From positions 1 to 38,043 of the forward strand of contig JACRCX010000015.1 of NCBI GenBank assembly GCA_016218815.1: a stretch of 38,043 nucleotides of DNA, in the 5' to 3' direction. The DNA comes from Deltaproteobacteria bacterium (GTDB taxonomy: Bacteria > Myxococcota_A > Polyangia > DRWM01 > JAAZOP01). Made by a program: the position numbers and the translations under genes. The notes below the pieces were generated by a model. It saw only the letters and a program-made list of their open reading frames with translations, was not told the origin of the DNA and did not search any database. Positions 1 through 38,043 of the stretch are shown here, piece after piece (position 1 is the first letter of the stretch; each line of letters begins with the position of its first letter).

Positions 1-69
1 AACAAGCGGCGGATCCGCTGCAACGGTCGCCGCATGCGCTACGCCGTCGAGGCGCCACCACCGCGGTAG
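1..69 (+). CDS. C-terminal fragment of an unidentified protein
   Basis: Frame 1 is open from the window edge and stops with TAG at 67-69, giving 22 residues ending RMRYAVEAPPPR. The segment is basic and too short to assign. It could be the end of a transposase or any other gene. The following 65 bases up to the convergent integrase ORF hold nothing I recognise. Confidence 0.3.
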   Translation, partial: NKRRIRCNGRRMRYAVEAPPPR

Positions 70-134
70 CGGCTGCCCCGCCCATCTGGATCAGTTGAAA
101 TGACGCGCGGCGACCCCGTGGGCCGAAGTCCCTG

Positions 135-1235
135 TCAGACCGGCACCAAAACCGGCACCTGGATCGGGTGTCCCTCGCCACCTGCTCGTCCGCAGGGCGT
201 TCGGCCAGGATCCGGCGCGTCGGTCGCGCCGAGTTCGCCGCGCGGGTGGTGCGACCCATGTCGCCGACGAGCGCGCTCTTGATCTCGACGCGACACGCGG
301 ACGGACCACGACCAGGCCGTCGTCACGCGGCGTGGCAGGATGGTCGGGTCGGGCGACGCCGCTTCCCGCCAGAGACACCGGTGATGCAGCCCGCCCAGCC
401 GCGGCAGCGCGACGACCTTCACGGTCGGCGACGGCCGAGGCTCGACGGTCCGTCCGGCCGGCGTGTCCTTCGCGAGCCCGAGATGCGTCCGGTCGTCGTG
501 GTGATAGCGGACGTACTCGCGGAGCAGCCGAAGGAGATGGCGCTCGTCGACGATGACGACGCGGTCGAGCAGGTCACGGCGTGCACTTGAGATCCAGCGC
601 TCCGCAGTTCCGTTCTGCCACGGGTTGGCGAAGGCTGTGCGGACCGGCTTCGTGCCCATGGTCTTCACGGCGTCGGCGACCTGCGCGGAGAAGATCGAGT
701 CCCGGTCGAAGATGAGGTGCTTCGGCGCAGACTCGAAGGGGAACGCCTCGCGCAAGTTCTGGATCACCCCGGCGGACGTCGGGTGCTCCGTCACGTTGAC
801 GTGCAGGATGCGGCGTCGCGCATGCTCGATCACGAACCAGACGCAGAGCGGCTTGAACGCCGCGGAGAACACCACGAAGAAGTCGAACGCGGCGACGGCA
901 TCGGAGTGGTTGCGGAGGAACGTGAGCCCGTTCTGCCGGGCCCGGGGTCGACGGCGGAAACGCCGCAGGTATCGGGAGACGGTGCGCTCGGAGACGTCGA
1001 AGCCGAGCATGGCCAGCTCACCATGGATCCTCGGCGCACCCGAGCTCGGGTCATCGAGAGCCATGCGGCGGACGAGTCCGCGGATCTCGGTGTTCGTCGT
1101 CGTGGCGTTCGAGGACTTCCGCCGCCGGGAAACCCACGACCAGTACCGACGGAAGGCGTTGCGGAGCCGCAAGGTCAACGATTCTCGAGCGGACGGGCTC
1201 GCCACGAACGCCGACGAGGAGATGGTGAAGGACAA
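135..1235 (-). pseudogene. IS481-like integrase/transposase, N-terminally truncated
   Basis: The translation matches integrase-core proteins common in deltaproteobacterial genomes: SGAPRIHGELAMLGFDVSER, then FDFFVV, FDRDSIF, NPWQNGTAERWI and finally LPRLGGLHHR. The DDE catalytic triad can be placed at D of FDFF, D of FDRD and E of TAERW. The family normally has about 100 more residues with a helix-turn-helix before RRYWSW; here that part is replaced by unrelated sequence and only a TTG is available as start. The family usually ends shortly after GGLHHRY-like sequence, yet this frame runs on about 70 residues to position 135. Both ends therefore look eroded, and no clear terminal inverted repeats are visible. 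Probably an inactive remnant. A 17-bp palindromic element lies 28 bp upstream of the TTG. Confidence 0.7.
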
Positions 1236-1262
1236 CGATCTCGCCGAGCATGCACGACGCGC

Positions 1263-1279
1263 ACGACACGAGTTGTCGC
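1263..1279 (-). promoter_or_regulatory. 17-bp recurrent palindromic element, copy 1
   Basis: The + strand reads acgacacgagttgtcgc. It is one of seven aligned copies with consensus GCGACAGGAnnTGWCGC; bases GA, two free bases, then TG at the centre are invariant. The half-sites CGACA and TGTCG are inverted. It lies upstream of the leftward integrase remnant and of the rightward fic gene. Function unknown. Confidence 0.55.
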
Positions 1280-1299
1280 GTCGAACCGAAGAAGACGCT

Positions 1300-1360
1300 C
1301 TTTCTTTTCGTGCCGCATAAAGAAAGCACTCTTTACTTGCATTCGAACCTTCGGCAAGAT
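1300..1360 (+). promoter_or_regulatory. Putative fic promoter with inverted repeat
   Basis: This is a local AT-rich patch. CTTTCTTT (1300-1307) and AAAGAAAG (1319-1326) form an inverted repeat with an 11-base loop. A possible sigma-70 promoter follows: TTTACT (1332-1337), 17 bases, CAAGAT (1355-1360), about 20 bp before the fic start. Matches to consensus are partial. The inverted repeat could be an operator, for example for the winged-helix end of Fic itself; that is inference. Confidence 0.35.
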
Positions 1361-1380
1361 GCCTTCACGAGGGCGACGCG

Positions 1381-2559
1381 ATGTCGAGGATCACGGGAAG
1401 ACATGAGCGCACGCGGGTGGGCGGCGAGGAGGTCGCAGCCTTCATCCCCGAGCCGCTGCCTCCGCACGACCCGCCGCTCGCGCTGGGCGGTGATATCGCC
1501 GCGATCCTCCAGCGCGCGGAGGCGGCGCTCGGGCGGCTGGAGTCGGCGAGCGCCATGGTGCCCTCGGTCGGGTGGTTCCTCTACTCCTTCGTTCGCAAGG
1601 AGGCGGTCATCTCGTCGCAGATCGAGGGTACCCAGGCGACCCTGATCGACCTCCTCGCCTTCGAGGCGTCCGGCAAAGCCGGGTCGACCGGGACGGAGGA
1701 CGTGCAGGAGATCTGCAACTACCTCGACGCCATCGCCTACGCGCGCAAACAGCTGCGGTCGGCCAAGGGCCTGCCGCTCTCGGTCCGGCTGCTCAACGAG
1801 ACCCACCGCCGGCTCATGAAGGGCGTGCGCGGCGCCGAGAAGCGCCCGGGAGAGATCCGCCGCAGCCAGAACTGGATCGGCGGCACCCGGCCCGGCAAGG
1901 CGGCCTACGTGCCGCCGCCACCGCACGCCGTGGGTGAGATCCTGGCCGGGCTCGAGCGGTTCATCCATCAGGAGAGCGACCTGCCGGCGCTCGTTCGGGC
2001 GGGGCTCTGCCACGCCCAGTTCGAGACGATCCACCCGTACCTCGACGGCAACGGCCGCATCGGTCGCCTGCTCATCGCGCTCCTGCTCGAGCACTGGAAG
2101 CTCCTGCGCGAGCCGCTCCTCTACCTGAGCCTGTTCTTCAAGCAGCACCGAGCCGAGTACTACCGGCGGCTCGACGCCGTCCGCGCCCAGGGCGATTTCG
2201 AGGGCTGGCTCGCCTTCTTCCTCGAAGGCACGGCCGTCGTCGCCGAGCAGGCGGTTGGTACGATCCAGGATCTGTTCGGCCTGATCACGGCCGATCGCGC
2301 GAAGGTGCTCGCCGCGCGGACGACCTCGGTCATGGCCGCGCGCCTCTTCGAGATCCTGCCCGAGCACCCGATCGTGACCATCGCGAGCACCGTCGAACTG
2401 CTCTCGACCACCGCGCCGACCGCGAGCAAGGCCGTCAGTGCACTCGTTGACGCCGGCGTGCTCGTCGAGACCACGGGCCGGCGACGGGACCGCACTTTCG
2501 GCTACGCCGCCTACCTGGACCGGCTGCGCGTCGGCACCGAGCTGGAACGTGCGCGATGA
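1381..2559 (+). CDS. Fic family protein (AMP-transferase)
   Basis: The 392-aa product is a Fic-domain protein, a family that usually transfers AMP from ATP to hydroxyl side chains of target proteins. The active-site motif HPYLDGNGRIGR is near residues 218-229, with the catalytic His first. An N-terminal SSQIEGT near residues 78-84 fits the inhibitory helix motif (S/T)xxxE(G/N), whose Glu blocks ATP binding; this makes it a self-inhibited class II Fic of the SoFic type. The C-terminus (about 320-380) looks like a winged helix, as is common in this group. GAGGG sits 7 bases before the ATG. The gene stands alone on the + strand between two copies of the 17-bp element. All key residues are present, so it is probably functional. 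The target is unknown. Confidence 0.92.
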   Translation: MSRITGRHERTRVGGEEVAAFIPEPLPPHDPPLALGGDIAAILQRAEAALGRLESASAMVPSVGWFLYSFVRKEAVISSQIEGTQATLIDLLAFEASGKAGSTGTEDVQEICNYLDAIAYARKQLRSAKGLPLSVRLLNETHRRLMKGVRGAEKRPGEIRRSQNWIGGTRPGKAAYVPPPPHAVGEILAGLERFIHQESDLPALVRAGLCHAQFETIHPYLDGNGRIGRLLIALLLEHWKLLREPLLYLSLFFKQHRAEYYRRLDAVRAQGDFEGWLAFFLEGTAVVAEQAVGTIQDLFGLITADRAKVLAARTTSVMAARLFEILPEHPIVTIASTVELLSTTAPTASKAVSALVDAGVLVETTGRRRDRTFGYAAYLDRLRVGTELERAR

Positions 2560-2595
2560 GCGCGGCGAACGGGGACCCGAGGATTCGCGCGTCGC

Positions 2596-2612
2596 GCGAC
2601 ATGAGTTGTCGC
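2596..2612 (-). promoter_or_regulatory. 17-bp recurrent palindromic element, copy 2
   Basis: The + strand reads gcgacatgagttgtcgc. It is nearly the same as copy 1 and in the same orientation, so fic is flanked by two direct copies. It lies 37 bp after the fic stop and beyond the stop of the leftward AAA+ tail remnant, and no leftward gene starts next to it. Confidence 0.55.
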
Positions 2613-2650
2613 GGGGTTGGTCGGGCGAATGGTTCCAACGGCCATCGAGC

Positions 2651-2935
2651 TCACCCCCGAAACCCGATCGCCGCGGTCCGGGTGTCCGAGTCGCGCTTCG
2701 AACGGCACTCCGCGGCGAGGCGCTCGACTAGCTGTGCGGCGTCGGCGGGCCGCCCGAGGAGATCCATCTGCCGGCGGATGACGGCGAAGTCGCCCGGGGT
2801 CAGCGTCGCCAGCCGGCCCAGCTCGGCCCGCAGCGTCGAGATCGGCTCGGGGGCCGGCAGGCCGACCTCGGTTGCCAGCGCCGTGAACATCGCCCACGCC
2901 TGCGACGCGGTCCACCGGCAGATCGCGCTCGGCGC
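2651..2935 (-). pseudogene. AAA+ ATPase C-terminal remnant (leftward)
   Basis: The last ~95 codons of the frame ending at 2651 align residue by residue with the C-terminus of the complete AAA+ gene at 6439-8580: TASQAWAMF against TAEQSWKMF, LRAELGRLATLTPGDFAVIR against LRAELGRQSTLTPGDFATVR, and both end AAIGFRG-stop. Neither Walker motif is present. It is therefore a fragment of a second, diverged copy whose front has been lost. It is joined in frame to the hypothetical gene upstream. Confidence 0.8.
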
Positions 2936-3820
2936 CGAGCCCGCGACCGCTGCGCGCATCGTCACGTTGCCGGAAGAGGAGTGCCGGATGAAGCGGGACG
3001 GGGATGGCGGGGCTGGGGGGATCGGGTTCCGTGGGTAGCCCGAGCCCCAGGCGGCGCTGGATGGTCCGCCGGGGTCTTCATGATGATCGGCAGCCTGGCG
3101 CAGGACGTGAAGCCCAAGCGCGTCGACCTCGGCCACGTCGGATCCGAAGTGCCCCAACGGACCAGGGTCGCCGGGGTTCCACGAGTCGTCGGTGTACTGG
3201 CGGATCAGCAGCGAGGCGACCTCGCGAAGATTCGACGGGCGTCGCGGCCACCGCGAACCCACGACGAAGGACCCGCGGACAAGCGTGACGCAGAGGTCGC
3301 TCGGGCCGCGGACCACGATGCCGGCGCGTTCGCCGAGGTCGTTCTCGATCGCGTGCACGACAGGTTGCGAGCAGAACATCTCACCCGGCGGCGGAGCCGT
3401 CGGGTGATAGCCGGCTTCGCCCTCGCGCACCTCGTCGACACGATAGGGTCGGACCGGCGTCCAGCGTCCTGGCCGGTAGCTCCGCGGCAGCATCTGGAAC
3501 TTCCCGAACCAGCCGCGCGTGAAGGCTGCCCAACGCCGCCGGTGCCCGCACCACGCATCGCCGATGCGGACGAGGTCGACAAGGTCGGCCCGGTCGATTT
3601 CGAGGCTCGGTCCGTTGCCCTCGACGTTGAGCATCCCCTCGTTCGGCCCGATGGTGGTCCGCTCGCCGACCACGCGGACGATCGTGTGCGTCGGGTCGCC
3701 GTCCAGGCGGTACTCGCGGCCCGTGACGCTGCCCCGGCGCACATCGCATCCGGCCACCCAGGGCGACTTCCGCGGCGCCGGTCCGAAGCGCTCCTGCCAG
3801 TAGAACTCCTCACCGTCCAT
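2651..3820 (-). CDS. Hypothetical protein fused to AAA+ tail
   Basis: Start at 3820 is supported by GAGGGG six bases before ATG and by strong G/C third positions from there on. The frame gives 389 residues. The first ~255 (MDGEEFYWQERFGP to about LRQAADHHEDPGG) look like a genuine globular protein; motifs such as HTIVRVVGERTTIGPNEGML and a W/R-rich stretch do not match a family I know. The next ~40 residues are antisense to a rightward AAA+ remnant, and the last ~95 are the leftward AAA+ remnant. The native stop was probably lost when these segments were joined. The product may be a chimera or not expressed. A copy of the 17-bp element lies 46 bp upstream. Confidence 0.6.
   Translation of the reverse strand: MDGEEFYWQERFGPAPRKSPWVAGCDVRRGSVTGREYRLDGDPTHTIVRVVGERTTIGPNEGMLNVEGNGPSLEIDRADLVDLVRIGDAWCGHRRRWAAFTRGWFGKFQMLPRSYRPGRWTPVRPYRVDEVREGEAGYHPTAPPPGEMFCSQPVVHAIENDLGERAGIVVRGPSDLCVTLVRGSFVVGSRWPRRPSNLREVASLLIRQYTDDSWNPGDPGPLGHFGSDVAEVDALGLHVLRQAADHHEDPGGPSSAAWGSGYPRNPIPPAPPSPSRFIRHSSSGNVTMRAAVAGSAPSAICRWTASQAWAMFTALATEVGLPAPEPISTLRAELGRLATLTPGDFAVIRRQMDLLGRPADAAQLVERLAAECRSKRDSDTRTAAIGFRG
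2963..3038 (+). pseudogene. AAA+ ATPase C-terminal remnant (rightward)
   Basis: The + strand frame ending with TAG at 3036-3038 reads EECRMKRDGDGG...IGFRG-stop. The intact AAA+ gene ends AECRMKHDGESRAAAIGFRG-stop. Only about 20-25 codons of similarity remain. The fragment points toward the leftward remnant in inverted order, so two different tails face away from a junction near 2940-2965. Confidence 0.65.
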
Positions 3821-3865
3821 GGTCGTCCCCTCGACTTTCGCCCCCGAGCATTCGACGGCACGGGC

Positions 3866-3882
3866 GCGACAGGACCTGACAC
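3866..3882 (-). promoter_or_regulatory. 17-bp recurrent palindromic element, copy 3
   Basis: The + strand reads gcgacaggacctgacac, 46 bp upstream of the ATG at 3820. Confidence 0.55.
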
Positions 3883-3888
3883 CCCGGC

Positions 3889-4068
3889 GCTGACTTGCCA
3901 CGCCCCGAACCCGAGCGGCTTCTCGCGGCGGCCGCCGCGCTTCGGCCGGCACGGCTTCTTCGACCGGGGCTTTCCGGCCTCGCCGAGCGCCATGATCAGC
4001 CACGCCTCGGTCTCCTCGCGCGAGCCGAAGCCGCAGTCGACGGCGACCGGCTTGCCCTCCGTTCTCAC
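3889..4068 (-). CDS. Small hypothetical protein, 3' end unresolved
   Basis: A GTG at 4068 overlaps the TGA of the 128-aa gene before it (GTGA), a typical coupled start. The first ~57 codons have strong G/C third positions: VAVDCGFGSREETEAWL, then a Lys/Arg/Pro-rich tail and GFGAW. After about position 3890 the codon bias collapses, but no in-frame stop occurs until 3205, which would mean a long overlap with the better-supported gene at 3820. The listed end is where coding character stops. A lost stop or a frameshift is likely. Family unknown. Confidence 0.4.
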
Positions 4069-4451
4069 GACCCCGAACCTCGCAGACCCTCCCCGCCGCG
4101 TACCTCGAACGTCCCCATCCACCGCACCTCCCGCGAATTGCGGACCTCGACTCCCACAGACCGGAACCCGCAATGCGCGGCGTTCTTCGCGATGCACCGG
4201 CGCGCCTGCGGCACGAACCGCCACACCGTGAAGACGCGGCCGCGCTGCCGCACCCATCCGCGCCGGAGCAGCTCGAAGAAGGCCGGACCAGCATCCGGCT
4301 TCGTCTCCCGCGAGAGCTCCACCGCCTTGGCCGCGGTCCTGCTCGGCTGCATCGAGTGCTTCTCGATCCAGTCGCGGGCCCAGTCGTCGTGGAGCTGCCA
4401 ACCCAGGCTGTGCGGCGTCCCGTCGGGTTCGATCCAGAACCCCTCCTCCAT
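4065..4451 (-). CDS. Hypothetical protein, 128 aa
   Basis: ATG at 4451 follows GCGGAGGTGG with good spacing; upstream in-frame ATGs would include the hairpin repeat at 4487-4546 and are less likely. The protein begins MEEGFWIEPDGTPHSLGWQ and has a central FFELLRRGWVRQRGRVFTVW, suggesting a small alpha/beta fold. No signal peptide or membrane segment is visible. It overlaps the next gene by GTGA, so the two are probably translated together. I do not recognise the family. Confidence 0.6.
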   Translation of the reverse strand: MEEGFWIEPDGTPHSLGWQLHDDWARDWIEKHSMQPSRTAAKAVELSRETKPDAGPAFFELLRRGWVRQRGRVFTVWRFVPQARRCIAKNAAHCGFRSVGVEVRNSREVRWMGTFEVRGGEGLRGSGS

Positions 4452-4486
4452 CGTCGCCCACCTCCGCGGCCAGGAGCCTGCCGGAA

Positions 4487-4546
4487 CCGAACCGCGCCCT
4501 TCAGGACGCGGCTGGGCGAGCCGCGGGCTGAAGTCCGCGGTTCGGA
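4487..4546. repeat. REP-like hairpin repeat, copy 1
   Basis: CCGAACCGCGCCCTTCAGG opens the element and GCTGAAGTCCGCGGTTCGG closes it. The outer arms CCGAACCGC and GCGGTTCGG are inverted, and each half contains a GCCxTTCAGGxC or GGGCTGAAG core able to fold on itself. The same layout recurs at 14559-14643 and 21149-21221. Here it sits in the gap between two leftward genes. Confidence 0.75.
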
Positions 4547-4577
4547 TGCGGGAGTCCGGCACCATGCCGGGCGGCGC

Positions 4578-5696
4578 TCACGAAAGCGCGTGGGGTTGCG
4601 GCCCCACCCCCGCCGAGCGACCGGCCACGATCTGCGCGAGTTCACGCTCGCTGACGACTTGCCGCTCCAGCGCCTCGGCCAGGAGCAGCAACTCGCGCAC
4701 CGCGCGCTCCTCGTCCGCCGGCGGAAAGAGCTGCCGGGCGACGAGCGCCCGCGCCAGGCCCGCCTCGTCCCCTTGGGCGTACGACTGCACGAGCTGCTCG
4801 AGGAACCCGCGCCGGATCCCGCGGTGAAGCCGCCAGTCGCCGCCGAGGACGACGCGCGCACCCCTCGGCGCGCGGGTGCGCAGATAGGTCCACGCCAGGC
4901 GCACGTGGCCGTCCATCATCCCGACCTGGACGATCGCCCGGCGCCGCACGCCGTGCGCCCGCCCGAAGCACTCGAACCCCTCACCCATGTCGAGCGCCCC
5001 GAGCAACGCGGGCAGCTTGCGGCAGCGGACCAGCTCGCCGTGCACCCAGCTCCGAGGCCTCTTCGACAGCACCATCACCGGCCCTTCCTTCACCTCCATC
5101 AGCCGCCCCGGCGCCTCCGCCAGCAGCGCGGACTCCAGGCCGTGCTCCACGAGCAGTCCGTGATCCGCCTCGAGCCGCATGAGGCGGTCGTACACGAACA
5201 CCTGGCCGGGCCCCGACTCGGAAGGCTCGTTTCTCGCGGCGCGCAGCACGTGGTCGAACTCCAGCTCGTTCTGCTCAAAGCCTTCGCACACGAGGTCGCG
5301 GTACGCGTCCGACGGCCGGACGAAGTCCACGCGGCGCTCGGGCCGCACGATGTACGTGAGCGCCAGGATCTCGGCGCCGTGCTCGTCGAGCGCCGTGCAC
5401 GCGACGCGCTGGTACGCCGTCGACGCCCCTTCCTTGGCCTCGAGCGCCTTCCAGCCGGCCTCGGTGACCTCGTAGAGCATTCCGGGCACCGCCGAACCGG
5501 TCCAAGGCAGCAGGTCGAGCACCCCTCCCCGGCGCGTGAACGATTCCATCGTGAACGCCACACGGACGTCCGGCAGCCACGCGGGGCCGACCGCGCGGAA
5601 CGCCTCCGCATGCGTCGGGCCCTGCGGGAACGACCGGTTCCAGTCCTCGACGTTCAAGTTCGAGCCGTAGGCGAAGTACGTGCGCTGCTTCATCAT
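4578..5696 (-). CDS. Tandem gamma-glutamylcyclotransferase-like protein
   Basis: The 372-aa protein starts MMKQRTYFAYGSNL; GGAAGGAGGAG is placed just before the first ATG. YGSNL at residues 8-12 is the substrate-loop signature of the GGCT/AIG2-like fold, and the later GMLYEVTEAGWKALEAKEG supplies the expected catalytic Glu. A second related half begins around residue 180: GQVFVYDRLMRLEADHG takes the place of the usual YGTLMRGxxNH, and LDMGEGFECFGRA supplies a Glu. The loop Gly of the second copy is changed (YDRLM), so it may be inactive or bind something else. Known family members cut gamma-glutamyl amines or remove gamma-glutamyl groups. In this cluster, with an AAA+ ATPase, the substrate is unknown. 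The last ~90 residues are helical. Confidence 0.8.
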   Translation of the reverse strand: MMKQRTYFAYGSNLNVEDWNRSFPQGPTHAEAFRAVGPAWLPDVRVAFTMESFTRRGGVLDLLPWTGSAVPGMLYEVTEAGWKALEAKEGASTAYQRVACTALDEHGAEILALTYIVRPERRVDFVRPSDAYRDLVCEGFEQNELEFDHVLRAARNEPSESGPGQVFVYDRLMRLEADHGLLVEHGLESALLAEAPGRLMEVKEGPVMVLSKRPRSWVHGELVRCRKLPALLGALDMGEGFECFGRAHGVRRRAIVQVGMMDGHVRLAWTYLRTRAPRGARVVLGGDWRLHRGIRRGFLEQLVQSYAQGDEAGLARALVARQLFPPADEERAVRELLLLAEALERQVVSERELAQIVAGRSAGVGPQPHALS

Positions 5697-5746
5697 CTCA
5701 TCTCCTCCTTCCGACACCGGTTCCAGCCGGCAGGCTTCGTCGGCGA

Positions 5747-6286
5747 TCACGTCCCTTTTCTTCTTCTTCGCTTCGCGCCCACGGCGAGGTCGTGTGCGGT
5801 GGCGCCCGGTCGGCCCGACCGTGAAACTGTCGCCGCGTGCCGGAGCGCACGCAGGAGGAAGCTCCCCTCGTCTTCCCAAAGGGGCCTCGGCAAGCCTGGC
5901 ACTGTCAGCGAGGGCTTGGGCGGCAAGAGCAGGTCCCTCGCGCAGGTTGGACAGACCGACGGTTCGGGCGGGCCCGGCGGTCGGGGTTCCGTCAGGGTTT
6001 TCTCCAGATCGCGCTCCAGACGGCGGGCCGCGTCGGCCGACAGGGGGACCACGTACCGCCCGTCGTCCTCGTTCGAACAGACATACACCTCGATCCTGTC
6101 CCGCAAACGGACCTCGACCTGCGGCCCGAAGACCGGATCGCAGCGCTTCGGCTCGACCACCAGGAACCTGCCGCCGGCCGACTCGCGCCACTGGACGGAG
6201 ATCTCCCAGCGGTCGTCATGTGCGTACCACGGTCGCCCGGAGCCTTCGGCCGGATCGGAGCCGGACCGCTCGCCGCGCCGCCTCAC
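5747..6286 (-). CDS. Hypothetical protein, 179 aa, coupled to a 25-aa ORF
   Basis: GTG at 6286 overlaps the TGA of the 25-aa ORF (GTGA) and has GGGAGG eight bases upstream. The product has a beta-rich centre (EVRLRDRIEVYVCSNEDDG), a Pro-rich segment, a CPTC pair near residue 110 and a basic tail (KRRRRKGT). The CPTC pair alone is not a zinc site unless paired in a dimer. It is leftward, between the AAA+ gene and the GGCT-like gene, so probably part of the same unit. No known family recognised. Confidence 0.6.
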   Translation of the reverse strand: MRRRGERSGSDPAEGSGRPWYAHDDRWEISVQWRESAGGRFLVVEPKRCDPVFGPQVEVRLRDRIEVYVCSNEDDGRYVVPLSADAARRLERDLEKTLTEPRPPGPPEPSVCPTCARDLLLPPKPSLTVPGLPRPLWEDEGSFLLRALRHAATVSRSGRPGATAHDLAVGAKRRRRKGT

Positions 6287-6360
6287 GGTCCGCACCTCCC
6301 GTCCCCGCGATCCGTGGGATGGTTCACGCTGCGGCCGAAGTAGTAGCGGGCTTTCCTCAT
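6283..6360 (-). CDS. Short leader-like ORF, 25 aa
   Basis: ATG at 6360 is preceded by GGGAGGAG with 8-base spacing, a stronger site than many genes here. The peptide begins MRKARYYFGRSVNHP and ends in GTGA shared with the start of the next gene. It is either a small protein or a translational leader for the 179-aa gene. A 17-bp element lies 54 bp upstream. Confidence 0.45.
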   Translation of the reverse strand: MRKARYYFGRSVNHPTDRGDGRCGP

Positions 6361-6413
6361 CGATCGTTCTCCTCCCGACTTGCTTCCGTCCGGCACCTTT
6401 GGACGGACCGGGG

Positions 6414-6430
6414 GTGACACGATCTGACGC
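6414..6430 (-). promoter_or_regulatory. 17-bp recurrent palindromic element, copy 4
   Basis: The + strand reads gtgacacgatctgacgc. It begins nine bases after the stop codon of the AAA+ gene and is 54 bp upstream of the 25-aa ORF. Confidence 0.55.
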
Positions 6431-6438
6431 GGGCGCAC

Positions 6439-8580
6439 TCACCCCCGGAACCCGATCGCCGCAGCACGGCTCTCGCCGTCGTGCTTCATGCGGCACTCGG
6501 CGTCGAGGCGCTCGACGATCTGCCCCGGGTCGACCGCCTGGCCCAGCAGGTCCAGCTGCCGGCGCACCGTCGCGAAGTCGCCCGGGGTCAGCGTGGACTG
6601 CCGGCCGAGCTCGGCACGCAGCCGCGCCAGGTCGCCGCCCTCCGGCAACGAGAGCCCGACGTCCGCGGCCAGCGCGCCAAACATCTTCCAGGACTGCTCG
6701 GCGGTCATGTACGAGAACTGCACCTTGAGCATGAACCGGCGGAACGACGCCTGGTCCAGCCGATCGACCAGGTTCGTGCCGCAGAAGAAGAGGCCCTCGA
6801 ACGCCTCCATCTGCACCAGCAGCTCGTTGACCTGCGTCACCTCCCACGACCGGACGGCGCCGCGCCGGTCGCCCAGGAACCCGTCGGCCTCGTCCAGCAG
6901 CAGGACCGCGCCCGCCGCCCGCGCCTCGCCGAACATCTGGGCGATGAGCTTCTCCGTGTTCCCCACGAACATGTCCAAAAGGTCCGACGCACGGCGGACG
7001 AGGAGCGGCTTGCCCAGCCGCTCGGCCACGTGACGCGAGTACTCCGTCTTGCCCGTGCCCGGCGGGCCGTAGAGCAGGATGCTCCCCGCCGGGTTCCGGC
7101 ACAGCGACCCGGCCAGCGCTCCGACGTCCAGGCTCGCGTTGACGTACGCGAGGTCGTACTGGATCGTCGTCCGCCGCAACGCGCCCGTCGTGAACGCGTC
7201 GCCCCGCGCCCCCAGCCGGGCCGCCAGGACGCGATCGATCGTGCGCTCGACGGCGGCGCTGTCCATGACCTCGGCCAGACGCACGACCCGCGCCACGCTC
7301 TCCATGTCCGCGGGGGAGAGTTTTTCGCAGTCCGCCAGCCGCTGGACCACGCGCTCGCCGACGGCGAGACCGTCCAGATGGCGCTCGAGCATCCGCTGCC
7401 GCACCGCGCGCGGCGGGTTCTTGATTTCGACCTGGAGGACGAAGCGCCGCAGGAACGCCGGGTCGACCTGGCCGATCGTGTTGCTGATCCACAACGTCGG
7501 CACCGGGTTCTCCTCCAGCGCCCGGTTCGTGAACCCCTTGAGCCTCCCCGACCGTCGGCGCGGCGCGAAGAACGACATGCCTTCGTCCGGAAAGACGTCC
7601 TCCATTTCGTCGAACAGCATCAGCGAGGACTGGCTGCGGTTGAACAGTCGCTGGCAGAGCATGAAGCGCGCGAGCCGGTCCGGACCCTTGACCGGGTCGC
7701 CGTCGGCCTCCGCGACCGGGACTTCGTGCATGTCGAGCGAGGTCATCGCCGCCACGATCCTGGCGAACTCGGTCTTCCCGGTCCCGGGCGCGCCGAAGAT
7801 GAGGACGTTGAAGCCCGCGTCCGAGGATTGGCGCGCGTTGCGGAGCACGGTGCACAGGAGCTGCAGCTCGTCGTGCAGGTGCGGGAAGTCGTCGGCGGTG
7901 AGCGCGGGCTGCGGCGCGCGGCGCGCGAAGCGGGCGACCAGCGCCGCGTCGTCGGAGTGCTCGTCCATCAGGATGCGGTCGAGGCCCTGCATGACCTGCA
8001 GCGGGCTCTCCCGCCACGGCCGTTCGTCGTCGTTCTGGCGCAGCAGGCCGGTCGCGACGAGGGCGCCGTCGCGCTGCAAGGCGCGCACGGCGTCCGCCTC
8101 CTCGAGCTGCAAGACGCCGGCGAGCGCCCGCGCCAGGTCGGTCGTCGTGCCGCTCTTGAACCAGGCCAACGGCGCGGCGATCTCGGGGCGGGCCTGGGAG
8201 AGCGTCGCGAACGCGAGGACGAGCTTCTCGGCCGCATCGAGCCCGAGCATCCGGCCGAGCCGCTCGAGGTTGTGGAACAGCGGGAAGTCCAGCGACGGCT
8301 GGTGCCGCTCGAGGGCCGCGAGGCGCCGGCGTACCAGGCGCCGCGCCGTCCTGCGGTCCTTGAGCATGGTGTTCTCCGGGAGCCCGACGAGCTGCAGCGC
8401 CTCTTCCATGCCCATCAGCGGGTGGCTCATCCCGGTCGCCGACACGACCTGCCGGGTCATCGCGCGGATCGTCCAGAGCTGCGCGATGCCCATCCACGCC
8501 GCGGACGGGTCCGGCGGGCGCCGCCGCCCCCGGGGCCTCAGCATCCGCATCCCTTTCGCTGGCCGAACGATGGTCGCCAT
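6439..8580 (-). CDS. Two-domain AAA+ ATPase
   Basis: ATG at 8580 has AAGGAGGTG seven bases upstream. The 713-aa protein has a helical N-terminal domain (about 1-250) and two AAA+ modules. Module 1 has Walker A GAPGTGKT near residue 262 and Walker B SLMLFDEMEDVFP. Module 2 has Walker A GPPGTGKT near residue 503, Walker B AVLLLDEADGF and a CDC48/VPS4-type pattern with ATP sensor GTNLVDRLD. Both sites look intact, so it is probably a ring-forming remodeller or unfoldase. The C-terminal region ends in AAIGFRG. It sits directly after the 235-aa gene and shares its orientation with the GGCT-like gene; a conflict or defence role is inferred from context only. Two fragments of a paralogue survive at 2651-3038. 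Confidence 0.88.
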   Translation of the reverse strand: MATIVRPAKGMRMLRPRGRRRPPDPSAAWMGIAQLWTIRAMTRQVVSATGMSHPLMGMEEALQLVGLPENTMLKDRRTARRLVRRRLAALERHQPSLDFPLFHNLERLGRMLGLDAAEKLVLAFATLSQARPEIAAPLAWFKSGTTTDLARALAGVLQLEEADAVRALQRDGALVATGLLRQNDDERPWRESPLQVMQGLDRILMDEHSDDAALVARFARRAPQPALTADDFPHLHDELQLLCTVLRNARQSSDAGFNVLIFGAPGTGKTEFARIVAAMTSLDMHEVPVAEADGDPVKGPDRLARFMLCQRLFNRSQSSLMLFDEMEDVFPDEGMSFFAPRRRSGRLKGFTNRALEENPVPTLWISNTIGQVDPAFLRRFVLQVEIKNPPRAVRQRMLERHLDGLAVGERVVQRLADCEKLSPADMESVARVVRLAEVMDSAAVERTIDRVLAARLGARGDAFTTGALRRTTIQYDLAYVNASLDVGALAGSLCRNPAGSILLYGPPGTGKTEYSRHVAERLGKPLLVRRASDLLDMFVGNTEKLIAQMFGEARAAGAVLLLDEADGFLGDRRGAVRSWEVTQVNELLVQMEAFEGLFFCGTNLVDRLDQASFRRFMLKVQFSYMTAEQSWKMFGALAADVGLSLPEGGDLARLRAELGRQSTLTPGDFATVRRQLDLLGQAVDPGQIVERLDAECRMKHDGESRAAAIGFRG

Positions 8581-8620
8581 CGCCGTCACCTCCTTCGACC
8601 CGACATTCAACGACGACGCC

Positions 8621-8637
8621 GCGCCAGGAAGTGACAC
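8621..8637 (-). promoter_or_regulatory. 17-bp recurrent palindromic element, copy 5
   Basis: The + strand reads gcgccaggaagtgacac, four bases after the preceding gene's stop and 41 bp upstream of the AAA+ start. The A at position 4 of the consensus is C here. Confidence 0.5.
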
Positions 8638-8640
8638 GGG

Positions 8641-9348
8641 TCAGGGCGGCAACGTCTTGAACACCATGGCCTCGTCCCACGAGAGTCTTCTGCCGACGCA
8701 GAGCCCGAAGGTGTAGGAATCGTCGCGGTGCAGGCGGTGCAGGACGTCGAGGATGCGCCAGGCGTACTCGTGGACCACGAGGCGCAGGCCGAGCACCCGG
8801 GCGCCGGTGCCCAGCGGGAGGCGCCCGGACGTCGACTCGTCGGGCGGCTCGGGCAGCACCTCCTCGAGCTTCTCTGCGGGCCACAGGGCGAGGAGGACGC
8901 GGCGCAGCGTGTCGCGTTCCTCGCCGCGGCCGAAGGTGGCCCACACGTCGGCGCCGGACAGCACGTCGAACAGGCGCCCCAGGGCGTACGTCGCGCGCAC
9001 GGTCCGGCTCCACGACTGCTCGATCTTCAGCGACGCGTAGTGGGTGCGGTAGACCTGCTCGGCGAAGTCCTCTTCGAAGCGCGCGCCGTGTAGTCGTGGC
9101 TCCTCGCCGACGCCGAGGATGCGTCTGGCCGCCGCGACGCGATCTTTCGGAAACCGCGCTCGCAGCCGTTCGATCTGCCCGGCCGACAATTCGAGCGTCG
9201 ATCGCCAGTCCTGGCGGAGCCCCTGCGGCGCGTCGTCCCGGAGGGCGTCCAGGTTGGTTTCGGCCCATTCGCGCGCGCGTTCGGGGAGCGCTCCTGGCCG
9301 TCTCTCGGCTTGTGGAACGGTTGGTTGCCTCGGATGTGGTTTCGCCAT
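8641..9348 (-). CDS. Hypothetical protein, 235 aa, AAA+ partner
   Basis: ATG at 9348 begins MAKPHPRQPTVPQAER. The ribosome site is poorly spaced (GGAGGC directly before it), so a start further in is possible. The N-terminus is Arg/Pro-rich; the rest is mainly helical with many Trp and Leu (RTVRATYALGRLFDVLSG, VVHEYAWRILDVLHRLH). No catalytic motif or membrane segment is visible. The stop is 60 bp from the AAA+ start, so the two are likely co-expressed and may act together. Family unknown. Confidence 0.65.
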   Translation of the reverse strand: MAKPHPRQPTVPQAERRPGALPERAREWAETNLDALRDDAPQGLRQDWRSTLELSAGQIERLRARFPKDRVAAARRILGVGEEPRLHGARFEEDFAEQVYRTHYASLKIEQSWSRTVRATYALGRLFDVLSGADVWATFGRGEERDTLRRVLLALWPAEKLEEVLPEPPDESTSGRLPLGTGARVLGLRLVVHEYAWRILDVLHRLHRDDSYTFGLCVGRRLSWDEAMVFKTLPP

Positions 9349-9370
9349 GCCTCCATGAGAGGACGGCGGG

Positions 9371-9387
9371 GCGACAGGAATTGACGC
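9371..9387 (-). promoter_or_regulatory. 17-bp recurrent palindromic element, copy 6
   Basis: The + strand reads gcgacaggaattgacgc, 23 bp upstream of the ATG at 9348, at the head of the leftward cluster. Confidence 0.55.
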
Positions 9388-9415
9388 GGGGGGGGAGGGG
9401 GGGCGCTGGGCGCCC
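9388..9415. other. G-tract and perfect hairpin between divergent genes
   Basis: Eight G, one A and seven G (9388-9403) run into GGGCGC-TGG-GCGCCC (9401-9415), a 6-bp stem with a 3-base loop. It could form a G-quadruplex or act as a barrier between the divergent 235-aa gene and mntA-like gene. No function is shown. Confidence 0.5.
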
Positions 9416-9447
9416 GTGGGTGGTTGTTGGTCGTTGGATGGGTCCGC

Positions 9448-9476
9448 TTGACGCGAAGGTGTGCGGTCGGTAGGTT
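9448..9476 (+). promoter_or_regulatory. Sigma-70-like promoter of the MntA/HepT pair
   Basis: TTGACG (9448-9453), 17 bases, TAGGTT (9471-9476). Transcription would begin near 9483, right at the GTG start at 9484, so the message is probably leaderless. Confidence 0.5.
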
Positions 9477-9483
9477 GAACGGC

Positions 9484-9912
9484 GTGGGCGACGTGCACCC
9501 CGAGCTCGCGCAACTCACGATGGCCGTGGCCGACGAGGCCTCACGGACGCAGTGGATTGACGCCTGCGTCGTCTTCGGCTCCGCGGCGCTCTCCCGGCTG
9601 GGACCCCACAGCGACGTCGACGTCGGATGGGTCGGCGTTGGTGTGGACGTCGCACGCGAGGCCGAATTCAGGCGGGGCCTCCAGCGCCGCCTGACTCGGG
9701 ATCTGCATCTGGTCGACCTCGAGCGGGCCGGCATCCTGCTGCGCATCGCCGCCGTACGCGAGGGCGCCGTCGTGTTCCAGCGTCAGCCGGAGTCCTGGAC
9801 GCGCTTCGCCGCCCGGTCGATCGCCGAATGGCTCGACTTCCTGCCGCTCGTGCAACGCTGCGCCGCGGGGGTTCGCCAGGCCATCCTGGACACGGGGCAT
9901 CGCGATGGTTGA
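9484..9912 (+). CDS. mntA: MntA-like nucleotidyltransferase antitoxin
   Basis: The protein carries the exact minimal nucleotidyltransferase motif GSx10DxD in VFGSAALSRLGPHSDVDVGW, with a later Asp in LHLVDLERAG as the third metal ligand. MntA antitoxins add AMP groups to the Tyr of HepT toxins and so silence them. The GTG at 9484 (GDVHPELAQL) is chosen because a good promoter ends eight bases before it; an in-frame start at 9424 would lie upstream of that promoter. The gene overlaps the next by 8 bp, the usual arrangement of this toxin-antitoxin type. The gene symbol rests on motif and context. Confidence 0.85.
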   Translation: MGDVHPELAQLTMAVADEASRTQWIDACVVFGSAALSRLGPHSDVDVGWVGVGVDVAREAEFRRGLQRRLTRDLHLVDLERAGILLRIAAVREGAVVFQRQPESWTRFAARSIAEWLDFLPLVQRCAAGVRQAILDTGHRDG

Positions 9913-10318
9913 ACAGGCGGTGCTGCTTCGCAAGGCCGCGGAGGTGCGTCGCTACGTCGGCAGCGTGCGCCAGCGATTGGAACGCGCCGGGACGGCAGAA
10001 CCGTCCGAGGAAGAGCGTGACCTCGTCGCGTTCCACCTGTTGCTCGCGGCGCAGGCCGCGATCGATCTCGCGACCCACTTCATCGCCGACCGGGGTCTGG
10101 CCGTCCCGGGATCCTACCGGGATGCGTTTCACAGTCTGGCCCGTGCCGGACTCATCGACGATGTGTTGGCCGAGCGCCTGGCCGACTGCGCCGCCGTCCG
10201 GAACCGGATCGCCCACGTGTACGACAGTCTCGATTGGCGCCGACTAGCGACCGAAATCCCCGCGCACCTCGAGGCCCTCGAAACGTTCCTCGTCGCCGTC
10301 GCCGCCGTCTCGCCCTGA
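9905..10318 (+). CDS. hepT: HepT-like HEPN ribonuclease toxin
   Basis: The 137-aa all-helical protein contains RNRIAHVY near residues 100-107, which fits RX4HXY, the catalytic motif of HepT toxins and the site where MntA places AMP (the Tyr). HEPN toxins of this group cut RNA as dimers. ATG at 9905 overlaps the end of the MntA-like gene, so the two are coupled. Length and motif are normal and the pair looks intact. It is known to act as a toxin-antitoxin and, in some hosts, in phage defence. Confidence 0.87.
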   Translation: MVEQAVLLRKAAEVRRYVGSVRQRLERAGTAEPSEEERDLVAFHLLLAAQAAIDLATHFIADRGLAVPGSYRDAFHSLARAGLIDDVLAERLADCAAVRNRIAHVYDSLDWRRLATEIPAHLEALETFLVAVAAVSP

Positions 10319-10372
10319 GCGAAGTCGAAGGGCCGCTCTGACCTCTCAGTCCCAGGGCCCGGGAACGGATCG

Positions 10373-10570
10373 TTGAACTTGGAGGCAACTACGCGGACGC
10401 GACTGGTGGAGAAGCAGCTACGGCGTTCGGGGGCGCCGGACCCGGGGCGGCTGGCGGACTTGTACTTGCGGGGCTGGCTGAGCGACGTGCGGCGGGCGGT
10501 CTGGATCGACGAGGGGATCGTCCGCATGGCGGAGCAGTGGGGGGTGTTGCCGGAGGGGTTTAGGAGGGGA
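10373..10570 (+). CDS. Possible truncated or small ORF
   Basis: From a TTG at 10373 about 66 codons show the high G/C third-position pattern of real genes (RLADLYLRGWLSDVRRAVWIDEGIVRMAEQWG). After about 10,570 the frame stays open but runs antisense to the convergent gene ending at 10621 and loses that pattern. It may be the front of a gene whose rest was lost. This is the only content I see in the 302 bases between hepT and that gene. Family unknown. Confidence 0.3.
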
Positions 10571-10620
10571 AAAGGGGCGGTTGAGAACGTGGGCGCAGGC
10601 GAAGCGCTGTCCGTTGAGTT

Positions 10621-11658
10621 CTATCGCTGCTCGCGCAGCGCCGAGGGTGGCTGGGCTGTTGAGCCGGAGTACCACGCCGGCGGGAGAAGAAAGCGAGCAG
10701 GCGTCCGGACCAGGATCCGGCCGTCCATGAGCCGGAGCCACGTGGCAAACACATCGGCGGCCCCGGTGTCCAGCGTGGCGTCGCGAAACGCGAGGTGCCT
10801 GACGAGGTGCCGGCGGGCGCGATGGCCGTCGAAGCGAGGGTCCTGCTCGCCCAGCGACGCATACACCTCGAGCGTCATCGCGGGCGGAGCCGGTGGACCG
10901 TCGGGCCGGGTTGCGGGAAGAAACGCGCAGAACTTCGCGGGGGCGGACTGCGGGCGGGCGCCGGGCAGACACACGAAGAACTGGACCCTCCTCCTTCCCC
11001 AGAGGCCTGCATCCGGTCCCGTGATGGTCTCGTTCCAGACGTGGAGATTCTCGACGACGTCCGTTGCGTCCCCTGCGAAATGGATCCGATGATGCCTGAC
11101 GTCTTCGAATCGAGCGACCGCCAGCACCCGGTCAAGCTCGCCCCGGATGGGCAGCCTGTCCGCCGCGAGTTGGCTTTGGGAACGGCCGTTGAGGGCGGCG
11201 ACCTCGTGTGCCGCGAGGTGCCGCAGCAGAGAAACCTGGAACGCGGGCAAGCCGCACGTCCGGAGCAACCGGGAGAACGCGGCTACGAGGTTGCGCCGAC
11301 CGGACTGGATGTGGGGGCTGAGCATGCTGATGAGCGTGTCCTCGGGGCCCAGCTGTCCGGAGCCGCGAGCGACGAAGAACTTCGCCTGGTTCGCCACGGG
11401 GTCGGCCCTGCTGATCTCGAATTCGATGACCACCCGCCGCCCCGACTCGTGGGTGAGCAGCACGTCGCATCGCGGGTCGAAGCCGAGCCGGTCTCGAACT
11501 GCCGAGTCCAGCAGATGCACCTCGCCGGTGCACCGCCAGTCCGGCAGCTTCCGCCTCGCAAACTCCGCCCCGAGAAACCTCGCCAGCGATCCCATGACGC
11601 CCGCCTGCTTCGTCCATTCGGCCGAGACGATCGTGCCCGATGGTAGGTTGCGCCGCAA
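10621..11658 (-). CDS. Hypothetical nuclease-like protein, 345 aa
   Basis: The best start is TTG at 11658, inside a perfect-looking palindrome; an in-frame ATG (MGSLARFLG) lies 22 codons later. Residues about 45-95 read DPRCDVLLTHESGRRVVIEFEISRADP: a D, then a beta strand with ExE, as in some divergent PD-(D/E)xK nucleases, but the Lys is not in place, so this is only a suggestion. The C-terminal half has Trp-rich beta strands. It follows the HNH gene by 85 bp on the same strand and may be the third gene of that unit. Confidence 0.6.
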   Translation of the reverse strand: MRRNLPSGTIVSAEWTKQAGVMGSLARFLGAEFARRKLPDWRCTGEVHLLDSAVRDRLGFDPRCDVLLTHESGRRVVIEFEISRADPVANQAKFFVARGSGQLGPEDTLISMLSPHIQSGRRNLVAAFSRLLRTCGLPAFQVSLLRHLAAHEVAALNGRSQSQLAADRLPIRGELDRVLAVARFEDVRHHRIHFAGDATDVVENLHVWNETITGPDAGLWGRRRVQFFVCLPGARPQSAPAKFCAFLPATRPDGPPAPPAMTLEVYASLGEQDPRFDGHRARRHLVRHLAFRDATLDTGAADVFATWLRLMDGRILVRTPARFLLPPAWYSGSTAQPPSALREQR

Positions 11659-11665
11659 CCCTACC
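11642..11665. promoter_or_regulatory. Palindrome over the start of the 345-aa gene
   Basis: GGTAGGTTGC (11642-11651), GCC, then GCAACCCTACC (11655-11665) form an inverted repeat with one bulged base. It covers the likely start codon and could be an operator or a hairpin that controls translation. Confidence 0.45.
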
Positions 11666-11743
11666 GGCGCGGCACCTACTTCTCAGGCACACACATCCCC
11701 TACCCCTTTTTCGGGCCACCCATTCCCACGCTGAAGTTCACCC

Positions 11744-12910
11744 TCATGCGTCCCTACCGTCGCCGACGATTCCGCACTCGCTCGTGCCGGCGCCGAGCGC
11801 GTTGCGGAGCGCGCACGGATCCACCGGTTCGAACCTGCCTCGGTGGCCCAGCCACAGCTGCGAGGTTGCCGGCAGATGCAGGTAGATGGCGCGCGCGACG
11901 GCTCCGGATCGCGAGTCGTCGGAGGGCCAGCCGGCACGGCGCGCGAGCTCTTCCAGGTCCGTGGTCCGCTGCAAGTTTCGCGCGGACCACCGGCCCACGT
12001 GCGACGTCGCGGCAAGAAAGTCCCGCTTGTCGTTGTTGCACCGCGGGTCGACCGCCACGAGGTTCTGCACGTCGTCGAGCGGGTAGCGCGCCCATGGGAC
12101 GAAATGGTCCACCTCGACTCGGCTCCCAAGCTTGTTGCCGCAATAGAAGCACCGGTCCTCCTGCAACTCGCGGAGGGGATGCCGGACCGCGGCGAGTGCC
12201 GCCCGCTGGCTGCCGAAGAGGAATTCCTCGAGCTGACGCTCGCCGGTCAGTTCACGGTTCAAGTCCGCCACCATCGCTGCCCACTCACGCTGGATGAGCG
12301 GCCGAAGGAGGCCGGCCAGTCGCACCAGGTGCTCGCCGGTCCGGCCGACGAAACGGATCTGGTTATCGATGCCGCGGCGGATGCTGCGTCGGGTGACGTC
12401 TTCGCCCCATTGGATCGTGTAGAGCGAGGCCCGGGACTCGCCCCTTCCGAGTTTAGGGAGCAAGGGAAGGGGCATCTTCATGAGTTTCCACTCGACGTGG
12501 CGGATCAATGCGTCGAACGCGGACGGGGCAGCCGCCCTTGCGCGGCCCAGAGGCGTCGACCGTTCCGGCGCATGCTGGGCCCGAAAATCCAGGATATGCT
12601 GCAAGATTTCGGCCGGGCCGCCCTTGTTCTGGGACAGGACCGTTTCGGTGGCGGTGCGCACGGCGCGTCGGGCCGGGAGGAACGGCAGCGTCTGCGGCCA
12701 GTACAACTCGATGACACGCTCCGCGAGCTGCCAAGTGGTGACCGAATCCGGTGCGGAGCCGTCGCGCGTCGCCCGCTCGAGGCAGACGTCCATCAGCCCC
12801 AACAGTACGGCGTACTTGTAGGTCGAGTTGAAGCTCCCGCGGTCAAGTAGCAGGAGGACCTGTTCGGCGGTTTCGATCGCCCCGCGATCGTCGCCTGCCG
12901 TGGATCTCAT
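11744..12910 (-). CDS. HNH endonuclease
   Basis: The 388-aa protein has a clear HNH site around residues 254-297: CFYCGNKLGSRVEVDHFVPW, then NLVAVDPRCNNDKRD. CxxC binds zinc, DH is the catalytic pair and the distal N and C complete the beta-beta-alpha-metal fold. The first ~250 residues are helical (AERVIELYWPQTLPFL) and may bind a target or partner. ATG at 12910 overlaps the stop of the HIT gene (ATGA), so the two are translationally coupled. HNH proteins of this type occur in restriction and other defence modules; here the role is inferred from that and from the setting. Confidence 0.85.
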   Translation of the reverse strand: MRSTAGDDRGAIETAEQVLLLLDRGSFNSTYKYAVLLGLMDVCLERATRDGSAPDSVTTWQLAERVIELYWPQTLPFLPARRAVRTATETVLSQNKGGPAEILQHILDFRAQHAPERSTPLGRARAAAPSAFDALIRHVEWKLMKMPLPLLPKLGRGESRASLYTIQWGEDVTRRSIRRGIDNQIRFVGRTGEHLVRLAGLLRPLIQREWAAMVADLNRELTGERQLEEFLFGSQRAALAAVRHPLRELQEDRCFYCGNKLGSRVEVDHFVPWARYPLDDVQNLVAVDPRCNNDKRDFLAATSHVGRWSARNLQRTTDLEELARRAGWPSDDSRSGAVARAIYLHLPATSQLWLGHRGRFEPVDPCALRNALGAGTSECGIVGDGRDA

Positions 12911-13284
12911 TGCCAGTACCTCGCGCGCTCGGGAAGAACCCACCGAACGCCGCCCCGCGGATCGGCCGAGTCTCCCGCGTAGCGGGGGATCACATGAAGG
13001 TGGGCGTGGGGCACGGTCTGGCCGGCCGCGGCCCCGACGTTGATGCCGATGTTGTAGCCGGCGGGCGCGTGGTTCCGCTCGATGGTCCGCCGGACCGCCG
13101 GGACCATCTCCCACATGGCAGCCCGCTCCTCGTCGGTGAGGCGGAAGAAGTCGGGCTCGTGGCGGCGGGGGACGATGAGAACGTGGCCGGGGCTCACCGG
13201 GTAGGCGTCCGCCAACGCGACGAACATCGCGCCGTCCAAGAGCAAGTCGCCCGACCGAATGCGCAGGCAGAAGGGGCATTCCAC
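12907..13284 (-). CDS. HIT family nucleotide hydrolase
   Basis: The 125-aa product begins MECPFC and contains PHAHLHVIPR near residue 100, the histidine triad of nucleotide hydrolases that cleave AMP-linked bonds such as ApppA or AMP-NH2. Residues about 30-45 (PVSPGHVLIVPRRH) form the usual first part of the fold. The start is GTG at 13284. It overlaps the HNH gene by ATGA. A free-standing HIT enzyme coupled to a nuclease suggests a nucleotide signal or adenylylated intermediate, but that is inference. Confidence 0.9.
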   Translation of the reverse strand: MECPFCLRIRSGDLLLDGAMFVALADAYPVSPGHVLIVPRRHEPDFFRLTDEERAAMWEMVPAVRRTIERNHAPAGYNIGINVGAAAGQTVPHAHLHVIPRYAGDSADPRGGVRWVLPERARYWQ

Positions 13285-13325
13285 GATCGGAGCCTACGCT
13301 TGGCGGGAGCTGGCGCGCAATCGCG

Positions 13326-13859
13326 TCAGACCAGCGGTGAACAGCGCTTCGAGGAGCGGGAAGGCTGACGCGGGAGCACTCGCCCCTCGGGGCGCGGCTG
13401 CGGCTCCTCGCCGGCGAGGAGGCAGCGACAGCCGTCGAGGGTGTCGGGGCACGACCATCCGTCGGTGAGGAGCGCCTGGAGTTCGGGGCGCAAGCCGCGG
13501 AGGTCCGATCCCGCGGCCTTGAGGCAATGGGCGCGCTCGACGTGGCGGCGGAGGTGGCGGCGGAGGCCGGGGCGGTCGGCGAGCTTGGGTTGCCACGGGT
13601 GTCCTGCCCGCAGGTCGAGCTTCTCGTCCCGTGCAGCGGGAACGAGCGGGCGCGGGGCGGCGGCGCGGGCGAGGCCGGTGAGGGTGGTGACCTGGAGGCC
13701 GGCCCAGCCGGCGGGGAAGCCGTCGTGGGTCCAGCGTTCGAGCTGCCGGTAGACCTCGCGTTCGGCGGCGGCGGTGCGACAGACGACGAGCAGGTCTTCG
13801 CGGTTCTCGACGGCCTTGCGGACCTGGTTCAGCCATGCAGCGGGCACTTTCGCTTTCAC
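13326..13859 (-). pseudogene. Truncated nuclease/helicase-type ORF
   Basis: GTG at 13859 follows GTGAGGACGAC. The first ~150 residues (LLVVCRTAAAEREVYRQLERW, GWAGLQVTTLTGLARAAAPR, LVPAARDEK) resemble the N-terminus of large AddB/PD-(D/E)xK exonuclease-like proteins, which are usually 800 residues or more. Here the frame ends after 177, and the last ~25 residues (PRPEGRVLPRQPSRS) do not look native. It is therefore likely a broken 5' fragment. It starts 26 bp after the thioredoxin-like gene. The family call is tentative. Confidence 0.5.
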
Positions 13860-13884
13860 GTCGTCCTCACTCCCAGGGGTCGGG

Positions 13885-14280
13885 TTAGCGCGACCGCTTG
13901 CGCGATGCCGACAGGATTCTCTCGGCTCGGGCGATCCAGCGCTTGGCGCCACCGGATTCGTAACCCGACTCACCGATCCTCGCGCCGGCCGAATCGAGGA
14001 ATATCACGGTCGGGTAGCCCTCGACCTTGTGCTTCTCCTGGAGCCGCTTGTTCTGGGCCTTCACCTGCGCAGTCTGGCGCTTCCTGTCCGGGAAGTCGAT
14101 CGTGAGGAGGACGACCGTGGTCTTCGCCCAGTCCGAGAACGTGTCGGTGTCGAACACCTCCTCGGCCAAGCGCATGCACCAGCCGCACCAGTCGCTGCCA
14201 GTGAAGTTGGCGAGGATCGGCCTGCTGGTCCGCTTCGATGCCGCGAGCGCGCCCTTGTAGGAAGTCAGCCACTTCGACAT
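13885..14280 (-). CDS. Cytosolic thioredoxin-like protein
   Basis: The 131-aa protein has WCGWC with cysteines 32 and 35, in the place of the CxxC redox site, and YPTVIFLD with the cis-Pro. Residue pattern and spacing match thioredoxin-fold proteins. There is no signal peptide, and the tail is basic (ASRKRSR). GGAGGTGACC lies just before the ATG. It may keep thiols reduced; its link to neighbouring genes is unknown. Confidence 0.85.
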   Translation of the reverse strand: MSKWLTSYKGALAASKRTSRPILANFTGSDWCGWCMRLAEEVFDTDTFSDWAKTTVVLLTIDFPDRKRQTAQVKAQNKRLQEKHKVEGYPTVIFLDSAGARIGESGYESGGAKRWIARAERILSASRKRSR

Positions 14281-14318
14281 TCGGTCACCTCCAGTTCCGA
14301 CGATAATGCCCGGTCACC

Positions 14319-14335
14319 GCGACAGGATCTGTCGT
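14319..14335 (-). promoter_or_regulatory. 17-bp recurrent palindromic element, copy 7
   Basis: The + strand reads gcgacaggatctgtcgt, 39 bp upstream of the thioredoxin-like gene. The GACAGGATCTGTC core is almost symmetric. Confidence 0.55.
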
Positions 14336-14524
14336 GGCTACGCCCACCGGTTCGCAGGTCCGCCCTTCATGGTATCTCGATGAGCAACGGACCCTCGGGG
14401 ACGAAGCCGCGCCCGGCGTCGAACGCTCGGGCCGCGGGCAGCTCCAGGAACTGGTGCTGGAGCCCGCGCGACCCGTGCGGGACGCCGGGGGTCCCGGGCG
14501 GCCCGTGCGGAAGCCGGCGCAAGG

Positions 14525-14710
14525 GCCGGCCTGGGATTCGGAGTACGGCCTTTCCGGTATCCGAACCGCGGGCTTCAGCCCGCGGCCACGGTCACCCGGC
14601 GGGCCGGGATTTCTCCGCCGCAGGCTGAAGCCTGCGGTTCGGAGGGCGAAGGTGGGCCATTCGTCAACGGAAACCGCTGCGTCAGGTCTACTCCGAATCC
14701 CAGGGCCGGC
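14525..14710. repeat. Nested inverted repeat around REP-like copy 2
   Basis: The outer arms are 14525-14545 (GCCGGCCTGGGATTCGGAGT and one more base) and 14689-14710, which are reverse complements apart from one extra C. Inside, at 14559-14643, is the REP-like unit CCGAACCGCGGGCTTCAGCC ... GGCTGAAGCCTGCGGTTCGG. The whole 186-bp block could extrude a long cruciform. It may be a small non-autonomous mobile element or a paired REP element. It fills most of the ~490 bp without a gene between 14281 and 14772. Confidence 0.75.
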
Positions 14711-14718
14711 GGCGGCTG

Positions 14719-14747
14719 TTGACGCTGTCGGGTCGGCCCCGTACGAT
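14719..14747 (+). promoter_or_regulatory. Sigma-70-like promoter of the antitoxin
   Basis: TTGACG (14719-14724), 17 bases, TACGAT (14742-14747). The same -35 box and spacing are found before the MntA-like gene. The expected start is about 14754, 19 bp before the chosen ATG. Confidence 0.55.
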
Positions 14748-14772
14748 GAAACCGGCGGATGGGAGCGACGCG

Positions 14773-14997
14773 ATGGGAACAGACAGCAATTGCGATCCCC
14801 TCGTCCCGAGTCCGGAGCTGATCCGGAAGATCCGCGACCTGCCGGCGGAGCGGATCGCGGAGCTGGAGGACTTCGTCGATTTCCTTCGGCTGCGCGCCGT
14901 CGACCGGGAGCTGACAAGGGCCGCGGCACGAATGACCGAAGATGCTTTGCGGCGGGTGTGGGACAACCCGGACGATGCCGAATACGACCACCTGTGA
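14773..14997 (+). CDS. Antitoxin-like protein of a MazEF-type pair
   Basis: The 74-aa protein has LIRKIRDLPAERIAELEDFV, an amphipathic segment found in DUF2281-like and related antitoxins, and an acidic tail (NPDDAEYDHL) typical of toxin-binding ends. ATG at 14773 is picked because GGGAG lies seven bases before it and the promoter -10 covers the earlier ATG at 14746. It overlaps the toxin start by 23 bp. Confidence 0.7.
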   Translation: MGTDSNCDPLVPSPELIRKIRDLPAERIAELEDFVDFLRLRAVDRELTRAAARMTEDALRRVWDNPDDAEYDHL

Positions 14998-15214
14998 GTT
15001 CGGCGATCTCGCCCTGGTACCGTTCCCCTTCACGGACCAGACCGCCGCGAAGAAGCGACCGGCCGTCGTCGTGAGTTCGGCGGCGTACCACCGAGACCGC
15101 CTTGCGGTGAGGGGCCTCCGTCCTCAGGGCGTGGGCGGCACGGGGATGTTGTCGCAGTGGAACTGCGCTTCGTCCGGGCCCCCGCGTGAGGCGCAGAAGG
15201 TGTTGACGCAGTAG
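14975..15214 (+). pseudogene. Truncated MazF/PemK-like toxin
   Basis: From ATG at 14975 the frame gives FGDLALVPFPFTDQTAAKKR followed by PAVVVSSAAYHRDR, the standard front of MazF/PemK-family endoribonucleases (about 110-120 aa). Similarity stops after about 45 residues near 15,110, and the rest (RGLRPQGVGG...) runs antisense into the convergent lipoprotein gene. The C-terminal strands that complete the fold are missing, so it is almost surely inactive. The antitoxin is left intact. Confidence 0.75.
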
Positions 15215-16080
15215 ACGCAGTCGGCGCCGATCGAGTTCGGCCACTCCTCGCACGTCAGCCCGCAGTCGTAGCGCCCGCGCGGCGTGTCGCACGCGGCGGT
15301 GTCGGTGGGAGTCCCAGGGGACGAGTCGAGACAGGCCGGGTGCACCGTGTAGCAGTGGTCCGGCCCGACCTTCGTGCACGGATTCCCGCAGTCGTCCGTC
15401 CCCGTCGTCGTCTCGTGGCAGTACGCCGGCGGCGCGCCGCAGGTCGTCGGCGACCCCGCCACGCACGTCTGCGGCACCCCGTCCACACAGCTCGGCACCG
15501 TCACCTCGCACGCCCCGATGCCGCACGTCGTCTCGCCCAGGTCGTCGGTCAGCCCGTCGCAGTCGTTGTCCAGCCCGTCGCACACCTCGGGCGCCGCCGG
15601 CGGTCCCAGGTCCACGCACTCGCCCCAGACACCGCCCGACCCGCAGGTCTGCTCGCCCGGGCCACACTCTCCCGGCGCGACCGCGCACGGGCGCGTCGCG
15701 CCCGCAACACAGGCCGCCGTCACCTCGTCGGCTGCCCCGTCGTCAGCGACGGCGTCGTCCGTGCCGGCATCGTCGGTCGCCGTCTCGCCGGTCGCTCCGT
15801 CGTCGGTCGCGGTCTCGTCGGTCGCCGCGTCGTCGGTTGCCGCACCGTCGGCCTCTGTATCGACGGCGTCGCCGGATCCCTCGGAGGTCTCGCGCGGCAC
15901 GTCCGCGTCGGCGTCCGCGCCGACCGCACCGTCGGTGTCCGCCATGCGGTCCGCCTCGGATCCGACGGCGTCCTGCTCCTGCAAGCCCGCCGCGTCGAGC
16001 CCGCAGCCGGCGAGCGCCGCCGGCAGGGCTGCCAGGACCGCTCCCCACGCGATTCCGGCCTGTCGTGCGGAGGAACCCAT
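15124..16080 (-). CDS. MopE-type Cys-rich lipoprotein
   Basis: The 318-aa protein has an N-terminal lipoprotein signal ending LPAALAGC. It is followed by a long Asp/Thr/Ala spacer with repeats such as TDETATDD, then Cys-rich sequence with PEVCDGLDNDCDGLTDD, the MopE-like motif seen in many myxobacterial surface proteins and thought to bind calcium. The end (about 200-318) has many more cysteines and no known fold. GGAAGGAG is 8 bases before the ATG. It is transcribed away from the TPR lipoprotein gene. Likely anchored in a membrane and exposed outside the cytoplasm; partner unknown. Confidence 0.8.
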   Translation of the reverse strand: MGSSARQAGIAWGAVLAALPAALAGCGLDAAGLQEQDAVGSEADRMADTDGAVGADADADVPRETSEGSGDAVDTEADGAATDDAATDETATDDGATGETATDDAGTDDAVADDGAADEVTAACVAGATRPCAVAPGECGPGEQTCGSGGVWGECVDLGPPAAPEVCDGLDNDCDGLTDDLGETTCGIGACEVTVPSCVDGVPQTCVAGSPTTCGAPPAYCHETTTGTDDCGNPCTKVGPDHCYTVHPACLDSSPGTPTDTAACDTPRGRYDCGLTCEEWPNSIGADCVYCVNTFCASRGGPDEAQFHCDNIPVPPTP

Positions 16081-16328
16081 GGCGTTCGCTCCTTCCCTCC
16101 AGAGCCCCGAGGACATCCCGCGGCCCTCGCCCGACGTCGCACCCCGAAGGGTACGCGCCCCGCGGGTTTCGCGCAAAGGGCGGGGCGGAGCAAGAGCGCG
16201 AGCGGAGGGACCGACGGGGGCGCCGTCACGGCGCGATGTGGGGCGGCTCGGTCAGCTTGCGGGGGCGCGCGCGAAATGCTGGACTGCGCGTGGTGCGGTT
16301 CCGCGCAGAGCGCGGGGAGGAGAGACGC

Positions 16329-17285
16329 ATGATGAAACTCGTGACGTGCGGAGCGATGTTGCTCGTGGTGGCGGCGGGGCCCGTGGGCTGCAAGAAGGGC
16401 GGCGGGACGACCCAGGCGGCGGACGGGGGAGGGGCGACCGCGCCGGAAGGCCCGGCGAACCCGGTCCTCGCGCCGGAGGATGCGGCCGCGAGGCCGGTGG
16501 AGCCGATCCCGCCGCCTGCGACCGACGCCGCGTCCCCTCCGACCGCGGACGCGGGAGGCGGTGCGTCGGCTCCCGCAGGCGACGAAGCGGGAGGCAGCAC
16601 CATCGTCGTCGGGGAGGGAGACGACCAGCAGACCCAGGCGGCTCGCGCGTTGCTGGAGTCGGGCATCGCCCTGGCGAAGGCCGGGAAGTGCCCCGAGGCG
16701 ATCGCCGAGGGTTTCGACAAGGTCGTGGCGCTGTTCGACGCGCAGTTCGCCGGCAACCACGCCGCCGTGCGCTGCGGACGCAGCTCCACCGACGCGCTGG
16801 GACAGGGACTCGAGGCCGCGCTGGGCGGCGGCGACGTGGTCGTTCTCGGACCGGAGTGGCCGGAGGCGCTGTACTACAAGGCGTACTGCCTCGTGGAGCT
16901 GGGCGACCCGACGCAGGCCAAGTCGTTGCTGCAGAAGGCCCTGGAGCTGATGCCCGGCGACCCGATGTACCTGTGCGAGCTGGGCGACATGATCCTGCAC
17001 GAGAGCGGCTGGCAGCAGGCGTTCGACATCTTCGAGCAGGCGCGCAAGAGCGCCGAGACGCTGGCGGCCGAGCCGGACGGCGCCGCCCGGAGCCCCGGCG
17101 GACGGACGCCGGTGCAATGGCAGACGCGGGCCCTGCGCGGCGAAGGGTACGCGCTCGTCGAGCTGCACAGGCTCGACGACGCGGAACAGGCCTATCGCCG
17201 GGCGCTCGAGCTGGACCCGAGCGACGAGCAGGCCAAGAAGGAGCTGGACTACATCAGCGAAATGCGCACGCGAGGCACGCCGTAG
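16329..17285 (+). CDS. TPR-repeat lipoprotein
   Basis: ATG at 16329 follows GGAGGAGAGACGC. The signal ends VAAGPVGC, so the mature protein begins with a lipidated Cys. An Ala/Pro/Gly-rich spacer (about 25-105) leads to TPR-like helices from about 110: EALYYKAYCLVELGDPTQAK, SLLQKALELMPGDP and DDAEQAYRRALELDPSDEQA near the end. TPRs usually hold protein complexes together. Divergent from the MopE-type lipoprotein with 248 bp between; I see no clear promoter there. Confidence 0.85.
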   Translation: MMKLVTCGAMLLVVAAGPVGCKKGGGTTQAADGGGATAPEGPANPVLAPEDAAARPVEPIPPPATDAASPPTADAGGGASAPAGDEAGGSTIVVGEGDDQQTQAARALLESGIALAKAGKCPEAIAEGFDKVVALFDAQFAGNHAAVRCGRSSTDALGQGLEAALGGGDVVVLGPEWPEALYYKAYCLVELGDPTQAKSLLQKALELMPGDPMYLCELGDMILHESGWQQAFDIFEQARKSAETLAAEPDGAARSPGGRTPVQWQTRALRGEGYALVELHRLDDAEQAYRRALELDPSDEQAKKELDYISEMRTRGTP

Positions 17286-17399
17286 GCCCACGCCGGCGAG
17301 CTGCTCGAGTCGCCCGACGGGCGGGAGCGAGTCGGGGGAATCCGGCGGACCGCACGCGACCTCGGCCTCGGCCGGTGCGGCACTCGCCGCCGAGCTGGT

Positions 17400-19634
<2,235 letters not shown>

Positions 19635-19746
19635 CTCCTGCCTTCCTCTCCGCCGGCCCGGGGGGCGGACGGACCGCCGGGGCCGAAGCCCTACTGTAGA
19701 ACCAAGCGGACGAGTTTCAAAGGGCGGCGGCGGGCGCGGTCGCAGT

Positions 19747-21117
19747 CTACTCGCGGCCCATCGCCGCCTTGCAGGTCTTCTGGTAGAGGTCGCGGAAGAT
19801 GTTGTCGGGGTCGGTGAGCGCCTTCACCTTCGCGAAGTTCTCGCGGTGGAAGATCTTCCAGAACTCGTCCTCCGGGTAGTAATTGTACGAGATCAGCGTC
19901 TTGATCCCGTTCAGCTCCTGAAGCTTCTGCTCCAGCTCGCGGTAGATGTTCCGGCCCGGTGGCTGCTTCCCGCCGTAGATCGCGATGTCGATCAGCAGGT
20001 CGTCGTTCATCCGCTTCCAGTAGTCGTCGGCCAGCCACTCGTAGTCGTGCACGCGGCGGTAGGGGACGCACCAGAGCGGGTAGTGATTGTAGTCCGCCGC
20101 GTACCACTCCAGGAACTCCTTCAGGCGCGAGAAGGGGAGGAAGGTGTCGACGGTGACGTCCGGACGGTCGTCGGACAAGAGGAGCCAGCGCAGCTTCTCC
20201 GCCAGACGCAGGATCTCGGAGGAGCCGAGGAACTTGCCCAGCAAGAGCCGCCCCAGGAACGACTTGGGGTGCACGTTCGTCACCCCCTGGTCGTAGCGGT
20301 AGAAGTAGTGCGGCGTCCGGAAGTAGTCCTCGGTCCGCTCGGCCGTGCTCCGGTAGTACACCTTCAGCCAGTCGTAGCGGTTCGTGTACGGGGCGGAGTC
20401 CACGAAGTCGCCGACGCACAGCACGAGGTGCGAGTTGGAGTGGATGATCCCGTCCATGAACTCGACGTCCCGCCGCTCGAAGTGCGAGCGGATCGATGCC
20501 AGGTAGCTGTCGATCGAGCGGTGCGTCTCGTGGCGCAGGTGGACGAACGGCTTCGCGGGGACCAGCCGGAAGACGAGCCGCGAGAGGATGCCGACGGTCC
20601 CGAACGAGCCGTGCATCATCTGGAAGACGAGCGAGTGCTCGTTCTCCGGGGTGCAGGTGAGCACCTCGCCTTTTGCGGTGATGATTTCGTACTCGAGGCA
20701 GGTGTCGTGGAAGCCGCCGTGGACGTACGACATGGACTCGATCGAGCAGCCGGCGACGGCGCCGCCGATGGTGATGGTTTTCAGCTCCGGGACGACGATG
20801 GGGACGAAGCCCAGCGGCAGCGTCTGCTCGACCAGCTTGCAGAAGGGGACGCCCGGCTCGGCGATGCACAGACGGCGCTCGGGGTCGATCTCGAGCACCT
20901 CGTCGAAGTCGTTGAGGTCGATCTTCTCGTCCTGGTGCTTGCGGTCGTGGACCTTGGGCACCTGGTGCGAGACCATCCGCTTCTGACGGCTGAGGGGCGC
21001 CGTGCTCGTGCGCTCGCGAAGCTGCCGCGCGACGCGCGCGACCTTGCTCGCGTGCCGCGCCTCGCGTGCCCTGCCGTTGGCGGTGGTCGGTCGGTGCGGC
21101 TCGGTCGTTGCGCTCAT
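19747..21117 (-). CDS. FAD-linked oxidoreductase (PCMH/VAO-type)
   Basis: The 456-aa protein has an FAD-binding PCMH domain around 60-190: RLCIAEPGVPFCKLVEQTLP, LGFVPIVVPELKTITIGGAV and the following GC-SIES, which resemble the 24-dehydrocholesterol reductase/DWARF1 branch of the family. The later part (YDWLKVYYRSTAERTEDYF, YRRVHDYEWLADDYW) is the substrate domain. No signal peptide is visible. ATG at 21117 has GTGAGG upstream. It starts 14 bp after the activase-fusion gene, so both are probably one operon. The electron acceptor and substrate are unknown. Confidence 0.8.
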   Translation of the reverse strand: MSATTEPHRPTTANGRAREARHASKVARVARQLRERTSTAPLSRQKRMVSHQVPKVHDRKHQDEKIDLNDFDEVLEIDPERRLCIAEPGVPFCKLVEQTLPLGFVPIVVPELKTITIGGAVAGCSIESMSYVHGGFHDTCLEYEIITAKGEVLTCTPENEHSLVFQMMHGSFGTVGILSRLVFRLVPAKPFVHLRHETHRSIDSYLASIRSHFERRDVEFMDGIIHSNSHLVLCVGDFVDSAPYTNRYDWLKVYYRSTAERTEDYFRTPHYFYRYDQGVTNVHPKSFLGRLLLGKFLGSSEILRLAEKLRWLLLSDDRPDVTVDTFLPFSRLKEFLEWYAADYNHYPLWCVPYRRVHDYEWLADDYWKRMNDDLLIDIAIYGGKQPPGRNIYRELEQKLQELNGIKTLISYNYYPEDEFWKIFHRENFAKVKALTDPDNIFRDLYQKTCKAAMGRE

Positions 21118-21131
21118 GGGCTGCCTCACGA

Positions 21132-24100
21132 TCAATGCGGTCTCTCCGAATCCGAACCGCACCCTTCAGGGTGCGGCTGCCGGGGCGGTCCAGCCGCGGG
21201 CTGAAGCCCGCGGTTCGGATGGGAGAGGGCAGCAAGCAGCGATAGCCCGGCCTCGGCCCACCTTTTCCAGAACGCCTTTCCGTTCGGGCGTTCGGTGGGC
21301 TCGAAGCGCAGGACGTTGTGGGCAAAGACCTCCATCCGGGAGACGATGTTCGGCGGGTACGGCTGGCCGTCGTTCTCCAGCGCCAGGACGGGGTAGCCGT
21401 GGGCCTTGGCCCAGGGCGAGTAGACCCCTTCGATCAGGCGGCCCGGCAGGCAGCCGAATGGGGCGATGATCGCGACGCCGGAGTAGCCCTCCTGCATCGC
21501 CGCCGCCCCCACCGCGGGCGACACCGTCGCCTCGCTCTCCAGCTCCGGGTCGACGAAGATCTTGCGGCCTTCGCCGATCACCTTCTCCATGTCGTGCGGG
21601 ACGTGGGGGATGAGCCCCGTCGGCCCGAGGGTCGAGGCGATCCTGGACTCGACGGCTTCCTTCCAGTACTTCTCGACGAGGTAGATCGCCTCGTCCTTGA
21701 GCCCGCCGTCCAGGAGCGAGCGCACCCAGCCTTCGCGCTCGCGCCGCCCCTCCATCAGGAACTTGCGCGCGAAGTCGGTGTAGTGGAACCACTCGGTGAT
21801 GCCCGTCACCTTGGGGTAGATCCCCTTGGCGAGCAGCGTGCGGCACAGCTCGTCGACGGAGAAGTTGTCGCGCCGGACGTAGATCTCGCCGACGACGAGG
21901 ACCTTCTTGAGGTCCTCCATCCGGGCCTTGCGGGGGATCCGGCCCAGGGTCGCGGCGGCGTTCTTGAGCGCCCGCTCCAACTCGTCCGGGCCCGCCTGGA
22001 AGGCGCGCATCACGTCCTGCCACACGGCCTGGAAGGTCTGCTGGGCGGCGGCTGGATCGCGCGCGAGGAGGCGCAGGGCGTTGCGCATGTCGCCGAAGTA
22101 GTCGCCGAGGACGAGGCCGCGCCAGACGTCGCGGCTGAAGGTCGGGCCCAGCTCGCGGTAGGAGTTCTCCGAGCCGCAGACGAGGAGCACGACGTTCTCC
22201 CAGCCCAGCTCGTCGAACAGCCGGTCGAAGAAGACGTGGTACTGGCCGGTGCGGCAGGGACCGAGGGTGGAAGGCACGAAGACGACGTAGATGTCGTCGC
22301 CGGAACCGGGCGGCTTGCCCTTGAAGTGCTGCAGGATGGCGCCCAGGACGAGCAGGGCAGGGATGCACTCCTTGCCGGAGGCGACGTTGCGGGCGAGCTG
22401 CGTGCTGTAGACGTCGGGCAGGGGGAGGTGGGAGGAGTGGATGCCCTGGCGGCGCGAGCAGACGGCCATGGCCTCGGTGGACAGGTCGCCCATCGAGGGC
22501 CAGATGAGGTGGACGCGGGGATCGCGAATGTCGAGCCGCCGGCCGGTCTTGCGGTCGACGACGTCGCAGAACTCCTCCTTGAGCGCGATCGCGTAGCGCC
22601 GCCGGAACGGTTTTTCGGCAGCCGGGATCACGTGACGGCGGTAGCTCTCGACGATGTCGAGGAACGCCTCGACGCGCGTGTCCAGGCCGGCGTCGGCGGT
22701 GTGCGAGTCGATTTCCAGGACGAGGTACGGCTTCTGCTCCATGAGCCAGCGGACGTAGTGCAGGAGGAAGGAGTCGGGGGCGCAGGAGAAGTTGGAGATC
22801 CAGGTGAGGTAGAGGTTGGGGACCTTGCGTACCTGGCGTGCGGCCTTCATGTCCTGCTGGCCGTAGAACCAGTAGTTGTTGGGCGGGATGTCGGCGTCGT
22901 CCTCGAAGATCATGTCGTACGGGACGACGGTGACGCCCTGCGAGGTGAATTTGCGCGGGATGCCCATGTTGGCGTCGCGGGTGAAGGCGTTGTAGGGGCG
23001 GCCGAGCAGTGCGATGTAGACCCGCTCGGGGTTGGCGGCGACCTCGCGCAGCACCTTGCGGCCCAGCGCGCGGTACGCGTCGAGGAATTCCTTGAAGTGC
23101 GCGACGCCGACGTCGTAGGCGTGCCCGCCTTCGGCGCGGGAGAACCCGAGCTGCTCGGCCGTCTCCTCGAACGCGCCGCGGCTCGCCTCGAGGCCGCGGC
23201 CCAGCGAGAGGAGGGGCCTGAGCATCTGGTCGTCACGCAGGCCGAACGCCTGCCGGGCGTAGTAGGGCAGGCCCTGGGTGAGGGGGCAGACGCAGGCGTG
23301 CACGTCCTCGAGGGACGGCATGTCGCGGAAGTGCGGCAGGAAGAGTGTGTCAACGCCCTTGTCCAGGACGTCCTGGATGGCGCCGTGGGCGATCTCGGCG
23401 GGGAAGCAGTAGTTGCTTTCCTGCTTGGCGATGCCTTCCGGAACGATGCGGGTCGAGACCTCGACCTTGACGCCGAGGGTGTGGAAGTACCAGGAGTAGA
23501 ACGGCCACAGGGAGTGGACGGAGAACGCCATCGGGACGCCGACGACGCGCGCGGTCTTCGGCCGGAGCGAACCCGGCGGCGGCGCGAAGTCCTCGAAGAG
23601 CATCTTCGTGCGCACCTGCGTGTAGTCGACGACGTCCTCGGAGCGAATCCTCCGCTTCTTGCGCTGGTTGGTGTAGAGCGAGCAGCGTCCGCCGAACGGG
23701 TAGGTGTGTTCACCGACCTGGAGGCGTCGGACGGAGCAGAGGTTCTCGCAGGATTTGCAGACGAACTCCGTCTTGTAGGTGATCTCCTTCTCGATGAGGG
23801 TGTCGAGGTCGAACTCGCCGGGCTCGAGGAGGCCCTCGTCGCGCTTCTGGAGCACGAGCCGCGCGACGCCGAAGCAGCCCATCAGCTCGGGATCGGGCGG
23901 GACGGTGATGGTCTTGCCGGTCATCTGGGCGAAGGCGAGCGGGACGGCGGGGTTTTTCGCGACGCCGCCCTGGAGGACGATGTGCTCGCCGATCGCGCGG
24001 TTGCCGACGACGCGATTGAGGTAGTTGGCGACGATGGAGAAGACGAGGCCGGCGACGATGTCCTCGCGCTTCGCCCCCTGCTGGATGGCCTTGCGGATGT

Positions 24101-25601
24101 CGGAGTTGATGAAAGCGGAGCAGTGCTCGCCGAATTTCAGCGGCGCCGCGGCCTGGAGGGCGAGCGGGCCGATCTCGGGTGCGGTCTCGATATTGAGGTC
24201 CGAGGCGGACGACTCCTCGAGGAAGGAGCCGGTGCCGGCCGAGCAGGCCTCGTTCATCGCGTAATCGATCGGGACGCCGTTGTTGATGTAGACGTACTTG
24301 GCGTCCTGGCCGCCGATCTCGAAGATCGTGTCGACGTCCTTCTGGAAGTAGGTCGTGCCGACCGTGTGGGCGATGATTTCGTTGTACACGCCGGGGGTCT
24401 CGAGGAAGACGCCGAGCAGCTCGCGGGAGGAGCCGGTGGTGGCGACGAAGCGGATCTTCGGCCGCTGCGTTCCGAGCTGCTTGCGCACCTCGCGCAGGCA
24501 GAGCTTCAGGGCGGCGACGGGATCGCCGTGGGTGCGGCCGTAGTGCTCGGCGACGATCTCGAGCGTCGCGGCGTTGATCAGCGCGACCTTGGTCGTGGTC
24601 GAGCCGCCGTCGACGCCCAGGACGTATTCGGCCCGGGGGTCGTAGGCGGCGCGGCGCGAGGGAGCGTTGTGGACGAGCTCGCGGGATTCGGCGAGGGGCC
24701 GGAAGGTCTTGAAGACGAGGGCCGAGCCGGGCCGCACGGGCTCGGCCGGGAGGTCGGCGCCGCGGGTGCGGGCAAGGTGCGCGGCGCCGAAGGCCTCGAA
24801 GAAAGGCGCCTCGGCGGGCACGACGAACTCGATCCCGGGGCACGCCTCGCGGACGAAGTCGACCAGGAAGCGGTTCCTCGTGACGCCGCCGATGAGGACC
24901 ACCTGGCCGCTCTTGAGCTTGGCCTTGGTGAGGAACTCGGCGACCTTGTCGGCCATGACCTTGGAGAGTGAGAGGGCGATGTCGCCCTTGGTGGCCTCGC
25001 CCTTGTTCAGCCGGTGGGTGCAGTCGGACTTCATGAACACGGAGCAGCGGGCGGAGAGGCGGTGGACGCAGGCGCCGGCGCAGACCTCGTCGATGTCCTC
25101 GAGGTGCAGGTTCATGCGGCCGAGCTGCTGGCGGAGGAACTCGCCGGTGCCCGAGGCGCACTTGTTGCCGGCGTAGGTGCTGGCGATGCGGCCTTCGCGG
25201 TCGAGGGCGTAGACGACCAGATCCTCGCCGCCCATGGAGACGACGGCGCGGGGGCGGAGGCCGAGTGCGCCGAGGCCGCTCTCGATGCCGACCGCGGCGA
25301 TGATGTCGGGCAGGGCGATGCGGTTCCGCCCCTCGGTGCCGGTGACGAGGCCGGGGAGGGGCGAGCGGTGGAGGGGTGGCTTGCCCGCCGTAGCCCCGGG
25401 AGGGGCGGAGGCGGGAGCGGTCGAGCGGTCGGGGGAAGGGGCGGGGGGAGGCGTGAGGCCGAGGCGGTCGAGAAGGCGCGAGAGCGTTCCGGGGAGGTCG
25501 CCCTCGTGGGCGAGGGCGGCATGCTCGACGGAGCCGTCCTCCGAGAGGAGGCAGAGCTTCAGGGTGGTCGAGCCGATATCGATTCCGAGGGTCTTGTTCA
25601 T
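21132..25601 (-). CDS. CoA-dehydratase activase / 2-hydroxyacyl-CoA dehydratase-like fusion
   Basis: The 1489-aa protein starts MNKTLGIDIGSTT. It has two BadF/BadG/BcrA-type ATPase domains: one from residue 1 with a Pro-rich insert at about 50-90 and GNKCASGTGEF, another from about 325 (VLGVDGGSTTTKVALIN) with NEACSAGTGSFLEES. A Cys-rich link (FVCKSCENLCSVRRLQVG, near 620) follows, then DUF2229-like and 2-hydroxyglutaryl-CoA-dehydratase-like regions. Activases of this family use ATP to push low-potential electrons from a [4Fe-4S] cluster into radical dehydratases or benzoyl-CoA reductase. The large fused form is of unknown substrate. The final ~28 residues are coded by a REP-like hairpin and look foreign. 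Confidence 0.85.
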   Translation of the reverse strand: MNKTLGIDIGSTTLKLCLLSEDGSVEHAALAHEGDLPGTLSRLLDRLGLTPPPAPSPDRSTAPASAPPGATAGKPPLHRSPLPGLVTGTEGRNRIALPDIIAAVGIESGLGALGLRPRAVVSMGGEDLVVYALDREGRIASTYAGNKCASGTGEFLRQQLGRMNLHLEDIDEVCAGACVHRLSARCSVFMKSDCTHRLNKGEATKGDIALSLSKVMADKVAEFLTKAKLKSGQVVLIGGVTRNRFLVDFVREACPGIEFVVPAEAPFFEAFGAAHLARTRGADLPAEPVRPGSALVFKTFRPLAESRELVHNAPSRRAAYDPRAEYVLGVDGGSTTTKVALINAATLEIVAEHYGRTHGDPVAALKLCLREVRKQLGTQRPKIRFVATTGSSRELLGVFLETPGVYNEIIAHTVGTTYFQKDVDTIFEIGGQDAKYVYINNGVPIDYAMNEACSAGTGSFLEESSASDLNIETAPEIGPLALQAAAPLKFGEHCSAFINSDIRKAIQQGAKREDIVAGLVFSIVANYLNRVVGNRAIGEHIVLQGGVAKNPAVPLAFAQMTGKTITVPPDPELMGCFGVARLVLQKRDEGLLEPGEFDLDTLIEKEITYKTEFVCKSCENLCSVRRLQVGEHTYPFGGRCSLYTNQRKKRRIRSEDVVDYTQVRTKMLFEDFAPPPGSLRPKTARVVGVPMAFSVHSLWPFYSWYFHTLGVKVEVSTRIVPEGIAKQESNYCFPAEIAHGAIQDVLDKGVDTLFLPHFRDMPSLEDVHACVCPLTQGLPYYARQAFGLRDDQMLRPLLSLGRGLEASRGAFEETAEQLGFSRAEGGHAYDVGVAHFKEFLDAYRALGRKVLREVAANPERVYIALLGRPYNAFTRDANMGIPRKFTSQGVTVVPYDMIFEDDADIPPNNYWFYGQQDMKAARQVRKVPNLYLTWISNFSCAPDSFLLHYVRWLMEQKPYLVLEIDSHTADAGLDTRVEAFLDIVESYRRHVIPAAEKPFRRRYAIALKEEFCDVVDRKTGRRLDIRDPRVHLIWPSMGDLSTEAMAVCSRRQGIHSSHLPLPDVYSTQLARNVASGKECIPALLVLGAILQHFKGKPPGSGDDIYVVFVPSTLGPCRTGQYHVFFDRLFDELGWENVVLLVCGSENSYRELGPTFSRDVWRGLVLGDYFGDMRNALRLLARDPAAAQQTFQAVWQDVMRAFQAGPDELERALKNAAATLGRIPRKARMEDLKKVLVVGEIYVRRDNFSVDELCRTLLAKGIYPKVTGITEWFHYTDFARKFLMEGRREREGWVRSLLDGGLKDEAIYLVEKYWKEAVESRIASTLGPTGLIPHVPHDMEKVIGEGRKIFVDPELESEATVSPAVGAAAMQEGYSGVAIIAPFGCLPGRLIEGVYSPWAKAHGYPVLALENDGQPYPPNIVSRMEVFAHNVLRFEPTERPNGKAFWKRWAEAGLSLLAALSHPNRGLQPAAGPPRQPHPEGCGSDSERPH
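21149..21221. repeat. REP-like hairpin repeat, copy 3, inside a coding end
   Basis: CCGAACCGCACCCTTCAGGG ... GGGCTGAAGCCCGCGGTTCGG, with the same outer arms as the other two copies. It makes up the last codons of the activase gene, replacing or extending its natural C-terminus. Confidence 0.75.
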
Positions 25602-25744
25602 CCGCCGTCCAGTCCCCACCCGGGGGCGGAAGGTTGCCTGCAGCGCGGGGGCCCGTCAAGCGATGTGAATGCGCGTGCGAACGCGCGCGGCGGCTGCAGG
25701 ACGATGCTGGGCGGGACGAACGCGGGGTGACGAAGCAGTCCGGA

Positions 25745-28700
25745 TCATACGCCGAGCTGCGGGCCCAGCCGGTCCGCGCACGGGAGCGGACGCAAGCACG
25801 CGATTGCGGTGCCGAAATTCGCGGAGGTGCCGTAAGGCCGGAGATAGGTCCACGTTGCGGATGGGGAAAGTCCGACGACAGGCTCGCCTCGCCAGACGTA
25901 GACGGCTCCCTCCGAACCGCCCGTCTCCGAGTGTCGGGGCGCGCCCACGGCGACGTCGGGCATGCCGTCGGCATCGACGTCGCCGAGCGCGTAGATCACC
26001 TCGCCGAAGTGCGGTGCACCGTAGACCCCGGGCCCGGGCAGCATCACGGTCGGCGCAATTCCCGGGCCAACCGCCCCGCCGGAGAAGACGAACACCGCAC
26101 CGTGGTCGTACGTCGGGTTGTCGAAGAGGATCGCGCCGAGGAGCACGTCCGCGAAGCCGTCGCCGTCCACGTCCGCGAGCGCCGCGCCCGCGCCGAACGC
26201 GGCACGAGCCTGGTCCTCGGGGCAATTCAGCGTGATGCTCGGCGACGACGGCAGTCCGCTCGCGGTGCCGAGGTATACCCACGCGCGCCCCTCGTCGGTG
26301 TTTGGTCCGTCGTACGCCGGGGCGCCGACGACGAGGTCGAGCCAGCCGTCCCCGTTGACGTCGCCGGAGGCGAGCGCCGTTCCGAAGGCCGCGCCGGCCT
26401 GGTTGCCGGGGCAGTCCAGCGACGACATCGGGACTCCGGTGATGCCGCCCGGACCGCCGCGGAACAGGAACACGTTGCCCTCGCCGGTCGCGCCCGAGCC
26501 GTACGAGGGGGCGCCGACCGCCAGGTCGACGTACCCATCGCGATCGACGTCGCCGGCCGCCGCCAACCGGGCACCGAAATCCGACCGGGCCACGTGACCG
26601 GGGCAACCCACGCGGGAAGTCGGAACGACGGGCAGACCGCCGGCCGAGCCGTGATAGAGGTACACGGCCCCCTCCTCGTACTCCGTGTCGTCCTCCCGGT
26701 CCGCACCGATGGCAGCGTCGGCGAAGCCGTCGCCATCGACGTCCCCGACGACCGTCGCCGAGATCCCGAACTCCGAGAGCTCCTGGTTCTCCGGGCTGTC
26801 GATCCGGACGGCGGTCGAGGCCTCGATTCCGGCAGCCGAGCCCGTGAGCACGTACGCGGCGCCCTCGGACGTCGCACCCGAGCTCTGCCCGATGGCGCCG
26901 ACCACGAGATCGTCGAAGCCGTCCGCGTTGACGTCGCCGCATCCGACGGCGTTGCCGAAGCGGCCGCCGAACTCGGGGCTCGGGAGGTCCACGTGTCCCG
27001 CCACGGACGCGGGAAGTCCCGCCGCCGACCCGGGAAGCACGTACACGGCCCCGCTGCCGGTCATCGTGACCGGGTGCATCGGGGCGCCGACGACCAGGTC
27101 CGAGTAGCCGTCGCCGTTCACGTCGCATGCCGCCCGCCCGACGTCGACATACTGGACCCGGGACCAAGCGGAGCACCGCCCGCCCGCATCGCAGCTGCGG
27201 ATGCGCCAGTAGTAACGCCGGCCGACGGGGGCCGCCGCATCAACCTCGAGGTCGGCGCCGGGCCGCCACTCCTCGACGTCGAGGCCGCTCGCGACAGCCT
27301 CCGGGCTGGGGAAGGTGCAGTCGGCGAACCCCGGAGTGCTGCAGGAGTCATCGACCTGGATTTCGACCGACAGCGATCCGCAGGGTCCCGAGTCCGAGTA
27401 CGTCCAGACGAACAAGGGCCGGAGCGTGTCGGCCGAGGCCGGTGTCAGCAGGCTGCCGGTGTAGGCGCCGAACGAGGGGAGGATCGGTCGAGGCGCGGGC
27501 AGCGCCGGGGCGCCGCAATCGGCGGGACAGCCGCAACGACTCTCTCCACCGGCGCAGCATCCGTCGCCGCAAGCGTAGCCGCCCCCCACGTTGTCGGTGG
27601 CGCCGTCGCAGTCGTCGTCGGCTCCGTTGCACGTTTCGCGAGGCGGGGCGCATCCGCCGCCGGAGGGAGCGCCGCACGTCGGGGAGCAAGTCCCCCATCC
27701 GTGGGATCCGCACGAGGTCGTGCACGGCACCCGGCTGCCGGCGCAGCAGGGCGCCGGTTCGTCGCACGCCGTGTCGCAATCGTCGTCCTCGCCGTTGCAG
27801 ACGTCCGGAGGCGGGAGGCACGAGCCGGGTGCGCACACCGGCGAACACGTGATCGTCCCTTGGGTGCCGCAGGCGGTGATGCACGGGTCGACGGCGCCCC
27901 GCCGGCAGGGGAATCCGTCGTCGGGAACCGTATCGCAATCGTCGTCGGCGCCGTTGCAGGCTTCGGCAGGTGCGGCGCAGTCGGCGGGGAGGGGCAGAGA
28001 GCAGGTGGAGGAACAGACCCCGACCCCGTCGGTTCCGCAAACGGGCGAGCAGCGCGTCGAGCGACCCCGCACGCAGGGGAAGTCCTCGTCGACCCGCGTG
28101 TCGCAGTCGTCGTCGCGTCCGTCGCACGTCTCGGAGGGCGGTGAGCAGACCCAACGACAGGCCTCGCAGTGTCCCTCTCCGGTGCTGCCGCAGGCCGTGA
28201 CGCAAGGCTGCGGCGCGTCTCCGTCGCACTGCTCGACGTCGGCACGCACGATGCCGTCTCCGCAGCGGGCCAGCACGCAAGCCGTGGTGCAACCATCGAC
28301 GTCATCGCCGTTGCCGTCGTCGCACTCCTCCACGCCCGGGCGGACCGTCCCGTCGCCGCAGCGATGCCGTTGGCACGTCACGCGGCACTCGTCCGAATCG
28401 TCGGCGTTGCCGTCGTCGCACTGCTCCACCTCCCGCCGCACGACGCCGTCCCCGCACCGGCCGCGACGGCAGTTCGAGCGGCAGGAGTCGGTGTCGTCGG
28501 TGTTGCCGTCGTCGCACTCCTCTGTTTCGCCCTGCTGGATGCCGTCCCCGCAACCGGTGTCAGGGGGGGGATCGGTCGGTCGGCACTCCCCGTCCAGGCA
28601 CTGCGTCCCGGTCGCGCACGTGACGGTCGGCATCCGGCACGCGGAGGCCAGCGTGACCTCGATCCTCACCAACCGTCCGTGCTCGAACCGGGCCCAGACG

Positions 28701-29017
28701 TCGCGCGCGACGACCACGTCGCCGGACTCGTTCAGGCCGCGGACATCGAACGCAATCCAGTCGCCCGGCGGGTCCCCCGCGGGATAGACGGAAGTCAGGG
28801 GCAGCGCGTGGTCCGGGGGACCGAGCACCCATCCCGCGGATGCCTCGCGCAACAGGCCGGACACCGCGGCGATTCGTGCCGTGACCTCGACCCGCGCCAG
28901 CTGCTCGGGCACGGCCATGTCGCTGGACACGGCGAGCACGACGGCGGTCTCCGCGGGGGGACTTCCGCAGCCGGACACCGCCGCGAGAATCGCGCAGGCT
29001 GGAGCGAGGGACCTCAT
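25745..29017 (-). CDS. Giant Cys-rich/FG-GAP lipoprotein, downstream paralogue
   Basis: The 1090-aa protein begins with a lipoprotein signal ending LAAVSGC (Cys 17). A beta-rich domain follows, then four Myxococcus Cys-rich (DUF4215-type) repeats of the form [18 protein letters not shown], then several MopE-like units ([12 protein letters not shown]), a CGDGCC segment, a fibronectin-like stretch ending in [17 protein letters not shown], and FG-GAP propeller blades ([15 protein letters not shown] and others). The blades carry DxDxDG calcium sites, as in integrin alpha. ATG at 29017 overlaps the stop of the upstream paralogue (ATGA). Likely an outer-surface adhesion or sensing protein. Confidence 0.85.
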
Positions 29018-32000
29018 CCCGGCGCCGCCCCCGGATCGTGCGCCGTTCCCCGCCCGAGCGCGCCCACCGCGGGTGCGTTCCGGCAGCCGGAGGTCCGGGA
29101 GGCGACCGACCACCCGAAGTAGCCCTCGGTCACCGGCGTCGGGCTCGACCAGACGGCCGGCGAGCCCGGCATCAGGCCGGCAGGGGATCCGTAGAACGGA
29201 ATGGCCTGCCCCTCGGAGCGGATCGTCACCGTGCGGAAGGGCAATCCGATGCACACGTCGTCGTAGCCGTCGCCCGTGACGTCGCCGAGCCGCGCCACCG
29301 AGTACCCGTACCACGCTCCCGCCTCCGCCGGCCGCGCCGTCAACGTCTGCCACGGGGTCGTGACCACCCCGGAGGCGGAGCCGGTGAAAACGAGCACGCT
29401 CCCCGCAGACGTCGTGCCCACGTTGTCGTGCGGTTGGCCGACAACCAGGTCCGCGAAGCCGTCGCCGTTCACGTCGGCGCAATCCAGCGACGTCCCGAAG
29501 TGCCCCATCACATGGGCCTCCGGGTCGGCCAGCACGGTCGTGGGCGTCGTCGGCAAGCCGTCCGGGCCCGACTCGAAGACGAAAACGCTGCCTTCCTCGA
29601 TGGCGGGAGCATCGTAGGTCGCGGAGCCCGCAGCGAGGTCGGGCCGCCCGTCACCGTTCAGATCGCAGCCGACCAGGGCGGAGCCGAAGCGGGCGGAGGC
29701 ACGATGGCCGGGACAGGAAATCGAGACGACTCCCGGGGCAACACCGGTCGGACTGCCCCGGTAGAGGAAGACCCGTCCCTCCTCCGAGACGACCTCCGGC
29801 TCGTTCGGCGCCGACGTCGCCACGTCGACGTACCCGTCGAGATCCATGTCGCCGACGAAAGCGACCGCGGCGCCGCAGAACGCCACGGGCGTCGTGCCCG
29901 GACAGTCGATTCGTGCGGCCGGGGAGGGACTCAACCCGCCGGCGCCGCCCAGGAACAGGAACGTCTCGCCTTCGCTGACCGATGAAATCCCGTTTCCGGG
30001 GGCCCCGACCAGCAGATCCCCGTAGCCGTCGCCGTTGACGTCGGCGCCGCCGGCCAGCGCACTGCCGAAACGACCGTTCATGTTGCAGCTCGGGTTACCG
30101 ATACTGCGCGACGGCGACGACGCGATTCCCGCGGCGGACCCGAGGTACACCAGCAGCATGCCCTCTCGGGCTCCGGTAATGCAGACGCTCCGTTTCCGGC
30201 TGCCGACCGCGAGGTCCTGGAAGCCGTCGGCGTTCAGATCGCCCGCCATCGCGACCGCCCAGCCGAACTCCCCGTGCTCCTCGGACGGCGGGGCGAGCGT
30301 GGTCTCCGCCGCGGCCGACAGGCCGCCCGTCCCTCCCATGTACACCCGGGCCGCGCCGTAGTCCGCCGGCGGAGCGCCTTCGCCCGGTGCTCCGATCGCC
30401 GCGTCGGCATAGCCGTCCCCGTTCACGTCACCCCAGCCGCGTCCGACGTCCACGTACCCGACCGCCGACCATGGCGAGCAGCGGGCGCTGCCGTCGCAGG
30501 CGCGGACCCGCCAGTAGTACCGCGTGCCCACGGGGACCGTTCGGCCCACCGCAAGGTCCGTCGGTGGACGCCACTCCGTCGCCGCCACCCCGGTCGCGGC
30601 CGCCTCCGGAGTGGCGAACGCGCAGACGGCGAAGCCCGGTGTGGAGCAGGAATCGTCCATCTGGATCTCGTAGGTCGGGGTGTTCCCGCAGCCGTCGCTC
30701 GCCGCGCGCCAGACGAAGCGAGGGCGGAAAACGCCGGAGGCCGTCGGCGCCCAGACGCTGCCGGTGAGCGTCCCGTTCAGCGGAGCGATCGGTCGAGGCG
30801 CGTCGTACGCCGGCGGTCCACAGTCACCCTCGCACCGGCAGGCATCCTCGTCGCCGTTGCAGCAGCCGTCGCCGCAGAACGGCGCTCCCGCAAGCTCGTC
30901 GACGACACCATCGCAGTCGTCGTCGACGCCGTTGCATGCCTCCGCGGGCGCGATGCAGTCCCATCCCGCCGGAACGACACACGTCGGAGCGCAGCGACCC
31001 GTTCCGATCGTGCCGCACGAAGTGGCGCAAGGAACCTCGTGGCCCGCGCAGCAGGCCGCCGGCTCGTCGCACGCGGTGTCGCAGTCGTCGTCCATGCCGT
31101 TGCACGTCTCGGCCGGCGGCACGCACGGCCCCGGTCCGCAGGTCGCGGAACAAGTCGTCGTCCCGGTCGACCCGCAGTCCGTCGTGCAAGCCTCCTCGGC
31201 ACCGCGACAGCACGCGAGACCGTCGTCGCATGTCCCGTCGCAATCGTCATCCGCACCGTTGCAGGTCTCCACGGGCGGCGAGCACGCGTCGGGCACCGAA
31301 CAGTCGGACGTGCAGGTCCTGGTCCCGGCCCGACCGCAGGTCGCGGTGCACGGCAGGACGCTCCCCGCCGCGCAATCGAACGTCTCGTCGTCCTCGCCGT
31401 CGCAATCGTCATCCACGCCGTTGCAGGTTTCGGGGGGGGCCGCGCAGGTCCAGCGGCAGGCCGCGCAGGCGCCCAGGCCGACCGTGCCGCACGACGTCGC
31501 GCAAGGCGCCCCGAACTCGCCGTCGCAATCCTCGACACCGAGCCGGATGATCCCGTCGCCGCAGCGCGCCGTCCGGCACGCCCCCGTGCAGTCGTCGCCG
31601 TCCTCCGCGTTCCCGTCGTCGCATTCCTCGACACCGACCAGGACGACCCCGTCGCCGCAGCGCGCGCTCCGACATTCCGCCGTGCAGCCGTCGCCGCCGT
31701 CCGCGTTCCCGTCGTCGCATTCCTCGTAGTCCGCATGCACGATACCGTCGCCGCATCGCGGCAAGCGGCAGTTCGCCCGGCAATCGTCGCCGTCGTCCAG
31801 GTCGCCGTCGTCGCACTCCTCTCCGACGTCCGGCTGCACGATGCCGTCGCCGCACCGTACTCCGGGCGGACCGTCGGTGGGCACGCAGACTCCGTCGAAA
31901 CACTGCTCCCCGGGCCCACACCGCACGCTCGCCGCGAGGCAGCGCCGGCTCAGGTGCACCGTGACGTCCACCGTCCGGCCGACCGTGAACGGCGCCCACA

Positions 32001-32334
32001 CCCGGTTCTCCACGAGGAAGGACCCGTCCGGAGCGAGTCCCGACACGCGGAACTCCACCCACCAGGTCCCGTCGTTCACGGGTGTCGCCGACCGTCGGAC
32101 CGGAAGCGGTTCCCCTCCGGCCCCCAACGCAACGGTGGTCGAGGACTCCGCATAGTCGGTCGCGCCGCTGCCGCCGACACGAGCGACGACCCGGAGAGCC
32201 GTCAGCTCCGCAGGGACCGAGAGGTCCGACGTCACCGTGACCCGGACGCTCGTCGTCGGTGCGGACGAACAACCCGCGACGCCCTGCAGCAACGCGGCCA
32301 GGAGGACGGCGGCCCGCTCGACCTCGCCGCGCAC
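29014..32334 (-). CDS. Giant Cys-rich/FG-GAP lipoprotein, upstream paralogue
   Basis: GTG at 32334 has GGAAGGAGG upstream. The 1106-aa product has a signal ending LLQGVAGC (Cys 22), a beta domain to about 155, four DUF4215-type repeats (about 160-295), MopE-like and other Cys-rich units to about 535, a fibronectin-like segment ([14 protein letters not shown] to [10 protein letters not shown]) to about 670, then FG-GAP blades with motifs such as [19 protein letters not shown]. The order of domains is the same as in the gene that follows, so they arose by tandem duplication. The first gene of a two-gene unit that is probably translated together. Confidence 0.85.
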
Positions 32335-32561
32335 GGCGCCTTCCTCCTTCCCATCGCACCCCACGCCGCCAGCGTCGCGCGGAACGGCGCGGGCGTCAAG
32401 CGGCCGCCGACGTGGATGCGGGCCGGCGTGCGGGGAATCGCCGAGTTGTCGGTCGCCGGTCGGGCGTGCGGGTCGAGCCGTCATTCCGGGGGCGGATTGC
32501 GCGAGGGGTTGTGTTGCGGCATGGTGCGGAGGCGGACCGGATTCGACGCGGGAGGTACGAC

Positions 32562-33755
32562 ATGGCTCGACGCAGCGTCCGGATGGCCGTCCTGGCGGCC
32601 GCGTGGGCGATCGCGCCCGGGTGCGGCGACGACGACGCGGCGGGGGATGACGCCGGGCTGGACGCCGTCGCCGAGACGGAGGCGGAAGGGGACGCGGGGC
32701 CAGACGGGCCCGACGATGCCGCCGGCGGCGACGCGGAAGATGCCGGCGACGGGGCGGATGCGGGCGAGGATGCAGCGCCGGAGGACGCGACGGCGGAGGA
32801 GGGCGGGGAGGAGGGGGACGGCTCGTACGTGCCGACGCCGGAGAGCGTGGATCTCGAGGCGGTGGCGCCGCTGCCGTCGGGCGAGGTCATCCTGTACAAC
32901 GACTGGGCGCCGACGCCGAACGCCGTGTGCGCGCTGCGGCCCGATGGGACGTTCTTGGGCGACGTGGTGCACATCGCCCGGGCCTGGAGTCTCGGCGCGT
33001 CGGCCGACGGCAGCCGGCTGGCGATCGGCGGGGCGCAATGGGACGAGGGGACGCACTGGGGCGTGCCGTCGCTGGGCGACGCGATCCAGTACACGTGGCT
33101 CTACGACGCGTCGACGGAGGAGTTCACGCTGCTGGGCGGCGGCAACGTGAACGACGACTGCCATGCGTTCACGCCGGACGGCGCGGCGGTGCTGGTGTGT
33201 CGGCGCTGGGATTTCCGGCTGGAGGGGACGAGCTACGTCTGGGAGGGATACCGGGCGGCGCGGCTGGACCTCGCGACGGGGGCGGCCGAGCTGCTGGGCG
33301 ATCCGGACGTGCAGGCGTTGTCGCCGGCGATCTCGCCGGCGGACGGGCGGCTGTTCTACACGTTCTACGAGTTCACGGGGTCGCCGCACTACGAGGTGCG
33401 GGCGCGCGACCTGGGGACGGGCGCGGAGGAGTTGATCCGCGACCGGGCGCGGAGCTGGTCGTTCTCGCGGGACGGGGCGCGTGGGGTCTTCCAGGACCTC
33501 GCCGACGGGAGCCGGCTGCACGTGATGGGGGTGGACGGGGCGGGCGAGGTGACGGTGACGGCGACGGCGGGGCAGGGCGGGTCGTTCTCGCCGGACGGGA
33601 CGCGCGTGGTGTTTCTCTACCCGGAGACGACGGTGTGCTCGCACATCGAAATCGTGCACGCCGACGGGTCGGACGCCGCCGCGCCGCTGCGCATCCGCGA
33701 CTGCGGGGACGCGGACGAATCGATCACGCGGGCGGTGTGGATCGCGCGGCCGTAG
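32562..33755 (+). CDS. Beta-propeller-like lipoprotein
   Basis: ATG at 32562 follows GGGAGGT. The signal ([12 protein letters not shown]) ends in a lipobox Cys, followed by an Asp/Glu/Ala-rich spacer to about residue 90. The remainder has repeated strands with [21 protein letters not shown] and [11 protein letters not shown], the D-G turn pattern of WD40-like/TolB-like propellers. No enzyme motif. The next gene (Cys-Thr repeat protein) begins 27 bp later on the same strand, so it is likely in one operon with it and the radical SAM gene. Confidence 0.75.
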
Positions 33756-33782
33756 GGCCAGCGCGGGATTCGGGAGTCGGCC

Positions 33783-35027
33783 ATGGCGGGTGACGGAAAG
33801 CGGGAGAAGGCGCGTGCCCGGGGCGCGTCGGCGGTGGAGCCGCGGGAGCTGCTGGCGATCGTCGATGCGGAGCGCGAGCTGAGTCGGCGAGCATGGCTCG
33901 GCGCGGTGGGGCGCGTGTTCCTGGCGGGGGCGGCGTACGAGGTGGCCAGCCTGGGGTTGGTGGGTTGCGGGGCGTACCGGGACGCGTTCCGCGCGGAGCA
34001 GGGCCGAGCCTGGGAATTCGCGCGGCTGGGCGACGTCGGCCGCGCGGAGTGGGCGGATCTGCGGCTTGGGGTGACGACTGTCGAGCAGCTTGCCGGTCTG
34101 CGGTTCGAGGGCGAGGTCTTCGCGGAGCCGGAGCTGGGGCGGATCGAGCTGGTCCCGGCGGTGCGGGCGGGTGCCCCGGACGTGCCGCAGCGGATCGCAC
34201 TGGTGTTCCGCGACGTCGACGAGGCGGGCGCGAGTCTGGACGACGACGCGGTCCTGGCGCGGGTCGAGCTGGACTTCGGGCAGGGCCCGGCCGTGCGCGA
34301 GGCGGCGCGGGCGGCGTTCGGTCCGGGGGAGGAGCTGTTCTACGGCACCCAGGGGTACGCGGTGCGCGAGGTGCTGCTCTACCGCGATCGGCAGCTCCTG
34401 TGCACGGTGGACGATCCCGGGCGCGCGGAGCTGGTCGCCGTGCTGTTCGAGCCTTCGCTGCTGTATCCGCTGGTGGACGAGATGAGACTGTGCACGATCC
34501 AGTGCACGTGGTGCACCGAGGCGTGCACCGGCTGTACGGAGCAGTGCACGCTGCCGTGCACGGCGCAGTGCACCGGCTGTACGGCGGGCTGCACGTCCGG
34601 CTGCACGTCGAACTGCACGATGTGCACCTCGTGCACGTCCGGTTGCACGGCCGGGTGCACGTTCGGCTGCACCGGCACCTGCACCTCGTGCACGGGCTCG
34701 TGCACCATGGGCTGCACCTCGTGCACGTCCTGCACGTCCATGACATCCTGCTACTCCGACACGAGCTGCAGCTACTGCACCGGCTGCACGAGCTGCACCT
34801 CCGGCTGCACGTTCGGCTGCACCGGGTTCTGCACCTCGTGCACCGGCGCGTGCACCAGCGGGTGCACGACGTGCACGTGGGGCTGCACGGGCTGCACGGA
34901 CTGCACGAGCTGCACCGGGGGGTGCGAGGTGTGCACATCGTGCACGGCGCCCTGCACCACCTGCACGTCGTGCACGTCGTGCACGTCCGGCTGCACACAA
35001 CGCACGGGAGGCTTCGATGGGCGCTGA
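33783..35027 (+). CDS. Cys-Thr repeat protein, candidate RiPP-type substrate
   Basis: The 414-aa protein has two parts. Residues 1-236 are ordinary: SRRAWLG at 34-40 resembles a twin-arginine motif, and LVGC at 59-62 a lipobox, but the stretch between holds R44 and E53, so export is uncertain. A small globular region follows (LRLGVTTVEQLAGLRFEG onward; BamE-like at best). Residues 237-414 contain 47 cysteines, 44 of them followed by Thr, in CTx and CTxx units: CTIQCTWCTEACTGCTEQ and so on, with many Gly and Ser and few charges, ending QRTGGFDGR. The gene overlaps the radical SAM/SPASM gene by 11 bp. I infer it is that enzyme's substrate. Other options are a metal-binding or disulfide-rich surface protein. 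Confidence 0.85.
   Translation: MAGDGKREKARARGASAVEPRELLAIVDAERELSRRAWLGAVGRVFLAGAAYEVASLGLVGCGAYRDAFRAEQGRAWEFARLGDVGRAEWADLRLGVTTVEQLAGLRFEGEVFAEPELGRIELVPAVRAGAPDVPQRIALVFRDVDEAGASLDDDAVLARVELDFGQGPAVREAARAAFGPGEELFYGTQGYAVREVLLYRDRQLLCTVDDPGRAELVAVLFEPSLLYPLVDEMRLCTIQCTWCTEACTGCTEQCTLPCTAQCTGCTAGCTSGCTSNCTMCTSCTSGCTAGCTFGCTGTCTSCTGSCTMGCTSCTSCTSMTSCYSDTSCSYCTGCTSCTSGCTFGCTGFCTSCTGACTSGCTTCTWGCTGCTDCTSCTGGCEVCTSCTAPCTTCTSCTSCTSGCTQRTGGFDGR
34491..34997 (+). repeat. Cys-Thr codon repeat array
   Basis: This is a run of about 507 bp built from TGCACN codon pairs at 9- or 12-base steps, giving very frequent GTGCAC palindromes. Cys is always TGC. Units of three and four residues are mixed (about 21 and 23), with two longer units in the middle (CTSMTS, CYSDTS). 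The regular steps create shadow frames on both strands. Confidence 0.9.
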
Positions 35028-36450
35028 CCGGACGGCCGGGGGTGTCGCCGTGCGATGGAAAGCCTCGCCCGATCGCATCGCCCTGCGGCGCGGCGACCAG
35101 GCCCTGCTCCTGGACGGCGCGGCGCTCCGTCCGCTCCACGTGCGTCGTGGCGCCGAGCTGGTGCTGCGCGTTGCCGCGCTCGAGGAAGACCCCGGGGCGC
35201 ACCCGGCGCTGGCGGAGATGCTGTTGGAGCACGGCATCCTGCGCCGGCCGGACGGGGCGCCGCCGCGGCCGGCGCCGCGGCTGCCCCGGGGGAGTCCTTT
35301 TCCCGCGCCACGGATGTCGCTGTACCTGCTGGTCACGCACGCCTGCAACCTCGCCTGCGTCTACTGCTTCAACGGGGAGCGGACGTACGAGCGGGACCGT
35401 CCGCCGCGCATGGAGCGCGGGACGGCGGAGGCGGCGGTGCGTTGGGCGATGGCGCGGCTGGCCCGCGGGGGCGAGCTGGAGCTGGTGTTCTTCGGGGGCG
35501 AGCCGCTGCTGCGCTGGCCGCTCGTGCGCTGGGTCGTCGAGCGCGGCGAGGCGGAATGGCGCGCGCTGCGGCCCGACGTACGGCTGCGGTACCATGTGAC
35601 GTCCAACCTCACGCGGCTGCCCCGCGACCTGCCGGATGTGGCGCGCGCCGTCGGGATGACGTTCCTCTGCGACGTCGACGGCCCTCGCGCGGTGCAGGAC
35701 GAGCTGCGGCCGCGTCGTTCGGGCCGGTCGAGCCACGCGGCGACCGTGCGGGCGATCGGCGAGCTGCGCCGCGCCGGTCTTCGTGTGGCGCTCCGTGCGA
35801 CGATCACGAGCCGGAACGCCGGCGACCTGCCGGCCGTCGTCGAGCATCACGCGGCGCTCGGCGGCGCCTCCAGCGCGCTGGTGCCGCTCAACCCCGTGTC
35901 CTCCGACCGCGTCGCCGTGCGAAGCTCGCTCCTGGCGCCGGCCGATGAGCTGGCGCGGGGGCTGGGGGCGGCGTTCGACGCGGGGCGGTTCCGGCCCGAG
36001 GAACTGCACCCATTCAGCGAGGCGGTCGGCCGCGTGCGCCGGCGCGAGCCGCGCCGCATCGCCTGCGGTGCGCCGTTCGGTTGCACGCCCACGGTGGATG
36101 CGCGGGGGGATGTCTACCCGTGCATTTACTTCGTGGGCATTCCGGAGCTGCGCATGGACAACGTCCATGCGCCGGAGCCGGAGCGCGCGGCGCAGGTGCT
36201 GGATCGGGTGCTGCACCAGGTCGACGTGGACGCCGACGAACGCTGCCGTTCCTGCCCGCTGCGCTACGTGTGCGCGGGCGGGTGCCCCGCGATGCTGGTG
36301 TTGACCAGCGACCGGCCGGCGCTGGACGGGATGCGCGAGTACGCGCGGAGTGCGAGCTGTGCCGTCGCGCGGACGGTGACCGAGCGGCTATTGTGGCTGG
36401 AGGCGGAGGGCCGCTCGCCGGCACGCCGATCGGACCGGAGCGCCGGGTAG
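35017..36450 (+). CDS. Radical SAM/SPASM peptide maturase
   Basis: The 477-aa protein has the radical SAM cluster motif CNLACVYC (Cys 110, 114, 117), which binds the [4Fe-4S] used to split S-adenosylmethionine. FFGGEPLLRWP matches the GGE motif. A C-terminal SPASM region has CGAPFGC (350-356), YPCIYF and CRSCPLRYVCAGGC for further clusters. Residues about 9-80 (RWKASPDRIALRRGDQALLL) may be a PqqD/RRE-like domain that holds precursor peptides. Relatives modify peptides, for example forming thioether links from Cys (sactipeptides, ranthipeptides, SCIFF). ATG at 35017 has GGGAGG upstream and lies inside the end of the Cys-Thr repeat gene, so the two are coupled. Confidence 0.9.
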   Translation: MGADRTAGGVAVRWKASPDRIALRRGDQALLLDGAALRPLHVRRGAELVLRVAALEEDPGAHPALAEMLLEHGILRRPDGAPPRPAPRLPRGSPFPAPRMSLYLLVTHACNLACVYCFNGERTYERDRPPRMERGTAEAAVRWAMARLARGGELELVFFGGEPLLRWPLVRWVVERGEAEWRALRPDVRLRYHVTSNLTRLPRDLPDVARAVGMTFLCDVDGPRAVQDELRPRRSGRSSHAATVRAIGELRRAGLRVALRATITSRNAGDLPAVVEHHAALGGASSALVPLNPVSSDRVAVRSSLLAPADELARGLGAAFDAGRFRPEELHPFSEAVGRVRRREPRRIACGAPFGCTPTVDARGDVYPCIYFVGIPELRMDNVHAPEPERAAQVLDRVLHQVDVDADERCRSCPLRYVCAGGCPAMLVLTSDRPALDGMREYARSASCAVARTVTERLLWLEAEGRSPARRSDRSAG

Positions 36451-36477
36451 CCGGGCACGGCGGCCCGCCGCAGCGAC

Positions 36478-37863
36478 TCAGAGCAGGATGGTTTCGCAGC
36501 CGAACTGGACGTCGACGCGGGTGGTCGTGCCGCCGGTCGGCTGGACGCGCTCGCAGGTGGCGGGGCAGAGGACGACGGCGGTGGGGGCGGACTCGTCGTC
36601 GTAGTACCAGCCGCCGCGGTCGTCGCAGTCGGCGGCCGAAGGGACCTTGTAGACCGCGACGCTGCCGCTGCCGTCGTCGACCAGGACGTTGATCATGTCG
36701 CGCTGGAAGGTCTCCCCCGGCGGCGGCTCGGGGATGGAGATGGTGCAGTCGACGCGGCTCGCGCGCTCGACCGCGGTCGCGACGCCGTCGAAGAAGGGGC
36801 CCCAGGCGGCGGGTCCGTCGCAGATCTGCGCGCGCACGCCGCTGCGGCGCGACACCAGCTCGGTGTAGGTCGGGCCGCTGGAGGGCGGCTCGGTGCCGTC
36901 CGAGTAGGTGCAGGGGACGCTCCGGTCGGTCTCCGAGCCCCAGCCGTAGAGGGCGCTGAAGGTGTAGCCGTCGAAGAGGCCGCCCCAGCGCGGATCGAGG
37001 ATGCCTTCGGGGAGCGTCAGCCCGTTGAAGGGGTTGCTGCCGTCGGCGACGTCGGTCGTCGTCTCGAACCAGTCCGCCGTGGCGACGGGATCCCCGGTCG
37101 CCCCGCCGCTGGGACCGGCGACGAAGACGCCGCCCGAGCGCTCGACCAGGCGCGCGTTGTCGTCGCTGACCACGACGATGGTCTTGGTGGCTTCCGGTCG
37201 CAGGAGGTCGAGCCACGGGTCGCTGCCGCGCTCGTCGAGGACGGTGTAGCCGGCGGTCTGGCCGAGGGTGCCGAGAAACTGCTCGAGCGGCTGGGTGGAG
37301 CGGATGTCGACCTGCACTTGGTAGAAGAGGGGAGGGTTGTCGGCGCAGGAGGCGCCGGCGAGGGGCGGGGGGATGCAGACCTGGAAGCGGGTGCCGCCGG
37401 CGGTGGTGGTCTCGCCGACGCCGCGGAGGCTGAGCATGAGCACGCGGTAGTCGAGGCCGGCGCCGCCGACGAGCGTGGCGAAGTCGTTGAGCCCGGCCTG
37501 TACCTGTTCGATCGCGGGACGCATGCTGGCGGAGTTGTCCACGACCCAGATGATGTCGACGGGCAGGCGTTCGACGACGGCCTCGACGCTGGCGCTGGTG
37601 CAGGCGGCGTCGGGGTCGAGCGTGGTCTCTTCGGCTTCGGCTTCCGCGAGGTCGATGTCGGAGCCGTCGTCGGCGTCCGCATCGCCGCCTTCGGGCGCGT
37701 CGTCCACGTCGGCGCCGGGATCGACCGCGCCGTCGTCGGGGTGGGTCGCGACGTCGTCCGACGCGGGTGGCTGGGCGCACCCGGCGAAAAGCAGCGCCCC
37801 CAGTGCCGACGCGAGGCGGAAGGAACCGTGTTTCGTACTGCGGTGATGTTCGATACCAGTCAT
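36478..37863 (-). CDS. VWA-domain lipoprotein
   Basis: ATG at 37863 follows GGAAGG. The 461-aa protein has a signal ending ALLFAGC, an Asp/Ala-rich spacer (DDGSDIDLAEAEAEE), then a von Willebrand A domain: IIWVVDNSASMRP carries the DxSxS metal site, and IVVVSDDNAR supplies the later Asp. The later half has several cysteines and ends FGCETILL. VWA domains bind proteins through a metal ion. The gene converges on the radical SAM gene with only 27 bp between. Confidence 0.85.
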   Translation of the reverse strand: MTGIEHHRSTKHGSFRLASALGALLFAGCAQPPASDDVATHPDDGAVDPGADVDDAPEGGDADADDGSDIDLAEAEAEETTLDPDAACTSASVEAVVERLPVDIIWVVDNSASMRPAIEQVQAGLNDFATLVGGAGLDYRVLMLSLRGVGETTTAGGTRFQVCIPPPLAGASCADNPPLFYQVQVDIRSTQPLEQFLGTLGQTAGYTVLDERGSDPWLDLLRPEATKTIVVVSDDNARLVERSGGVFVAGPSGGATGDPVATADWFETTTDVADGSNPFNGLTLPEGILDPRWGGLFDGYTFSALYGWGSETDRSVPCTYSDGTEPPSSGPTYTELVSRRSGVRAQICDGPAAWGPFFDGVATAVERASRVDCTISIPEPPPGETFQRDMINVLVDDGSGSVAVYKVPSAADCDDRGGWYYDDESAPTAVVLCPATCERVQPTGGTTTRVDVQFGCETILL

Positions 37864-37936
37864 GATCGCCTTCCGCACCCCGCTCGACCCCGACGCAGGA
37901 TAGCCTAGAGCACCGACCGGTTTGAAACCAGCATCA

Positions 37937-38043
37937 TCAAGCCGCCTTCCGCTGTCCGCGCGTCTCGCGCTCGTCGAGGCAGTGCTGGATCTTCTCGAAG
38001 TTCTGCACCGTCGCTGCTCGCCGCACATCGTACAGGTTCTTCC
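37937..38043 (-). CDS. C-terminal fragment of a gene beyond the window
   Basis: The last frame before the right edge ends with TGA at 37937-37939 and reads KNLYDVRRAATVQNFEKIQH and on to GQRKAA. It has the codon bias of a real gene but is too short to identify. Confidence 0.4.
   Translation of the reverse strand, partial: KNLYDVRRAATVQNFEKIQHCLDERETRGQRKAA

What the first reader, a model, noticed from the sequence alone, without database searches (positions are those of the whole stretch)
33783..36450. Cys-Thr array protein coupled to a radical SAM/SPASM enzyme: possible new RiPP-like system
A 414-aa protein with 47 cysteines in its last 178 residues overlaps by 11 bp a radical SAM/SPASM gene with an RRE-like front. 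Known Cys-modifying SPASM enzymes act on short precursors (SCIFF has six Cys in 45 residues). A substrate with ~44 CT units at the end of a folded, possibly exported protein is far larger and does not match a class I know. The radical SAM enzyme could form many thioether or other links and make a crosslinked surface structure.
Basis: partly seen in the sequence, partly recalled or inferred. Interest (0 to 1): 0.93.

Follow-up and report, generated by a model that had tools for sequence, protein, structure and literature searches.

The report
Cysteine-threonine ladder protein and its stapler
A bacterial gene pair encodes a protein, predicted to be exported, that ends in 47 closely spaced cysteines, and an overlapping radical SAM enzyme that likely staples each cysteine to a threonine four or five residues further on, which would make one of the most heavily cross-linked peptide chains that enzymes produce.

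Summary
In detail: a 414-aa ORF (33783-35027) has 47 Cys, 44 of them in CT, in its last 178 residues and overlaps a 477-aa radical SAM/SPASM gene by 11 bp. The pair belongs to a rare system seen in seven phyla. Relatives of the enzyme often sit beside CT-array or short Cys-rich proteins that are otherwise dissimilar (with TPR, HEAT/LRV or no known domain). Most of these share a twin-arginine-like leader (RRxFLxxxGK..TAxYxxxSVF). A precursor profile matched 12 of 18 genomes carrying the enzyme, and no genuine array in 376 same-phylum genomes without a detected enzyme. The enzyme models closest to CteB, the SCIFF maturase that makes a Cys-Thr thioether, N-terminal RRE region included. The arrays suggest a linking rule: nearly every window Cys has a Thr at +4 or +5, and Cys that end a chain often keep that Thr (28 of 39) although no Cys precedes it. 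I infer overlapping Cys(i)-to-Thr(i+4/5) thioethers made in the cytoplasm before Tat export. Chemistry and biological role are untested. The nearest named target family, NCBIfam TIGR04117, does not match the window protein. Verdict: real; new variant of a known kind.

The parts
33783..35027 (+). CT-array precursor protein, 414 aa
   Evidence: ORF and composition; 59% identical homologue P0002
33882..33968 (+). leader, residues 34-62: twin-arginine-like SRRAWLG... with the family motif AAYEVASL, then lipobox-like LVGC
   Evidence: same leader in relatives; lipobox read by eye
33969..34490 (+). middle region, residues 63-236, no known domain
   Evidence: no Pfam/NCBIfam hit; AF2 model of residues 1-236 has mean pLDDT only 46.8; shared with P0002
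34491..35006 (+). Cys-Thr array, residues 237-408: 47 Cys; 46 of 47 have Thr at +4 or +5
   Evidence: P0002 47 of 47
35017..35027 (+). 11-bp overlap of precursor stop and enzyme start (translational coupling inferred)
   Evidence: overlaps of 8 and 10 bp, gene order reversed, in L010 and L017 with the likeliest starts
35017..36450 (+). radical SAM/SPASM maturase, 477 aa
   Evidence: Pfam PF04055, TIGR04085 SPASM domain above cut-off, AF2 pLDDT 93.7, CteB best fold match
35065..35286 (+). N-terminal RRE-like domain of the enzyme (about residues 17-90)
35344..35367 (+). radical SAM Cx3Cx2C motif, C110 C114 C117
   Evidence: invariant (C117) or at least 90% (C110, C114) in the 94-row alignment
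36064..36360 (+). SPASM region with seven Cys (C350, C369, C410, C413, C419, C423, C448), predicted to hold two auxiliary 4Fe-4S clusters
   Evidence: all seven invariant in 24 rows; in 94 rows C350 invariant, the others at least 90%

Best explanation
The pair is a RiPP-like system in which the radical SAM/SPASM enzyme likely converts the 47-Cys array into a ladder of overlapping thioether staples, each predicted to link a Cys to the Thr four or five residues downstream. The precursor's N-terminal twin-arginine-like signal would double as the leader that the enzyme's RRE-like domain binds (inferred). The enzyme would act in the cytoplasm; the finished protein would then leave by the Tat route and, in this species, stay attached to a membrane through a lipobox-like Cys62 (inferred). 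The product would be a stiff, thiol-poor, protease-resistant rod on the end of a small exported domain (inferred). Shown: the gene pair, its conservation, the shared leader, the co-occurrence, a CteB-like fold model and the Thr placement. Not shown: any bond, export or function.
Against: No mass or structure data. Eleven of 39 chain ends lack Thr at +4/+5 (in L008, L012, L014, L016, L098, P0102 twice, P0104, P0119, P0131, P0148), as does window C377. Orphan Thr prefer +4 (25) to +5 (6; not above background, p 0.08), whereas the 4-spaced interior units, about half, need +5. A similar-looking group (16 hits with an RREFFK..LP leader) does not follow the rule (1 of 9 chains). Six of 18 enzyme-bearing genomes do not match A8 (those of L013, L015, L018, L019, L021, L023); apart from L015's ORF no precursor was seen near them. 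A8 contains rows from seven of the 12 matching genomes and near relatives (P0097, P0099) of an eighth. In one search only about four first-look candidates per genome were scored, at E up to 1e-50, so a divergent enzyme could be missed. The three other same-genus genomes held lack the array protein. The window protein does not match the Tat profile. SCIFF ring position is itself disputed (Thr37 or Thr34). The sequences are related, so p values are guides only.
Confidence: 0.58

Rival explanations
1. The enzyme modifies the array, but by other chemistry on the same residues: C-alpha (sactionine) thioethers, Thr ether or dehydration products, or links between distant strands.
For: anSME, SkfB, SuiB and TigE also match the fold; carbon position cannot be read from sequence; some sactisynthases use Thr acceptors (recalled).
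Against: Among the most widely matched profiles are the non-alpha thioether makers PapB, SCIFF and QhpD (their chemistry), and the downstream +4/+5 offset favours short local rings.
Confidence: 0.25
2. The array is a metal-binding or metal-storage domain (metallothionein- or Csp-like, names recalled), and the enzyme makes only a minor change or acts elsewhere.
For: Extreme Cys density; predicted export; MopE-type putative metal-binding motifs in two other window proteins, one over the cut-off and one below it.
Against: Thr is conserved almost as strictly as Cys (46 of 50 against 36 of 81 for other residues) and often sits at +4/+5 even where no Cys precedes it; arrays go with the enzyme across phyla.
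Confidence: 0.1
3. The array is an ordinary disulfide-rich or beta-helical repeat (antifreeze-like) and its neighbour is coincidental.
For: CT-rich repeats occur in insect antifreeze proteins (recalled).
Against: No PDB sequence match to the array at E up to 1 (low-complexity queries are insensitive); coincidence is unlikely given adjacency in ten loci and co-occurrence.
Confidence: 0.04
4. The array is a GC-rich DNA repeat read in one frame, not a selected protein.
For: Tandem repeats are detectable, and simple repeats did imitate arrays in L103, L104 and L121.
Against: GC3 0.92, imperfect DNA repeats, and ungapped conservation of all 47 Cys at 59% overall identity.
Confidence: 0.01

Closest known systems
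NCBIfam TIGR04117 (Syntroph_Cxxx, Cys-Xaa-Xaa-Xaa repeat radical SAM target protein)
   Same: Leader region and Cys-rich tail of shorter relatives match it: 25 of 47 precursors at E up to 0.1, best 7e-10.
   Different: No match to the window protein; none of the scores printed reaches the 50-bit cut-off; precursors here run to about 700 aa and 47 Cys. No true member could be found to compare.
SCIFF maturase CteB/ScfB (TIGR03974) and its Cys-Thr thioether
   Same: Best fold and PDB sequence match; RRE, radical SAM and SPASM layout; a Thr acceptor five residues downstream is reported.
   Different: 113 bits against a 425-bit cut-off; SCIFF is six Cys in about 45 residues, with one link identified.
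PapB ranthipeptide maturase (NF047865)
   Same: Profile matches all 94 family members; several C-to-acceptor links at i+4, in-line or nested.
   Different: Acceptor is Asp/Glu; six links; 140.9 bits against a 340-bit cut-off.
Cys-every-fifth system CefB (NF038107)
   Same: SPASM maturase family named for regularly spaced Cys.
   Different: 55.4 bits against 600; 3/4 spacing with Thr here.

Membership tests
TIGR04117 Cxxx-repeat radical SAM target | profile score over curated cut-off (50 bits) | tested here: not met
   0 families for the window protein; printed scores of relatives 12.8-30.9 bits
TIGR04117 Cxxx-repeat radical SAM target | its own members sit beside this enzyme family | tested here: inconclusive
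   no member over the cut-off in 17, 395, 3 and 39 genomes searched
SCIFF maturase (TIGR03974) | profile cut-off 425 bits | tested here: not met
   113.3 bits
SCIFF peptide | six Cys in about 45 residues | tested here: not met
   47 Cys in 178 residues
PapB ranthipeptide maturase (NF047865) | profile cut-off 340 bits | tested here: not met
   140.9 bits
nif11-like peptide maturase (TIGR04064) | profile cut-off 518.7 bits | tested here: not met
   141.6 bits
radical SAM/SPASM enzyme | Cx3Cx2C plus seven SPASM Cys | tested here: met
   (the Pfam SPASM model PF13186 is below cut-off, TIGR04085 above)
ranthipeptide | radical-made non-alpha thioether | not testable with these tools
   needs MS/NMR
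RiPP | precursor gene beside modifying enzyme, with a conserved leader | tested here: met
RiPP | RRE domain in the enzyme | tested here: met
   confident model aligned through the CteB N-terminus; leader binding untested
Tat substrate | twin-arginine signal and a Tat system in the genome | tested here: inconclusive
   SRRAWLG by eye; 10 of 47 precursors match TIGR01409 at E up to 0.1, the window protein does not; TatC present
lipoprotein | lipobox followed by lipidation | tested here: inconclusive
   LVGC in the window protein and P0002 by eye; lipidation not testable

The most novel reading that the evidence does not exclude
A whole protein domain is built as a thioether ladder: some 46-47 overlapping Cys(i)-to-Thr(i+4/i+5) staples laid down by one enzyme guided by a Tat signal that doubles as RiPP leader. 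This gives a new protein-scale class of ribosomally made polymer-like rods that diverse bacteria attach to unrelated exported proteins.
Probability: 0.42. Interest if true: 0.93.

Novelty: new variant of a known kind. Interest (0 to 1): 0.83.

Why it matters
If true, radical SAM stapling is not confined to short peptides: it would make long covalent rods on exported proteins, with nearly eight times as many links as the six of PapA. The sequence rule gives a direct prediction for each bond. A Tat signal acting also as RiPP leader would explain how cross-linking and export are ordered. The enzyme could be a tool for multiply stapled peptides.

Tried and rejected
Array profile A4 failed on the window's own array (G000: 0 matches), so absence is weak; three of its hits (L103 in the L014 genome, L104, L105) were simple repeats or another kind of protein. 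I replaced it by the leader-plus-array profile A8, whose two phylum hits (L121 simple repeat, L122 ferredoxin-like) and one extra hit in G385 (L120, ferredoxin-like) were also rejected on reading.

The TIGR04117 searches found no member over the cut-off and so no bona fide comparison. The AF2 model of residues 1-236 is too poor to search. A BamE-like guess for the middle region was not supported by any hit (one search gave only EF-G at E 0.19 or worse). MAFFT lines up the L014 middle region, but BLASTP aligns significantly only the leader (E 0.002). Contig-length matching hints that P0102 and enzyme P0024 share a 5136-base contig; not proven, not used. Ten paper searches listed no paper that by its title or abstract start describes CT arrays, TIGR04117 or CX3T links; the library is open-access only, and only PMC8326336 and PMC9413430 were opened (passages).

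Rows dropped before the Thr-offset count: of 65 precursor sequences (window, P0002, nine locus ORFs, 54 search hits), 16 with the RREFFK..LP leader and 5 unlike the rest (P0126, P0130, P0138, P0149, P0150) were set aside and counted separately (1 of 9 and 2 of 8 chains); the remaining 44 became 26 after 70% de-duplication, which dropped L008; I put L008 back. L015 and L025 were not in that set. Chains are runs of at least three Cys no more than four apart.

Full report
What is there. The window ORF 33783-35027 encodes 414 aa; residues 237-408 form an array with 47 Cys, 44 followed directly by Thr, at spacings of 3 (21 times), 4 (23) and 6 (2). The ORF overlaps the 477-aa radical SAM/SPASM ORF 35017-36450 by 11 bp. 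Codon-position GC (GC3 0.92 and 0.90) fits real genes. The DNA repeats of the array are imperfect. Neither Pfam nor NCBIfam recognises the array protein. A search of 5.8 billion proteins gave one homologue besides itself, P0002, 59% identical (only the 7995 candidates sharing most words were scored). Between the two, over the last 178 residues, 47 of 47 Cys, 46 of 50 Thr and 36 of 81 other residues are kept, with no gap.

Relatives. A scan of 84,980 species genomes with the enzyme family kept 79 loci. I treat 17 as the same family: L008-L023 (E 2e-61 or better) and L025, which is nearly identical to L023. Chains of at least six Cys spaced 3-4 occur in L008, L012, L014, L016, L017, L020 and L025; among the other 62 loci (L024, L026-L086) none reaches six (L033 and L051 have weak chains of four). 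L010 and L011 have short Cys cores behind the same leader, and L015 a Tat-like short-Cys ORF. Reading further contigs of these genomes added arrays for L022 (L099, 11 bp after the C-terminal part of an enzyme gene) and for the L009 genome (L088 and L098, other contigs). No precursor was seen for L013, L018, L019, L021 and L023; the first three form one clade, L021 is sister to array-bearing L017, and L023's contig ends upstream. The array is carried by dissimilar proteins: TPR in L012, LRV/HEAT in L017, no recognised domain in L008, L014, L016 and L020. Organisms named in the records span Myxococcota, Planctomycetota, Verrucomicrobiota, Fibrobacterota, Bacillota, Pseudomonadota and Thermodesulfobacteriota. 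In a tree of 31 rows chosen by me, without outgroup, the array-bearing rows are spread over the deep branches.

Leader. Many precursors share RRxFLxxxGKxxLxTAxYxxxSVF at the N-terminus. The window reads SRRAWLGAVGRVFLAGAAYEVASLGLVGC. This looks like a twin-arginine signal with a family-specific end; 10 of 47 precursors match the Tat profile TIGR01409, the window protein does not. L012 has KG in place of RR; L017 and L020 have another end (ASLYVGG, VSLYGGG); L008 lacks it. TatC is present in the genome. LVGC is lipobox-like by eye. That the enzyme reads the same leader is inference.

Co-occurrence. With profile A8 at E up to 1e-4, 12 of 18 genomes that carry the enzyme match. Five of these (G379, G383, G388, G391, G395) contributed no row to A8, though A8 holds near relatives (P0097, P0099) of G395's array. 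Among 377 same-phylum genomes only the window's own shows the enzyme at E up to 1e-50 (about four candidates scored per genome), and only 3 match A8: the own genome and two that proved to be a simple repeat and a ferredoxin-like protein. Fisher p for 12/18 against 2/376 is 7e-17; shared ancestry and A8's composition make this a guide only. Array profiles are insensitive (one search missed the window itself), so 'none' means none detected. The three other same-genus genomes held lack the array protein, so the pair is patchy even there.

The linking rule. If the unit were a bare CT dipeptide, nothing would be expected beyond +1. Instead, 46 of 47 window Cys and 47 of 47 P0002 Cys have Thr at +4 or +5. 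Inside a chain this follows from spacing, so the informative cases are Cys with no Cys within four residues downstream. In 27 non-redundant precursors these number 39; 28 have Thr at +4 or +5. By offset: +2 4/39, +3 1/39, +4 25/38, +5 6/37, +6 0/30, +7 2/25, +8 5/25, +9 3/25; +4 is far above background, +5 alone is not (p 0.08). All 44 precursors give 43 of 59; one terminus per protein without window and P0002 gives 18 of 25. Examples are CTQRT in the window and P0002, CISFT in L016, CTGYT in L017, CTTMYT in L020, CTQVT in P0097. A decayed repeat would be expected to leave Thr as often at -2 or -3 before the first Cys: 6 and 3 of 38. Conversely, the first Cys of a chain is followed by Thr in 12 of 38, the last in 30 of 38. 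Thr is thus displaced downstream of Cys by one repeat, as a Cys(i)-Thr(i+4/5) partnership predicts. A group with another leader does not follow it (1 of 9 chains), nor do five assorted proteins (2 of 8 chains).

Mechanism proposed. Coupled synthesis; leader held by the RRE; repeated 5'-deoxyadenosyl-radical H-abstraction at successive Thr, with Cys bound to an auxiliary cluster as proposed for CteB; Tat export of the finished protein; membrane anchoring here, signal cleavage at AxA-like sites in others (inferred). Residues other than C and T in the array are mostly Ser and Gly (43 of 75), consistent with close packing.

What is known and new. The enzyme reaches no maturase equivalog cut-off in NCBIfam release 20 (best 25 of 69 families shown). 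TIGR04117 shows that NCBI has seen part of this target kind, but the window protein fails it. I found no paper on it in the held library (searches listed under Tried and rejected). I therefore call it a new variant of the radical SAM thioether RiPP kind, unusual in substrate size and in carrying its core on larger, probably exported proteins.

Noticed in passing
L090, 1-2975: In the L022 genome, a protein ending in a Cys-His array (repeats of CHSA/CHDA) is followed by a different radical SAM-like ORF, possibly a parallel array system.
   Followed up: no
L093, 1-1731: A protein of 84 aa with an RR leader and regularly spaced Cys (CxxxC) lies beside a radical SAM-like ORF of another type.
   Followed up: no
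L013 4433-7401 and L019 5962-8902: Two tandem ORFs that look like copies of the enzyme family, without any visible array; their substrate is unknown.
   Followed up: partly
proteins P0106, P0110, P0112, P0114, P0117, P0125 and others (16 hits): Short Cys-rich proteins with an RREFFK..LP leader that look similar but do not follow the Thr +4/+5 rule.
   Followed up: partly
L025, 4492-4810: Leader and CT core of the precursor lie in different reading frames; intact relatives (P0097, P0099) exist.
   Followed up: no
window 29014-32484 (-): Large FG-GAP protein with the Cys-rich repeat TIGR02232 (myxo_disulf_rpt).
   Followed up: no
window 36478-38028 (-): Protein with a VDIIWVVDNSASM stretch, VWA-like by eye; no Pfam hit.
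   Followed up: no
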